Of a stretch of 57,563 bases of DNA, positions 1 through 57,563 are shown piece by piece (positions within the stretch are counted from its first letter, which is position 1; each line of letters opens with the position of its first letter). The position numbers and the translations under genes are program-made. The notes under the pieces were generated by a model. It did not search any database. It was given only the letters and a program-made list of their open reading frames with translations, and was not told the DNA's origin. Source of the DNA: Thermodesulfovibrionales bacterium (lineage in GTDB: Bacteria > Nitrospirota > Thermodesulfovibrionia > Thermodesulfovibrionales > Dissulfurispiraceae); NCBI GenBank assembly GCA_030017995.1, contig JASEGS010000007.1, forward strand, positions 1 through 57,563, read 5' to 3'.

Positions 1-427
1 CGTAATCACGGCTGGATATGTCAAGAACCATGTTCTTCAACACCGATTCCCTCATGCCCTGAGGGTCCCGGAACGCCTCATATGTGGCAAGAGGGATTTC
101 CGTTTTGTTCTTGCCCCTTAGACGGGGGCGGTCTATAATTACTTCTTGCTTGTCATAATACACAGGCCTGAGATCGCTGCCCCACCAGTTGGCCGTCCTT
201 AAAGGATTCTTTGAATGCTTTGGGCCGGCTATCCGCACACATTCCGAATTCATCGCCGCCAACATGAGCAATATACCCGTCTCCTGCGCCATCTCCCTTA
301 TAAGCTCTGGCAGCCTCCCAATGACCTCGGCTACCCGAAGAGGAAGCTCCAGCAGAACCCCTCCCTCACTGATCTCCCTTATTTTCCCGTTTACTTTTCT
401 CTGCATCTTCCGGTATCTTTTCTCCAT
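1..427 (-). CDS. IS256-family transposase, N-terminal part
   Basis: The reading frame starts with ATG at 427 (reverse strand) behind an AGGAG ribosome site and stays open to the window edge, giving about 142 residues. Residues around 80-120 carry the pattern usual for IS256/mutator transposases: an N-W-W-G-S-D-L-R-P stretch, then an R-P-R-L-R segment and I-P-L-A-T-Y. Family members cut and paste DNA with a DDE catalytic core. That core would lie further on and is not visible here, so activity cannot be judged. Nothing in the visible part is broken. Confidence 0.75.
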   Translation of the reverse strand, partial: MEKRYRKMQRKVNGKIREISEGGVLLELPLRVAEVIGRLPELIREMAQETGILLMLAAMNSECVRIAGPKHSKNPLRTANWWGSDLRPVYYDKQEVIIDRPRLRGKNKTEIPLATYEAFRDPQGMRESVLKNMVLDISSRDY

Positions 428-508
428 AGAAGCGGTCTCCTTTTGTTTTTGATTTTGGCAATCAATTCTAATCGGGGGCCGCTTCCTACTTCAACAACTC
501 AAAGGGAC
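1..508 (-). mobile_element. IS256-family insertion sequence, partial (left part outside window)
   Basis: The stretch holds the 5' part of an IS256-like transposase gene on the minus strand and about 80 bases of upstream sequence. The outer end is probably near position 500-510, because sequence resembling a membrane sugar transferase resumes at the ATG at 509. I could not define the terminal inverted repeat, since the other end of the element lies outside the window. The insertion appears to have removed the start of the downstream transferase gene. The element's identity is fairly sure; the boundary is inferred. Confidence 0.65.
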
Positions 509-1780
509 ATGCTCTTATGGGTAATAGGTGTATGGTTTTTCTTATACTATTATGAAGGATGTTATACAAAGAGATTTTCTTTCTGGGATGAGATAAAGGC
601 ATTGTGGAAGATTGCTTTTTTTTCCACAGTTGGCGTGTTTGTTAATGTATCATTGGGGAAACTCAGCGACAATGTGCCGAGGAGTCTGATTATTCTGATG
701 GGTTTTTTTGCATTGCCTGTTAACCCTGTTATAAGGATAAATTCTCAGAAATTCTTAAGGAAATTCGGTCTCTTTAAACGGAGGGTTATTATAGTCGGCA
801 CCGGAGATATAGGCAGGCTTACCTTAAAGGCGCTGCAAAGGGAACAGAATTATGGCTACCATGTTGTCGGCTTTATAGAGGATGGAGAGGGTTCGGGCAA
901 AAGGATTGAAGGGATAAAGGCACATAAAGGAATAGACAGGGTTGACAGATATATCAAGAGATCAAATATTTCAGATGTATTTGTTGCCCTGCCGGACATT
1001 GAGAGAGAAAAAATGAAGGAACTTGTCAAAAAAGTCCAATTTAAAGTTGAGAGGATTATGTTTATTCCAGACTTGCAGAGCATACCGGTTATAGGCACAG
1101 AGGTGCATCATTTTTTCAATGAACAGATACTCTCTTTTGAGATAAAGAATAACCTTGCAAAAAAATACAATATACTTGTGAAACGGCTTTTTGACGCTAT
1201 ATCCGGCGCATTGTTAATTGTTGTCCTTTTTGTGCCTATGCTTGTCTTGTCCTTACTGATTATGCTGGACTCCCCAGGACATCCTATATTTACTCAGAAG
1301 CGCAACGGTCGATATGGAAAGACATTCAGGCTTTATAAGTTCAGGACAATGTATACGGGAGCAGACGAAAAGCTAAATGAAGTCTTGCAGAAAGACGCAA
1401 ACGCAAGATTAGAATGGGATAAATATTACAAATTAAAGAGCGATCCGAGAGTGACCAAGATAGGCAAGTTTCTGAGGGAAACATCTCTGGATGAACTGCC
1501 GCAGATATTCAATGTTTTTAAGGGGGAAATGAGTCTTGTTGGTCCGAGGCCTGTTACGCAGGAAGAGATTGATATACATTATAAAGAAAATGCAGCGGTC
1601 TGTTTTAATGTCCCGCCAGGACTTACCGGACTGTGGCAGATATCAGGCAGAAATGATGCCAGCTATGATCACCGGGTTAACCTCGACTTGTGGTATGTTA
1701 GGAACTGGAATCTCTGGCTCGATATAGTTATATTATTAAAAACAGTAAGAGTTGTATTGAGGAAAGAAGGGGCATATTGA
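509..1780 (+). CDS. WbaP/WcaJ-type undecaprenyl-phosphate sugar phosphotransferase, 5' end lost to an IS
   Basis: The C-terminal half is a complete bacterial sugar transferase domain: a membrane segment around residues 225-250, then the K-F-R-T-M, L-R-x-T-S-L-D-E-L-P-Q and S-L-V-G-P-R-P motifs and P-G-L-T-G-L-W-Q. Such enzymes load the first hexose-1-phosphate onto undecaprenyl phosphate for exopolysaccharide or O-antigen. Before it lies a Rossmann-like CoA_binding_3 region with G-T-G-D-I-G. Full-length relatives have four or five N-terminal membrane helices; here the protein begins inside that region. The open frame continues upstream into the insertion sequence, and I placed the start at the first ATG after the likely IS end. 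No ribosome site is evident there, so the gene may be untranslated. The C-terminal catalytic domain could still work alone if expressed. Confidence 0.8.
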   Translation: MLLWVIGVWFFLYYYEGCYTKRFSFWDEIKALWKIAFFSTVGVFVNVSLGKLSDNVPRSLIILMGFFALPVNPVIRINSQKFLRKFGLFKRRVIIVGTGDIGRLTLKALQREQNYGYHVVGFIEDGEGSGKRIEGIKAHKGIDRVDRYIKRSNISDVFVALPDIEREKMKELVKKVQFKVERIMFIPDLQSIPVIGTEVHHFFNEQILSFEIKNNLAKKYNILVKRLFDAISGALLIVVLFVPMLVLSLLIMLDSPGHPIFTQKRNGRYGKTFRLYKFRTMYTGADEKLNEVLQKDANARLEWDKYYKLKSDPRVTKIGKFLRETSLDELPQIFNVFKGEMSLVGPRPVTQEEIDIHYKENAAVCFNVPPGLTGLWQISGRNDASYDHRVNLDLWYVRNWNLWLDIVILLKTVRVVLRKEGAY

Positions 1781-1809
1781 TCGTTTAACACATTTGGTAG
1801 GGAGGGAGC

Positions 1810-2049
1810 ATGGTGTCAAATAAGACGCAAAATCTTCAGGACAGTTTTTTAAACCAGTTAAGGAAAGAAAAAATTCCAGTGGTGATTTATCTGACGAATG
1901 GCGTAAGATTAAAGGGTGTTGTAAAGGGATTTGACAACTTTGTGATATTGCTGAAGGATGCCAATGAACAGCTTATATATAAGCACGCCATTTCTACTAT
2001 TTTGCCTGAAAAGAATGTTGATACAAGGGTTGAGGAATTTGAAGTTTAA
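1810..2049 (+). CDS. hfq: RNA chaperone Hfq
   Basis: A 79-residue Sm-like protein. The Sm1 part ([11 protein letters not shown], then V[10 protein letters not shown]) is followed by the Sm2 signature Y-K-H-A-I-S-T-I, which matches the usual Y-K-H-A motif. Hfq forms a hexameric ring that binds small RNAs and A/U-rich mRNA. The Q of N-L-Q-D and the F of G-F-D-N-F lie where the proximal-face RNA contacts are expected. A GGAGGGAG ribosome site precedes the ATG. The gene sits 30 bases after the truncated sugar transferase, not in the common miaA-hfq-hflX order. Confidence 0.95.
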
Positions 2050-2115
2050 ATTTATAGCAAGTTGCGGGTTTGCCGCAGGGATTCCAAATAATTATTTTAA
2101 CAGGAGATATTGATT

Positions 2116-2781
2116 ATGTTGAAGACCATGAGGAAACATGCAAAATTTTTCTATGTCTTGTTTTTTATTGTAATTTTAACATTTATATTCTGGGGTGTCG
2201 GCACATTGGATAAACCTACTGCGGTTAGCGTTGCTGAGATAAACGGAGAAAAAATCAGTGTGGAGGAATATTGGAGGGCATACGATAATATGAGGCAGGT
2301 CTATAAGGACTTGTATAAAGAACAGTTTAATGAAGAGATGGAAAAAAGACTGAAGCTGAAAGAGGCTGTGCTGAGCGGTCTTATAGAAGAAAGATTACTT
2401 TTGATCTCAGTTAAAGAAATGGGTATAAATGTTACTGACAGGGAACTTCAAGATGCTATTATGAGCGACCAGAGATTTATGAGGGACGGCATATTCAGAA
2501 AAGATGTGTATTTCAGAACGCTCCAGCTTAACAGGCTAACGCCTGAGATGTTTGAAACATCCATGAGACAGCAGTTGGCTTTGTTGAAAATGAAGCGATT
2601 AATAGGTTCTGCTATTGATGCGAATCCACTTGATCTTAGGGGAATTTCAGGGGATGATAAGAAAGCAATAGAAGCGCAACAGGCAATATTGCTTAATAAA
2701 CGGGATGCTGCATTAAAATCGTATGTCGAAAGCGTGAGAAAGAGCATTAATATAAAGGTAAACACCGATCTTATTTCATAA
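2116..2781 (+). CDS. Membrane-anchored SurA/PpiD N-terminal-domain protein lacking a PPIase domain
   Basis: About 221 residues. A cytoplasmic basic start (M-L-K-T-M-R-K-H-A-K) leads into one transmembrane helix (residues about 12-30) with the F-W-G-V-G sequence typical of PpiD. The periplasmic part resembles the SurA_N_3 chaperone domain (I-N-G-E-K-I-S-V-E-E-Y, then L-I-E-E-R-L-L). PpiD normally exceeds 600 residues and carries a parvulin prolyl isomerase domain; that domain is absent, so a holdase-like role for outgoing envelope proteins is the likely function. ATG at 2116 is preferred over the upstream TTG at 2110 because AGGAG ends 9 bases before it. The first repeat-family hairpin starts just after the stop codon. 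Confidence 0.75.
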   Translation: MLKTMRKHAKFFYVLFFIVILTFIFWGVGTLDKPTAVSVAEINGEKISVEEYWRAYDNMRQVYKDLYKEQFNEEMEKRLKLKEAVLSGLIEERLLLISVKEMGINVTDRELQDAIMSDQRFMRDGIFRKDVYFRTLQLNRLTPEMFETSMRQQLALLKMKRLIGSAIDANPLDLRGISGDDKKAIEAQQAILLNKRDAALKSYVESVRKSINIKVNTDLIS

Positions 2782-2786
2782 AGCAT

Positions 2787-2977
2787 GGATAGCAGGTATG
2801 CCGAAAAGCCTTAAATAATGCGATGAGATTATTTTTCTGCCTGTTTCTCTGCTGAATGCAAAAGGGGATACTGAAGTTGCCCTTAAACAGCGGGAGGTTC
2901 GGCGCTAAGGTATCGCTATTTAAGGCTTTTCGGCACACCTGCTATCCAGATACCAGAAAGCTTCATTACGGATTATG
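2787..2977 (+). repeat. Family-1 structured repeat, copy 1
   Basis: Intergenic element that opens with GGATAGCAGGT and closes with ACCTGCTATCC (2937-2947). A second stem, CCTTAAATA, pairs with TATTTAAGG. Between the arms is a core of about 90 bases shared with copies at 27446 and 50820, including TGCCTGTTT, CTGAATGCAAA and TTCGGCGCT. About 18 bases past the right arm is the terminal motif TTACGGATTATG (2966-2977). The arms differ in sequence from those of the other copies but stay paired, which points to selection on folding. It also fills most of the gap upstream of guaB. Confidence 0.8.
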
Positions 2978-2991
2978 GAAATGCCTATGGA

Positions 2992-3020
2992 TTACAGGAA
3001 GAGCATAAAAATGTTATACT
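2992..3020 (+). promoter_or_regulatory. Sigma-70-type promoter upstream of guaB
   Basis: A -35-like TTACAG (2992-2997) and a -10 TATACT (3015-3020) are separated by 17 bases, and a TG two bases upstream gives an extended -10. The predicted start is about 20 bases before the guaB ATG. The promoter lies just downstream of the family-1 repeat. Confidence 0.6.
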
Positions 3021-3036
3021 ACTAATCAAAATTTAA

Positions 3037-4509
<1,473 letters not shown>

Positions 4510-4541
4510 AAGCAGTTAAAAGTCGGGAGTCAAAAGGAATA

Positions 4542-6083
4542 ATGGCTAATAATAATAAAATTTTAGTCCTTGATTTTGGTTCGCAATATACCCAGCTCAT
4601 AGCGCGCAGGATAAGAGAGGGCAGAGTTTATTCGGAGATTTTCCCGTTTAACGCTCCCATAGAAAAGATAAAGGCATTTAATCCAAAAGGCATTATCCTT
4701 TCCGGAGGCCCTTCCAGTGTTTACGACAAGGAAGCGCCTGCCCCTGACATCGAGGTATTCAAACTTGGGCTACCAATACTCGGAATCTGCTACGGCATGC
4801 AGCTGATGGCCCATTACCTCGGAGGAAAGGTTGCAAAGGCTGTAAAGAGAGAGTATGGAAAGGCTGAATTGATTGTGGATGACAGTTCAGACCTCTTCAA
4901 AAAGGCATCGAAAAAGACAAAAGTCTGGATGAGCCACGGAGACAGAATCGAGAAACTGCCGAAGGGATTTTCCACCATTGGACATACAGATAACTCACCC
5001 ATAGCCGCCATGGCGTACAGGGAAAAGGGATTCTATGCACTGCAGTTTCATCCTGAGGTTGTCCATACAGACGAAGGCACAAAGATTCTGCAAAACTTTG
5101 TATACAGCATATGCGGATGCAAACCCACATGGACAATGAAATCCTTCATTGAAACAGCGAAAAAAGAAATTAAAGAAAAGGTTGGCGACAGGTGCGTTAT
5201 ATGCGGCATAAGCGGAGGAGTGGATTCTGCTGTTACTGCGGTACTTGTGCATGAGGCAATAGGAGATGCCCTTACATGTATTTTTGTTGATAATGGCTTG
5301 TTGAGGGCAGGCGAGGTAAAGAAGGTTGAAGATACCCTGCGCAAGAGCTTCCATATGGACATACGCGTGGTGGATGCATCCGAGATATTTCTGAAAAGGC
5401 TTAAGGGGGTTAAAGAACCTGAGAGAAAGAGAAAGATCATAGGCAATGAGTTCATAAGGGTATTTGAAGCAGAGGCAATGAAGATTAAAAATGTAGGATT
5501 TCTTGCACAGGGAACATTGTATCCAGATGTTATAGAAAGCACTTCCCTTAAAGGTCCGTCTGCTGTTATCAAGAGTCATCACAATGTGGGCGGCTTGCTT
5601 AAGAAGATGAAGCTTAAACTTGTTGAACCATTGCGTGAACTTTTTAAAGATGAAGTCCGATTGCTGGGAAAAGAGCTGGGAATGCCTGATGAGATAATTT
5701 ACAGGCATCCATTCCCGGGCCCTGGCCTCGCAATAAGGTGTATAGGAGATGTTACAAGGGCGGGAACGGAAGTCCTCAGAAATGCTGACGCTATTGTCCT
5801 TGAGGAGATAAAGAAGGCAGGGCTTTATGGTGATTTGTGGCAGGCATTTGCTGTTCTTCTTCCCACGAAGAGCGTTGGCGTTATGGGCGATGAAAGGACT
5901 TATGAGAATGTTATTGCAGTTCGGGCTGTCACAAGCCTTGACGGAATGACTGCTGATTGGGCAAAGATACCATATGAAGTGATGGAGAGGATCTCGAACA
6001 GGATAATAAATGAGGTAAAGGGCGTAAACAGGGTTGTTTACGACATAACCTCAAAGCCTCCCGGAACAATTGAGTGGGAATAA
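4542..6083 (+). CDS. guaA: GMP synthase (glutamine-hydrolysing)
   Basis: Aminates XMP to GMP. The class I glutamine amidotransferase domain (residues 1-200) has the nucleophile in G-I-C-Y-G-M (C83), with the F-H-P-E-V histidine and glutamate later. The ATP pyrophosphatase P-loop S-G-G-V-D-S begins at about residue 224. The C-terminal dimerisation domain ends in the conserved K-P-P-G-T-I-E-W-E. The length of 513 residues is normal. An AAAGGAA ribosome site precedes ATG. The short gap before it contains a GTCGGGAGTC stretch resembling the small low-complexity repeats found elsewhere in the window. Confidence 0.97.
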
Positions 6084-6093
6084 AAAGGTTAAT

Positions 6094-6984
6094 ATGGATA
6101 TTAAGTTTTACCTTAAAGAGAAAAAATATCTGGTCGACCGATTTCTGGAGTCATATTTTGCCAATCCGATAAATCCAAAGACGCTTAATGATTCAATTGT
6201 TTACTCTCTTTCTGCAGGCGGCAAAAGAATCAGGCCAATCCTCTGTCTTGCGGCATATGAGGCATGTGGCGGAAAGGCAGAAGATATTGTCTCTTATGCC
6301 TCTGCACTTGAGTTGATTCATACCTACTCGCTTATTCATGATGACCTTCCTGCTATGGACGATGATGACTTAAGACGAGGCAAACCTACAAACCATAAGG
6401 TTTTTGGAGAAGGCATGGCAATTCTCGCAGGAGATGCCTTGCTCACAGAGGCGTTTTATCTTCTTTCAAGTGAATCTCAATCTTCAAATAGAATGCCTCA
6501 ATCTGTAATATTAAAGGTCATTCATGAAATATCAAGGGCGTCAGGGATGCACGGCATGGTGGGAGGGCAGGCGCAGGACCTTTTGTCGGAGAACGTTGAG
6601 CCGGATGCAGAGACTCTAACATTTGTGCACAACCATAAGACCGCCGCTCTTATCACAGTCTCAGTGCGCACAGGAGGAATGCTTTCCGGATGTAGCGAAA
6701 ACGCACTATACCTGCTAACAAAATACGGGGCAAACATAGGCCTTGCGTTTCAGATAGTTGATGATATACTTGACGTAGAAGGAGAGACAGAGGTAATAGG
6801 CAAGCCCAAAGGATCCGATGAGGAAAAGAAGAAGCTGACATATCCAAGGCTTTATGGACTTGAAAAATCAAGAGAAAGGGCTGGTGAACTGGTAGAACAT
6901 GCTATTGGCTCCCTTGCTGACTTTGATGAAAGAGCGGAACCTTTGAGGGCAATTGCAAGGTATTTAATTGAAAGAAAAGAATAG
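6094..6984 (+). CDS. ispA: Farnesyl/geranylgeranyl diphosphate synthase (IspA-type)
   Basis: Chain-elongating trans-prenyltransferase that condenses IPP with allylic diphosphates. The first aspartate-rich motif, H-D-D-L-P-A-M-D-D-D-D, starts near residue 82, with R-R-G-K-P-T after it. The second, V-D-D-I-L-D, lies near residue 223. The two-residue insertion in the first motif is typical of bacterial IspA. I prefer the ATG at 6094, behind AAAAAGG, to an upstream TTG inside guaA. At 296 residues it is normal. The stop codon abuts the dxs start, linking the two isoprenoid genes. Confidence 0.92.
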   Translation: MDIKFYLKEKKYLVDRFLESYFANPINPKTLNDSIVYSLSAGGKRIRPILCLAAYEACGGKAEDIVSYASALELIHTYSLIHDDLPAMDDDDLRRGKPTNHKVFGEGMAILAGDALLTEAFYLLSSESQSSNRMPQSVILKVIHEISRASGMHGMVGGQAQDLLSENVEPDAETLTFVHNHKTAALITVSVRTGGMLSGCSENALYLLTKYGANIGLAFQIVDDILDVEGETEVIGKPKGSDEEKKKLTYPRLYGLEKSRERAGELVEHAIGSLADFDERAEPLRAIARYLIERKE

Positions 6985-8913
6985 ATGTTTATAGAAAAAA
7001 TAAATTCTCCTCAGGATTTAAAATCCCTCAGGTTTGAAGACCTGAATGTTCTTGCTGAAGAAATACGCAACATAATTATTGAGAGGGTGGCTGTCAATGG
7101 CGGGCATCTGTCCTCCAATCTTGGCGTAGTAGAATTAACCATGGCCCTCCATTATGTATTTGAGTCACCCTTTGATAAGATAGTCTGGGATGTAGGGCAT
7201 CAGGCATATACCCATAAGCTCCTTACGGGTAGATATAAGGATTTTCCAACCTTGCGGAAGCATGGAGGGATTTCCGGTTTTCCGAGGATCACAGAAAGCC
7301 CTCATGATGCATTTGGCACAGGTCACAGCTCAACATCCATCTCTGCAGCCCTCGGAATGTTGGAGGCAAGGGACATCCTTAAAAAATCTCAGATCTCAAA
7401 TCTCAAATCTCAAATTCCCGGCAAGGTAATAGCGGTTATAGGCGATGGGGCATTGACAGCAGGATTAGCATTTGAAGGACTGAATCATGCAGGTCATCTG
7501 AAAAAGGATCTTATAGTTATTCTTAATGATAACGAGATGTCTATTTCTCCAAATGTGGGCGCTCTTTCCGTTTATCTTAACAAAGTATTGACAGGCACTT
7601 TTTACAGGAAATTCAAGAAAGAAACAAAGGCATTACTTGGGAATATCCCCAAAATCGGGGAATCTGTTGCTAAAATTGCAGAGAGGGCTGAAGGAAGTTT
7701 GAAGGGTTTCTTCTTACCAGGCGGCCTTTTTGAAGACCTTGGATTTAACTATATAGGACCTATGGACGGACATGATATCCCTCTGCTTGTAGAAACTCTC
7801 AGCAAATTAAAGGATGCAACTGAACCAACTCTTATCCATGTGGTTACAAAAAAAGGTAAAGGATACAAGTTTTCAGAAGAAGACCCCTGCGGTTATCACG
7901 GCACTGGACCCTTTGAAGTCGGCAAGGGAATAGATATATCGCCTCCTGTGCAATACGAATCAGAACAAACATATGGTGAAATTTTCGGGAATACTTTAAC
8001 AGAAATAGCGTCATCGGATGACAGGGTCGTGGTAATCACAGCAGCCATGAAGGAAGGAACAGGTCTTTCTCTGTTTGCGGAAAAATTTCCAGATAGATTT
8101 TATGATGTGGGCATTGCAGAGCCCCATGCGGTTACTTTTGCGGCAGGGCTTGCAGTTCAGGGAATGAAGCCTGTTGTAGCTATTTACTCAACATTTCTCC
8201 AGAGGGCTTACGATGAGATTGTCCACGATGTATGCATTCAGAACCTTCCGGTTATATTTGCCATTGACAGGGCTGGAATAGTTGGAGAAGACGGCGCAAC
8301 CCATCAGGGATTGTTTGACATATCCTTTTTAAGGCACATACCTAACATTATATTTATGGCTCCAAAGGACGGCAGAGAACTAAAGGCAATGATGAGACTG
8401 GCTATTGCCCATGACGGACCTTCTGCTATAAGGTATCCGAGGGGTAGATCTCAGAAGTTAGAAGACAAAAGTCAGGGGACAGACATTGAGATGGGGAAAG
8501 CTGAATTATTGAAAGAAGGTGACGATATTGCGATCATTGCTGTGGGTAATACAGTGCACCCGTCATTGAAGGCAGCAGAGATGTTGAAAAAAGACGGCAT
8601 AAATACATGCGTTGTAAATGCCAGATTCATCAAGCCCATGGATAACGACCTGATAGTAAACCTCTCGCAGCGGATAAAGAAAATAATAACCATTGAAGAA
8701 AATATCCTTGCTGGCGGTTTTGGCTCAGCAGTGCTGGAATGCATTGGCAAGGCAGGGATGAATGATGTTTCGATAAAGAGGATCGGAATAGACGATGGAT
8801 TTGTTGAGCACGGCTCACAGAAGATACTGAGGAATAAGTATGGGCTTGATGATGAAGGGATATATAAAACTGCATTGGCGTTTCTGAAGGAATCATATGT
8901 CCATGATTTGTAA
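6985..8913 (+). CDS. dxs: 1-deoxy-D-xylulose-5-phosphate synthase
   Basis: Thiamine-diphosphate enzyme that joins pyruvate and glyceraldehyde 3-phosphate at the entry of the MEP pathway. The ThDP motif starts with G-D-G-A-L-T-A-G near residue 153. The transketolase pyrimidine domain follows at about 330-490 (I-A-E-P-H-A-V-T-F-A-A-G and D-R-A-G-I-V-G-E-D-G). Length 642 is slightly above usual. Residues about 134-146 are encoded by a near-tandem TCTCAAA repeat (7387-7417) giving S-Q-I-S-N-L-K-S-Q-I, which looks like an in-frame insertion in a surface loop. The ATG directly follows the ispA stop codon. Confidence 0.96.
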   Translation: MFIEKINSPQDLKSLRFEDLNVLAEEIRNIIIERVAVNGGHLSSNLGVVELTMALHYVFESPFDKIVWDVGHQAYTHKLLTGRYKDFPTLRKHGGISGFPRITESPHDAFGTGHSSTSISAALGMLEARDILKKSQISNLKSQIPGKVIAVIGDGALTAGLAFEGLNHAGHLKKDLIVILNDNEMSISPNVGALSVYLNKVLTGTFYRKFKKETKALLGNIPKIGESVAKIAERAEGSLKGFFLPGGLFEDLGFNYIGPMDGHDIPLLVETLSKLKDATEPTLIHVVTKKGKGYKFSEEDPCGYHGTGPFEVGKGIDISPPVQYESEQTYGEIFGNTLTEIASSDDRVVVITAAMKEGTGLSLFAEKFPDRFYDVGIAEPHAVTFAAGLAVQGMKPVVAIYSTFLQRAYDEIVHDVCIQNLPVIFAIDRAGIVGEDGATHQGLFDISFLRHIPNIIFMAPKDGRELKAMMRLAIAHDGPSAIRYPRGRSQKLEDKSQGTDIEMGKAELLKEGDDIAIIAVGNTVHPSLKAAEMLKKDGINTCVVNARFIKPMDNDLIVNLSQRIKKIITIEENILAGGFGSAVLECIGKAGMNDVSIKRIGIDDGFVEHGSQKILRNKYGLDDEGIYKTALAFLKESYVHDL

Positions 8914-8922
8914 TCGTTTGCT

Positions 8923-9082
8923 GGCAGACGGCAGGCAGGTTCATGTCTTTATAATCGACAACATCCTATTATTTATATGTCCTGTCTTTATTCTGCTTAA
9001 TTTAAAGCCGCTTCTGATTAATCCTAAAAAGGTTTTCTTTATAAGGTGTCGTATAAAGTCATTCACCTGCCTGTCATCTGCC
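8923..9082. repeat. 160-bp inverted-repeat element between dxs and tlyA
   Basis: Two arms of 30 bases, 8923-8952 and 9053-9082, are reverse complements with six mismatches (GGCAGA-G-CAGGCAGGT on the left). An inner pair, CGACA and TGTCG, extends the stem. The interior is AT-rich and shows no clear match to the two other repeat families. It fills the whole space between two genes in the same direction and supplies spurious upstream codons to tlyA. A non-autonomous mobile element or a processing hairpin are both possible; only one copy is seen. Confidence 0.6.
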
Positions 9083-9111
9083 TTTTATACAGAGTGGGTG
9101 AACGATTACCA

Positions 9112-9849
9112 ATGAAATCCCGTCTTGATAAAATTCTTGTTGACAGGGGCGTTGTTGCCAGCCGGGAGCGGGCGAGGGCATTGATTATGGAGGGGAAGAT
9201 AGTTGTCCGGGGGATGCCTGTCACAAAAGCAGGGACTATGGTTGATGCAGATGCGCCAGTTGAATTAAGGGGTGAGGATATCCCTTATGTAAGCCGCGGC
9301 GGATTGAAGCTCGATGCGGCAATCAAACATTTCAATATCATGCTTAAAAACAAAATCGCCATGGATGTAGGTTCATCCACAGGCGGATTTGCAGACTGCA
9401 TGCTTCAGCATGGCATAAAAAAAGTCTATTGTATTGATGTAGGATACGGACAGCTTGCATGGAAATTAAGGCAGGATACGAGGGTCATTCTATTCGAGAG
9501 AACTAATATCCGTTATCTCGAAAAAGAGAAGATACCTGATGAAATAGATATAGCAACTATTGATGTATCATTTATATCGCTGATAACGGTAATCCCGAAG
9601 GTTCTTGATTTTTTAAAAGAAGATGGTGAGATCATAGCCCTTATAAAACCGCAGTTCGAGGTTGGCAAGGGAGAGATTGACAAGGGAGGGGTTGTGAAAA
9701 ACGAGGCAAAACGCTTGAAAGCTGTCGAACATGTGAGAGAAAATCTTGAATCCTTCGGCCTCGAAACCATAGGAATTATACAATCTCCGATAACCGGACA
9801 GAAGGGAAATATAGAGTTTCTGATTTACATTAAAAAACATTCTGCATAA
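9112..9849 (+). CDS. tlyA: TlyA-family rRNA 2'-O-methyltransferase (hemolysin-A family)
   Basis: About 245 residues. An N-terminal S4 RNA-binding domain (S-R-L-D-K-I-L-V-D-R-G) is followed by a FtsJ/RrmJ-like methyltransferase fold: S-R-G-G-L-K-L, then the SAM motif D-V-G-S-S-T-G-G-F, and later L-I-K-P-Q-F-E. In Mycobacterium the family methylates C1409 of 16S and C1920 of 23S rRNA; the exact targets here are not known. I chose ATG at 9112 because the longer frame from GTG 9046 reads through the inverted-repeat element. The ribosome site is weak. ispA-dxs-tlyA order is common in bacteria. Confidence 0.9.
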   Translation: MKSRLDKILVDRGVVASRERARALIMEGKIVVRGMPVTKAGTMVDADAPVELRGEDIPYVSRGGLKLDAAIKHFNIMLKNKIAMDVGSSTGGFADCMLQHGIKKVYCIDVGYGQLAWKLRQDTRVILFERTNIRYLEKEKIPDEIDIATIDVSFISLITVIPKVLDFLKEDGEIIALIKPQFEVGKGEIDKGGVVKNEAKRLKAVEHVRENLESFGLETIGIIQSPITGQKGNIEFLIYIKKHSA

Positions 9850-9860
9850 TTTTCAAAAAC

Positions 9861-9869
9861 TGTTATAAT
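9861..9869 (+). promoter_or_regulatory. Extended -10 promoter for the ornithine decarboxylase gene
   Basis: TGTTATAAT is a perfect extended -10 (TGnTATAAT). The region 17-18 bases upstream has no good -35 hexamer, as is usual for extended -10 promoters. It leaves an untranslated leader of about 45 bases before the ATG at 9920. Confidence 0.5.
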
Positions 9870-9919
9870 ATTTGCCGTAATTAACACAAATTCCGCTGGG
9901 TTTACAAACGGGGAGAAGC

Positions 9920-11053
9920 ATGGAACTACCGTCCGGTTTTATAAGCAAAGAGACATGGAACAAGGTGCTCAACTATATAGCCCTGAGTGATAAAGAACCG
10001 CCTTATCTGCTCATTGACAAGAAAATTGTGCAAGATAAAATATCTATCGTAGGTAAAAACATCAGGAATTCCCGTGTGTTCTACGCTGTGAAGGCCAATC
10101 CTGACATAGAGGTGATAAAGCTCGTGAATCCACTTGGCGTAGGTTTTGAGATCGCGTCCGAGGGCGAGCTTCAACTGCTCGCCTCTATTAATGTTGAGCC
10201 TGATAGAATTATCACCAGCAACCCCGTAAAGACCTTTAAGTTCCTTGAGCAGGCAGTAGAATATGGGGTTAAATATTATGCCTACGACTCTTTTGCGGAA
10301 GTAGACAAGCTTACGAGGTATGCCCCGGGCTGCAATGTCTATGTCAGGCTGACGGTTCCAAACGAAGGCAGCGAATGGCCTCTTAGTAAAAAATTTGGGG
10401 TGGAGATGGACGATGCCCTCGATCTCTTAGTATATGCAAAGGACAAGGGACTGAATCCTGTGGGTATTACCTTCCATGTGGGATCTCAATGCAATAATGT
10501 ATACAACTGGAATGTAGCGGTAGATAAGGCGAGGGAGTTGTGGGAGATGGCAGAACAAAAAGGGATTAAGCTCTCAATGCTCAACATTGGCGGAGGTTAT
10601 CCAATCCGGTATACAAAGAATGTGGTGAATATAGAGACGATCGAGAAAAAGGTAGACAAGGTGATATTCCAGAAATTCCCTAAGGACATAGAAGTATTCA
10701 TAGAGCCGGGCCGGGCTATGGTTGGAGATGCCGGAATATTCGTATCAACTGTTATAGGCAAGACCAAAAGGGGCGATGAGAACTGGCTCCATATTGATGT
10801 GGGCGTTTTTAACGGACTTATGGAGAGCGTGGGAGGTATCAAATACACTTATGTTGTCGGAAGCAGGAACGAGCCGTTGAGTTGGACAATAGCCGGGCCG
10901 AGCTGCGACAGTTTCGATGTGATAGACCGCGAGGTTGAGTTGCCGGAGCCTGAGGTAGGAAATAGGATATTGATACTTTCGAGCGGGGCATACACGATTT
11001 CATATGCGTCGGAATTTAACGGTTTTTCGATACCAAAGACGATTTTGATATAA
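9920..11053 (+). CDS. Ornithine/lysine-type PLP decarboxylase (fold III)
   Basis: A 377-residue member of the Orn/DAP/Arg decarboxylase family 2. The PLP lysine lies in Y-A-V-K-A-N-P at residue 58. The TIM-barrel continues with T-F-H-V-G-S-Q and the glycine-rich phosphate loop N-I-G-G-G-Y-P, then E-P-G-R. The C-terminal beta domain has G-P-S-C-D-S, with Cys 329 matching the catalytic cysteine of eukaryotic-type ornithine decarboxylase; diaminopimelate decarboxylases have a different sequence there. With speE 90 bases downstream the likely product is putrescine for spermidine. Lysine may also be accepted, since bifunctional enzymes exist. The start is ATG behind GGGGAGAAG. Confidence 0.85.
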   Translation: MELPSGFISKETWNKVLNYIALSDKEPPYLLIDKKIVQDKISIVGKNIRNSRVFYAVKANPDIEVIKLVNPLGVGFEIASEGELQLLASINVEPDRIITSNPVKTFKFLEQAVEYGVKYYAYDSFAEVDKLTRYAPGCNVYVRLTVPNEGSEWPLSKKFGVEMDDALDLLVYAKDKGLNPVGITFHVGSQCNNVYNWNVAVDKARELWEMAEQKGIKLSMLNIGGGYPIRYTKNVVNIETIEKKVDKVIFQKFPKDIEVFIEPGRAMVGDAGIFVSTVIGKTKRGDENWLHIDVGVFNGLMESVGGIKYTYVVGSRNEPLSWTIAGPSCDSFDVIDREVELPEPEVGNRILILSSGAYTISYASEFNGFSIPKTILI

Positions 11054-11074
11054 CTCAAATCCAACAATAAGGCT

Positions 11075-11116
11075 AGAGATAAGGATGGGGCACTTCAGAG
11101 ACTTATCCTTATCTCT
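11075..11116 (+). promoter_or_regulatory. Perfect hairpin between the decarboxylase gene and speE
   Basis: AGAGATAAGGAT (11075-11086) pairs exactly with ATCCTTATCTCT (11105-11116) around an 18-base loop. No T-run follows, so it does not look like a standard intrinsic terminator. It may stabilise or separate the upstream transcript, or affect speE translation, which begins 27 bases later behind GAAGGAGG. Confidence 0.55.
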
Positions 11117-11143
11117 GGATCTTGATATAAGAAGGAGGACAAT

Positions 11144-11980
11144 ATGATCAAATATTTCGAGAAGGACCCGTATGCGCCCATACAGTATTTGTATGATGTG
11201 GAAAAGGTGCTTCATAAAAGCAAAAGCCCGTTTCAGGAGATAATGGTTATCGAAAACCCATATTTTGGCAAAATGCTTATACTTGACGGAGTTATCCAGA
11301 TAACAGAGCGGGATGAGTTTTTTTATCACGAGATGCTTGTCCACCCTGTTATGCATGCCCATCCAAACCCAAAAAATGTCATCGTCATTGGCGGCGGTGA
11401 CGGCGGCACAGTACGGGAGGCGCTCAAACACGGCTCTGTGGAAAAGGTCTATTTTATTGAGATAGACGAAGAGGTTATCAATGTGTCTAAGAAGTTTTTC
11501 CCAACCGTTGCAGGCGGCATTGATGATTCCTGTGTAGAGATAAAATGCATGGATGGCGCCGAATTCGTAAAGGGCAGGGATGGAGATATTGATGTAATAA
11601 TAGTTGATTCCACTGATATTGTAGGATTTGCAAAGAGCCTTTTTACAGTTGAATTTTTCAAGTCTGTTAAGGAATCCCTGGCAGATGATGGAATGTTCGT
11701 AACCCTTTCAGAATCCCTCCATTTCCATAAGGATATAGTCATAGAGGTCCAAGAGGCTATGAAGCTCATATTCCCAATAGTTGACCTTTACACGGCTTCA
11801 ATCGCCACATATGCAGGAAACTGGTGGACCTTTTCTGCGGCATCAAAAAAACATGATTTGAGACAGATGAAGAGAGAATTCAGGATCGATACCAGATATT
11901 ACAGTGATGAGATACATCATCAGGCATTTTTGCCTCCGAAGATGTATGAGAAATTGATGCAGAGAAAGCTGCAGTGGTGA
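11144..11980 (+). CDS. speE: Polyamine aminopropyltransferase (spermidine synthase)
   Basis: Transfers aminopropyl from decarboxylated S-adenosylmethionine to putrescine. The 278-residue protein has the N-terminal strand domain (Q-E-I-M-V-I-E-N-P) followed by the nucleotide-binding G-G-G-D-G-G-T-V-R-E motif near residue 85. The catalytic aspartate is in V-D-S-T-D near residue 151. F-F-Y-H-E-M is the usual substrate-loop sequence. The gene follows the decarboxylase in the same direction, so this is a two-gene polyamine unit. No speD is in the window. Confidence 0.95.
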   Translation: MIKYFEKDPYAPIQYLYDVEKVLHKSKSPFQEIMVIENPYFGKMLILDGVIQITERDEFFYHEMLVHPVMHAHPNPKNVIVIGGGDGGTVREALKHGSVEKVYFIEIDEEVINVSKKFFPTVAGGIDDSCVEIKCMDGAEFVKGRDGDIDVIIVDSTDIVGFAKSLFTVEFFKSVKESLADDGMFVTLSESLHFHKDIVIEVQEAMKLIFPIVDLYTASIATYAGNWWTFSAASKKHDLRQMKREFRIDTRYYSDEIHHQAFLPPKMYEKLMQRKLQW

Positions 11981-11985
11981 ACTCC

Positions 11986-12015
11986 TTGACAGGACTGTTT
12001 GTTAGTTGCTAAATT
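11986..12015 (+). promoter_or_regulatory. Sigma-70 promoter of the hrcA-grpE-dnaK-dnaJ operon
   Basis: A consensus -35 TTGACA (11986-11991) is 18 bases upstream of a -10-like TAAATT (12010-12015). The CIRCE operator begins two bases after the -10, so bound HrcA would cover the transcription start. Confidence 0.7.
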
Positions 12016-12016
12016 A

Positions 12017-12043
12017 TTAGCACTCTAAGCTTGAGAGTGCTAA
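12017..12043 (+). promoter_or_regulatory. CIRCE operator (HrcA binding site)
   Basis: TTAGCACTC, nine spacer bases, then GAGTGCTAA. This matches the CIRCE consensus exactly. It lies 24 bases before hrcA and implies autoregulated repression of the whole heat-shock operon, released when unfolded protein titrates GroEL from HrcA. Confidence 0.97.
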
Positions 12044-12067
12044 TAGCACTTAATTTATATTTTCAGA

Positions 12068-13156
12068 ATGGTGTCGCTCATGCTTGATGAAAGAAGCAAA
12101 CAAATCCTATATGCAATTATTGAGAGTTATATAGATAAGCCAGAGCCGGTTGGCTCACGCTTTGTAACCAAAAAATACCCGTTTGGTTTTTCGTCTGCCA
12201 CTATTAGGAATATAATGGCAGACCTTGAGGAATTTGGTTTTCTCAGCCAGCCCCATACCTCTGCGGGAAGGATACCCACTGATAAAGGTTACAGATTTTA
12301 TGTTGATTCCATTTCCGGCACGGACATTAATAAAGGATTTGTTCGTGAGCGGATGGATAAGGCTTCATATCTTCATTACGATGACAGTTTAGGGGATATG
12401 GTCTGTCAGTTCACAAAGAAACTGGGAAGGATAAAAAATGATATGAATGCCATGTTTTCAGAAGTGATAAATACCTTGTCCTCTATGTCAAACTATGTTA
12501 GCGTTGCTCTTCCCCCGAAAACTGAAAAGACCACTTTTAACAGAATAGACCTGATAAGGTATAAAGATAACAAGGCAGTAGCCATTCTGTTGACGAACGA
12601 AGGTGTCATAAAAAACAAGGTGTTAAAAATTGACGCAAGTCTTGCTCAGGAAGATATTAACAGTATTGCTGATTATCTGAATTCAGAATATGCCGGACAT
12701 ACGCTTGATGAAATAAGAGGATCGCTTGTTAAGAGGATGAAACAGGAAAAACTGTTATGGGATGAAGTTATAGCAAAGGCAATAAAAATATGTGAACAGG
12801 CGCTGCTTTTCACAAGCGAAGACATTTTTGTGTCAGGCCTGTATGATGTGATAAACCTCCCGGATTTTTCAAATATATTGAGGATAAAGCAGATAGCAAA
12901 GGCTATAAAGGATAAGCACCTCATTTTGCGGTTATTGGACGAGTTTTCAGATGCTGAAGGCGTTCAGGTATTGATAGGCAGTGAGCATCATTATGAAGAG
13001 TTAAATGGATTGAGCGTTGTCGCATCACCTTATAAAGAAGGAGACAGGCCTATGGGTGTTATTGCCTTAATAGGCCCCACAAGAATGAACTATCCAAAGG
13101 CCATATATATGGTTGACAGGATAGCAAAATGCATAAGTAAAACTTTATCTGATTGA
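12068..13156 (+). CDS. hrcA: Heat-inducible transcription repressor HrcA
   Basis: About 362 residues. The N-terminal winged helix has the typical L-D-E-R-S-K-Q-I-L-Y-A-I-I-E-S-Y-I and P-V-G-S-R start, then S-x-A-T-I-R-N-I-M-A-D-L-E-E and G-F-L-S-Q-P-H-T-S-A-G-R-I-P-T. GAF-like and dimerisation parts follow, ending with a G-x-I-A-L-I-G-P-T-R-M-N-Y motif. The perfect CIRCE site just upstream is its expected operator. An internal ATG at 12080 is an alternative start; neither has a strong ribosome site. Confidence 0.95.
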   Translation: MVSLMLDERSKQILYAIIESYIDKPEPVGSRFVTKKYPFGFSSATIRNIMADLEEFGFLSQPHTSAGRIPTDKGYRFYVDSISGTDINKGFVRERMDKASYLHYDDSLGDMVCQFTKKLGRIKNDMNAMFSEVINTLSSMSNYVSVALPPKTEKTTFNRIDLIRYKDNKAVAILLTNEGVIKNKVLKIDASLAQEDINSIADYLNSEYAGHTLDEIRGSLVKRMKQEKLLWDEVIAKAIKICEQALLFTSEDIFVSGLYDVINLPDFSNILRIKQIAKAIKDKHLILRLLDEFSDAEGVQVLIGSEHHYEELNGLSVVASPYKEGDRPMGVIALIGPTRMNYPKAIYMVDRIAKCISKTLSD

Positions 13157-13185
13157 AATCTGGCAGCATCGGGGGTTGCGTTATT

Positions 13186-13746
13186 ATGGGAATAAAGGAA
13201 CAATCTGGCGAGATGTCTGATGTTACTGAGAGTTATGAAACTGATATTTCTAAGGCGCCGGAAGACAAAGCAGCAGAGGTGACAGAAGACATAAAGGCTG
13301 AACTTGAAGGACTTAAAGATAAATATTTGAGGCTTTGCGCAGAGTTTGAGAACTACAAAAAGAAGGTTCAGAAGGACAGAGATGAGCTTATAAGGTATTC
13401 AACCGAGTCGCTGATTTATGAGCTTTTATCGGTCATTGACAGCATGGAAATGGCGTTAAAGCATTCGGAGGATAGTGCCGGATTGTCTTCATCTCTTGTT
13501 AAAGGCGTGGAGAATACCGTGAGAGAATTAAATAGGATATTGGAAAAATCAGGACTCACAGCGATAGAGGCAATGGGTAAACCCTTTGACCCTGCTTATC
13601 ACCACGCCATGACACAGGTTGAGGCAGATGAAGTTGAAAGCAATACAGTTGTGGAAGAGTACAGGAAGGGTTATATATATGGCGATAAGGTTTTGAGACC
13701 ATCGCTTGTAGCGGTATCTAAAAAGACAGTAAAGAGCAATGACTAA
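13186..13746 (+). CDS. grpE: GrpE nucleotide exchange factor
   Basis: About 186 residues. An acidic, low-complexity N-terminus leads into the long coiled coil (K-D-K-Y-L-R-L-C-A-E-F-E-N-Y-K-K-K). The beta domain ends with P-F-D-P-A-Y-H-H-A-M, the V-V-E-E-Y-R-K-G-Y motif and R-P-S-L-V-A-V, all diagnostic. GrpE releases ADP from DnaK. The ATG at 13186 is preferred to a TTG inside hrcA because GGGGG lies about 11 bases before it. ATG 13213 is also possible. Confidence 0.93.
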   Translation: MGIKEQSGEMSDVTESYETDISKAPEDKAAEVTEDIKAELEGLKDKYLRLCAEFENYKKKVQKDRDELIRYSTESLIYELLSVIDSMEMALKHSEDSAGLSSSLVKGVENTVRELNRILEKSGLTAIEAMGKPFDPAYHHAMTQVEADEVESNTVVEEYRKGYIYGDKVLRPSLVAVSKKTVKSND

Positions 13747-13779
13747 CAAGAATATAGAAAATAAAGGAGGAAAACTATA

Positions 13780-15687
13780 ATGGGCAAGGCGATAGGAATA
13801 GACCTTGGCACTACAAATTCAGTGGTTGCAGTTGTAATAGGCGGTGAACCGGTTGTAATACCCAATCAGGAGGGCAACAGGACAACGCCCTCTGTTGTAG
13901 CCTTTACCGAAAAGGGTGAAAGGCTTGTTGGACAGATAGCCAAGAGGCAGTCCATCACAAACCCCGAAAATACAATATTTTCCATAAAGAGATTGATGGG
14001 AAGAAAGTACAATTCCCCGCAGGTTGAACATGCAAGAAAGAGGCTTCCATATCATATAGTGGAGGCGCCAAATGGCGATGCACATGTGGAGGCAAGGGGA
14101 AAGAAATATTCTCCGCCGGAGATCTCTGCCATGATACTACAGAAACTGAAACAAGCTGCGGAGGACTATCTCGGAGAGCCAGTCACTGAGGCGGTTGTTA
14201 CTGTGCCAGCATATTTTGATGACAGTCAGAGACAGGCAACAAAGGACGCAGGGCAGATCGCAGGGCTAAATGTCTTGAGGATCATAAATGAGCCTACAGC
14301 AGCAGCCCTCGCCTACGGTCTTGAAAAGAAAAAAGAAGAAAAGGTTGTGGTGTATGATCTCGGGGGAGGAACCTTTGATATATCTGTTTTGGAGATAGGA
14401 GAGGGAGTTATTGAGGTCAAGTCTACCAATGGAGATACATACCTCGGCGGCGACGATTATGATTTAAGGATCATTGACTGGATGGTGGAGGAATTTAAAA
14501 AGGAGCAGGGAATAGACCTAAAGCATGACAAAATGGCGCTTCAGAGGCTCAAGGAAGGCGCTGAGAGAGCAAAGATAGAGCTCTCCACAGCCATGGAGAC
14601 AGAGATAAACCTTCCTTTTATCACTGCCGATGCAACAGGACCAAAGCATTTGCTGATGAAGCTCACAAGAGCAAAGTTTGAGATGCTGACAGATGATTTT
14701 ACACAGAAGACCATAGAGCCGTGCAAGATGGCTATCTCTGACGCAGGACTATCCACCAGCAATATAGACGAGGTTATTCTCGTTGGCGGACAGACAAGGA
14801 CTCCAAAGGTGCAGCAGGTCGTGCAGGGCTATTTCGGCAAAGAGCCTCATAAAGGTGTTAATCCTGATGAGGTGGTTGCAGTAGGCGCTGCTATTCAGGC
14901 CGCTGTTTTAAAGGGTGAGGTGAGGGAGGTATTGCTCCTGGATGTGACCCCTCTGTCCCTCGGCATAGAGACACTCGGCGGTATCTTCACAAAGATGATA
15001 GAAAGAAACACTACCATTCCCACAAAGAAATCGCAGGTATTCTCCACTGCATCTGATAATCAGCCAGCCGTCACCATTAAAGTACATCAGGGTGAAAGAG
15101 AGATGGCTGCAGATAATAAGCTCCTCGGTTTATTCGAGCTCGTTGGAATACCCCCGGCACCGCGCGGTCTTCCTCAGATAGAAGTTACATTCGATATAGA
15201 TGCAAACGGCATTCTTCATGTCTCTGCAAAGGACATTGGCACAGGAAAGGAACAATCTATCAGGATAACTGCCTCCAGTGGTCTTGCAGAGGAAGAGATA
15301 AAGAGGATGATGCGTGATGCAGAGGAGCATTCAGCAGAAGACCATAGGAAGAAGGAATTTGCCGAGGTCAAGAATAACGCTGATACACTTATCTATTCAG
15401 TAGAAAAGTCTTTGAAGGAATACGGCGACAAGATAACGCTCCACGAAAAGAATGATATAGAGAAAGCGCTTGAAAGGTGCAAGCAGGCTAAAGATTCAAG
15501 CAATGACTTAAATGAGATAAAGACTACTGTGGAGGAACTGACAAAGGCATCCCACAAATTAGCTGAACACATATATAAGGCGGCTCAGGAGCAGACGGCT
15601 GGTGCAGGAGCAGCCAAACCTGAAGCCAAAAAGCCAGAGGAAGAGGTTGTAGAAGCGGAATTTGAGGATGTGGACAAGAATAAATGA
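13780..15687 (+). CDS. dnaK: Molecular chaperone DnaK (Hsp70)
   Basis: A 635-residue Hsp70. The ATPase domain opens with G-I-D-L-G-T-T-N-S, has [13 protein letters not shown] near residue 170 and [12 protein letters not shown] near residue 190. The interdomain linker [16 protein letters not shown] and the substrate-binding domain follow. The tail is acidic and ends V-E-A-E-F-E-D-V-D, as in many DnaK proteins. An AAAGGAGG site precedes ATG. It is the third gene of the CIRCE operon. Confidence 0.98.
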
Positions 15688-15715
15688 CAGGCGATGGGCA
15701 ATAGGCTATAGGTAA

Positions 15716-16822
15716 ATGAAAGATTACTATAAAACTCTCGGGGTCAGCCGGGAAGCCACACAGGATGAGATAAAAAAGGCCTTTCGGCAGTTAGCATTAA
15801 AGCACCATCCTGATAGGAATCAGGGGAATAAAGAGGAAGAAGAAAGGTTCAAAGAGATAAATGAGGCATATACATGCCTCAGTGACTTTGAGAAGCGTGC
15901 CAATTATGACAGGTTTGGCACAGCAGAAGGTGTTGGACCTGGCGCTGGGTTTGGGTTTGGTGCTGGCGCCCCTTTCGGTGACATATTTGAAGATATATTT
16001 GAAGACTTTTTTGGCGCTTTTGGCGGCACAAAAAGGCCGAGACCTGCAAAGGGCGTTGATCTTAGATACAACCTTAATATAACCCTCAAAGATGCTGCCC
16101 ATGGCATTGAAAAGATCATCAGTGTGCCGAGAGTTCAGAATTGTGATAAATGCAGGGGTACAGGCGCTGCCCCTGGCACTTCGCCAATTACTTGCAGTAA
16201 CTGCAGGGGCACAGGTCATGTGAGATTTCAGCAGGGTTTCTTCAGCGTCTCCAAGACCTGTGGCAAATGTCATGGATCAGGGAAAATAATAGAAAAACCT
16301 TGCATTAACTGTAAAGGCAGCGGCAAAAGCAGAGTTCATAAGGAAATATCACTAAAGGTGCCTGCCGGGGTTGATAATGGTTCCAGATTGAGGATGAGCG
16401 GTGAAGGAGATATGGGCAGTTATGGCGGGCCGGCTGGTGATCTATATGTTATTATTTCTGTGGACGAGCATGAATTTTTCAAAAGGGATGGGATGGATAT
16501 ATATTGTGAGGCTCCAGTATCCTTTACAAAGGCTGTTTTCGGCGGAGAGATAGATGTCCCTACATTGAACGAGCCGGCCAAACTAAAGATTCCTGCCGGC
16601 ACCCATTCAGGAAAGTCCTTTCACCTTAAAGGCAAGGGTATGCCGAAGCTCGGGGGTTATCAGAGGGGAGATCAGATAGTGAGTGTGTATATAGATGTCC
16701 CGAAAAAACTCACTCCGCGACAACGAGAACTTCTCGAGGAATTTGCGAACATAAGCGGCGATGCTGTTGATGACTCTTCAAAGGGGCTTAAAAATAAGCT
16801 TAAAGATCTCTTCTCAGCATAA
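15716..16822 (+). CDS. dnaJ: Co-chaperone DnaJ (Hsp40)
   Basis: A 368-residue class I J protein. The J domain carries H-H-P-D-R-N near residue 32. A Gly/Phe-rich linker follows (residues 70-100). The zinc domain has four C-x-x-C-x-G-x-G repeats between residues 143 and 203, all complete. The C-terminal beta domains follow. It stimulates DnaK ATPase and delivers clients. The gene starts 28 bases after dnaK and closes the operon. The downstream genes are on the other strand. Confidence 0.97.
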
Positions 16823-16834
16823 CAAAAAGACTAT

Positions 16835-17137
16835 TTATTGCTCTATCATAAAAGGCACATCAACATTGCCAAGGACTTTTTTGATTTTCTCGATACTTGT
16901 TTTTGCGTCATCATATGTAACGATAGTTTTCATCTTATCCGGTTCTGTTTCACTTTCTACATTCAAAACCCCGTCAATGTCTCTCAAGGCAGAACTTACC
17001 TCGCTCAGCTTGGTCGCTCAACGCAGGCCGGCGTGATCTATGGTCAGCTTTTTTATTTCGGCATTGCATTGCTGAACAAAGGCAAGAGATAAAAACAGCG
17101 TTGCGATAATCACAACAGCAGATATTTTATACTTCAT
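16835..17137 (-). CDS. MerP-like periplasmic heavy-metal-associated protein with in-frame UGA (candidate selenoprotein)
   Basis: Read through one TGA at codon 40 (17018-17020), the frame gives 100 residues. A signal peptide (M-K-Y-K then a hydrophobic stretch, cut near N-A-E at 26-27) precedes a heavy-metal-associated fold. After the UGA it continues A-L-R-D-I-D-G-V and T-I-V-T-Y-D-D-A-K, which closely follow MerP/copper-chaperone sequences. Counting back from the conserved I-D-G-V, the UGA falls exactly where the first cysteine of the metal motif C-x-x-C belongs; the second cysteine is a lysine. A GAAGGAGG site precedes ATG, as for the next upstream gene. Either UGA is read as selenocysteine or the gene is a nonsense pseudogene. 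Weak stem-loop options exist just after the UGA, and I could not choose between them. Confidence 0.6.
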
Positions 17138-17234
17138 TACGCTTGTGCCTCCTTCACTCTAATTTTTGAGATTTATTTTAACCCGGATCCGGATATAAAG
17201 CTGTATTAAGGGGGATATGAGTCAAAATTACTGC

Positions 17235-17870
17235 TCATTGTTTTATAGTTCTAACAGGCCACACATAGTTGTTGGCCTTCTTATTAGCGCCGTCCACATA
17301 GCCCTCCGCCATAATGACAAAACACGCATAGTCGCTCCCGCCAAAATTAGTTGATGACCAATAGCCGTCCGTCTGTACATTTGTAAAGCCTTGTGTGTTA
17401 AGCCATGCAGCATTATCGCTACATGAGGAACCGTCGCATGTTTGTTCTTTATATCCTGCGTTAAAAAGGCTTTCAAGCTCGCTGCTGTTAGACAGCCTCC
17501 AGTCAGTGTATCCGCATACTCCCCCGCTCCTGTTAAGGCTTTTCACATAGTCCAAGGCGCCCTGCCATGTCCTTGTTCCGTTAGGCAGGTTGCCATTTTT
17601 AATCCACATCAATCCTGTAAATGTATCGGTTACGCAGTCGCCTTTTATATTAAATCTCGTTTTGTCATGCTCAACTCCAGTCCTCGTTGTCTGCCTCGCT
17701 TCAGCAGAGCGGATACGCTGACAATGACAGGAGCAGCATTTTTCAGCAGCGCCTTCAGTGCTTTGTTGCGCATCCGAAATCTGCGCAATAATAGCTGAAA
17801 TAAAAGCCGCTGCAAAAAACGCCGCTATAGATGACAGCCTAATAACCATAGCCTGTTTTTTATTCATCAT
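17235..17870 (-). CDS. Exported DUF1566 (Lcl C-terminal domain) protein
   Basis: A 211-residue protein with an N-terminal hydrophobic segment (residues about 9-30) that looks like a signal anchor. A short cysteine cluster, K-C-C-S-C-H-C, follows near residue 44. The C-terminal half matches DUF1566: D-T-F-T-G-L-M-W, then W-Q-x-A-L-D-Y-V, Y-T-D-W-R-L-S-N, E-L-E-S-L and Y-W-S-S-T. This C-type-lectin-like fold is common in secreted proteins of Deltaproteobacteria and Nitrospirota; function is unknown. A GAAGGAGG ribosome site precedes the ATG pair. It follows the TlpA-like gene by 16 bases, so they are probably co-transcribed. Confidence 0.75.
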   Translation of the reverse strand: MMNKKQAMVIRLSSIAAFFAAAFISAIIAQISDAQQSTEGAAEKCCSCHCQRIRSAEARQTTRTGVEHDKTRFNIKGDCVTDTFTGLMWIKNGNLPNGTRTWQGALDYVKSLNRSGGVCGYTDWRLSNSSELESLFNAGYKEQTCDGSSCSDNAAWLNTQGFTNVQTDGYWSSTNFGGSDYACFVIMAEGYVDGANKKANNYVWPVRTIKQ

Positions 17871-17886
17871 TGCGTTTACGCCTCCT

Positions 17887-18387
17887 TCATTTCAGAAGGT
17901 TTAGAATAAACCCTTCCAGAGCATCGGTAGAAGTTTCCCCGAGTATCCGGTATCTTATTATACCGTTTCTGTCAACGATCATGGTTGACGGTACGCCTCT
18001 CACGCTGTAATTTGTTGCAGCGCCGACATAAGGGTCCAGCAATACAGGGCTGTAAATATTAAGTCTTTTTATTACCCCTTCAATCATCTTTTTCCCTTCC
18101 CCGAAATTTATGAATACAGCGCTGATTCCTTTTTTACTATACCGTGCAATCAAAGCCTCTATAGCTGGCAGGTTTTTTTCGCAAGACGGACACCAGCTTG
18201 TCCAGAAATATAGAACCAGAATCTTTCCGCTGAAATCATCGGGGATGCTGACCTTTTTCCCATTCAGGTCAGAAAGAGAAATGCCAGGCAGTTTGTCTCC
18301 TATCTTTAACTTCGGCGATTCGCAATAGCCGTAAATGCTCAATACAAAGACTAATGATACGGCTACGGCAAATGTTAAACCTCTCAA
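17887..18387 (-). CDS. TlpA/ResA-like periplasmic thiol-disulfide oxidoreductase
   Basis: 166 residues with a signal peptide or anchor (residues 1-22) and a thioredoxin-like AhpC/TSA-Redoxin fold. The active site is W-C-P-S-C near residue 70, and the cis-proline segment is V-P-S-T-M. Relatives reduce disulfides in the periplasm, for example in cytochrome c maturation or metal-site assembly. The start is a TTG at 18387; AGGAG lies about 12 bases upstream, overlapping the end of the ankyrin gene. Its neighbours are an ankyrin protein and a DUF1566 protein, so a role in an exported redox unit is plausible but not shown. Confidence 0.85.
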   Translation of the reverse strand: MRGLTFAVAVSLVFVLSIYGYCESPKLKIGDKLPGISLSDLNGKKVSIPDDFSGKILVLYFWTSWCPSCEKNLPAIEALIARYSKKGISAVFINFGEGKKMIEGVIKRLNIYSPVLLDPYVGAATNYSVRGVPSTMIVDRNGIIRYRILGETSTDALEGFILNLLK

Positions 18388-18391
18388 AATG

Positions 18392-18979
18392 CTATTTCGC
18401 TCCTGCTTTTTTCAGCAAGGCAATTACCTTATCATGTTTTTGTTTTTTTGCATATTTCAGCGCAGTTTCTCCATCCTTGTCTTTCATGTTCACATCAGCG
18501 CCCTTGTTCAACAATAGAGATACTACACCCATGCGTCCCCTAAGCGATGCAAGCATTAACGGAGAAATGCCGTCATTGTCTTTTGCGTTTATCTCCGCTC
18601 CTCTGCCGATTAAAATATTCGCAACCGGCGTATGTCCTGCCACTGCTGCGTACATCAGCGCCATAGAGCCGTTGTTATTGCGTGCATTCACATCAGCGCC
18701 TTTGGTCAATAATGCCTTCACCACGGCGGTGTTACCGACGGACACTGCCGACATCAAAACTGTATCTCCGTTGATGTCCTTGGCTTTTACAGCAGCCCCC
18801 ATATTTATCAGGACATTTACTATACCCTCATTTCCTATTGACGATGCAATCATTAATGCACTCTGTCCTTTCTCATTTTTTATATTCGGGTCAGCATTGT
18901 TTTTCAAAAGAGTATCAACAAGCGCCTTATTGCCGAGCATCACAGCTCCCATAAGGGCGGTATCGCCGTAAAGATTCAT
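18392..18979 (-). CDS. Ankyrin-repeat protein, probably N-terminally truncated
   Basis: 195 residues made almost wholly of six ankyrin repeats of 33 residues, with the G-x-T-A-L-M and V-x-x-L-L-x-x-G-A-D-V-N pattern. The last repeat ends with A-L-L-K-K-A-G-A-K. Bacterial proteins of this type normally carry a signal peptide before the first repeat. Here the first ATG lies inside a repeat (Y-G-D-T-A-L-M), and the sequence just upstream belongs to a sigma-factor gene in another frame. A deletion seems to have removed the signal peptide and the end of the sigma gene. Ribosome-site sequence is not evident at the ATG. Confidence 0.7.
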   Translation of the reverse strand: MNLYGDTALMGAVMLGNKALVDTLLKNNADPNIKNEKGQSALMIASSIGNEGIVNVLINMGAAVKAKDINGDTVLMSAVSVGNTAVVKALLTKGADVNARNNNGSMALMYAAVAGHTPVANILIGRGAEINAKDNDGISPLMLASLRGRMGVVSLLLNKGADVNMKDKDGETALKYAKKQKHDKVIALLKKAGAK

Positions 18980-19175
18980 ATGCCTTTGGCGAGCTTACCT
19001 TTGAGCCTGCCGAGAATGCCTCATACGCCTTTAGAAATGTATCCTGAGCGAGGTCTTCTGCATCGTCTTTATTTCCGGTAAGCCTTAATGCAGTCCGGTA
19101 AAGGGCATCGATATGCGGCAGAAATTTTTCTTCAAATATGACTTCTTTTGATTTAAAATAATCAAGGATACTCAT
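18927..19175 (-). pseudogene. ECF sigma factor, N-terminal remnant
   Basis: Residues 1 to about 56 match region 2 of an ECF sigma-70 factor: F-L-P-H-I-D-A-L-Y-R-T-A-L-R-L-T-G, then D-D-A-E-D-L-A-Q-D-T-F-L-K-A-Y. After A-Y-E-A-F the similarity stops and the frame runs into the ankyrin gene's start before terminating. Region 4, needed for -35 recognition, is missing, so it cannot work as a normal sigma factor. The break is a probable deletion. The gene heads the minus-strand set that ends with the MerP-like gene, which it may once have controlled. Confidence 0.75.
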
Positions 19176-19206
19176 TAAATCCTCATGTTAATGTTAACAA
19201 GACTGA

Positions 19207-19989
19207 ATGGAAAAGACAATGAGAATATTAGTGCCTTGTGAAGAGATTAAAAAGATAAAGGCAGTCAGGCTGTCATATGACAAATCCCATTATCTCTCTT
19301 CTGTATTAAGATGCAGAAAGGGAGATAGTCTTGAGGTATTTGACGGACATGGAAAGGCTTATAAAGCCGAGATATCAGCAATCTCAAAGGAAAATGTTTT
19401 TATAGATATCATTGAAGAATTGACATCTGACACAGAATCAACTGTAAATCTTATTCTCTGCCAGGGTATACTTAAGGGTGAAAAGATGGATCTGGTAATT
19501 CAAAAGACAGTCGAGCTGGGTGTGAATGATATAGCACCGGTCATTACGGAAAGATGCCTTGTGAGGGAGACGAGAAAGACAAACCGTTGGCGGAAGATCG
19601 CAGAGGAGGCAGCAAAGCAGTGCGGGAGGACAGTTATACCAGTAATCCATGAACCTATTGAATTCAGTCAATTTCTAAAAGGGCAAGGGTCAGGGGTCAA
19701 GGGGCACAAACTAACCGGTTTTATCTTCTGGGAAGAAGGAGGAGTGCCATTGAATGAAGCTTTTTTCAAAGTATATTCTTCATTTTGCCGCCAATCACCC
19801 AATTTGCCTATTCACCTTTTTATTGGCCCTGAGGGCGGATTTGCGCAGGAAGAAGTGAAAACAGCAGAGGAATATGGACTTATAAGGACGACTCTCGGCA
19901 GGCGTATTTTGCGTGCAGAAACAGCGGCAATTTCATCTGTGGCATTGGTTCAATTTTTGTTTGAAAACAGATTCTGTTATAATATCTAA
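19207..19989 (+). CDS. rsmE: 16S rRNA (uracil-1498-N3) methyltransferase RsmE
   Basis: A 260-residue SPOUT methyltransferase. A PUA-like N-terminus (H-Y-L-S-S-V-L-R) precedes the knot, with K-G-E-K-M-D-L-V-I-Q-K-T-V-E-L-G, then F-I-G-P-E-G-G-F and the C-terminal L-G-R-R-I-L-R-A-E-T-A. It methylates U1498 of 16S rRNA. Residues about 156-166 (K-G-Q-G-S-G-V-K-G-H) come from a GGGTCAGGGGTCAAGGGG stretch (19681-19705) that seems inserted into a loop. The start may be ATG 19207 or ATG 19219, which has GGAA behind it. Confidence 0.93.
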   Translation: MEKTMRILVPCEEIKKIKAVRLSYDKSHYLSSVLRCRKGDSLEVFDGHGKAYKAEISAISKENVFIDIIEELTSDTESTVNLILCQGILKGEKMDLVIQKTVELGVNDIAPVITERCLVRETRKTNRWRKIAEEAAKQCGRTVIPVIHEPIEFSQFLKGQGSGVKGHKLTGFIFWEEGGVPLNEAFFKVYSSFCRQSPNLPIHLFIGPEGGFAQEEVKTAEEYGLIRTTLGRRILRAETAAISSVALVQFLFENRFCYNI

Positions 19990-20036
19990 AAAACAGAAAG
20001 GAGCGTGATCGGCACATAGAAAGCAAGGTCAAGGCA

Positions 20037-20393
20037 ATGGAGGCTGCGAGGGCAGCCGATGCTAAAAAATCGAAAGATACGTTAATCCTTGAATTAGGGA
20101 ATCTCACCGTAATTGCAGATTATTTTGTGATCTGTTCTGGTGAAAGCACCACTCAGGTTAAAGCAATTGTTGAGAACATAGAGAAAACATTGAAAGCGCA
20201 GGGCGTTAAAACTCAAAATATAGAGGGCTTGAGCTTCGCAAAATGGGTTTTAATGGATTATGGAGACATGATAGTCCATGTCTTTGAAGATGAAACGAGA
20301 GCTTATTATGAATTGGAGAAGCTTTGGTTAGATGCCCCGCGAATACCACTCGAATTTCACCCTGGAAAAATAAAAGTGGGAAGCAAGGGGTGA
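20037..20393 (+). CDS. rsfS: Ribosomal silencing factor RsfS
   Basis: 118 residues of the RsfS/Iojap family, which binds uL14 and blocks 30S-50S joining. Diagnostic segments are D-Y-F-V-I-C-S-G-E-S, the G-L-S-F-A-K-W-V-L-M-D-Y-G-D central motif and V-H-V-F. The frame is open upstream to before the AGGAG at 19999-20003, and the extra codons resemble the family N-terminus, so translation could begin at a rare codon such as ATA 20016. ATG 20037 is the first standard start. Its end overlaps the rlmH start by four bases; rsfS-rlmH pairing is conserved in bacteria. Confidence 0.92.
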   Translation: MEAARAADAKKSKDTLILELGNLTVIADYFVICSGESTTQVKAIVENIEKTLKAQGVKTQNIEGLSFAKWVLMDYGDMIVHVFEDETRAYYELEKLWLDAPRIPLEFHPGKIKVGSKG

Positions 20394-20836
20394 AGATAAA
20401 GGTCTTTTGGGTTGGAAGGACAAAAGAGCGGTATCTCGTGGATGGAATTAACCGTTACTTTAATTTAATAAGGCATATGGCACAGATAGAAATGATGGAG
20501 ATCAAAGAGGACAAGGGCAAGACATTAGAGAATGCCCTTATTACTGAAGGGAAAAGGATATTAAGGCAGACAGGCCAGTATGTATTGCTTGATGAAAAGG
20601 GCAGAGAGCTTGACTCTAATGAGTTCGCTATGTTTCTGAGAGATTATTTGGAGAAAGGCGGTATTGACTTTGTCATGGGAGGGCCTTATGGTGTTTCAGA
20701 CGAAGTCAGGGAGAATGCAAATTGCACAATTGCCCTTTCAAAGATGACCTTTACGCATGAGATGGTGAGATTAATATTTTTAGAGCAGCTTTACAGGGCT
20801 ATGACAATTATCAAAGACAGGAGGTATCATCACTAA
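20390..20836 (+). CDS. rlmH: 23S rRNA (pseudouridine-1915-N3) methyltransferase RlmH
   Basis: A 148-residue SPOUT enzyme. Visible motifs are the N-terminal strand K-I-K-V-F-W-V-G, L-L-D-E-K-G-R-E-L-D-S, F-V-M-G-G-P-Y-G-V-S and the C-terminal F-T-H-E-M-V-R-L-I-F-L-E-Q-L-Y-R-A and Y-H-H, all typical. It methylates pseudouridine 1915 of 23S rRNA on assembled ribosomes. Start is GTG at 20390 overlapping the rsfS stop codon (GTGA), with AAGGGG just before it; a longer frame inside rsfS is not supported. Confidence 0.95.
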   Translation: MKIKVFWVGRTKERYLVDGINRYFNLIRHMAQIEMMEIKEDKGKTLENALITEGKRILRQTGQYVLLDEKGRELDSNEFAMFLRDYLEKGGIDFVMGGPYGVSDEVRENANCTIALSKMTFTHEMVRLIFLEQLYRAMTIIKDRRYHH

Positions 20837-22150
20837 ATGGGCAAGTTTATAATACTTTTAATTTTAATCTTCTTTGCTGTAATCGGCATATTTGCCGTTG
20901 AAAATAAAGACGCGGTGATCCTTAAAATCCCGTTTGGTGACGCATACGAGATCCCCAAAATTGCCGTGATAATTTTTTCCACTTTCATCGGCGCTCTTAT
21001 AGTCCTGTCTCTTTTCTGCGTCAGGGATATGAAAAGGACGATTGACAGCCTTCAATACCAGAAAAGGCAGAAGAGAGGGACAAAGATTCAGGAATCTTAT
21101 TCAAAGGCATTGAATGCCATCCTCGGAAATAAAGAAGAAGATGCGAAGGAGGCTTTAAATGATATTCTCAAGGAAGATCCTGAACATATCGAGGCGCTTT
21201 TGAGATTTGGCGACATTTATCTTAAAACAGGGGATAACAAGACTGCTTTTAATTATTATAAGAAAGCACGGGACATAAATCCTTTAAACCTTCAGGTATT
21301 GCTCTCTCTTGAGGCTGTGCTGGGAAACATGCAGATGTATGATGATGCTCTGAAGTATGCTGAAGATATCCTCGATTTAGACTCAGAAAATCTAACTGCT
21401 CTTTACAGAAAACGTTCGATACTTGAAAGAATTGGAAAGTGGGACGACCTTCTTTCTATTCAAAAGAATATTATAAAACTTGTCCACAGTGAAAGTGATA
21501 AGCAAAAAGAGGAGCGCAGACTGTTTGGCTATAAATACGAATATGCACGCACAAGCATGGAGAACAGGGAGATAGAAAAGGCTGAGAAGGCTTTCAGGAC
21601 AATCCTTAAGATGGACAATGGCTTTATTCCTGCGCATCTTGGACTGGCAGAGGTGATTCTTATCAAAGGGGACATTGAAGAAGCGATAAACCTTTTGGAA
21701 AAAGCATTTGAGCAGTTAAATTCAATAATAATACTGGCGAGGTTTGAGGATCTGCTTATAGGCGTTGGAGAGCCGGGCAGATTGATAAGATTTTACAAAA
21801 ATGCCGTAGCAAAGAAGCCTCAGGATAACGGATTGAGGTTTCTTCTCGGAAAACTATATTATAGGCTTGAGATGGTTGACGATGCTATGGAAATCTTGAA
21901 TTCCATTGACACAGGCGCTTTTTCTACTATAGAGCTTTATGGATTGAAAGGGACGCTTTACTGGAAGAGAAACCAGATCCCAAAGGCGTTGGAAGAATTT
22001 AAAAAGGCTTGTGATATAAAGCAGGCATTGAGGATTCCATATTGCTGTTCAAATTGCGGCTTTGAATCGGTAGAGTGGTCAGGCAGATGTGCTCAATGCA
22101 AGGAATGGAACACATACAGGCTTGATATATATGGCACCTGCAAGGCGTAA
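20837..22150 (+). CDS. LapA-LapB-like fusion: DUF1049 membrane domain, TPRs and C-terminal zinc ribbon
   Basis: 437 residues. The first 75 residues have two transmembrane helices with the DUF1049/LapA pattern. A long series of TPR repeats follows (about 90-390). The C-terminus is a rubredoxin-like ribbon, C-C-S-N-C-G-F-E-S-V-E-W-S-G-R-C-A-Q-C, as in E. coli LapB/YciM. In E. coli LapA and LapB are separate neighbouring genes that control LPS synthesis through LpxC turnover; here both appear in one chain. The ATG directly follows the rlmH stop codon. The last 20 bases overlap the next gene. Confidence 0.85.
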   Translation: MGKFIILLILIFFAVIGIFAVENKDAVILKIPFGDAYEIPKIAVIIFSTFIGALIVLSLFCVRDMKRTIDSLQYQKRQKRGTKIQESYSKALNAILGNKEEDAKEALNDILKEDPEHIEALLRFGDIYLKTGDNKTAFNYYKKARDINPLNLQVLLSLEAVLGNMQMYDDALKYAEDILDLDSENLTALYRKRSILERIGKWDDLLSIQKNIIKLVHSESDKQKEERRLFGYKYEYARTSMENREIEKAEKAFRTILKMDNGFIPAHLGLAEVILIKGDIEEAINLLEKAFEQLNSIIILARFEDLLIGVGEPGRLIRFYKNAVAKKPQDNGLRFLLGKLYYRLEMVDDAMEILNSIDTGAFSTIELYGLKGTLYWKRNQIPKALEEFKKACDIKQALRIPYCCSNCGFESVEWSGRCAQCKEWNTYRLDIYGTCKA

Positions 22151-22868
22151 GAATAGTGACAAGTTATCAGTGATGAGTGATGGCTCAAAGGATAAAAAAA
22201 CTTCACAGATAAAAAAGAAAGGCTCCAAAGCAGGCTCATCACCCATCGCCTATCATCCGTCACATCTGCTAAGAGTTGTCTTAGATACAAGTCTTTTTGT
22301 GAATCCAGACGTCAGGACAAGCCTCGGCAACACTCCGACAGAGGCCCTCGAGACTTTCCTGTTTCTTGCAGCACAGATACATGTCCTTGAATTCTACATG
22401 CCTCCGTCTATATTTGAAGAGCTTCTGCACTTTGTGGAAAAGGAAAAGATACCAGGGGACCTCTTGGTTATACTGCATCAAAAGCCGCCCAAAAGGCATG
22501 AATTAAAAACCCCTGCCTTTCTTTTATATGAATTGATAGAAGACTTAAGAGAGAGGGTAAATAAGGGATTAAGGGTTGCCGAGAAAGCGGTAAGGAGCGC
22601 TGAGCACAAAAAAGTGGATGAGATTGTGCAAGACCTCAGGAGGAAGTACAGGGAGGCATTGAGGGAAGGTATAATTGACAGCAAAGAAGACGTAGATCTG
22701 CTTTTGCTCGCCATGGAGCTGGATGCTATGCTTATTACAGCAGATCAGGGATTGATAAAATGGGCGGAAAAACTTGGCATAAAATGGCTTTTCCCTGAGA
22801 AATTCAAAGATTATCTCATGGGAGCAATAAAAAGAACAGAACTAATCAAAGAAACCGTATCCCGTTAG
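22131..22868 (+). CDS. PIN-domain RNA ligase partner protein (MJ1437-like)
   Basis: About 245 residues. After a variable N-terminus, L-R-V-V-L-D-T-S-L-F-V-N-P-D-V-R opens a PIN domain with its first catalytic aspartate. E-D-V-D-L-L-L-L-A-M-E-L-D-A and I-T-A-D-Q-G supply the other acidic residues. The sequence fits the RNA-ligase-partner family that travels with Pab1020-type ligases, and such a ligase lies convergent with a 27-base overlap. A nuclease that generates ligatable RNA ends is the natural reading, but the substrate is unknown. Residues 10-40 derive from short repeats (AGTGATGAGTGATGG and similar), so ATG 22131 is the likely but not certain start. Confidence 0.85.
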   Translation: MAPARRKNSDKLSVMSDGSKDKKTSQIKKKGSKAGSSPIAYHPSHLLRVVLDTSLFVNPDVRTSLGNTPTEALETFLFLAAQIHVLEFYMPPSIFEELLHFVEKEKIPGDLLVILHQKPPKRHELKTPAFLLYELIEDLRERVNKGLRVAEKAVRSAEHKKVDEIVQDLRRKYREALREGIIDSKEDVDLLLLAMELDAMLITADQGLIKWAEKLGIKWLFPEKFKDYLMGAIKRTELIKETVSR

Positions 22869-23960
22869 CCTGTGTCTGAGTTCTTTTGTTCCTTTAATAT
22901 AAATCCTGTGAAACCTTGCCCTGTGATATTTGCCGGTCTTTTCTACTGAGATGAGCTGCGTGCGAATGTCAGACCTGTTTAGGTGATGCATAAGATCGTC
23001 AATGGTCTTTCTGTTGTTTACTCGTATATCAAATGTTTCTTTTATGTTTTCACCTTCTGATATGCCTTTCAGTGTTTGTTCTGGTATCAAATAGAGCGTC
23101 TTTGCGGAATTCATTAGATAATCGGAACTGAATGGGATCCCAAATTCATGACAAAAAAATACAGCCCTCAATATCCTCTGCATAAAAAAGCCAGCGGGGA
23201 GTTCTGTAATAAGGTGGGCTGTTGCCTGCAAATCCCTTAGGCAGGATGAAAGAGTTACGTATTTTACAGATTTGCCAGATGAGACAGGCTTAATGACTAT
23301 GCCTTCCCTGCCTTCTTTGTCAAGCTCAATTATTATCTCTTTTATTTTACCTGCATCAGATGAGCTAAAGGGTCCCCATTTCCTCACCTGCTGAATATTA
23401 TATTGCTCAAGTATTCTATATCGCTCCTCAGCAGGCAGATGATTGCTGTTTTCATCAACAATGTCAAAGGCAAAGAAAGCCACATCCTCCTTAACATAAG
23501 GGATAACCTCTGTATTATAAGGACTGCCCGGACCCACAACCTCACCGCATATTATGCGCTCTGGGTATTCATTGAAGAAATTAATATCGATAAGGTCTTG
23601 TATTCTATCTGTGGTGAATGGGCAAACAAATCCGCCTCTTGTAAAACAGAGTGGGACTCCGTTTATTAACGCTACCCGTACATTGTAGCCGTCCATCTTT
23701 TCTTCCACATAGAATTTGTTTTTAAAGTAGCGGTTTATACCGTTTTCGAGATGCAATATCCTCATTATTCTCGGATAGCCAGGAGCGAGCCCTTTTTCAT
23801 AGAAGATGGCGCCTCTGTGAAAAGTTTTATATTCGCTTGACAACCTTAAGAAGGCAAGGTCTTTAAACTGGTCAGAGCAAATGACTCCCTTTTCTTTGAG
23901 CGTTGTTATTTCTTCGTCTGTAAAGAATTTTGACAGGAATGCAGGGATGGACTTATTCAT
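22842..23960 (-). CDS. ATP-dependent RNA ligase, Pab1020 family
   Basis: 372 residues. The nucleotidyl-transfer motif E-E-K-M-D-G-Y-N-V-R-V puts the adenylated lysine at residue 88. Further ligase motifs are C-F-T-R-G-G-F-V-C, the acidic C-G-E-V-V-G strand, F-A-F-D-I and G-R-E-G-I-V-I-K-P. A family-specific C-terminal domain follows. Archaeal Pab1020 forms homodimers and circularises RNA. The family is scattered in thermophilic and anaerobic bacteria, usually with a PIN partner, which is present here in the opposite orientation. A small basic gene and a tRNA-Leu gene lie upstream on the same strand. Confidence 0.92.
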   Translation of the reverse strand: MNKSIPAFLSKFFTDEEITTLKEKGVICSDQFKDLAFLRLSSEYKTFHRGAIFYEKGLAPGYPRIMRILHLENGINRYFKNKFYVEEKMDGYNVRVALINGVPLCFTRGGFVCPFTTDRIQDLIDINFFNEYPERIICGEVVGPGSPYNTEVIPYVKEDVAFFAFDIVDENSNHLPAEERYRILEQYNIQQVRKWGPFSSSDAGKIKEIIIELDKEGREGIVIKPVSSGKSVKYVTLSSCLRDLQATAHLITELPAGFFMQRILRAVFFCHEFGIPFSSDYLMNSAKTLYLIPEQTLKGISEGENIKETFDIRVNNRKTIDDLMHHLNRSDIRTQLISVEKTGKYHRARFHRIYIKGTKELRHRLTGYGFFD

Positions 23961-23964
23961 CTAA

Positions 23965-24147
23965 TTAACATCCGCAATCAATATCAGGGCTGTTTTTTTC
24001 TGCCCTCTCTTCATTAGATAAGGTCTTCTCCATAAGACGCCTTTTCTTTGATGGCATGACCTTGCCTTTTAGTTGAGTTATTGGGATTCTTTTTCTGGAG
24101 GCTTTTTTGACAAGTTTTACTATTTCTTTTTTCATAGTTGTTTCCAT
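23965..24147 (-). CDS. Small basic protein upstream of the RNA ligase, function unknown
   Basis: 60 residues with no recognised domain. The first 40 residues are strongly basic (K-K-E-I-V-K-L-V-K-K-A-S-R-K-R), and the protein ends D-I-D-C-G-C. The stop codon is four bases before the RNA ligase ATG, and the start is 12 bases after the tRNA-Leu 3' end, so tRNA, this gene and the ligase could share a transcript. An internal ATG at 24135 is an alternative start. It may be an RNA-binding accessory, but that is only a guess from charge and position. Confidence 0.5.
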   Translation of the reverse strand: METTMKKEIVKLVKKASRKRIPITQLKGKVMPSKKRRLMEKTLSNEERAEKNSPDIDCGC

Positions 24148-24158
24148 GAAATAAAAAA

Positions 24159-24242
24159 TGCCGAAGGCGGGAGTCGAACCCGCACGGCCTTGCGACCACT
24201 AGACCCTGAACCTAGCGCGTCTGCCAGTTCCGCCACTTCGGC
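24159..24242 (-). tRNA. tRNA-Leu (anticodon CAG)
   Basis: 84 bases with all stems. The acceptor GCCGAAG pairs with CTTCGGC and is followed by discriminator A. The anticodon stem CTAGG/TCTAG encloses TTCAGGG, giving CAG. A long variable arm and the T-loop GGTTCGACTCC are present, as in class II tRNA-Leu. CCA is not encoded. A T-rich stretch follows the 3' end. Confidence 0.95.
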
Positions 24243-24281
24243 TGGTTTTTATTTTACCATAATTTCAGTCTTCGCGTTCTA

Positions 24282-24290
24282 TGTTAAAAT
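24282..24290 (+). promoter_or_regulatory. Extended -10 element just ahead of glnS
   Basis: TGTTAAAAT (24282-24290) fits an extended -10. It ends nine bases before the glnS ATG at 24300, so transcription would begin within a few bases of the start codon. No ribosome site is visible, which suggests leaderless or near-leaderless translation. Confidence 0.45.
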
Positions 24291-24299
24291 ATCCGAACT

Positions 24300-25985
24300 A
24301 TGGAAGCCCCTGTATCTAATTTTATACGCAGCATTGTTGCAGGAGATGTGGCGGCGGGTAAGCACGGTGGAAAGGTCATCACCAGATTCCCTCCTGAGCC
24401 GAACGGATATCTTCATATAGGACATGCAAAATCCATATGCCTTAACTTCGGCCTTGCCCAAGAATTCGGAGGCATCTGCAATCTGAGATTTGACGATACA
24501 AATCCGTCCAAAGAGGAGCAGGAATACGTTGACTCTATAATAGAAGATGTCAGATGGCTTGGCTTTGACTGGCAGGACAGGCTCTATTACGCATCGGACT
24601 ATTTCGAGCAGTTATATGAATGGGCGGTCCAGCTTATTAAGAAAGGAAGGGCATATGTCTGCGACCTGTCAGCGGATGAGATAAGAGAATACAGAGGAAC
24701 ACTTACAGAGCCCGGAAAAGAAAGCCCTTATCGCAACCGCTCTATTGAAGAAAACCTCGATCTCTTTGAGCGCATGAGAAAAGGCGAATTCCCTGACGGC
24801 TCAAAAACCCTGCGCGCGAAGATAGACATGAGCTCCGGCAATATCAATATGCGCGATCCGGTCATGTACCGGATAAAGCATGAGGAGCATCACCGCACTG
24901 GCAATAAGTGGTGCATTTATGCGATGTATGATTATGCACATGGCCAGAGCGACTCCATCGAAAGAGTTACGCATTCCATTTGCACAATGGAGTACGAAGA
25001 CCATAGGCCGCTTTACGACTGGTATATTGACGAACTCGGCATTCATCACCCGCAGCAGATAGAATTCGCAAGATTGAATTTAAGTCATACGGTAGTCAGC
25101 AAAAGGAAACTTCTCAGATTGGTGAATGAAGGACATGTCAAAGGTTGGAATGACCCACGAATGCCGACCATTGCAGGAATAAGGAGAAGGGGATACACGC
25201 CTGAGGCAATAAGGAATTTCTGCGAACGCATAGGGGTCGGAAAGAAAGAGAGCCTTGTAGATATGGCTCTCCTTGAGTTCTGCGTGCGTGAGCATCTGAA
25301 TAAAATTGCGCCGAGGGTAATGGCAGTAATCCGTCCTTTGAAGGTTATTGTCACAAATTATCCTGAAGATAGAGTTGAATATCTCGATGCGATAAATAAC
25401 CCTGAAGATCTAAATGCAGGAACAAGAAAAGTGCCTTTCTCAAAGGAGCTTTATATCGAGCAGGAAGACTTTATGGAAAATCCTCCGAAACAGTTCTTCC
25501 GACTTGCTCCGGGACGCGAGGTAAGGCTTAGATACGCTTATTTTATAAAATGCGAGGATGTTATTAAGAACAACAAGGGAGAGATTGTCGAGATCCACTG
25601 CACATATGATCCTGCTACGCGAGGAGGCGATGCGCCTGACGGAAGAAAGGTCAAGGCAACTCTCCATTGGGTATCTGTAAAACATGCCATTGACGCAGAG
25701 GTAAGGCTTTACGATACACTTTTCACAAAAGAAGAGCCTGATGATGTTGAAGAAGGCAAAGACTTTACGGATTATATAAATCCGAAATCCCTCGAAGCAC
25801 TAACAAGATGCAAGCTTGAGCCGTCATTGAAGGAAGCAAAGGCAGGGGACAGATTTCAGTTCGAGCGCCTCGGCTATTTCTGCGTTGATAGTGTTGATTT
25901 AACCCCCGGCATCCCTGTCTTTAACCGCATAGTTACCCTCAAAGACGAATGGGCGAAGATACAGAAGGGGTTTATCCTTCGATAA
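24300..25985 (+). CDS. glnS: Glutaminyl-tRNA synthetase
   Basis: 561 residues, class I. The HIGH motif is in [20 protein letters not shown] follows, and the KMSKS equivalent is [17 protein letters not shown] and the two C-terminal anticodon-binding barrels are present. Its presence beside a separate gltX indicates direct Gln-tRNA charging; whether GatCAB also exists cannot be seen here. The gene converges with gltX, overlapping by 14 bases. No Shine-Dalgarno sequence precedes the ATG. Confidence 0.96.
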
Positions 25986-27375
25986 CTTTTGATAATCTTT
26001 TCAATATCTTCTCTTTTCCTACTATTTCCAATACTTCAAAAAGCCCTGGGCTCGCAGTGCCTCCGGTGATTGCAACCCTCACTGGCTGGGCTATTGCGCC
26101 GAGCTTGATGCTGCGCTCGTCTGCAAAGTTGTGAAAAACCCTCTCCAATTCTATTGCAGTAAAATCAGAAACTCCCGAAAGGATCTCACGCAGTTCAGAC
26201 AGGGAATTTAAATTTTCAGGCTTCAGAAATTTTTCTTTTGCCTTTGGGTCAATATCCACATATTCGAGAATGTAGTATTTTAAAGAAGCGGCAAGCTCTA
26301 CGAGCGTCCTACTTCTCTCTTTTAGTGTATTGACCGCCTTCGAGAGCCATTCTATATCTATCTGTTGGCCTTCAAATATGATGCCCTCTTTAATCAGGAA
26401 TGGCATCGCCATTTCAGCGAGACTCTTCGTATCTTCATTGATGATATACTGGCTGTTGAGCCAGAGGAGTTTTTCTGGATTAAAGACTGCTGCAGACTTC
26501 CCGATATTTTCAATTGTAAAGTATTTTATAAGCTCATCACGAGTGAATACCTCCTGATCGCCATGAGACCAACCGAGTCTCACAAGATAATTCACAAGGG
26601 CATCGGGAAGATAGCCTGTCTCTTTGTATGCCATTACAGATGTTGCTCCGTGCCTTTTGGACAGCCTTGTCTTGTCAGAACCTAATATCATCGGCAGGTG
26701 AGCGAATTGAGGCGGCTCCCAGCCGAATGCCCTGTATATATGCATCTGTTTGGGAGTATTGTTTAGATGGTCGTCTCCCCTTATGACATGGGTTATCTTC
26801 ATGTCAATGTCATCCACAACCACCACGAAATTATAGGTAGGGGTTCCGTCAGAACGCATTATAACAAGGTCTTCCAACTGGCTATTATCAAATTCGACCA
26901 CACCTCTTATGAGATCAGTGACCACTGTGGTGCCTTCCTGCGGCATTTTGAATCTTACTGCAAATGGCTTGTCGGATACAGGTTCGGTCAGGCTTCTGCA
27001 TCTGCCGGCGTATTTTTGCGGCATACCTTTTTCAATGGCTTCCTTTCTTCTTTGTTCCAGTTCTTCAGGGGTGCAGTAGCAGTAATATGCCTTGCCTTCT
27101 TGCAATAGCTTTTCAATATAGCTTTTGTATGCATCGAACCTTTCAGTCTGTCTGTAAGGGCCTTCATCCCAGCTTAGTTTGAGCCACTTCATGCCTTCTA
27201 TAATGGCCTCTATATATTCTTCTGTTGAGCGGCTTGTATCTGTGTCCTCTATTCTAAGGATGAATATCCCATTGTTATGTCTCGCAAAGAGATAATTGAA
27301 CAGAGCAGTTCTTGCCCCTCCAATATGTAGGTGCCCTGTTGGACTTGGTGCAAATCTAACCCTTATATTGCTCAA
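25972..27375 (-). CDS. gltX: Glutamyl-tRNA synthetase
   Basis: 467 residues. The N-terminus [18 protein letters not shown] contains the HIGH-type motif. D-T-D is the usual bacterial GluRS element, and K-L-S-K-R-H-G is the KMSKS loop. The zinc-type cysteines are seen as Y-C-Y-C-T-P-E-E-L. The anticodon-binding C-terminal domain is complete, ending [17 protein letters not shown]. It charges tRNA-Glu. The family-1 repeat copy 2 lies just upstream of its start. Confidence 0.96.
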
Positions 27376-27445
27376 TGCAAAGCCTCCCTCTGCTTAAGAT
27401 TAGCTTCATGATACCTCATGGGTATAATAGGATTCAAGTTATGAC

Positions 27446-27648
27446 CATAATCCGCAATCAAGCAAAGCAGGCACGGCTTCAAAGTCTTTATCAATGCGAT
27501 AAGATTATTAAATGCCTGTTTATGCTGCTGAATGCAAAGGGTGATATTGAAATTGCCTCTAATGGAGGAGGGATCGGCGCCAAGGTATCGCTGATAAAGC
27601 CTTTTCACCCATGCCTGCTTTGTTTCTGTAAATGTTTGGCTACGGATT
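27446..27648 (+). repeat. Family-1 structured repeat, copy 2
   Basis: The left end motif CATAATCCGCA (27446) mirrors the right end TACGGATT (27641-27648). Inner arms AAAGCAGGCA and TGCCTGCTTT are exact complements, as are TTTATCA and TGATAAA and the GCGATA/TATCGC pair. The core matches copies 1 and 3. A direct repeat, GGATTCAAGTTATGA, is found at 27430-27444 and 27644-27658; the second copy overlaps the right end motif. It could be a target duplication or part of the element. It fills about half of the 384-base gap between gltX and rpsO. Confidence 0.8.
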
Positions 27649-27659
27649 CAAGTTATGAA

Positions 27660-27759
27660 GGATAAACGCATTATGGTAAATCTTTACAGATAATGCGGGC
27701 ATGTGCTAACCTATTAACCTAAATAAATTATTGAATCTATTTTGAAAGGTGGTGGTATA
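27660..27759 (+). other. rpsO leader region
   Basis: The 100 bases between the family-1 repeat and rpsO contain no gene. A TTTACA and a TAACCT about 18 bases apart might be a weak promoter, but neither is convincing. The region is AT-rich and ends with AAAGGTGGTGG before the rpsO ATG. No riboswitch-like motif or S15 autoregulatory fold could be recognised by eye. Confidence 0.3.
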
Positions 27760-28029
27760 ATGTCGCTGGATATAGTAAAAAAGAAGGAGATCATAGAATC
27801 TTTTAAGATTCACGACCTCGACACAGGCTCTCCTGATGTGCAGATAGCATTGTTGACAGAGAGGATAGGCTATCTTACAGAGCATTTTAAAACCCACAAA
27901 AAAGACCATCATTCAAGGCGGGGACTTTTAAAACTTGTTGCTCAGAGGAAAAGACTTCTCACCTACCTGAAAACTGCTGACAGAGGTCGTTATGATAAGG
28001 TTGTTGAGCGCCTTGGGATCAGAAAGTAG
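27760..28029 (+). CDS. rpsO: 30S ribosomal protein S15 (uS15)
   Basis: 89 residues, the standard length. The segments [32 protein letters not shown] and [12 protein letters not shown] are hallmark S15 sequence. It binds the central domain of 16S rRNA. ATG 27760 follows AAAGGTGGTGG; an upstream in-frame TTG at 27742 is not supported. The rpsO-pnp order is conserved in bacteria. Confidence 0.98.
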
Positions 28030-28079
28030 GATTTCAAATTGAACCAAATACTGAATTTAAATTATGGAAAGAGGATTTG

Positions 28080-30206
28080 ATGACTAATATAGCTCTGGAG
28101 ATTAGAGGGAAGCCGTTAATTATCGAAACAGGACAGATGGCGAGACAGTCTGATGGCTCGGTTATTGTTAGGTATGGCGACACTGTTGTCCTTGCTACAG
28201 CAGTTGCAGATAAAAAAGCCAAAGAGGGGTTAAACTTCTTTCCCCTTACTATGGATTATCAGGAAAAGACTTACTCCGCCGGGAAGATACCCGGAGGTTT
28301 TTTTAAAAGAGAAGGCAGACCGTCTGAAAAAGAGGTATTAACCTCACGTCTTATAGACCGTCCTATCAGGCCGCTATTTCCCAAAGGGTTTTATTCAGAA
28401 ACGCAGGGAATAGTGTCCGTACTATCCTATGGCAATGAAAATGTAGCTGACATACTCGGAATAATAGGCATGTCTGCTGCTCTCCATATATCAGATATAC
28501 CTTTTAATGGTCCTGTCGCTGGCGTAAGGGTTGGCCGGCTTAAGAACGATAATGGCGGCAACTTGATTATCAATCCTGACATATCCGAATCAAACGACCT
28601 TGACCTCAGTCTTATTGTGGCAGGCACAGCGGATGCAGTGATCATGGTGGAGGGAGGAGGTTCAGATGTTTCTGAATCTGTTCTCTTAGAGGCTATCGAT
28701 TATGCCCACGAAGAGATAAAAAGGATAGCAGCGGTTCAGAATGAATTAAGGAACAAGGTTGCAAAGGCGAAAAGGCCTGTTGCGGTCATTGAAGAAAATC
28801 ATGGATTTAAAGAGGCAGTCCGGTCATATGTATCTGACAGGATGAGAGACGCCTTAACAATACCGGGAAAACAACGCAGGCAGGAAGCCTGCGATATTAT
28901 ATTGGATGACGCTATAAAACACTTTAATACCCCGGAGAACAGGGAGAAATATTCCGGCAATCCAGAAAAAGATCTCACAAGGGATATAGCCAACATATTT
29001 GATGATTATGAAAAAGAGACAGTGAGACACATGATACTTAAAGAAGGGCTAAGAGCAGACGGCAGGAAACCGGATGAGGTAAGGCACATATCCTGTCATA
29101 TGGGCTTTCTGCCGAGGACACATGGCTCTGCTCTGTTTATCAGAGGCGAAACCCAGGCCCTTGTAATAATCACTCTCGGCACTGCAGAGGATGAACAGAA
29201 GATAGATTCTCTTGAAGGGGAAAGCTATAAGAGGTTCATGCTCCACTATAATTTCCCGCCTTTCAGTGTGGGAGAGGTGAAGCCTCTCAGGTCTCCCGGA
29301 AGAAGAGAGATAGGTCATGGCGCCCTCGCAGAGAGGGCATTAAAATATGTTGTGCCTTCAAAGGAGTCATTCCCTTACACCATACGGATAGTATCTGATA
29401 TCCTTGAGTCAAATGGTTCCTCATCAATGGCAACAGTATGCGGCGCAACTCTGGCATTAATGGATGCAGGTGTGCCCGTATCTGCGCCTGTTGCTGGAAT
29501 TGCCATGGGCCTTATAAAAGAGGGCGAACAGGTTGTTGTGCTTACTGATATTCTTGGACTTGAAGACCACCTCGGTGATATGGACTTCAAGGTTGCAGGC
29601 ACAGAAAACGGCATAACAGCATTTCAGATGGATGTAAAGATAGGCGGCGTTAGCCGTAAGATACTTTCAGATGCCCTTGAACAGGCGAGGGTAGGGAGGC
29701 TTCACATACTGGGCAGGATGAAAGAGGCAATATCTTCTCCGAGACAAAATCTTTCTCCTCATGCACCCCGGATATACACAATGCAGATAAAACAAGACAA
29801 AATAAGGGATGTTATAGGCACAGGCGGAAAGGTTATAAGGGGGATAATAGAGCAGACAGGCGCAAAGATAGATATAAACGACGCAGGGGTTATAAATATT
29901 GCATCTTCTGATGAGGAATCAGCTAAGAAGGCAATAGAGATAATAAATGGCATTGTTGCTGAAGCGGAGCTGGGAAAGATATATATGGGCAAGGTAAAAA
30001 GAATAGCTGATTTCGGCGCTTTTGTAGAGATACTTCCCGGGACTGACGGTCTCCTGCATATATCACAGATATCAGAAAAAAGGATAGCAAAGGTCACAGA
30101 CGAGATAAATTTAGGGGATGAGGTTCTTGTCAAGGTAATTGAGATAGATCCGCAGGGAAAGATAAGACTCAGCAGAAAAGAAGCGATGCGGCAACAAAAA
30201 GTTTAA
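28080..30206 (+). CDS. pnp: Polyribonucleotide nucleotidyltransferase (PNPase)
   Basis: 708 residues. Two RNase PH-like domains are seen (first with G-D-T-V-V-L-A-T-A, K-I-P-G-G-F-F-K-R-E-G-R and D-R-P-I-R-P-L-F-P; second with T-H-G-S-A-L-F-I-R-G-E-T-Q-A and D-I-L-G-L-E-D-H-L-G-D-M-D-F-K-V-A-G-T). A KH domain (I-G-T-G-G-K-V-I-R) and an S1 domain (F-G-A-F-V-E-I-L-P-G) follow. It degrades RNA 3' to 5' using phosphate. GAGGA precedes ATG 28080; a TTG three bases earlier is in frame but less likely. Confidence 0.98.
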   Translation: MTNIALEIRGKPLIIETGQMARQSDGSVIVRYGDTVVLATAVADKKAKEGLNFFPLTMDYQEKTYSAGKIPGGFFKREGRPSEKEVLTSRLIDRPIRPLFPKGFYSETQGIVSVLSYGNENVADILGIIGMSAALHISDIPFNGPVAGVRVGRLKNDNGGNLIINPDISESNDLDLSLIVAGTADAVIMVEGGGSDVSESVLLEAIDYAHEEIKRIAAVQNELRNKVAKAKRPVAVIEENHGFKEAVRSYVSDRMRDALTIPGKQRRQEACDIILDDAIKHFNTPENREKYSGNPEKDLTRDIANIFDDYEKETVRHMILKEGLRADGRKPDEVRHISCHMGFLPRTHGSALFIRGETQALVIITLGTAEDEQKIDSLEGESYKRFMLHYNFPPFSVGEVKPLRSPGRREIGHGALAERALKYVVPSKESFPYTIRIVSDILESNGSSSMATVCGATLALMDAGVPVSAPVAGIAMGLIKEGEQVVVLTDILGLEDHLGDMDFKVAGTENGITAFQMDVKIGGVSRKILSDALEQARVGRLHILGRMKEAISSPRQNLSPHAPRIYTMQIKQDKIRDVIGTGGKVIRGIIEQTGAKIDINDAGVINIASSDEESAKKAIEIINGIVAEAELGKIYMGKVKRIADFGAFVEILPGTDGLLHISQISEKRIAKVTDEINLGDEVLVKVIEIDPQGKIRLSRKEAMRQQKV

Positions 30207-30272
30207 GAGTTGAGGAGTTAGGAGTTATGGAGTTGACGCCTTAACTCTTAAACTCTTAACTCTTTAACTCAC
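30207..30272. repeat. GAGTT/AACTC low-complexity inverted repeat after pnp
   Basis: A run of GAGTT-type units (AGAGTTGAGGAGTTAGGAG) is followed by a mirror run of AACTC units, so the transcript can fold into one long imperfect hairpin ending just before the M16 gene start. It may slow exonucleases or act as a weak terminator, but there is no clean T-run. The same kind of sequence occurs in frame inside korA. Confidence 0.6.
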
Positions 30273-30277
30273 TAATT

Positions 30278-31525
30278 ATGTTTACAAAACGTCATCTCGA
30301 TAACGGTATCCCTGTTGTAATGGAGCAGCTGAAGAATTTCCGCTCTGTGATATTGGGGATATGGGTTAAGGTTGGCGCCCGCAACGAAACTCCTGATAAA
30401 AATGGCATTTCCCACTTCCTTGAACACATGTTTTTCAAGGGTACAAAAAAACGAAGCGCTACAGATATATCTATTGATATAGACTCTCTTGGTGGAGACC
30501 TCAATGCCTTTACATCGAGGGAAAATACAGCATTCTATGTGAAGGTATTGGATGAATATATTGACAAAGGCATTGAACTGCTGTCCGATATTTTTCTTCA
30601 CTCCAGATTTTCAGAAGACGAGTTGGAAAAAGAGAAGGGGGTTATAAAAGAGGAGATTAAGCTCATTGAGGATACTCCTGATGATTATATACATGACCTT
30701 TTCAGCAAAACGGTTTGGGGAGATACAGGGCTCGGGCAGTCTGTTTTAGGAAGAAGAGATACAATAAAGACATTCGTCCGTGAAGACCTGCTCCATCATG
30801 TGAGCAAATACTATGGGACATCGGATACCGTAATATCATGTGCAGGCAATTTTGAGCCTGATCGAGTAATAAGCTTGTTAAACCACTACTTTGGAGGGCT
30901 AAGGCGCGGATCAGCGCCGGAATCATTTTTCCCGCCTTGTTTTAAAAGCGAGGTTGCAGGCTATCCACGAGACCTATCAGAGGCTCATATCTGTCTCGGC
31001 GTTGATGGATTGCCTTACGCCAGTGAAGATAGATATGCACTCGCCCTTCTTAACTCTATATTGGGCGCCAGCGTAAGCTCGAGGCTTTTTCAGGAAATCA
31101 GGGAGAAGAAGGGTTATGCATATTCCATATATTCATTCATATCGTCTTATATTGATGCAGGTTTCTGGGCAGTCTATGCCGGCACTGGCAGAAAAAAGGC
31201 GGTAACTGTTACAGAGCTTATCATCAAAGAGATGAAGAAACTCCATAACACTATCTCTGAAGATGAGCTTAATAGGACAAAAGACCAGTTGAAGGGGAAC
31301 CTCATACTCGGACTGGAATCCACAAGCAGTAGGATGCAGAACATAGCGCAGCAGGAGATATGCTATGGCAGATACTATTCCCAGAAAGAGATAATGAAGG
31401 AAATCGAGGCAGTCACCATGCAACACGTAAGGGATTTAGCTCATCGCCTCATCAATGATGGCAAAATGAGCTTGACGATCCTTGGCCCTGTAAAGACAGA
31501 GGAGTTCAAGGGATTGCTGAATTAG
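30278..31525 (+). CDS. M16-family zinc metallopeptidase (processing-peptidase-like)
   Basis: 415 residues with the inverted zinc motif H-F-L-E-H at residues 46-50 and the downstream glutamate in the K-G-V-I-K-E-E-I helix. The C-terminal M16 half has the R-x-x-G-Y-A-Y-S-I-Y element. No signal peptide is visible, so it is probably cytoplasmic, like the Bacillus YmxG/MPP-type enzymes often encoded after pnp. Substrates are unknown. The stop codon abuts the recN start. Confidence 0.88.
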   Translation: MFTKRHLDNGIPVVMEQLKNFRSVILGIWVKVGARNETPDKNGISHFLEHMFFKGTKKRSATDISIDIDSLGGDLNAFTSRENTAFYVKVLDEYIDKGIELLSDIFLHSRFSEDELEKEKGVIKEEIKLIEDTPDDYIHDLFSKTVWGDTGLGQSVLGRRDTIKTFVREDLLHHVSKYYGTSDTVISCAGNFEPDRVISLLNHYFGGLRRGSAPESFFPPCFKSEVAGYPRDLSEAHICLGVDGLPYASEDRYALALLNSILGASVSSRLFQEIREKKGYAYSIYSFISSYIDAGFWAVYAGTGRKKAVTVTELIIKEMKKLHNTISEDELNRTKDQLKGNLILGLESTSSRMQNIAQQEICYGRYYSQKEIMKEIEAVTMQHVRDLAHRLINDGKMSLTILGPVKTEEFKGLLN

Positions 31526-33205
31526 ATGCTCCGGGAACTGAGAATCAAGAATTTCACCATAATTGATGACTTATCAATAAGTTTTGAGCTGGGTTTTAAT
31601 GTGCTTACCGGTGAAACAGGCGCTGGCAAATCAATAATAGTTGATGCCTTAGGTCTCCTGTTGGGCGATAAGGCTTCTCAGGACATGATAAAAGCAGGAG
31701 CTAAAGAAGCGCAGCTTGAGGTCTGCTTTGACGATATAGGACATCAACAGCTTGTGGAATTGTCCATTGAGAATGAAGAAGGTATTGTTATAAGAAGGTG
31801 TATAGCTCCACAGGGCAAGGGAAGGGCTTTTATAAATGATGTCACAGTGGGGCTTCAGACATTGTCAAACATAGGCAACGGCATTGTCAATATCCATGGT
31901 CAGCACGAACATCAGGATCTTTTGAGAAAAGAGAGCCATCTTTTATTCCTCGATGCCTTTGGCGGATTAACTGAATATGCAACAAATCTGCAGATATTGC
32001 ATCAGGAGGTGACCAGCCTCAGGAATAATTTAGCTGAGATGAAAAACAGGGTTCGGGAAAGGGCTCAGAGGGTGGAGTTTCTTAGATTCCAGATAGAAGA
32101 GATAGATTCCGCGAGTTTAAAAATAGGGGAGAAAGAATCCATAGAAGGAGAAAGGTCTATCTTGTTAAATTTAAGCAAGTTAAAAGAGGCTTCAGAAACA
32201 GCATACGATATGCTTTATGAGTCTGAAGGCTCCTGCCTCGAGCAGTTATCCAAGGTGGCTATGCAAATAAGGGGTATGGCACAGATAGATCAGAGCATAA
32301 AGGGACTGTTAGAGATGCTTGACTCGGCAATCCCGCAAATAGAAGATGTTGCTATCTTGCTTAGAAAAACGAGGGATAAATATGACATGGAGCCTAAAAG
32401 GCTCGAGGAGCTTGAAGACAGGATTGAACTTATTAGAAGGCTGGAGAAAAAGTACGGAGAAGGCATAGAGGGGATATTGAAATACAGGAACAATGCAGAA
32501 GAAGAATTGAAGGGGCTGGAGCATATTGAGGAAAGACAGGAGGCGCTGGACAACGAATTGACTCTTAATGAAGATAGATTATTAAAAATGGCGGAGGAAC
32601 TCTCTGGCAAAAGACAGTCAACGGTAAAGAATCTGGAAGGCATGATCAGGAATGAATTGCGTGAACTTGGTTTTCAGAAAGCTGATTTCAAAGCTGCCAT
32701 AAAAAGAAGAGAGACAATCACGGCAAATGGTGTAGATGAAGTTGAATTCCTTTTTTCCGCAAATCCGGGAGAGCCCCCAAAGCCTTTGATAAAGGTTGCC
32801 TCTGGTGGAGAGCTTTCGAGGATAATGCTTGCATTAAAATGCATAGAAATTCAGAAGACAGAAAAACTCCAAACTCCGAACCCCAAACCTCGAACTCTTA
32901 TTTTTGATGAGGTGGATGCCGGCATAGGCGGCATTACAGCACAGCATGTTGGCAAGAGGCTAAAGGACATCTCTAAAAACTATCAGGTATTGTGCATCAC
33001 TCATTTGCCACAGATAGCAGCCCTTGCAGACCATCATCTAAGGGTGGAAAAGGTTATGGTTAAGGACAGCGTAAAGGTTAAGATAGAGCCTCTAAAAGGG
33101 AAGGAGAGAAAAGAAGAGCTGGCGCGAATGCTCAGCGGCAGGGTTACTGATGTGTCCCTCAGACACGCAGAAGAACTGCTCGGATTGACAAAGACAACAG
33201 CCTAA
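31526..33205 (+). CDS. recN: DNA repair protein RecN
   Basis: 559 residues, SMC-like. Walker A is G-E-T-G-A-G-K-S near residue 30, followed by H-G-Q-H-E-H-Q near residue 125. Two coiled-coil arms span about 150-380. The ABC signature is A-S-G-G-E-L-S-R and Walker B is T-L-I-F-D-E-V-D-A-G-I-G-G. Between these, K-L-Q-T-P-N-P-K-P-R-T is encoded by an AACTCC-type repeat (32870-32900) that other RecN proteins lack. It acts in double-strand-break repair. ATG directly follows the M16 gene. Confidence 0.96.
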   Translation: MLRELRIKNFTIIDDLSISFELGFNVLTGETGAGKSIIVDALGLLLGDKASQDMIKAGAKEAQLEVCFDDIGHQQLVELSIENEEGIVIRRCIAPQGKGRAFINDVTVGLQTLSNIGNGIVNIHGQHEHQDLLRKESHLLFLDAFGGLTEYATNLQILHQEVTSLRNNLAEMKNRVRERAQRVEFLRFQIEEIDSASLKIGEKESIEGERSILLNLSKLKEASETAYDMLYESEGSCLEQLSKVAMQIRGMAQIDQSIKGLLEMLDSAIPQIEDVAILLRKTRDKYDMEPKRLEELEDRIELIRRLEKKYGEGIEGILKYRNNAEEELKGLEHIEERQEALDNELTLNEDRLLKMAEELSGKRQSTVKNLEGMIRNELRELGFQKADFKAAIKRRETITANGVDEVEFLFSANPGEPPKPLIKVASGGELSRIMLALKCIEIQKTEKLQTPNPKPRTLIFDEVDAGIGGITAQHVGKRLKDISKNYQVLCITHLPQIAALADHHLRVEKVMVKDSVKVKIEPLKGKERKEELARMLSGRVTDVSLRHAEELLGLTKTTA

Positions 33206-33221
33206 AATTAAGATTTCAATT

Positions 33222-33455
33222 ATGGGAAAAACCACGAAAAAAAATGCAAAGGGCAAAATTGTTATAGACATTGAACTATGCAAGGGCTGCAAATACTGTG
33301 CAATGGCATGTCCAAAGGGATGTATTTCTATGTCAAGGGACTTCAATTCAATGGGATATTTTGTAGCGCATTTTGAACATCCAGAAAAATGCACAGGATG
33401 CGCTGTCTGCGCTCAGATGTGTCCTGAGATAGCCATAGAGGTGTGGAAGGAGTAG
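33222..33455 (+). CDS. 4Fe-4S ferredoxin-type subunit, KorD-like
   Basis: 77 residues with two complete cluster motifs, C-K-G-C-K-Y-C-A-M-A-C-P and C-T-G-C-A-V-C-A-Q-M-C-P. The spacing and the start (I-V-I-D-I-E-L-C-K-G-C) match the delta subunit of 2-oxoglutarate:ferredoxin oxidoreductase rather than free ferredoxins. The matching alpha/gamma and beta genes lie 20 kb away at 54356-56921. A separate delta gene would complete that complex; a stand-alone electron carrier is the alternative. The UGA-containing glutaredoxin follows after 10 bases. Confidence 0.82.
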   Translation: MGKTTKKNAKGKIVIDIELCKGCKYCAMACPKGCISMSRDFNSMGYFVAHFEHPEKCTGCAVCAQMCPEIAIEVWKE

Positions 33456-33465
33456 AGGAGGCTTT

Positions 33466-33672
33466 ATGCAAAACAATGTTGTTATATTCGGCAAGGCAGG
33501 CTGACCTTATACAGAAAAGGCCCTGTCGGTCTATGGAGATAAGGCAGTGTATTATGATGTGAAAAAGGATAGTGAAAAAATGCAGGAGATGCTCAGTTAT
33601 TCAAATGGCGCGAGAAAAGTGCCTATAATTGTTGAGGATGATAAAGTGACCATAGGTTATGGAGGTTCGTGA
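33466..33672 (+). CDS. Glutaredoxin-like protein with in-frame UGA at the active site (candidate selenoprotein)
   Basis: Read through TGA at codon 13 (33502-33504), the frame gives 68 residues: V-V-I-F-G-K-A-G-U-P-Y-T-E-K-A-L, where glutaredoxins have C-P-Y-T/C. The thioredoxin-fold landmark K-V-P-I-I-V and the glycine-rich end I-G-Y-G-G follow. An AGAGGAGG ribosome site precedes ATG. A hairpin that could serve as a bacterial SECIS begins right after the UGA. UxxT glutaredoxin-like selenoproteins are known in anaerobic bacteria. The conserved sequence on both sides of the UGA argues against a decayed gene. Both flanking genes are in the same direction. Confidence 0.8.
33505..33544 (+). promoter_or_regulatory. 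Candidate bacterial SECIS hairpin
   Basis: Directly after the UGA, CCTTAT (33505-33510) pairs with ATAAGG (33539-33544). Inside, AGGCC pairs with GGTCT (one G-T) around a five-base loop CTGTC that starts about 18 bases after the UGA. That is within the 16-37 base range usual for bacterial SECIS loops, which SelB binds. The fold is judged by eye. Confidence 0.5.
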
Positions 33673-33707
33673 GGTGTTTGATTACCGGCAGTTGCCGGAT
33701 AAGTGAT

Positions 33708-35036
33708 ATGAAGCGCATAAAATATTTTCTCATAGTTGTTCTGCTATTTATTCCGTTAAGCGCATATGCTTCTGTTAAAGAATATATGCTCAAGAACGGT
33801 CTTAAAGTCTTAATAATTGAAGACCATAAAGCGCCTCTTGCCACCTTCCAGATATGGTATAAGGTGGGATCAAAGGACGAAACAACAGGTAAGACAGGCA
33901 TGAGCCATCTCCTTGAGCACATGATGTTTAAAGGCACGTCTAAATATGGCGCAAAGCAGTTTTCGCTGATTGTTCAGCGCAACGGCGGTGTAGATAATGC
34001 CTTTACCACCAAAGATTACACAATGTATTACCAGACGCTGTCTTCAGACAGGATGGGGCTTTCTATAGACCTTGAGTCCGATAGAATGGCTAATCTCTTG
34101 CTGGACTCAAAGGAGGTAGCTTCTGAAAAGAATGTTGTTATGGAAGAAAGGCGGATGAGATATGAGGACGATCCTCAGAATCTGCTTTATGAGAATGTTG
34201 TTGCAGAGGCATTCAAAGTCCATCCATATCGCTGGCCTGTCATAGGATGGATGGAGGATATCGCATCAATTGAGAGAGAAGACCTTTATAAGTATTACAG
34301 GACATATTATTCTCCTGATAATGCATTTATTGTAATCTCAGGGGATGTAAATGCAGACAGCGTTATTGCAAACATTAAAGACAGATTTGAAAACATATTC
34401 TCTGGGGGGCAGGATTCAGGGGTCAGGAGCCAAAAATCAGGAATAAAAGAGCCCAAACAGGAAGCACAAAAGAGGATATATCTTAAGAAAGAAGCAGAGC
34501 TGCCCTATGTATTGATGGCATATCATGTGCCCGATTTCCCTCATGAAGATAACTTCGCTCTTGATGTGCTGTCAACAATACTTTCAGGCGGCAAGAGTTC
34601 CCGGCTCTATAAAAGCATGGTATATGAAAAAAGGCTTGCTATAAATGCCTTTGCAGACTATCATGGTTTTTACAAGGACGATTTCCTCTTTGTCTTTGGC
34701 GCCACAGCCTCACCTAAAAATTCCGCTGAAGACCTTGAAAAGGCTATATATGATGAAATTGAGAAAATAAAGAAAGAGCCTCCCTTGGAGAAGGAAATTG
34801 AAAAGGCAAGAAATCAAATAGAGTCATCATTTTTATTTGCGCAGGATTCCAATTATACAAGGGCGCTTTATACAGGGATGTTTGAGATGATGGGAGGCTG
34901 GAGACTAATGGACAAATACCTTGAGGGAATAAGGAAGGTGCGCTCTGAAGATGTTCAGGCTGTAGCAAGAAAGTATTTAACGGATGACAACAAGACAGTT
35001 GGGATTTTAGTGCCGGTGAAAAGAGGAGAAAAGTGA
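33708..35036 (+). CDS. Exported M16-family zinc metallopeptidase (catalytic member)
   Basis: About 442 residues. A signal peptide (M-K-R-I-K then hydrophobic, cut near A-Y-A-S) directs it across the inner membrane. The zinc motif H-L-L-E-H is at residues 67-71 and the third ligand lies in the E-K-N-V-V-M-E-E helix. The C-terminal half has S-S-R-L-Y. Residues about 234-252 (Q-D-S-G-V-R-S-Q-K-S-G-I) come from a GGGTCAGGAG-type repeat. ATG 33708 is used; the upstream GTG frame overlaps the glutaredoxin. It overlaps the next gene by four bases, a common catalytic/non-catalytic pair. Confidence 0.9.
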   Translation: MKRIKYFLIVVLLFIPLSAYASVKEYMLKNGLKVLIIEDHKAPLATFQIWYKVGSKDETTGKTGMSHLLEHMMFKGTSKYGAKQFSLIVQRNGGVDNAFTTKDYTMYYQTLSSDRMGLSIDLESDRMANLLLDSKEVASEKNVVMEERRMRYEDDPQNLLYENVVAEAFKVHPYRWPVIGWMEDIASIEREDLYKYYRTYYSPDNAFIVISGDVNADSVIANIKDRFENIFSGGQDSGVRSQKSGIKEPKQEAQKRIYLKKEAELPYVLMAYHVPDFPHEDNFALDVLSTILSGGKSSRLYKSMVYEKRLAINAFADYHGFYKDDFLFVFGATASPKNSAEDLEKAIYDEIEKIKKEPPLEKEIEKARNQIESSFLFAQDSNYTRALYTGMFEMMGGWRLMDKYLEGIRKVRSEDVQAVARKYLTDDNKTVGILVPVKRGEK

Positions 35037-36466
35037 AACAAATAAAGCAGAAGCGCAGAAGCGCAGAAGTGCAGAAAAATAACGGAGCAATAGTAAAAAA
35101 AGGCGCTATTTTATTTATTTTCTTTTTCTTCTGTTCTTCTGTTCTTCTGCTCTTCTGCTCTAACAATGCTCACGCCCTTGAATTCAAGAAGCAGACGCTT
35201 CCTAATAGCATGACTGTGCTCCATGTAGAAAGGCATAACCTTCCGATAGTTATGGTAACACTATTGATAAAGGCATCTTCCCTTAATGAGCCTTCTGATA
35301 AGGCAGGGGTGGCATATCTAACCTCAAAGATGTTGACCGAGGGCACGTCCAAAATGAGCTCATCTGAGATAAGCGAGGCAATAGAATTCATGGGCGCATC
35401 GCTTGAGGCAACCACAAACACAGACTATACAACCATATCCATGTCTGTGCTGAAAAAAGATGTGGAGAAAGGCTTTGAGATATTCTCTGACATTTTATTA
35501 AGACCCTCATTCCGCGATGAAGAACTTAAGAGGAAAAAAGAATTAATTAAAGGTGTTCTGAAAAGGAGCGAAGAGGAGCCGGGTTTTATAGCGGAAAAAG
35601 CATTTATCAAAGAGGTCTTTGGCAACCATCCATACGGCAGGCGCATTGAAGGTGACACGGAGAGCATTAGTAAGATAACAAGGGATGACGTGATGGATTT
35701 TTACAGGGAGTTTTATGTGCCGCAGAATGCAATACTCTCTGTTGTTGGAGACCTGACACAGGAAGAACTGGACTCAATCATAAAGCAATATCTCTCAGGA
35801 TGGCAAAATTCGGATTGCCCGTGCAGTTCTGTGCCAGAAAAAAGGAAGACTCCTTCTGTTGATAAAACCAAGGTTGTGTTGATCCACAAGGATATAACTC
35901 AGGCGAACATTATCCTCGGTCATATGGGCATTTCAAGGAGCAATTATGATTATTATGCAGTGTCTGTTATGAACTATATTCTCGGCGGCGGAGGATTTGC
36001 CTCAAGGCTGATGAAAGTTGTGCGTGATGAGATGGGGTTGACTTACTCAATTCACAGTTCATTCATCGGGAATAGGGAGCCGGGGCAGTTTGATGTGGAG
36101 GTGCAGACAAAAAACGAATCAGCAGGCGCAGTAATTCAAGAAATTCTAAAACAGATGGAAAAGATACGCACAGAGCCGGTCACAGAGCAGGAGCTAAAAG
36201 ACGCCAAGGCCTATCTCACCGGGAGTTTTCCGAGAAGGCTTGAGACAGGCAGGAGGATAGCTGACTTTCTTGCAGCAGTTGAATTTTACAATCTGGGAGA
36301 TGATTACATCAAAAAATATCCTGAATATATAAACAGAATTACAAAGGATGATGTTCTGAGGGTTGCAAAGAAATACCTCAATCCTGAAAGATATGTGCTG
36401 GTTGTAGTGGGCGCTGAAAAGAAGCTTAAATTAACGGATTTTAAGCCTTCTGAAAATGTCCATTAA
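35033..36466 (+). CDS. Exported M16-family protein without the zinc motif (partner subunit)
   Basis: 477 residues. The M16 fold is clear (L-P-N-S-M-T-V, later G-N-H-P-Y-G-R-R, G-G-G-G-F-A-S-R-L and G-L-T-Y-S), but the H-x-x-E-H site reads Y-L-T-S-K, so it cannot bind zinc. It probably pairs with the peptidase encoded just upstream, as with alpha/beta processing peptidases. The start is GTG at 35033. The first 50 residues are encoded by AGCGCAGA units and a mirror TTCTTCTG run, which gives a basic stretch and a hydrophobic signal-like segment ending N-N-A-H-A. Its 3' end overlaps aroD. Confidence 0.88.
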   Translation: MKQIKQKRRSAEVQKNNGAIVKKGAILFIFFFFCSSVLLLFCSNNAHALEFKKQTLPNSMTVLHVERHNLPIVMVTLLIKASSLNEPSDKAGVAYLTSKMLTEGTSKMSSSEISEAIEFMGASLEATTNTDYTTISMSVLKKDVEKGFEIFSDILLRPSFRDEELKRKKELIKGVLKRSEEEPGFIAEKAFIKEVFGNHPYGRRIEGDTESISKITRDDVMDFYREFYVPQNAILSVVGDLTQEELDSIIKQYLSGWQNSDCPCSSVPEKRKTPSVDKTKVVLIHKDITQANIILGHMGISRSNYDYYAVSVMNYILGGGGFASRLMKVVRDEMGLTYSIHSSFIGNREPGQFDVEVQTKNESAGAVIQEILKQMEKIRTEPVTEQELKDAKAYLTGSFPRRLETGRRIADFLAAVEFYNLGDDYIKKYPEYINRITKDDVLRVAKKYLNPERYVLVVVGAEKKLKLTDFKPSENVH

Positions 36467-37144
36467 TTCTTTTGCCGATAACTGTCCCGGCGCAGAAGGC
36501 TTATTAATATAGCTATATGTTATAAGAGAGCCAAAGAGTGGATTGAATACCCTTGAAGGCAGCCCATTATCTCCCATGGACATGGTAATAAGCCCTTCTT
36601 CTTTGTGCCTCAATGTAAATAAAAGAAGCCTTATAAAATCATCCCTGCTGTTTGCCATCCCTGCTATTTTTATGATGTCTGCGCCCATCTCTTTCCCTCT
36701 TGAGACAACAGAGTCGAGGAAGGCGTCATCAGGCGTTAATTCAAAGTTGTGATAGGAGGCAATAAGGATCTTTTTATGTTTTGCGCAAAGTCTCTTTGCC
36801 TCTTTAATGTCTGTCGAGTTTAGCTCTACATCAACAATATCAGAAAAAGAAGATATGAGCTCATAAATGCCAGTTCTGTGTGGAACCTCTCTTTGTCCTC
36901 CCTCTCTTATATCCCTTGCAGTAGCGATAATAGGTTTTTTGAATATTTCTTTTGCTGTTTTGAATACTTCTTTTACATGGGCTGGCGTAATGTCATTAAA
37001 CATATCAACCCTTAACTCTATGAGATCAACATTATGTATATCCTCATGTATATCCTCGCTGATATGAGGAATATCAGCATCTGTGAGCACCCCTGCTATA
37101 AGGGGCATTTCTCCGAAAGTGAGATTGCCAATTTGGAGCTTCAT
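36431..37144 (-). CDS. aroD: 3-dehydroquinate dehydratase, type I
   Basis: About 237 residues. The type I enzyme forms a Schiff base; the lysine is in I-I-K-I-A-G-M-A and the general-base histidine in A-S-Y-H-N-F. The E-L-R-V-D start and the S-M-G-D-N-G-L-P-S-R phosphate-side loop, G-S-L-I-T-Y are typical. It carries out the third step of the shikimate pathway. ATG at 37144 is preferred to an upstream ATG at 37165, which adds seven unrelated residues. It converges with the M16 gene, overlapping by 36 bases. Confidence 0.93.
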   Translation of the reverse strand: MKLQIGNLTFGEMPLIAGVLTDADIPHISEDIHEDIHNVDLIELRVDMFNDITPAHVKEVFKTAKEIFKKPIIATARDIREGGQREVPHRTGIYELISSFSDIVDVELNSTDIKEAKRLCAKHKKILIASYHNFELTPDDAFLDSVVSRGKEMGADIIKIAGMANSRDDFIRLLLFTLRHKEEGLITMSMGDNGLPSRVFNPLFGSLITYSYINKPSAPGQLSAKELMDIFRRLKIR

Positions 37145-37162
37145 GTGGCTATTATAATAGCC

Positions 37163-37208
37163 CATAATCCGTAATCATGACAAGCACAGGCACAGTCTGT
37201 TGCGGATT
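37163..37208 (+). repeat. Family-1 terminal-motif relic
   Basis: CATAATCCGTAATCA (37163-37177) closely matches the left end of family-1 copy 2, and TTGCGGATT (37200-37208) is its mirror. The piece between, with CAAGCACAGGCA, resembles the start of the left arm. Only about 45 bases remain, so this looks like a deleted or minimal copy between aroD and the methyltransferase. Confidence 0.5.
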
Positions 37209-37250
37209 TAAAATAATAACTTTTGCATGAAAAACAAACTGACAAAATGA

Positions 37251-37256
37251 TATAAT
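37251..37256 (+). promoter_or_regulatory. -10 box (TATAAT) immediately before the methyltransferase gene
   Basis: A consensus TATAAT ends only five bases before the ATG at 37262. If used, the transcript would start at or beside the start codon. No ribosome site is present. Confidence 0.4.
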
Positions 37257-37261
37257 TCGCA

Positions 37262-37795
37262 ATGAAATTATGTCCGTCCTATCTCTCTTTTATTCTGTAT
37301 AATCCTATTAGAAAAGCCTTTACAGACAGGGATAGTGTTCTTGATGAGTCAGGGGTTAGCGATTCATCTGTGGTTCTTGAGGTTGGCGCAGGCAATGGTT
37401 TTTTGACAGAGGCAATAGCTCAGAGGGCAAAGAAGGTCTATGCAATTGAACTTCAACATGACATGGTCAGAAAGCTCAAAAGGAGAACTGACAGGTTTTG
37501 CAGCAGGGTTGAAACAATATTGTGTGATATAGCAGATTGCAGCATTGGAGATGAATTAGCAGATGTTGCTATAATGTATTACAGCTTTCATGAAATAAGC
37601 AGGCAGTCAGAGGCAGTTAAAAATATCAGCAGGGCGGTTAAAAAAAACGGCATATTGTCCATTTACGAGCCGACTATAGAAGTGGATAAGGCTGCAATGG
37701 GAAGGACTGTAAAAATGTTTGAGGACATTGGCTTTAAGGCGGAAGCTGAACGCAATGGTCTTTTTACAAGATTTGTTAGGCTTAGAAAATTATAA
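37262..37795 (+). CDS. Class I SAM-dependent methyltransferase, substrate unknown
   Basis: 177 residues with a Rossmann methyltransferase core. Motif I is L-E-V-G-A-G-N-G-F-L-T, followed by the acidic A-I-E-L-Q, then C-D-I-A-D and I-M-Y-Y-S-F-H-E-I. The start, N-P-I-R-K-A-F, resembles small methyltransferases of the UbiE/rRNA type, but no diagnostic substrate motif is present. The gene lies between aroD (divergent) and tRNA-Ala. It may be translated from a leaderless mRNA. Confidence 0.75.
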   Translation: MKLCPSYLSFILYNPIRKAFTDRDSVLDESGVSDSSVVLEVGAGNGFLTEAIAQRAKKVYAIELQHDMVRKLKRRTDRFCSRVETILCDIADCSIGDELADVAIMYYSFHEISRQSEAVKNISRAVKKNGILSIYEPTIEVDKAAMGRTVKMFEDIGFKAEAERNGLFTRFVRLRKL

Positions 37796-37832
37796 AAATG
37801 AGAATTTCTTGTTTTTTTTCTTAGTTTAAACA

Positions 37833-37905
37833 GGGCGGTTAGCTCAGCTGGGAGAGCACCACGTTCGCAACGTGGGGGTCGGGGGTTCGAATCCCCTACC
37901 GTCCA
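37833..37905 (+). tRNA. tRNA-Ala (anticodon CGC)
   Basis: 73 bases. The acceptor GGGCGGT pairs with ACCGTCC (one G-T), discriminator A. The D arm TTAGCTCAGCTGGGAGAGC, anticodon stem CCACG/CGTGG around TTCGCAA (CGC) and T-loop GGTTCGAATCC are all standard. CCA is not encoded. A T-run lies just upstream, after the methyltransferase gene. Confidence 0.95.
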
Positions 37906-37931
37906 TTTTGATTGTCTTAATTTGTCTCCAA

Positions 37932-37964
37932 GGCAGGCATGCCTGCCATCTATTGCGGATTATG
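37932..37964 (+). repeat. Family-1 relic with arms joined and core missing
   Basis: GGCAGGCATGCCTGCC (37932-37947) is a perfect 16-base palindrome equal to the inner ends of the left and right arms of a family-1 repeat placed directly together. It is followed by TTGCGGATTATG (37953-37964), the family's right-end motif. It appears to be a copy that lost its whole core, or a minimal form, just downstream of tRNA-Ala. Confidence 0.5.
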
Positions 37965-38059
37965 AAATATATTGCTGCTGCTTAAAATACTTCTCATTTT
38001 GTGGTATTATTTAAAAAGGCCTTTAGAAAGACATTTAAAACCATTTCATCGGAGGTAAT

Positions 38060-39289
38060 ATGCCACGTCCAAAAATTCTTACATTTATCCTTGCAGGCGG
38101 CAAAGGCGAAAGACTTTTCCCGCTTACTGCTTTCCGTTCAAAACCCTCTGTCCCTTTTGGCGGAAGATACAGGATCGTGGATTTCGCCCTCAGCAATTTT
38201 GTAAACTCCCACATATACTCCATTTACCTTTTAGTGCAATATAAATCCCAGTCAATAATAGAGCATGTCAGACAGAACTGGGTTTTGTCGCCCATTATAA
38301 AAGACCATTTTGTTACTGTGGTGCCGCCGCAGATGCGCATGGGGCCGGAGTGGTTTCAGGGCACGGCAGATGCGGTTTTTCAAAACATAAATCTTATTCA
38401 GCAGCATAAACCGGCTCTTGTCATAGTCTTCGGGGCAGACCATATTTATAGGATGGATATTCGCCAGATGATAGATTTTCATCTTGAAAAGGACGCCCAT
38501 GTTACTGTTGCCGCAAGACCTGTTCCTGTTGAGCAGGCCTCTGCCTTTGGGGTAATCCAGAGTGACAGTGAAAGAAGGATTACAGGCTTTCAGGAAAAGC
38601 CGAAGGTCCCCGCTCCGATGCCAGATGACTTAAAGCGTTCTTATGTATCCATGGGTAATTATATATTCAATACTGAAGTGCTGTTAAAGGCGCTGTCCCG
38701 GGCGCAGATAAAGAAACAGCATGATTTTGGCGCCCATATTATTCCAGGCCTTGTTGACACCGGCAAGGTGTTTGCCTATGACTTTGCAACAAATATTATA
38801 CCCGGAACCATGTCCTATGAAGAAAAAGGATACTGGAGGGATGTAGGGACAATAAAGGCATACTTTGATGCTCATATGGATATGCTTGGTGAAAGGCCTT
38901 TGTTTGAATTGAATAATTCCGAGTGGCCGATACATCCTGTAGGTTATGAAGGTTCTGCGTCAAAAATTTTGAATGCAAATATTAAGAACAGCTTTATAGC
39001 AGAAGGGGTATTTATACGAAAGGCTAAGATAATAAATTCAGTGATTCGCAGCGGTGTTGTAATTGAGGACGGTGTTACTGTGGAAGACTCCATAATCCTT
39101 GAACATGTTGTTTTGAAAAAAGGCAGCCATATTAAGAATGCGATTATTGACAAGTTGAATATAATTGAAGCAGGAGAAGAGATTGGTTTTGTTCGGGAAA
39201 AAGACAGATTCAGGTATCATATAGACCCGAGTGGAATAGCTGTAATGCCGCGGCAAGGAAGGCGTGTGAAAATCAGGGAAGTGATGTGA
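38060..39289 (+). CDS. glgC: Glucose-1-phosphate adenylyltransferase
   Basis: 409 residues. The nucleotidyltransferase domain opens with A-G-G-K-G-E-R-L-F-P-L-T and has F-G-G-R-Y-R-I-V-D-F, G-T-A-D-A-V-F-Q-N and F-G-A-D-H-I-Y-R-M. The C-terminal beta-helix carries hexapeptide repeats (I-R-S-G-V-V-I-E-D-G-V). It makes ADP-glucose for glycogen. The F-Q-E-K-P lysine region for glucose-1-phosphate is intact. ATCGGAGG precedes ATG. malQ follows after seven bases, forming a glycogen unit. Confidence 0.96.
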   Translation: MPRPKILTFILAGGKGERLFPLTAFRSKPSVPFGGRYRIVDFALSNFVNSHIYSIYLLVQYKSQSIIEHVRQNWVLSPIIKDHFVTVVPPQMRMGPEWFQGTADAVFQNINLIQQHKPALVIVFGADHIYRMDIRQMIDFHLEKDAHVTVAARPVPVEQASAFGVIQSDSERRITGFQEKPKVPAPMPDDLKRSYVSMGNYIFNTEVLLKALSRAQIKKQHDFGAHIIPGLVDTGKVFAYDFATNIIPGTMSYEEKGYWRDVGTIKAYFDAHMDMLGERPLFELNNSEWPIHPVGYEGSASKILNANIKNSFIAEGVFIRKAKIINSVIRSGVVIEDGVTVEDSIILEHVVLKKGSHIKNAIIDKLNIIEAGEEIGFVREKDRFRYHIDPSGIAVMPRQGRRVKIREVM

Positions 39290-39296
39290 TGAGCGT

Positions 39297-41567
39297 ATGA
39301 ATCTTCAGGATGGGCTTATCAGTGAGCTGGCAGAATTATGTGGCATTATCAATGAATATTGGGACATCTTTGGCAAAAGGCATGAAACCTCAATAGAAAC
39401 CCAAAAAGCTATTCTCAGAGCGATGAAGATGAGGATTGACTCTGAGGAAGACATTAGAAGGGAAATAAACAAAAAGAAAACCTATCAATGGAACAGGCTT
39501 ATTGAGCCGGTCAAGGTAATATCAGTAAGGGAACAGCCGTTAAAAATCCATATGTTTGTGCCTCTGAAAGAAGATGAAGAGGCAACTCTCTTGTGGTCTA
39601 TTGAAGACGAGCATGGACAAAGAGATGATTTTATAATCGCATATCAGGAAGCGACCATTTTGGAGGAGCAATGGATAAACGGCAAAAGGCATTTAAAGAT
39701 TGAGCTTTCGGATAAAACTGCCAGAGGCATCGGTTACTATTCGATAAATGTAGAATGCAGACGCACAGGGAATATATTGTCAGGCAAATCAAGGCTGATA
39801 ATAACCCCTGATGCCTGCTATATACCGCCCTCTTTAATTGGAGATTGGAGATCGCAGATTGCAGGATCGGAAAATCCGAAATCAAAAATCCAAAATCAAA
39901 AATCAAAAACATGGGGGCTTTCCATAAACCTTTATGCTGTTGCCTCTGATGCTAATTGGGGCATTGGCGATCTCGGCGACCTTAAAAAGATTATCCAATG
40001 GATTGCTGATTTGAAAGGTAGTTTTATCGGGATTAATCCTCTCCACGCTATTGCCAATAAGAAACCTTTTGGTATAAGTCCATATTCGCCTCTAAGCAGG
40101 CTGTATAAAAACTTTGTTTATCTAAACATGGAAGATATTACAGAGGTGGCAGAATCTGATGACCTAAGGGCAATTATTGAATCCAATGAATTTAAAAGTG
40201 AATTAGAAAGAGTTAAAATGCAGCGGCTTATTGATTATGAGGCTATAGCTTCATGTAAAGAAAGGATTCTCAGGCAGGCATTTGATATTTTTTTAGCAAG
40301 GCACTATTTACCGGGCTCTGAGCGCGCCAAAGATTTCAATAAATATCTGTCAGAAGAGGACGATCTGCTTGATTCCTTTGCAACATATATGGCGCTGAGG
40401 AGACATGAGGTAAATAATGGAAGAGGGGAGGACTGGCACGGGTGGAGTGAAGAATATCGTGACCCTCAAAACAATGCTGTCAAAGAGTTCAAAAAAAACA
40501 ATGATAAAGAAGCGCTCTATTATAAATATGTACAGTGGCTGATTGACAGGCAATTGGAAAAGATTTCTCATATAGCAGAAAGATCAGGGATGCATGTTGG
40601 TATATATCATGATCTCGCTATAGGTTCTGTTGGCTGTGGAAGCGATGCGTGGATGGCTCAGGATATGCTTGCATACGGGATGTCTGTTGGAGCGCCTCCA
40701 GATGATTTTAATTTAGAGGGACAGAATTGGGGATTCCCTCCAATTATACCTGAAAAATTAAAAGAAACAGGATATGAGCTTTTTATACAGATCATTAGAA
40801 AAAATATGAAACATTGCGGCGCCATCAGAATAGACCATGCCCTCGGCATGTTCAGACTGTTCTGGATACCTGATGGGATGAAGGCTGACTCAGGAGCTTA
40901 TGTAAGTTGCCCGGCAGAAGACCTTCTCAGGATCATAGCTCTTGAGAGCATGAGAAATAGGACAATGGTTATAGCAGAAGACCTTGGCACTGTGGGAGAC
41001 AATGTGCGGGAGATGCTTAATAGTTTCAATATGCTTTCGTACAGGCTTCTATATTTTGAGAGAAATTATCCTGACTCTGCCTTTTTACAACCTGACAAAT
41101 ATCCTGTTATGGCGCTGTGCGCTGTAACTACACATGACCTGCCGACAATATACGGCTGGTGGGTCGGGCGTGATATCGAAGTTAAAAAAAGACTGGGTAT
41201 CTATTCCGGTGAAGATATATTGCAGAGAGATATTGAAAATAGAGAAAGAGATAAGACATTACTCCTGAATGTACTCCAGTCACAAGGGCTCTTAAAACTT
41301 AACTCCAAACTCCAAACTCCAAACTCTATGACTCCAGAATTATGTCTTGCCATTTATGAATACCTTGCCCGCACTCCCTGCAGGCTCTTGTCTGTCAGCC
41401 TGGATGATGCCATTGGTGTAATTGACCAGCAGAATATGCCCGGCATAACAGATTCTTATCCAAGCTGGATGCAGAAGACGCCGGTTATGCTTGAGGAATT
41501 TATTGACAACAAGCGGTTTAATAACCTCTCCCTTATGCTTTGTAGAAATAACCGATGCCTGATTTAA
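39297..41567 (+). CDS. malQ: 4-alpha-glucanotransferase (amylomaltase, GH77), long form
   Basis: 756 residues, the long type with an N-terminal beta-rich extension (1-200). GH77 motifs: D-L-A-I-G-S-V-G-C-G-S-D-A-W, P-P-D-D-F-N-L-E-G-Q-N-W-G-F-P-P, the nucleophile region I-R-I-D-H-A-L-G-M-F-R, the acid/base in V-I-A-E-D-L-G-T-V and T-T-H-D-L-P-T. It transfers alpha-1,4-glucan segments. Two loops derive from low-complexity repeats: residues about 181-205 (AAATCCAAAATCAAAAATC type) and 661-680 (AACTCCAAACTCC type). Both frames stay open, so the enzyme is probably intact. Confidence 0.93.
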   Translation: MNLQDGLISELAELCGIINEYWDIFGKRHETSIETQKAILRAMKMRIDSEEDIRREINKKKTYQWNRLIEPVKVISVREQPLKIHMFVPLKEDEEATLLWSIEDEHGQRDDFIIAYQEATILEEQWINGKRHLKIELSDKTARGIGYYSINVECRRTGNILSGKSRLIITPDACYIPPSLIGDWRSQIAGSENPKSKIQNQKSKTWGLSINLYAVASDANWGIGDLGDLKKIIQWIADLKGSFIGINPLHAIANKKPFGISPYSPLSRLYKNFVYLNMEDITEVAESDDLRAIIESNEFKSELERVKMQRLIDYEAIASCKERILRQAFDIFLARHYLPGSERAKDFNKYLSEEDDLLDSFATYMALRRHEVNNGRGEDWHGWSEEYRDPQNNAVKEFKKNNDKEALYYKYVQWLIDRQLEKISHIAERSGMHVGIYHDLAIGSVGCGSDAWMAQDMLAYGMSVGAPPDDFNLEGQNWGFPPIIPEKLKETGYELFIQIIRKNMKHCGAIRIDHALGMFRLFWIPDGMKADSGAYVSCPAEDLLRIIALESMRNRTMVIAEDLGTVGDNVREMLNSFNMLSYRLLYFERNYPDSAFLQPDKYPVMALCAVTTHDLPTIYGWWVGRDIEVKKRLGIYSGEDILQRDIENRERDKTLLLNVLQSQGLLKLNSKLQTPNSMTPELCLAIYEYLARTPCRLLSVSLDDAIGVIDQQNMPGITDSYPSWMQKTPVMLEEFIDNKRFNNLSLMLCRNNRCLI

Positions 41568-41594
41568 CCATAGTTATTCATAAATATATTGATA

Positions 41595-41723
41595 AAGGCA
41601 GGACATAGTATTTTCGCTCATTCTCGGAAGGCATCCAAGCCTTCCTCCGAGGCTTTCGCTTCCTCGGACATCCTGTCCTCGCTTACCACCGAAAGAAACC
41701 GCTCAAATACCATGCCCTGCCTT
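41595..41723 (+). repeat. Family-2 three-stem repeat, copy A
   Basis: About 129 bases between malQ and the GGDEF gene. The closing stem pairs AAGGCAGG with CCTGCCTT and GTATT with AATAC. A first inner hairpin (CTCGGAAGGC, loop ATCCAA, GCCTTCC and CCGAG) is near-identical in all copies. A second inner stem pairs CTTTCG with CGAAAG and GGACA with TGTCC around TCC. Copies B and C keep the loops but change the stem bases in step. Confidence 0.85.
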
Positions 41724-41844
41724 GTGGATAAATTTTATGAATTAAATTGGCTAAATATTTCCATTGATAATTTTCTAAAAAATTCATAAAATTTAAGAGT
41801 ATACAGGAATAATTACGTGGGTGTTTTATGTTTGGGAAGGTAAA

Positions 41845-44238
41845 ATGAATATCTTGTCACTTTTTTCATTTTCCGCCTTTTGGATCTATTTGTATCTCGG
41901 GTTCTATACCATCCGCTTAGACCATAGATCAAGATTAAACTGGATATTTTCAAGTTTATGCCTTGTGTTTGCCGTCTGGGCATTCTCATATACCTTTTTT
42001 TATTCAGCGCCGGATAAAGAAAGCGTATGGTTCTGGTATAGGATATCTTCAATTGGCTGGTCTTCCTTCCCTGCTATATTTATGCATTACAGCCTTGTAT
42101 TGACAGAAAGGGAAAAGACATCGGACAGACCCTTGGTATATCCTTTTCTTTATCTCCCAGCATTAACTTATATTTATAAGGGATCAACAGGGACGCTGCT
42201 TGTTAAGGACTTTGTTTATCAGGGACTGGGTTGGTGTGAAGTAGCTGCCTCTGATTCAATCTGGTTTTGGTCTTATGTTGTGTATTATTCAGGTTTTATA
42301 CTTGGCAGTTTGTTCCTTGTGCTTCATTGGGGACAGAAGACGGAGTCTCTAAGAAAGAAAAAACAGGCAAAAATAATTCTGGCCACGAGCATCCCAACGC
42401 TCATAGGGAGTGCTGTAACAGATACAATATTGCCTGCTTTAGATTTATATATCATGCCTTCAGTGGCTGTAATCCTGATTCTTGGTTGGATATTCGGGAT
42501 ATGGTATTCAATATCAAGACATAAACTTATGTCCCTGACTCCTTCAATTGCTGCTGATGAAATTGTTTTCAGGATGGTAGGCATGCTGGTTTTAGTTGAT
42601 CCAGAGGGGAGAATAATCAAGGTGAACCGTCAGGTCAAGGAGTTGCTTGGTTATGAAAATGATGAAATAATTGGCAGGCCTTTCAGCAATATAGTTGTCG
42701 AAGGAGACCTTGTTGATGAAGCTCTGGCAAAACTAAAGAAAAATCCAGATCAAACTGTGGTTTATGAACTGGTATACAAAGGGGAAAATAATATGGAAGT
42801 GCCTGTCTCTGTTTCCTTCTCTGCCGCAAGTGATAAATACGGCGAAATGCTCGGCACTGTTGTTGTTGGTCGTGATATAAGACAAATGAAACAACTCCAG
42901 CAGGAAATCAAGGAAAGGCGGAGGATGGAAGAGACCATCACATATCAGGCATACCATGATGCTCTTACAGGTCTGTCCAACCGTGTGCTTTTCAATGACC
43001 GTCTCGCCTTGTCACTCGCACAAGCGCATAGGGATAAGAGAATGTTAGCAGTTATCTTTCTCGATCTCGATAATTTTAAGTCTATCAATGACTCCATGGG
43101 TCATTCTGGCGGGGATCAGGTGCTGCAGAGCACGGCAAATCTTCTGAGGAACATCTTCAGGGAGAGTGATCTTGTTGCAAGGATGGGGGGAGATGAGTAC
43201 GCAATTCTGCTGCCTAATATTCTTCATGAAGAGGATGTATCAAGGGTTGCCCATAAGATACTTTCTGCTTTCAGGCAGCTCGTGGTAATCAGTGGGCATA
43301 AGCTTCACATAAGCACCAGCATTGGTATCAGCATTTATCCAAGAGATGGCGAAAGCCCGGAAATGTTGCTTAAAAATGCAGATACAGCCATGTATCATTC
43401 CAAGGAGCTTGGAGGGAATAACTATCAATTCTATAACGACGCAATCAATATAAGAGCACTTGATCAGGTGATGTCGGGCAGCAGGCTGCTCCATGCTATT
43501 GAGCATGGCGAATTGGCGCTTTGCTACCAGCCGCAGATTGATATTAATACAGGGGAGGTTGTTAGTGTTGAATCCCTTGTAAGATGGAAACATCCAGAAC
43601 TCGGCATGCTCTATCCAAGACAATTTCTTCATGTGGCTGAGAAGACAGGGCTTATGCCTCCTCTTGGAGAATGGGTATTGAAGACAGCATGTATTCAGAA
43701 TAAGGCATGGCAGGAGGCTGGGCTGCTGTCTGTGCCTGTAACAGTAAACTTTTCAGTATTGCAATTGCAGCAGCCAAATATAATGGAAGTCGTCAGAGAT
43801 ATATTGAATCTATCATCCCTGAAACCTGAATTTTTGGTGTTTGAGATTACAGAAAATCTGGCGATGTTGGATATGGAGGCTACGATATCAAACCTTCAAA
43901 AATTGAATGAAACTGGCATTCAATTTTCTATAGACAATTTTGGCATAGGATATTCTTCGTTGGATTATCTCAAGAAATTTCCTATTCAGGCAGTGAAGAT
44001 AGACAGATCTTTTATCGGGAATGTAACTACATATCCTGATGACGCCACGATTGTATCTGCTGTAATCTCCCTCGCAAAGAGTCTTAATCTTAAGACCATT
44101 GCAGAGGGCGTTGAAACAGATGAGCAGGTTGTATTCCTGAAAGCGTGCGGTTGCGATGTAGTGCAGGGTTATCTGATCAGCCCGGCTGTCTTATCCCATG
44201 AAATGGAAAACCTTATGAATAAACGCTTTTTGCATTAA
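41845..44238 (+). CDS. Membrane PAS-GGDEF-EAL cyclic-di-GMP protein
   Basis: About 797 residues. Seven predicted membrane helices (1-230) resemble the histidine-kinase 7TM sensor. A PAS domain (about 235-355) follows. The GGDEF domain has G-G-D-E-Y near residue 448 and an inhibitory-site R-E-S-D five residues before it, so a cyclase with product inhibition is plausible. The EAL domain reads E-S-L-V-R-W near residue 576, and the D-D-F-G-T-G loop is D-N-F-G-I-G near 697, so one metal-binding aspartate is lost and phosphodiesterase activity is doubtful. ATG 41845 with GGAAGG is chosen over GTG 41821. Confidence 0.92.
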   Translation: MNILSLFSFSAFWIYLYLGFYTIRLDHRSRLNWIFSSLCLVFAVWAFSYTFFYSAPDKESVWFWYRISSIGWSSFPAIFMHYSLVLTEREKTSDRPLVYPFLYLPALTYIYKGSTGTLLVKDFVYQGLGWCEVAASDSIWFWSYVVYYSGFILGSLFLVLHWGQKTESLRKKKQAKIILATSIPTLIGSAVTDTILPALDLYIMPSVAVILILGWIFGIWYSISRHKLMSLTPSIAADEIVFRMVGMLVLVDPEGRIIKVNRQVKELLGYENDEIIGRPFSNIVVEGDLVDEALAKLKKNPDQTVVYELVYKGENNMEVPVSVSFSAASDKYGEMLGTVVVGRDIRQMKQLQQEIKERRRMEETITYQAYHDALTGLSNRVLFNDRLALSLAQAHRDKRMLAVIFLDLDNFKSINDSMGHSGGDQVLQSTANLLRNIFRESDLVARMGGDEYAILLPNILHEEDVSRVAHKILSAFRQLVVISGHKLHISTSIGISIYPRDGESPEMLLKNADTAMYHSKELGGNNYQFYNDAINIRALDQVMSGSRLLHAIEHGELALCYQPQIDINTGEVVSVESLVRWKHPELGMLYPRQFLHVAEKTGLMPPLGEWVLKTACIQNKAWQEAGLLSVPVTVNFSVLQLQQPNIMEVVRDILNLSSLKPEFLVFEITENLAMLDMEATISNLQKLNETGIQFSIDNFGIGYSSLDYLKKFPIQAVKIDRSFIGNVTTYPDDATIVSAVISLAKSLNLKTIAEGVETDEQVVFLKACGCDVVQGYLISPAVLSHEMENLMNKRFLH

Positions 44239-44246
44239 CTTAGATT

Positions 44247-44912
44247 ATGTATAAACTACTTTTTATTTTTTATCTTTTTGTTGTTTTATTGACTTCTCAG
44301 GATGCAAACGGCGCTGTCTGGAAATATGCGGATGAATGTTATGGATTGATCAAATCCGGTGAATACGAGACTGTTATAAAGGACTCTAAATTGGTTATCA
44401 GACAGGACAGATGGAACTCAGATGCCTATGCCTGCCTTGCCATGGCTTATTATCTGAGTGACAGAAAGTATCTGGCGATAAAGGCTATGAAAGAAGCTGA
44501 GGACAACATCCCACAGGAAGCTGTTGAGAAGGTGCATGATAATATATGGAATCACCTGCCTGAATTATTAGCAGAAAAAGAATACAGGGACAACTATACC
44601 TTAAGCGGCGGAGCATGCATATTGAGGAATGTCACGTCATTGAGCGGAGCAGGATATTTGGTAATAGGGAATTATTTCAACCCGGTTAATTCGACGATAG
44701 GCAGACATTTGCGTGGCTACAAGTGCGATCCGAATATAAAAGAATGCAAAGAAATTGATCATGTGTGTCCTGATTGCAGCATTAAAGAAGAAGAAGTCAG
44801 GATATTTATAAAGGATTTCAGGATTGTGGAAATACGGAAATTTAAAAATGTTGAGCTTTCAAGAAATATTAGATATGTCAAAAAAATTCTTGAACTTGAG
44901 CAAAAGAAGTAA
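44247..44912 (+). CDS. Exported protein with TPR-like region, function unknown
   Basis: 221 residues. The first 22 form a signal peptide (hydrophobic, ending near A-N-G-A). Residues 25-95 look like one or two TPR-type helical pairs (C-Y-G-L-I-K-S-G-E-Y-E-T-V-I, A-Y-A-C-L-A-M-A-Y-Y-L). The C-terminal half has a cysteine group (C-D-P-N-I-K-E-C-K, V-C-P-D-C) that might form disulfides or bind metal. It follows the GGDEF-EAL gene by eight bases and is probably co-transcribed. It ends exactly where the P-type ATPase gene ends on the other strand. Confidence 0.6.
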   Translation: MYKLLFIFYLFVVLLTSQDANGAVWKYADECYGLIKSGEYETVIKDSKLVIRQDRWNSDAYACLAMAYYLSDRKYLAIKAMKEAEDNIPQEAVEKVHDNIWNHLPELLAEKEYRDNYTLSGGACILRNVTSLSGAGYLVIGNYFNPVNSTIGRHLRGYKCDPNIKECKEIDHVCPDCSIKEEEVRIFIKDFRIVEIRKFKNVELSRNIRYVKKILELEQKK

Positions 44913-47561
44913 TCACTTCATAAAATATCTGATCGCGAATTTTCTCGTTTCCTCTGCTGCGAAGAGTAAAATTGCAAACGGTATCAGGACAAACCACATC
45001 TGAGCTGCAATCGGAGATGTCGCGAATATCGCATTTCCCCATGGGTGATAGACGATAAATAATTGCAATGCAATTTCAAACGCTATTCCGGCGAATATAA
45101 GCTTGTTTGAGAAAAACCCGATGCTGAAAACGGACTCTCTGAATGAGCGGCATGCAAGGACATTGGCTATCTGCGTGATGATTATCGCATTTAGACATGC
45201 AGTAGTCGCCTGCATATAAAGGATATTGTTTGAAGACAGCATCTCGCCCCATTTCCAACCTCCGGAGTTCAGGACATAAAAGAATCCGAACAAACCCGCT
45301 GCTGCCTCGATGGGACCTAAGAATAAGTATGCGCGGCTTAATAATTTGAAGTTTAAAAGCCTTTCTTTCGGGTCTCTCGGAGGCTGTTTCATAAGTCCGG
45401 CTGTCGGCTTTTCCGCTCCGAGAGCAAGCGCAGGGAGCATATCGGTTCCGAGGTCAACCGCAAGTATCTGCATGATCGTCAGCGGCAGTGGAATCTTGAA
45501 AAGAACATAGGCAAGATAAGGCACAATCTCGGGGATATTCGATGAAAATATATAGCTTATAAATTTCCTTATATTCTCATAGACAGTCCTTCCTTCCTCT
45601 ATTGCATTCACAATTGTGGCAAAATTGTCATCGAGCAAAATCATGTCAGCCGTCTCTTTCGCTACATCCGTTCCTGCAATGCCCATTGCTATGCCTATAT
45701 CGGCCTTCTTTAAGGCTGGCGCGTCGTTCACGCCGTCGCCTGTAACCGCAACCCTTTCCCCTTCTTCCTTGAGGATTGATACGACGCGCATCTTATGCTT
45801 GGGCGTCATCCTCGCAAATATGATTTCCTTTTCGGAAAGCTTTTTCCTGAGTTCCCTGTCGCTCATTTTTATAAAATCGTGTCCTTCGATTACAATCGGA
45901 TTTTCTTTAACGAGACCTATCTCTCTTGCGATGGCTGCTGCTGTCCTGCTTCCGTCTCCTGTTATCATGATTATCCTTATTCCTGCTTCGCGGCATTTTT
46001 TTATGGCATTAGGCACTTCAGGCCTCGGCGGGTCTTCGAGCCCGATCAGACCTAAAAATACCATATCCTTTTCAGGTTCTGAATTATGCATTTCGAGTTC
46101 TGAATATGCAAATGAAAGAACCCTTAGCTCTTTGTCCATCGCCGAATGATAGGCATTCGTAATTTCCTCTTTCAGTTTTTCATCAATAGGAATCTTCCTG
46201 TAATTTACCCCGTTAGAAAGCTCATTTCTAACGGGGTGCATCAGGACATATTTGCACAATGGAAGCAAGCTTTCGAGCGCGCCTTTTGTAAAGCCTAATC
46301 TCTTGCCGTCAATAATGTTAACAGTTGTCATTCTCTTTCTCTCGGAATCGAATGGGATCTCCGATATGCGATCAGCGATTAAATCCCCAATGTTTTCCCT
46401 TGCATATTTAAGGAGAGCAGTCTCCGTAGGGTCTCCCTTGTATTGTCCTTCGATAAACTTCGTATTGTTGCATAGATAGGCTGTCTTCATTAAGAGATCG
46501 ATTGTGCTTTGTTGATTATCAAATGTCCATATTTGTTTAACCTCCATTTTGTTTTGAGTAAGGGTGCCTGTTTTATCTGTGCATATCACCGTTACGGAGC
46601 CGAGTGTTTCAACGGATGTCAAGGTCTTTATCAGAGCTTTTTTCTTAGCCATTCTTTGGCTTCCCATTGCGAGTGAGAGTGTAACAGTCGGAAGCAGTCC
46701 TTCAGGCACATTTGCTACGATGATTCCTACTGCAAAGATGAAATTTTCCCAGAAGCTCCTTCCGATGAACTGTCCGATAAAGAAAAAGATAATACCCATC
46801 ACTGCGGCTAAAAAGGCAATAACTCTGGTTGCTTTTACGATCTCTTTTTGCAAAGGACTCAACCCCGCCTCCACAGCGCTCGTGAGACGGGCAATGCGTC
46901 CGAACTCTGTCCGCATGCCTGTGGCAAAAACAACGGCCTTTCCGGAACCGCTCACAACAGCGGTTCCAGCAAAGGCAATGTTTTTACTCTCGATCAATTC
47001 TCCTAAATACGGCTCATGCTGTAACGGCACAGGCTCGGATTCTCCGGTGAGAGGCGCATTGTTGACCGTGAGATAGGTTGTTTCTATGAGTCTTGAGTCA
47101 GCAGGGACTTTATCTCCTTCGGAAAGTATTATCACATCTCCAGGAATAACCTCGCCTGCGGGGATCTCTGTCTCTTTTCCTTCCCTTATCGCTTTCACAT
47201 AAAAAGGCAGGAGGAGTTTCAACTTTCCAATCGCCCTCTCCGCCCTATATTCCTGAATGAAGGTGAATATCGCGTTGATGAATATAACTCCGATTATCGC
47301 GAGGCCGAGAGTGAGCATGCCTTCGCCGGGGTGAAGATATTCGGATAAAAGAGCCAATCCCGCGCCTATCCACAAAAGTATCGCGAGGAAATGCGTAAAT
47401 TGTTTTACGAATCTTATTGACAGGGGAGTTTTCTTTGTCTCTTTGATCTCATTATGCCCGAATTCAGAGAGCCGTTTCTGAGCCTCCTCTTCGCTCAGAC
47501 CGTTTTCGGATGTTACGAGATTTTTAAGGACTTCTTCTTTAGATAGATTATTGATCTTCAT
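44913..47561 (-). CDS. Cation-transporting P-type ATPase (P2 type)
   Basis: 882 residues. The N-terminal cation ATPase domain (G-L-S-E-E-E-A-Q-K-R-L) precedes the actuator T-G-E-S. The M4 motif is N-V-P-E-G-L-L-P, and the phosphorylated aspartate in D-K-T-G-T-L-T is residue 329. M-T-P-K-H-K and G-D-G-V-N-D-A-P-A-L-K complete the core; six C-terminal helices follow. The P-E-G-L motif fits P2 Ca2+ or Na+/K+/H+-type pumps; the ion cannot be fixed. A 29-base perfect-arm palindrome is embedded in frame near residue 442. The universal stress gene is upstream on the same strand. Confidence 0.9.
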   Translation of the reverse strand: MKINNLSKEEVLKNLVTSENGLSEEEAQKRLSEFGHNEIKETKKTPLSIRFVKQFTHFLAILLWIGAGLALLSEYLHPGEGMLTLGLAIIGVIFINAIFTFIQEYRAERAIGKLKLLLPFYVKAIREGKETEIPAGEVIPGDVIILSEGDKVPADSRLIETTYLTVNNAPLTGESEPVPLQHEPYLGELIESKNIAFAGTAVVSGSGKAVVFATGMRTEFGRIARLTSAVEAGLSPLQKEIVKATRVIAFLAAVMGIIFFFIGQFIGRSFWENFIFAVGIIVANVPEGLLPTVTLSLAMGSQRMAKKKALIKTLTSVETLGSVTVICTDKTGTLTQNKMEVKQIWTFDNQQSTIDLLMKTAYLCNNTKFIEGQYKGDPTETALLKYARENIGDLIADRISEIPFDSERKRMTTVNIIDGKRLGFTKGALESLLPLCKYVLMHPVRNELSNGVNYRKIPIDEKLKEEITNAYHSAMDKELRVLSFAYSELEMHNSEPEKDMVFLGLIGLEDPPRPEVPNAIKKCREAGIRIIMITGDGSRTAAAIAREIGLVKENPIVIEGHDFIKMSDRELRKKLSEKEIIFARMTPKHKMRVVSILKEEGERVAVTGDGVNDAPALKKADIGIAMGIAGTDVAKETADMILLDDNFATIVNAIEEGRTVYENIRKFISYIFSSNIPEIVPYLAYVLFKIPLPLTIMQILAVDLGTDMLPALALGAEKPTAGLMKQPPRDPKERLLNFKLLSRAYLFLGPIEAAAGLFGFFYVLNSGGWKWGEMLSSNNILYMQATTACLNAIIITQIANVLACRSFRESVFSIGFFSNKLIFAGIAFEIALQLFIVYHPWGNAIFATSPIAAQMWFVLIPFAILLFAAEETRKFAIRYFMK
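46208..46236. repeat. 29-bp palindrome in frame inside the P-type ATPase gene
   Basis: CCCCGTTAGAAA and TTTCTAACGGGG are exact complements around a five-base centre (GCTCA). It encodes H-P-V-R-N-E-L-S-N-G-V in the nucleotide-binding domain, where relatives have no such stretch. It seems to be a small inserted palindrome that kept the frame. Confidence 0.7.
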
Positions 47562-47576
47562 GTTTGTCTTATGTAA

Positions 47577-47711
47577 AAACAGTCATGGCACAGTATTCTC
47601 GCTCATTCTCGGAAGGCATCCGTGCCTTCCTCCGAGGTTTTCGCCAGCAAGGACATCCTGTCCTTGCCGACTGCCGAAAAAAGCCGCTCAAATACAATGC
47701 CATGACTGTTT
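47577..47711 (+). repeat. Family-2 three-stem repeat, copy B
   Basis: AAACAGTCATGGCA (47577-47590) and TGCCATGACTGTTT (47698-47711) are exact complements. The first inner hairpin is GGAAGGC-ATCCGT-GCCTTCC. The second inner stem pairs TTTTCG with CGAAAA and GCAAGGACA with TGTCCTTGC around TCC. It occupies the gap between the ATPase and the universal stress gene. Confidence 0.88.
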
Positions 47712-47719
47712 AATGCAAA

Positions 47720-48559
47720 TTATCCTTCATGTCGCGGCTTCAGTATTATAAGGTCACATGGCGTTTCCTTCAGCAGGTCCTCTACCGGATTGCCTTTTAG
47801 AACCGAAGACAGCATACTTCTTTCGCTTGCGCCCATTATTATCAGGTCATGCCTTCTTGACGCAGCCTCTATAGTTATGCTCCTCGATGTATGTCCCGGC
47901 GAAAGCCTGCCCTCGAACTCTATCTCGCATTTTTTAAGCTGCTCTATGTAATTGGATATATCTTTCGGCACTCTCTCTTCCCACTGTGCCGGAGTAAGGT
48001 GTATCTCTCCATGAAAGAACTTTGTAATGGGTTTTACGGTATGAAAGATAAAGACCTTTGAATGAAAACCTTGAGCCATCATCCCTGTAAAATACGCCCT
48101 CTCTTTTGCATGATCAATCCTCGCCTTGAGCGGAACGAGTATATCTTTCGGATGCACCCTTCCCATATGCACGACTCTCACAAGCGCGACAGAGCATGGA
48201 AGCTTTAAAGAAAGATTTCTGGCAACAGTCCCCGCGTAAAATCTCCTTTTAATATCCTCTCTCCTCGTGGATGCAAAGACTATGTTGATGCCTTCCTTCT
48301 TCACTATTTTATTTATCTCTTCTACAGGCTCTCCCGTCTCTGTTATGCTTTCGGTTTCTATATTCAGTTTCTCCGCGTCGAGGAACAATCTCTTCATCGC
48401 CTCTTCCGCCTTTTCAAAGCTCGATTTCGTAATTCCCTTTTCGGCAATAAAACAGATATATAATTTTGAGCCGCAGGCCTTTGCAAGATTTAACGCGTAT
48501 CTTGCGGCTATTTCCGAATTGAGATGTTCGTTGACCGCTGTAAGGATTTTTTTGTACAT
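47720..48559 (-). CDS. Universal stress protein, two tandem UspA domains
   Basis: 279 residues. The first Usp domain starts K-K-I-L-T-A-V-N-E-H and ends S-V-A-L-V-R; the second starts D-I-L-V-P-L-K-A and ends with I-I-M-G-A-S-E-R-S-M-L-S-S-V-L-K-G-N-P-V-E-D-L-L, including the G-x-x-x-x-V nucleotide-type loop and C-D-L-I-I-L-K-P. Tandem UspA proteins respond to energy or respiration stress. The gene is bracketed by family-2 repeats on both sides, in opposite orientations, and lies upstream of the P-type ATPase on the same strand. Confidence 0.85.
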   Translation of the reverse strand: MYKKILTAVNEHLNSEIAARYALNLAKACGSKLYICFIAEKGITKSSFEKAEEAMKRLFLDAEKLNIETESITETGEPVEEINKIVKKEGINIVFASTRREDIKRRFYAGTVARNLSLKLPCSVALVRVVHMGRVHPKDILVPLKARIDHAKERAYFTGMMAQGFHSKVFIFHTVKPITKFFHGEIHLTPAQWEERVPKDISNYIEQLKKCEIEFEGRLSPGHTSRSITIEAASRRHDLIIMGASERSMLSSVLKGNPVEDLLKETPCDLIILKPRHEG

Positions 48560-48603
48560 GTCAATTATTAATCCTCATTATTCATAAATTACAATAGCAG
48601 AGT

Positions 48604-48728
48604 GGAAAGACAAAGTTTGGAGCGACTTCGACAGCCCAAGCGTGACACGGATGTCAAAGCGGGCTGTCGTAGCTTCGGAGGAAGGCCGGATGCCTTCCGA
48701 GAATGAAGCGGAAATGCTTTGTCTTTCC
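48604..48728 (-). repeat. Family-2 three-stem repeat, copy C (inverted)
   Basis: GGAAAGACAAAG (48604-48615) and CTTTGTCTTTCC (48717-48728) are exact complements. On the reverse strand the conserved hairpin GGAAGGC-ATCC-GGCCTTCC is present. The second stem is longer than in A and B, CGACAGCCC with GGGCTGTCG, enclosing TGACA-TCCG-TGTCA. It lies between usp and nifS. Confidence 0.85.
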
Positions 48729-48773
48729 AAATAACAAAGTTTATTAATAAAATTGGTTAAACTGCCCTTTCTG

Positions 48774-49937
48774 TCAGAGCTTTTCTTTGCCATAAGGAGA
48801 AAGAGTCCTCAGTTCTTTTATAATCGGCGGCATAATTTTAATAACTTCGGAGATTTCTTCTTCTGTATTATACCTGCTCAATGAAAACCTTATTGAGCCA
48901 TGAATAGCCGTGAAAGGCACTCCCATTGCCCTCAAGACATGGCTTGGCTCAAGAGAGCCTGATGTGCAAGCGGAGCCGGATGAAGCGCATATGCCGTATT
49001 CATCGAGCCTCAGAAGTATCGCCTCTCCTTCTACGAAATCAAAGCTGATGTTCGTGGTGTTCGGCAGCCTGTGCTCCGTATCTCCGTTTATTCTTACATC
49101 AGGACAGCATTTGAGCAAGGCGCTTTCGAGTTTATCCCTCAGATCGCTTAAATATGAAGCCTCTTCTTCTATATGCTTTTTCGCGAGTTCGCAGGCTTTG
49201 CCGAGAGCGATAATTGACGCCACATTCTCCGTGCCAGCCCTTCTTCCCTTTTCCTGATGGCCTCCGATGATGTATGGATAAAATCTCGTTCCCTTTCTTA
49301 CATAAAGCGCTCCCACACCTTTTGGAGCGTGCAGCTTATGGCCGGAAATAGAGAGCATATCCACAGGAAGTTTTTTTACATCTATCGGGATCTTGCCCGC
49401 TGCCTGCACCGCGTCTGTGTGGAATACGATATTTCTCTCCCTGAGAATTCCCCCTATATCTTCTATCGGGAATATCACGCCGGTCTCGTTGTTAGCATAC
49501 ATTATCGAGACTACCGCGACATCATCATCGAGCGCCTTGCGGAATGCCTCCATATTCAGCCTGCCGAAATTGTCCACAGGAATGAAGGTCACGCGCCGGC
49601 CTTTTCTCGCAAGGTGTTTGCAAAAATTAAATACTGCAGGATGCTCGACCCTCGTTGTTATTATATGCCTCTTTTGAGGAAATGATTCGACCGCGCTCAT
49701 TATCGCAGTGTTGTCGCTCTCTGTGCCGCAGCTTGTGAATATTATCTCCTCAGGCTTCGCATTGATAAGAGCCGCGACCTTCGCTCTCGCCTCTTCCACC
49801 TTTCTGTGAAGCTGCCCTCCGAAGGTATGCATGCTCGATGGATTGCCGTAAAACTCCCTGAGATAGAGTAGCATCTCATTGAGCACATCAGGAGCTATGG
49901 CAGTGGTTGCGTTGTTATCAAGATAAATCGTTTTCAT
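48774..49937 (-). CDS. nifS: Cysteine desulfurase NifS
   Basis: 387 residues, class V PLP aminotransferase. It begins Y-L-D-N-N-A-T-T. The PLP lysine is in S-I-S-G-H-K-L-H-A-P-K-G and the sulfur-carrying cysteine in S-S-G-S-A-C-T-S-G-S-L-E-P-S-H-V-L, the NifS-group form. It supplies sulfur for Fe-S cluster assembly on NifU. Its ATG overlaps the nifU stop codon, so the two are co-translated. Codon use is richer in C/G-ending codons than in the first 40 kb, as in nifU and nifA. Confidence 0.93.
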   Translation of the reverse strand: MKTIYLDNNATTAIAPDVLNEMLLYLREFYGNPSSMHTFGGQLHRKVEEARAKVAALINAKPEEIIFTSCGTESDNTAIMSAVESFPQKRHIITTRVEHPAVFNFCKHLARKGRRVTFIPVDNFGRLNMEAFRKALDDDVAVVSIMYANNETGVIFPIEDIGGILRERNIVFHTDAVQAAGKIPIDVKKLPVDMLSISGHKLHAPKGVGALYVRKGTRFYPYIIGGHQEKGRRAGTENVASIIALGKACELAKKHIEEEASYLSDLRDKLESALLKCCPDVRINGDTEHRLPNTTNISFDFVEGEAILLRLDEYGICASSGSACTSGSLEPSHVLRAMGVPFTAIHGSIRFSLSRYNTEEEISEVIKIMPPIIKELRTLSPYGKEKL

Positions 49938-50764
49938 TCCGTCTCCACAATAATGTCTTCGCTCACAAGCTCTCTCAGCTTTTTCTGAATCCCTTCAAGG
50001 GTAATGCCGCCCATAGGGCATGAAACGCACATAGCCCTTAGCGCGACAATCACCCTGTCTCCTTCTACATCTATCAGTTCGATATCTCCGCCGTCTGCCT
50101 GAAGCGCCGGCCTTATCTCCTTTTCTATGACGTCCTGAATCAGGGCTATCTTCTGCAGGTTTGTCATTTTTTTGGGAATCCTCTGTCTTTCAACCGCGAC
50201 CTTTACCGCCCAGACATCTTTGAGTATCGCCTCTATAGCCGGTATGCACGCCCCGCATCCGCCTCCTGCCTTTGTAAAGTTCGTTACGTCTTCAACGGTT
50301 GTGAGATGGTTTTCTATCGCAGTCCTCCTGATTTTTTCCTCGGAGACCTCGAAGCATTTGCATATTATTTTTTCTTCTTCTTTCGGGGGCTTCTCGCCTT
50401 TGTAATTCGCTATAGCTGCCTCAAGCGCCTCCCTTCCCATCACAGAGCAGTGCATCTTCTCCTTTGGAAGCCCGCCAAGATATTCCGCTATATCCTGATT
50501 GCCGACCAGCATAGCCTCATCGAGAGTCTTGCCTTTTATCAATTCGGTGAGCGCGGAAGAGCTCGCTATCGCGGAGGCGCAGCCGAAAGTCTGGAATTTC
50601 GCGTCAATTATCTTTCCGGTCTCTTTGTCTATCTTGAGATAGAGCTTTAATGCGTCTCCGCAGATTAAACTACCCACTTCTCCGACCGCATCCGGATTCT
50701 CTATTTCTCCGACATTCTTAGGATGGAGGAAAAATTCCTTGACCTTTTTGGTGTACTCCCACAT
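49934..50764 (-). CDS. nifU: Fe-S cluster scaffold NifU (three-domain)
   Basis: 276 residues. The IscU-like N-terminus has its three cysteines (L-I-C-G-D, F-G-C-A-S-A-I, H-C-S-V-M). A central [2Fe-2S] domain has C-K-C and G-G-G-C-G-A-C. The C-terminal Nfu domain has M-C-V-S-C-P. This full NifU architecture is typical of nitrogen-fixing organisms and some Nitrospirota and Epsilonproteobacteria. AAAAAGGAATC precedes the ATG. The divergent nifA and a family-1 repeat lie upstream. No -24/-12 promoter was convincing. Confidence 0.94.
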   Translation of the reverse strand: MWEYTKKVKEFFLHPKNVGEIENPDAVGEVGSLICGDALKLYLKIDKETGKIIDAKFQTFGCASAIASSSALTELIKGKTLDEAMLVGNQDIAEYLGGLPKEKMHCSVMGREALEAAIANYKGEKPPKEEEKIICKCFEVSEEKIRRTAIENHLTTVEDVTNFTKAGGGCGACIPAIEAILKDVWAVKVAVERQRIPKKMTNLQKIALIQDVIEKEIRPALQADGGDIELIDVEGDRVIVALRAMCVSCPMGGITLEGIQKKLRELVSEDIIVETE

Positions 50765-50819
50765 GATTCCTTTTTATCACAAACGGATAGGAGTGTCAAA
50801 TCGCCATGATCATAACTAA

Positions 50820-51009
50820 GGCAAAGCAGGCACGGCTTCAAAGCCTCTATCAATGCGATAAGATTCTTAGATGCCTGTTTATTCTGTTTAATGCAAAGGT
50901 GATTCTGAAGCGCCTCCAAATAGCGGGAGGGTTCGGCGCTGCGGTATCGCTGATAGAGGCTTTTTCATCCATGCCTGCTTTGCCATTATAGGTGCACGGG
51001 CTACGGATT
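50820..51009 (+). repeat. Family-1 structured repeat, copy 3
   Basis: GGCAAAGCAGGCA (50820) and TGCCTGCTTTGCC (50972-50984) are exact complements, and GCCTCTATCA pairs with TGATAGAGGC. The core has ATGCGATAAGATT, TGCCTGTTTATTCTG and TTCGGCGCTG as in copies 1 and 2. TACGGATT (51002-51009) is the right end motif. It occupies most of the divergent nifU-nifA spacer, so promoters of both genes must lie beside or within it. Confidence 0.82.
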
Positions 51010-51052
51010 TGTAATTGTGGACATTTTTGTCGCGGCTCTATTAAACTGCTAT

Positions 51053-52600
51053 ATGCAGCGCAGCTACGACAAAACTCTGGAGATTACCGCGCTTTATGAG
51101 ATAAGCAAACTCCTCGGATCGTCCCTTAACATTAGGGCGAATATCGGAGGCGTGATGCGAGTGCTTTCGGAATATCTCGACATGAAAAGGGGAACCGTCG
51201 CGCTCAGGAGCAACAACGAGGTCTCGATCGTATCGGCACACGGCATGTCTCAAGAGGAGATAAAGAGGGGCAGATACAAGCTCGGCGAAGGCATTATAGG
51301 AAGGGTCGCAAAACACGGCTCTCCGATAGTCATCCCGAATATAGGAGACGAGCCTCTGTTCCTGAATAAAACCGGCTCGCGTACTGCCATTAAAAAAGAG
51401 AATATCGCATTCCTCTGCGTTCCTATAAAGTTCAAAAACGAGATACTCGGGGTTCTCAGCGTTGACAGGCTCTTCGGCTCAAAGACCATCTCCTTCGAGG
51501 AAGACCTGAGGCTACTGAAGATTATCGCTTCTCTGATCGGACAGTCCGTAAGACTGCATATAGAGATAGAAAAAGAAAGAGAGGCGTTTCTCGAAGAAAA
51601 GGAAATCCTCAAACAGCAGTTAAAGGGCAAATACAGAGTGGAAAACATGATCGGACAGTCCGACAGGATGCAAGAGGTATTTGAGGCTGTCCACAGGGTC
51701 GCGCCCTCAAAGGCCAATGTTCTCTTGCGCGGAGAGAGCGGAACAGGCAAGGAGCTTGTCGCAAAGGCCATTCATTATATGAGCGCGAGGTCAAAGGGGC
51801 CGTTCATAAAATTCAACTGCGCGTCAATCCCTGAAGGACTCCTTGAATCAGAACTTTTTGGGCACGAAAAGGGCTCCTTCACAGGGGCGACTGCTATGAG
51901 AAAAGGAAGATTCGAGCTTGCAAACGGAGGGACCATATTCCTTGATGAGATAGGAGACCTGCCTCTCTCCTTACAGCCAAAGATACTCAGGGTGTTGCAG
52001 GAAAGGGAATTTGAAAGGGTCGGAGGCGAAAAGACGATAAAGGTTGACGTGAGGCTCATTGCGGCGACAAGCAGAAATATCGAGGACTTGGTTAACAATG
52101 GAAAATTCAGGGAGGACTTATACTATCGCCTCAATGTAGTGCCTATATTTCTCCCGTCGCTCAGGGAAAGGAAGGAAGACATCCCTCAGCTATCAGAGCA
52201 TTTTCTGGAAAAATATAATAAAGAGAATAATAAATCGGTGGCAGCCGCTGCGGATGTAATGAATGTGTTTATGAGCTATGACTGGCCCGGAAATGTGCGC
52301 GAACTCGAAAATACAATAGAGAGATCGGTGGTCATGTTCCAAGGGAAGACCATAAGGTCGTCCGACCTCCCGTTGAATATAAGGGAGCAGACCATGAGAG
52401 CGAAATACCCAGTTCAGATGAAAGACGCGCTTCCTTCCGCCATAGAGGATATAGAAAAAACCAAGATCCTCGATGCCCTCAAAAGAACCGGCTGGATCCA
52501 GTCAAAGGCCGCAAAGCTACTCGGCATCACGCCACGGCAGATAGGATATAAGATGAAGAAATATAATATTCAGGAGAGCATGGTTACATTACCCTCGTAA
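51053..52600 (+). CDS. nifA: Sigma-54-dependent activator NifA
   Basis: About 515 residues. A GAF domain (about 10-160; L-Y-E-I-S-K-L-L near the start) precedes the AAA+ domain: G-E-S-G-T-G-K-E Walker A, G-S-F-T-G-A (sigma-54 contact loop, near residue 274, in place of the commoner G-A-F-T-G-A), Walker B in [10 protein letters not shown] Fis-type helix-turn-helix ends the protein. NifA activates nif promoters with sigma-54. ATG 51053 fits the family start; a GTG at 51017 is in frame but abuts the repeat. The divergent position to nifU-nifS supports the name. Confidence 0.88.
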
Positions 52601-52632
52601 ATAGAGATATTAAACGAGAATAATCTGCTGTT

Positions 52633-52872
52633 TTAGCTGATTGATTTCTGTTTTATCTTCTTTGATGAATATTCCCTGAGTGCGGCATTTATAAGCGTCT
52701 GATACCCTGTTTTCATCTCTGTTGCGAGCTTTTTAAAAAGCAGCAGTATATCATCATCAATCCTTATGGTAGTAGCAACCTTCTTAGGTCTATAAAACCG
52801 CCCTCTTATGCCCTTAGAGAAGTCGTACTCTTTTTTTAACTCAAAATCTTCCTCACCCCTTAATTTTTTCAT
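52633..52872 (-). CDS. BrnA/CopG-like antitoxin
   Basis: 79 residues. R-P-K-K-V-A-T-T-I-R-I-D-D-D-I-L-L-L-F-K and G-Y-Q-T-L-I-N-A-A-L-R-E-Y match the BrnA ribbon-helix-helix antitoxin. BrnA normally follows brnT, binds the toxin and represses the operon. Here its start overlaps by 20 bases the end of a frame that ends in a BrnT C-terminus, the usual arrangement. Since the toxin seems to be only a fragment, this antitoxin may be an orphan. Confidence 0.8.
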   Translation of the reverse strand: MKKLRGEEDFELKKEYDFSKGIRGRFYRPKKVATTIRIDDDILLLFKKLATEMKTGYQTLINAALREYSSKKIKQKSIS

Positions 52873-53008
52873 ATTGTTCGCGCTCCTTTTTTGTAGCCTT
52901 TCTTGCCGTTATTATTCTTATGCGATCCTCGCCATCCTCCGTGAGATAGTAGAGATGTCCTATAATGATGACTGTCCCTTTTGTTGTAGCTCCTATGGTA
53001 ATCCATTC
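52853..53008 (-). pseudogene. BrnT toxin, C-terminal fragment fused to a sensor remnant
   Basis: The last 51 residues of a longer open frame (52853-53542) read W-I-T-I-G-A-T-T-K-G-T-V-I-I-I-G-H, then R-I-R-I-I-T-A-R-K-A-T-K-K-E-R-E-Q-Y-E. This is the C-terminal half of a BrnT ribonuclease toxin, including the R-I-I-S-A-R-K-A-T signature. The N-terminal half, which starts the fold and carries part of the active surface, is absent. Instead the frame joins a sensor protein's PAS region without interruption. A deletion between neighbouring genes is the simplest origin; a real fusion is less likely. Confidence 0.72.
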
Positions 53009-54118
53009 TTTCTTTACCTTCCTAAGATAGCAGACAGGGCACATTGTGTCTGCATCGCAGTCTTCGGGCTTGCATTTCTTGGTAAAAACTGCGCTCTTAC
53101 CCTGTGCTATCCAGTCGCGGTATGTCTTATTCGTAATCTCAAGCGTGCAGTCGGGGTTTACAAGAGCGAGCGGGTCGCTGATACCCTCGAATATGGAGCG
53201 GAGGTTTTCGGCGTTTTTCTTCAGGTCTTCCTGCGCATTGTAAAGGTGTCTTGCCATCTGGTTAAAAGATTCTTTCAGTTCTCCTATCTCGTCCCGCGTA
53301 GCGATAGAAAGGTCTTGTTTGAGAGGTTCTGTGCCGTCAGCAATGCCCTTAAATAGTGTGGTCAGCCTGCCGAGTGGTCTGCTTACTAAGCTCCAGAATA
53401 CGCCCTGAAGCGAGATGAAAAGGAAAAGCAGGGTAGTGAAGCCGAATATGAAGGTGGATATCGCGATGCCCTTGATCTGACTGAGGGTAACCGACAATGG
53501 ATGGTTACAGACTCTATGCCTACAATATCTCCCTCTTTCCACCAGAAACCGCTTTTTGTCCCGTATTTCCTGACAAGACCTTCAGGAGCGTTGGACGGAT
53601 TGCAGCAGACAAGTAAGACATTTCTTGTCTGCTGCAATTGCCTTTGCTCGGATGATATAATCCTCATTGTTTATCTTGATAATACCGTTCCATGAATTTT
53701 GTTCACGCTCTTTTCTGAAACGGCTGATTAATTCCTCATGGAGTTGATCAGCCTTATTATTTGGATTGAGCGGATTGTCCGACACCCTTCTGTAAATGTA
53801 ATCCTTCAAGTTTGCATTGAACCGCTTCATGACTTCCTGTGTTACATGGGTTGTGGACATGGCCTCGACAATGAACGCATCGTTCGCATCCGTGGATTTA
53901 AGAAATTCGAACATCCTTGGCCTTAATGTGTTTTTTATATAGTCTCCTACGGCGCCAACCTGAGTCATGATAATCAGGGTTTTTTCATTTGCATCCTCGA
54001 TAACCCTGTCTTTGAGATGGACATATAGAAGAAAAGAGAAGATGATGCAGAATGTCAGAAGGATAAGACCTACAGTGAATGTAAACTTCGTGCTTAACTT
54101 GAGGTTTTTTAATTTCAT
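53009..54118 (-). pseudogene. Tll0287-like (DUF3365)-HAMP-PAS membrane sensor, frameshifted
   Basis: Three frames together give one sensor. Frame 1 (from 54118): membrane helix then a DUF3365-type domain up to K-K-C-L-T-C, a c-type heme-like site. Frame 2 (about 53625-53500): N-P-S-N-A-P-E-G-L-V-R-K-Y-G, then G-I-E-S-V-T-I. Frame 3 (about 53500-53009): P-L-S-V-T-L-S-Q-I-K-G, second helix, HAMP (R-P-L-G-R-L) and the start of a PAS. The first break lies in a 12-base-arm quasi-palindrome (53602-53635); the second fits loss of one C near 53500. The output domain is missing, replaced by the BrnT tail. Confidence 0.78.
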
Positions 54119-54267
54119 GGCCTCTCCATAATATGCAGTTAATACTCAGTTTAGAATTTCCGTTTGGCTTTGTCAATGTAACGCCAACATGATAATGTCC
54201 TATATAGCCAAATTAGAAATGTCCTAATCAGAGACTGCTAAACTGTTTAATTTAAGAGGAGGACAGG

Positions 54268-54378
54268 ATGGCAGGAAAGGACAGCCGAAAAGCTCTCGGT
54301 CGCTCGCTTGACCCCGTGGCAAAGACCACGGGGAATACGCTCGCTATCCATTTAATTAAAGAAACTCTTTTAAGGTGA
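54268..54378 (+). CDS. Doubtful 36-residue frame
   Basis: An ATG behind a strong AGAGGAGG opens 36 codons (M-A-G-K-D-S-R-K-A-L-G-R-S-L) and ends inside korB on the other strand. It spans a hairpin, CCCCGTGG with CCACGGGG (54312-54333). No homolog is recognised. It may be chance, or a truncated remnant. Confidence 0.2.
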   Translation: MAGKDSRKALGRSLDPVAKTTGNTLAIHLIKETLLR

Positions 54379-55219
54379 TCTCCAATTTTGAAATATTAAA
54401 AGACTGTTTTACGAGGGGTAGGTTTTTAATTACCGGTATCTTTTCTTCAAATGCAGGCCGATGGTTGCGGTATATGATGCCTATGGGGATTTTGTCTCCC
54501 CATTCCAGAGCTTTTTTAAATGCCTCTATCCTGTCTTCGGGATTGTATTCAGGCTCGATATGATAGACCCTTTGTTTATACCATTCATAGGTATTTATCT
54601 TATTGAATGTTACGCATGGCTGCAAAATATCTATGAGGGTGAATCCTTTGTGGGTCACTGCCTCTTTTATCAATACCTTCAGATTGGGCATATCGCCAGC
54701 AAAACCCCGCGCTACAAAACTGCAATCGAGGGCTATTGCCATTGCTATAGGATTAAGCTGCTCTGAAAGTATGCCAAAGGGCTGATTTTTTGTAACCATC
54801 CCTCCCTTATCTGTAGCCGTGCTTGTTGGAGAAGCCTGACCCTTTGTCAGCCCGTATATCTGATTGTCATGGACAAAGAGCTTTACATTGATATTCCTCC
54901 GCATGGCATGGATAAGATGGTTGCCTCCCTCTCCGTAGCAGTCGCCGTCGCCAGCAACAGCAATTACGAGCATTTCATGGTTTGCAAGCCTTATTCCTGT
55001 TGCAACAGGCAATGTTCTTCCGTGCAGGCCGTTGAAGGTATTGCATTTCATATAATGCGGCAATTTTCCTGCCTGACCTATGCCTGAAACTATGGTGAAT
55101 TGATGGGGCTCTATGCCAAGTTCCACCACAGCATCCTTTAATGCCTTGAGGATGGCGAAGTTGCCGCATCCAGGGCACCATGCCGGATTCTGTCCTTTAT
55201 AATTATCTAAGGATGGCAT
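54356..55219 (-). CDS. korB: 2-oxoacid:ferredoxin oxidoreductase, beta subunit
   Basis: 287 residues. It begins with the conserved W-C-P-G-C-G-N, whose cysteines hold a cluster. G-I-G-Q-A-G-K-L-P and G-L-H-G-R-T-L-P precede the ThDP motif A-G-D-G-D-C-Y-G-E-G-G-N-H. D-N-Q-I-Y-G-L-T-K-G-Q-A-S-P-T completes the cofactor site. The enzyme interconverts 2-oxoglutarate (or a similar 2-oxoacid) and succinyl-CoA with ferredoxin. The start overlaps the korA stop by 17 bases. Substrate assignment to 2-oxoglutarate is by family. Confidence 0.93.
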   Translation of the reverse strand: MPSLDNYKGQNPAWCPGCGNFAILKALKDAVVELGIEPHQFTIVSGIGQAGKLPHYMKCNTFNGLHGRTLPVATGIRLANHEMLVIAVAGDGDCYGEGGNHLIHAMRRNINVKLFVHDNQIYGLTKGQASPTSTATDKGGMVTKNQPFGILSEQLNPIAMAIALDCSFVARGFAGDMPNLKVLIKEAVTHKGFTLIDILQPCVTFNKINTYEWYKQRVYHIEPEYNPEDRIEAFKKALEWGDKIPIGIIYRNHRPAFEEKIPVIKNLPLVKQSFNISKLEITLKEFL

Positions 55220-56921
55220 TTATCTCCTTCAGCAGACCTTCAATGGTAAATGGTCTGCCGTTATATTTATTAATCATGCCGGTAAATGTATATCCCGTCT
55301 CTGTTTTCATCAGGCGTGCGAACTGCGATGTTGCATTATTTTCTATGCATAAGGCAGCATGTGCCTCCCTGAGTATCTTTAAATAATTCAATTTTTTTGT
55401 GGATGGAAAGGGATAAATCTCGCTGAAGTGGAGCATCGCAATTTTGCACTCTTTTTTCAGTCTGTCAACAGCCTCCTTCATTGCTCCAAATGTAGATCCC
55501 CAGCCTGTCAGCACTATATCAGGATTAGGATGCCCATAAAGAAGTGGAGGCTCTATCTCCTGCCTGATAAGAGGCAATTTACTGAAAAACCTCTTATTCA
55601 CCATTTTTATCCTCGTTGCAGCATCTTCAACAATATGTCCTTCTTCATCGTGTTCATCGCTGTCTGTAACTACAAGGTGTCTTGCGTCTCCCGGAACCCC
55701 CAGAGGCGATACTCCATTATCTGTAAATGCATGTCTTTTGTATTCAGATAGATTTCTGAACGCATCGCCCCTTAGTCTGTAATCTGTGTATTTTATTTTG
55801 CTTAAATCAAAGCCATCGAATGTCCACTGGGAATCAGCAAGGTGCTGGTCTGTGAGGATAAAAACAGGGATCTGGTATTTCCCCGATATGTCAAAGGCCT
55901 TATTTGTGAGATAAAATGCCTGCTCAGGGGTTCCGGGTGCGAAGACTACCCTTGGGAATTCACTATGCGCAGTGTATAATGCAAAGTTTAAATCAGCCTG
56001 CTCAGTCCTTGTTGGAAATCCTGTTGCCGGCCCCGGTCTTTGTGCCAGCGCTATAACTATGGGGGTCTCTGTCATGGCAGCCAGCGAAAGCCCTTCCACC
56101 ATTAATGCAAAACCGCCCCCTGAACTGCCTGTCATCGCTCTTACGCCGGCAAAGGATGCTCCTAATGACATATTTATTGCTGCAATCTCATCCTCTGCCT
56201 GCTCAACGATAATCCCATAATCCTTTGCCTTATCTGCAATGTAATTCATTATTCCTGTGGAAGGCGTCATTGGATATGCTGAGTAAAACTTGCAGCCAGA
56301 TGCTATGGCTCCAAGGCCTATGGCATCGTTGCCTGCTATGAGCATTTTAGGTTTAGATAGAGGGGTTGCAGAGAATGTGCATTTGATACATCGTTTTATT
56401 GCATGATCATATCCTGCCATTGCAGCATTAATATTTGCCTTGATAATATCTTCGCCCTTCTTTTTAAAGGTATCCTTAATGATCTCAAGCAGGATATCCA
56501 TCTCCATCCCCAGCATCCCTAAAACCGCGCCAGTTGCAACAGTGTTAGCCATTATCTTATTGCCGCTACGCTCTACGGCAAGATTTACGAATGGGATGTC
56601 CACAGAGTTTTGAGTTGAGGGTTGAGAGTTGAGAGTTTTGGAGTCGTAGATTATCTGCCCGTTTTCGGCAAGCTCTTTTTCGTGCTGCCCTATGCTCTCT
56701 TTATCAAGTGCAACCAGAATATTTATCTTCTCCCTCGATGCCATTACAGGTTTGTCAGAGAACCTTATCTGAAAGAAATTATGACCGCCCCTTATGCGGG
56801 ATTCATAGTCCTGGTGGGTAAACACATGATAGCCAGACCTTGAAAAGACCTTTGCAAGGGTATCTCCTATGGTTTGTATGCCTTGCCCAGCCTCACCGCC
56901 TATTTTTATGGAATAGTCCAT
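55203..56921 (-). CDS. korA: 2-oxoacid:ferredoxin oxidoreductase, fused gamma-alpha subunit
   Basis: About 572 residues. The gamma domain (1-185) starts with I-G-G-E-A-G-Q-G-I-Q-T and has R-I-R-G-G-H-N-F-F. The alpha domain follows with G-N-D-A-I-G-L-G-A, Y-P-M-T-P-S-T, E-Q-A-E-D-E-I-A-A-I, G-S-S-G-G-G-F-A-L-M and Q-R-P-G-P-A-T-G-F-P-T. Residues about 93-107 (L-N-S-Q-P-S-T-Q-N-S) are encoded by AACTC repeats (56597-56640), an apparent in-frame insertion. ATG 56921 is preferred to a TTG six bases upstream. The matching delta subunit may be the gene at 33222. Confidence 0.93.
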   Translation of the reverse strand: MDYSIKIGGEAGQGIQTIGDTLAKVFSRSGYHVFTHQDYESRIRGGHNFFQIRFSDKPVMASREKINILVALDKESIGQHEKELAENGQIIYDSKTLNSQPSTQNSVDIPFVNLAVERSGNKIMANTVATGAVLGMLGMEMDILLEIIKDTFKKKGEDIIKANINAAMAGYDHAIKRCIKCTFSATPLSKPKMLIAGNDAIGLGAIASGCKFYSAYPMTPSTGIMNYIADKAKDYGIIVEQAEDEIAAINMSLGASFAGVRAMTGSSGGGFALMVEGLSLAAMTETPIVIALAQRPGPATGFPTRTEQADLNFALYTAHSEFPRVVFAPGTPEQAFYLTNKAFDISGKYQIPVFILTDQHLADSQWTFDGFDLSKIKYTDYRLRGDAFRNLSEYKRHAFTDNGVSPLGVPGDARHLVVTDSDEHDEEGHIVEDAATRIKMVNKRFFSKLPLIRQEIEPPLLYGHPNPDIVLTGWGSTFGAMKEAVDRLKKECKIAMLHFSEIYPFPSTKKLNYLKILREAHAALCIENNATSQFARLMKTETGYTFTGMINKYNGRPFTIEGLLKEINAILR

Positions 56922-56939
56922 AGGCAAATTATATCATGA

Positions 56940-57024
56940 TGGTGCGAGAGAGGGGAGTTGAACCCCTACGGATTGCTCCACTGGATCCTAAGTCCAGCGC
57001 GTCTGCCAGTTCCGCCACTCTCGC
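56940..57024 (-). tRNA. tRNA-Leu (anticodon TAG)
   Basis: 85 bases including an encoded CCA. The acceptor GCGAGAG pairs with CTCTCGC. The anticodon stem CTGGA/TCCAG encloses CTTAGGA, giving TAG. A long variable arm marks it as class II. It lies just upstream of korA on the same strand. An integrase relic sits on its 5' side. Confidence 0.95.
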
Positions 57025-57057
57025 ATAGTTGAATTTAAAGGATTTTCCAGCATTTGG

Positions 57058-57195
57058 TCAAGCGTTAGCAGTCGAAAGTGTAGCAGAATTGTAGCAGCCG
57101 TCCAAGACCTCCACGCTAGATCTCGGACTTTCAGGGTAATGATGAGAGTATCTTATGGTCATTACTATGGACTTATGCCCCAATAGTTCCTTGCA
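57058..57195 (-). pseudogene. Tyrosine integrase, C-terminal relic
   Basis: 45 codons to a stop: K-E-L-L-G-H-K-S-I, then M-T-I-R-Y-S-H-H-Y-P-E-S and V-E-V-L-D. These include the catalytic H-K region and the tyrosine nucleophile of phage-type integrases. Upstream the similarity ends at once, and unrelated sequence with the attC-like site begins. It marks a former mobile element near tRNA-Leu. The tRNA's 5' side, rather than the 3' side usually targeted, faces the relic. Confidence 0.8.
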
Positions 57196-57241
57196 CGCTT
57201 TTGGGAAGGAACAATAAGGGAGAGGGGATTTATGATTTTTG

Positions 57242-57338
57242 GATTAACGTTTGAGGTAACCGGCCGCCGGAGCGCGAAGAGCGGAGGGAACCTGCAAGCG
57301 CAGCTTGCAGGCGGTCCGTGTTGACCGAGAGGTTAAGC
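57242..57338 (-). other. Candidate integron attC recombination site
   Basis: On the minus strand the site starts with GCTTAAC (R'' box, exact RYYYAAC) and ends with GTTAATC (R', 6 of 7 bases of GTTRRRY). Inside, L'' GGTCAAC and the complement of L' (GGTAAC) match except for one extra C in L'', the extrahelical base typical of attC. The spacers are about 5-6 bases. The centre holds a hairpin CCTGCAAG/CTTGCAGG. The total length, 97 bases, is within the attC range. The stop codon of the adjacent frame lies in the R'' box, as in many gene cassettes. Confidence 0.68.
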
Positions 57339-57563
57339 ACGGGTTAGCACCTCCTTGATGCCTTTCTCAAGAAATAGGTAGGAGCCGAGAGCCAGCCCAA
57401 TAAACCCTGAAAGCGATGCAGTAAGCGCAAGCGGGGTTGTTTCCTTGAATCCTGGCACTGCTACCATAGGAAGAACAATAAGCACGAGCAGGCTAACCGG
57501 AGGGTATGCGAATTGCCTCACAATAAATGTTACCGAAGTAAAGGATAAAAAGGAATCGTTGAC
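57333..57563 (-). CDS. Putative cassette-encoded membrane protein, 5' end outside window
   Basis: The frame is open to the window edge, giving at least 76 residues; an internal GTG at 57521 would give 62. Two hydrophobic segments (L-L-V-L-I-V-L-P-M-V-A-V and L-S-G-F-I-G-L-A-L-G-S-Y-L-F-L) suggest two membrane helices. No domain is recognised. The stop codon lies within the attC R'' box, which makes a gene cassette likely. Confidence 0.5.
   Translation of the reverse strand, partial: VNDSFLSFTSVTFIVRQFAYPPVSLLVLIVLPMVAVPGFKETTPLALTASLSGFIGLALGSYLFLEKGIKEVLTRA

Follow-up and report, generated by a model that had tools for sequence, protein, structure and literature searches.

The window analysed here, a 57,563-nucleotide stretch of a Thermodesulfovibrionales genome, contains three copies (A, B, and C) of an intergenic sequence with variable letters and a constant fold, which raises the question of what kind of element they are and what keeps the fold intact. 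All three are members of a single family of mobile, non-coding interspersed repeats arranged around a conserved three-way junction, each element being a junction of ~130 nt sited in the gaps between genes. The order is closing stem P1, CGCTCATTCTCG, hairpin 1, CTCCGAGG, hairpin 2, AAnCCGCTC, and P1', and from copy to copy the paired bases vary jointly while the unpaired core is nearly invariant. When arms and sequence were re-checked in the letters, the three-stem fold described in the first-pass annotation was found as proposed, as were the stem 2 arms and the ATCC and TCC loops. The closing-stem pairs given there are correct, but the real arms are longer, ~19 to 21 bp with a few mismatches, and their inner part (GGACATAGTATTT/AAATACTATGTCC) is half-conserved; some copies carry persistent P1 mismatches. 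The stems and core elements lie as follows.

41595 to 41613, + strand: A, P1 5' arm, AAGGCAGGACATAGTATTT
41595 to 41602 and 41716 to 41723: A, P1 as first described, AAGGCAGG/CCTGCCTT
41615 to 41626, + strand: A, conserved core CGCTCATTCTCG
41623 to 41651, + strand: A, hairpin 1, loop ATCC, 3' side CTCCGAG
41653 to 41695, + strand: A, hairpin 2, CTTTCG/CGAAAG, apical GGAC/GTCC
41699 to 41704, + strand: A, conserved core CCGCTC
41705 to 41723, + strand: A, P1 3' arm
47577 to 47597, + strand: B, P1 5' arm, AAACAGTCATGGCACAGTATT
47577 to 47590 and 47698 to 47711: B, P1 as first described, AAACAGTCATGGCA/TGCCATGACTGTTT
47600 to 47611, + strand: B, conserved core CGCTCATTCTCG
47608 to 47636, + strand: B, hairpin 1
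47638 to 47680, + strand: B, hairpin 2, TTTTCG/CGAAAA
47691 to 47711, + strand: B, P1 3' arm
48604 to 48615, - strand: C, P1 3' arm (element on the - strand), GGAAAGACAAAG on the + strand
48629 to 48669, - strand: C, hairpin 2, CGACAGCCC/GGGCTGTCG
48672 to 48709, - strand: C, hairpin 1, including the GCTTC/GAAGC base and core ATTCTC
48717 to 48728, - strand: C, P1 5' arm, CTTTGTCTTTCC on the + strand

Single-strand folding gave z scores of -4.0 (A), -8.6 (B), and -7.0 (C) against dinucleotide shuffles, and for each copy 0 of 200 shuffles folded as well as the real sequence. A covariance model recovered all three within the window, with E values of 5e-31, 1e-28, and 4e-20. The covariation of the arms, on which the first reading had leaned, is real, very strong, and far above chance. 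In a 41-sequence alignment, 89.4% of cells were paired and double-change cells numbered 275, compared with 50 to 77 in slid controls; across 117 cross-phylum sequences, 90.3% were paired, with 1,288 double-change cells versus 226 to 291. Pairing stands at ~90% although mean column identity between copies is only 67%. The core CGCTCATTCTCG is conserved at 90% or more in every column across phyla, and CCGCTC is likewise conserved in the cross-phylum alignment.

The expectation of copies beyond these three was borne out, with at least 27 in the 1.7-Mb Nitrospirota genome that holds the window and many more in relatives, 70 of 120 of which carry the family. Many copies per genome were also seen in Desulfobacterota, Gemmatimonadota, Latescibacterota, and Parcubacteria, so that the repeat occurs in at least five phyla, including Parcubacteria genomes of 0.5 to 0.7 Mb. 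The highest number detected in one genome was 96, and the cultured strain Desulfospira joergensenii DSM 10085 has 28. That no named class had been recognised agrees with Rfam 15, in which the window had no match at the gathering score and copies in eight loci had none at a cutoff relaxed to E 5. None of 5,426 E. coli genomes matched copy B, phage and plasmid records and a pattern scan of IMG/VR did not yield the repeat either, and we found no description of it in the literature.

The repeat is mobile, because orthologous sites in relatives stand empty. Some 20 copies lie opposite an orthologous gap of 54 nt or less in one relative (G005), corresponding to a net insertion of ~125 to 190 nt, and one further copy is missing from two congeners. 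The first empty site has a terminator hairpin in four relatives, and insertion into the loops of existing terminators was considered for that reason; it was ruled out since most of the other empty sites in G005 have no earlier hairpin, and P1 is therefore part of the inserted unit. No gene recurs beside the copies and no version bearing an open reading frame was found, so a carried or constant-neighbor gene was rejected.

How some of the copies moved is apparent from their outer limits, which the first-pass annotation had placed at P1. That boundary serves for B, outside of which a terminal inverted repeat was sought and none found, but A and C run outward into terminal inverted repeats of 17 bp, which are flanked by 4 bp of the TTAA type. 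IS1380-family elements are prokaryotic relatives of piggyBac that use TTAA-type targets.

41564 to 41567, no strand: A, left flank TTAA, candidate target-site duplication; its right counterpart CTAA is identical at 3 of 4 positions
41568 to 41584, + strand: A, left terminal inverted repeat CCATAGTTATTCATAAA, 14/14 IS1380-type consensus positions
41734 to 41750, - strand: A, right terminal inverted repeat, TTTATGAATTAAATTGG on the + strand, 14/14 consensus positions
41751 to 41754, no strand: A, right flank CTAA
48568 to 48571, no strand: C, flank TTAA, target-site duplication, a perfect 4-bp match to 48757 to 48760
48572 to 48588, + strand: C, terminal inverted repeat TCCTCATTATTCATAAA, 13/14
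48740 to 48756, - strand: C, other terminal inverted repeat, TTTATTAATAAAATTGG on the + strand, 13/14
48757 to 48760, no strand: C, second flank TTAA, target-site duplication

The terminal repeats of A and C also occur on an autonomous element of the IS1380 family found in a relative (G061); this element has ends CCCAGATAATTCATAAA/CCCACTTAATTCATAAA, CTAG on both sides, and a transposase matching NF033539 (E 8e-123) and PF13701 (E 2e-154). Against these ends, A scores 14/14 and C 13/14 on both sides, and B fails. Because IS1380 terminal repeats and 4-bp flanks enclose them, A and C are MITEs of the IS1380 type, with the three-stem structure as their cargo. The duplication is TTAA/TTAA for C, TTAA/CTAA (3/4) for A, and perfect at three other loci (L197, L152, and L210); the target variants TTAG and CTAA have been reported for piggyBac (PMC10813416). 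At least 11 copies besides A and C have both IS1380 terminal repeats and 4-bp duplications, and a described kind of transposon therefore spreads part of the family. A match to a described transposon end had been named in advance as a result that would count against a new element. Such ends do enclose A and C; the three-stem core itself is not one.

This connection covers a minority of the family. Both terminal repeats, at 11/14 or better, were present in 13 of 205 copies, with 24 matches per side observed versus 2 expected, and the terminal repeat was detectable only in position-anchored flanks; the 13-mer AGTTATTCATAAA, tried as a genome-wide repeat in the window's genome, was no more frequent than its control. 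About 90% of copies, B among them, have no recognizable inverted repeats on both sides, and in the copies examined from other phyla IS1380-like ends are absent and P1 forms the boundary. The window's genome, a 97% complete draft, has no IS1380 transposase (PF13701). The domain occurs in 34 of 120 relatives, where its presence does not track that of the repeat (Fisher p 0.22). The suggested link to a Y1-type (RAYT) transposase did not hold up, as none of 34 loci around Y1 genes had an adjoining copy and the genome with at least 27 copies had no Y1 match. A RAYT/REP identity was rejected in that the order has many Y1 genes, yet the repeat flanks none of them at these loci; Y1 transposases are weakly commoner in repeat-bearing genomes (51/19/25/25, p 0.013).

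Once landed, the fold seems to be kept for its own sake, the structure outlasting mobility. In fixed orthologous copies, P1 has been altered in compensating steps: one base pair lost from both arms (L247/L242), several compensated pair differences (L185/L295), or a single pair changed from G-C to A-T (L016 versus L292). Some fixed copies are better conserved than the flanking genes, with element identities of 97% versus 78/82% in the flanks (L285/L016), 95% versus 79/83% (L021/L283), and 93% versus 74/75% (L411/L284), an identity that could in part reflect repeated insertion or exchange between copies. Nitrospirota copies lie a median of 13 nt downstream of the upstream stop codon, and in gaps between codirectional genes 78 run with the genes versus 20 opposed, a bias that the small number of copies from other phyla did not show (2 versus 4). 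The repeat is not an intrinsic terminator, since there is no U-tract; in 0 of 124 copies did the 8 nt that follow P1 contain at least six T, and the T fraction there was 0.33 versus ~0.30 further out.

The reading we prefer, tentatively and at a little short of an even chance, combines a mobile family, IS1380-driven spread of a subset, and retention of the fold for a role between genes. IS1380 transposases acting in trans would spread the subset bearing terminal repeats as MITEs, the repeats would afterwards erode, and the three-way junction would be kept where it lands in an intra-operon gap because the folded form acts there. By analogy with what is reported for ERIC, its likeliest role may be that of a structured intergenic transcript element altering RNA processing or stability, with the unpaired CGCTCATTCTCG, CTCCGAGG, and CCGCTC as the contact site of a putative partner. 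The wobble evidence bears on which molecule is selected. On the host-transcript strand, A.C mismatches exceed G.T pairs (227 versus 96 and 152 versus 70), which counts against selection on the sense RNA, since that predicts the reverse. Base composition accounts for part of the excess, as do mismatches fixed within subfamilies, and the trend in the apical helix is the opposite; outside that helix, A.C exceeds G.T in 27 columns versus 4 (p 3e-5). This asymmetry favors the complementary strand and hence a rather doubtful alternative in which the fold serves the mobility machinery as its substrate: a single-stranded DNA opposite to host transcripts would have its unpaired core read by a putative enzyme of the HUH or tyrosine recombinase type, such that only folding copies are propagated, and one lineage would have gained the IS1380 repeats later. 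The conserved core, the P1-bounded copies of other phyla, and the weak Y1 association are consistent with it. However, fixed orthologous copies retain the fold, there is neither a recurrent neighbor gene nor an ORF-bearing version, the Y1 loci are without the repeat, and the greater stability of the bottom strand as RNA is a composition effect, given that shuffles show the same difference.

Arm complementarity might also arise without selection, if hairpin-templated replication or arm-to-arm exchange perfects imperfect palindromes, which we consider unlikely. Whole stems do differ and remain paired between close orthologues (L243/L186 and L226/L229), and at one site (G012/G027) an internally deleted copy has a consensus-like left arm, while in the full copy the left arm exactly complements the right. 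Another copy (L249) is built of two inverted 5' halves, and G.T intermediates are not preferred. Such correction leaves the cross-phylum conservation of the unpaired core unexplained, and it is at odds with the persistent P1 mismatches and with the L285/L016 arms, which have barely changed between genera with ~20% divergence in their genes. It is very improbable that the repeat is an ordinary IS1380 MITE with inner hairpins kept as by-products of recent copying alone. The ends of A and C, and terminal-repeat-bearing copies in several genera, would suit that account, but the junction is kept in the ~90% of copies without both ends and at 67% column identity, the core is also present in phyla in which these repeats were not observed, and a MITE with these terminal repeats alone (L430) has no core.

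Small palindromic repeats do not usually range beyond one genus or family. The present repeat differs in its near-invariant unpaired core, its free covariation, and its range of at least five phyla. It is conceivable, though we lean against it, that the CGCTCATTCTCG/CTCCGAGG/CCGCTC junction is an unnamed cross-phylum class of folded single-stranded DNA or RNA with a putative shared partner, carried by transposons of more than one kind, with fixed copies kept for a cell function. Should selection act on the fold after insertion, the repeat would be a clean case of a transposon-borne structure taken over by its host. An Rfam or repeat-library entry is merited because the repeat is currently unannotated.

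Among known systems, IS1380 MITEs resemble A and C in their 17-bp inverted repeats, 4-bp TTAA/CTAG-type flanks, lack of an ORF, and length of ~183 bp. Unlike them, the family has a three-way junction with a cross-phylum core, most copies, including B, are without the ends, and the window's genome is without an IS1380 gene. Integron attC sites are sequence-variable, structure-conserved palindromes directly behind stop codons, and by description the repeat is similar in all three respects; unlike attC sites, its copies are scattered rather than arrayed, and insertion brings no ORF. REP elements are palindromes of 20 to 40 bp that carry a GTAG or CGTC tag (PMC3733652). REP/BIME sequences share the palindromic character, the position downstream of genes, where they are often transcribed, and the many copies, but the repeat is a ~130-nt junction with no such tag in its consensus and no RAYT neighbor. 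The enterobacterial ERIC/IRU and YPAL (RU-2) elements are ~130 to 170 bp, intergenic, and largely palindromic, with empty and filled sites, and ERIC is reported to influence mRNA stability (PMC2229807). They resemble the repeat in size, intergenic location, palindromic character, empty and filled sites, and in that orientation matters. The sequence is another one than ERIC, as copy B is not matched in E. coli, where ERIC is abundant, and unlike ERIC and YPAL the repeat has a three-way junction, covarying stems, a copy-specific P1, and a distribution over at least five phyla.

The repeat belongs to a new family of structured interspersed elements that crosses phylum boundaries; some members are carried as IS1380-type MITEs. 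The first-pass annotation, which had described three intergenic copies (A, B and C) with a common three-stem fold, was right in both the positions and the fold, and the observation is larger than its reader could know. The copies lie as follows, with neighboring genes named by reading of their translations.

41595-41723: copy A, between a 4-alpha-glucanotransferase-like gene and a GGDEF/EAL gene, both on the plus strand
47577-47711, plus strand: copy B, between a UspA-like gene and a P-type ATPase gene, both on the minus strand
48604-48728, minus strand: copy C, between a cysteine desulfurase gene and the UspA-like gene next to B, both on the minus strand

Anatomy of the repeat in the orientation of copy B
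P1 5' arm: 18-22 bp, sequence varying from copy to copy, inner half often GGACAYAGTATTT
CGCTCATTCTCG: between the P1 5' arm and hairpin 1
Hairpin 1: free stem, loop usually ATCC
CTCCGAGG: between hairpin 1 and hairpin 2
Hairpin 2: length highly variable
AAnCCGCTC: after hairpin 2, followed by the P1 3' arm

The closing stem noted earlier corresponds to the outer part of P1. Hairpin 2 tolerates nested repeats: in L155, L165, L168, L242, and L257, other palindromic insertions (CCCCCTTAATCCCCCTTAACAAAGGGGGA...) take the place of its apical part. One further copy (L249, 6785-6942) is made up of a pair of 5' halves in inverted orientation (CGCTCATTCTCGGCGGGC...GCCCGCCGAGAATGAGCG), an arrangement that fold-back replication, or recombination of copies lying in inverted orientation, would be expected to produce.

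Single-strand folding of A, B, and C gave z scores of -4.0, -8.6, and -7.0, each better than 200 of 200 dinucleotide shuffles. The further copies whose search had been proposed are present in the source genome (G000), where 20 or more places resemble B and at least 27 copies were detected by a covariance model (R1). In a 41-sequence alignment, 89.4% of cells were paired and 33 of 41 pairs changed on both sides; slid controls were 33-47% paired and had roughly 20-25% as many double changes. A cross-phylum set of 117 sequences, obtained by pattern scan, was 90.3% paired, with 1288 double-change cells versus 226-291 in controls; being fitted to the covariance model, this alignment leans to structure, and the effect is still four- to five-fold. 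Core conservation in this set partly reflects how it was assembled, because the pattern that picked the sequences lay in the base of hairpin 1 and the unpaired core. Four parts lie outside that pattern and are free of the bias: P1, hairpin 2, AAnCCGCTC, and the inner pairs of hairpin 1.

The repeat occurs in 70 of 120 genomes (48 of 72 genera) of the same order and in 46 of 246 evenly drawn Nitrospirota. Among the matches listed from a GTDB contig pattern scan were Nitrospirota, Desulfobacterota, Gemmatimonadota, Latescibacterota, and Parcubacteria/Spechtbacteria, all with the same junction. Copies numbered 28 in the cultured isolate Desulfospira joergensenii, 47 in a Gemmatimonadetes MAG, 96 in a Proteobacteria MAG, 14 in a Latescibacterota MAG, and 4-8 in Parcubacteria-type genomes; since most genomes are MAGs, single contigs could be misbinned. 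The single Lachnospiraceae pattern match (L212) was not found by the covariance model.

Orthologous pairs with both sites filled were informative about retention of the fold. In L247 versus L242 (flanks 90/87%), P1 arms are well matched in each, and the two copies differ by one base pair deleted from both arms; L185 and L295 differ in several compensated P1 pairs. L016, L285, and L292 represent one unique insertion common to G000 and its relatives G017 and G026; L016 and L285 share 97% element identity versus 78-82% in flanking genes, and L292 has one compensated G-C to A-T pair. The stems of L243/L186 and L226/L229 differ wholly yet pair, which also suggests exchange or templated correction. 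Our reading is that fixed copies are under selection for their fold, possibly with conversion in addition, and we infer that the family has a function.

In codirectional gaps of Nitrospirota, the repeat is oriented with its neighbors in 78 of 98 cases (p 3e-9), at medians of 13 nt past the upstream stop and 22 nt ahead of the next start; the few cases in other phyla showed no orientation bias, and no U-tract follows P1. As to the molecule, selection on a sense RNA should favor G.U over A.C on the sense strand, but A.C exceeded G.U, mostly in P1 (27 columns versus 4, significant, when the apical helix is left out of the cross-phylum set). Base composition explains part of this excess; the excess is the main reason why our confidence in the mRNA reading is no more than moderate. 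Recurrent sites across several genomes lie in the nuo and thi operons, namely the nuoJ-nuoK gap (L014, L058, L289) and the thiE-thiC gap (L076, L135, L200, L290; names by reading of translations). The window also holds a second dispersed family (27445-27622, 50804-50982, 2849-2930) of about 140-180 nt, with pieces 79-92% identical (...CAAAGCAGGCACGGCTTCAAAG...GATAAGATT...GGAGGGTTCGGCGCTAAGGTATCGCTGATAAAGCCTTTT); a similar sequence comes after the three-stem copy at L015.

Empty sites document mobility. One G017 copy occupies a site where four relatives have just a simple terminator hairpin, and one G012 copy is absent from two congeners. In 2.0 Mb of G005, about 20 copies of G017, G026, and G000 correspond to gaps no longer than 54 nt, both flanks being present, a net gain of about 125-190 nt per copy; most of the gaps lack a hairpin, and therefore P1 arrived with the repeat. 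Near 1439-1557 of L399 (G027), an orthologous copy lacks both inner hairpins and its P1 arms no longer match; those of the full G012 ortholog are perfect.

A, C, and some further copies are flanked by a common outer inverted repeat. When 12 high-copy genomes were searched for it, G061 yielded an autonomous element of 1.65 kb that ends in CCCAGATAATTCATAAA and CCCACTTAATTCATAAA, has CTAG on either side, and encodes an IS1380 transposase. Scored against these ends, 13 of 205 copies matched on both sides at 11/14 or better, and per-side matches numbered 24 versus 2 expected; B and most copies are not recognizable as IS1380-type MITEs, copies in other phyla end at P1, and the G000 draft holds no IS1380 gene. 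A 67-bp MITE with the same inverted repeats (L430, 1501-1567) is without the three-stem core, so core and ends can occur apart. Copy A matches at 14 and 14 of 14 positions, with flanks TTAA/CTAA, and copy C at 13 and 13, with flanks TTAA/TTAA; because of these IS1380-like ends and TTAA-type flanks, both are IS1380-type MITEs. IS1380 is regarded as the prokaryotic outgroup to piggyBac; the usual piggyBac duplication is TTAA, and its variants include TTAG and CTAA (PMC10813416).
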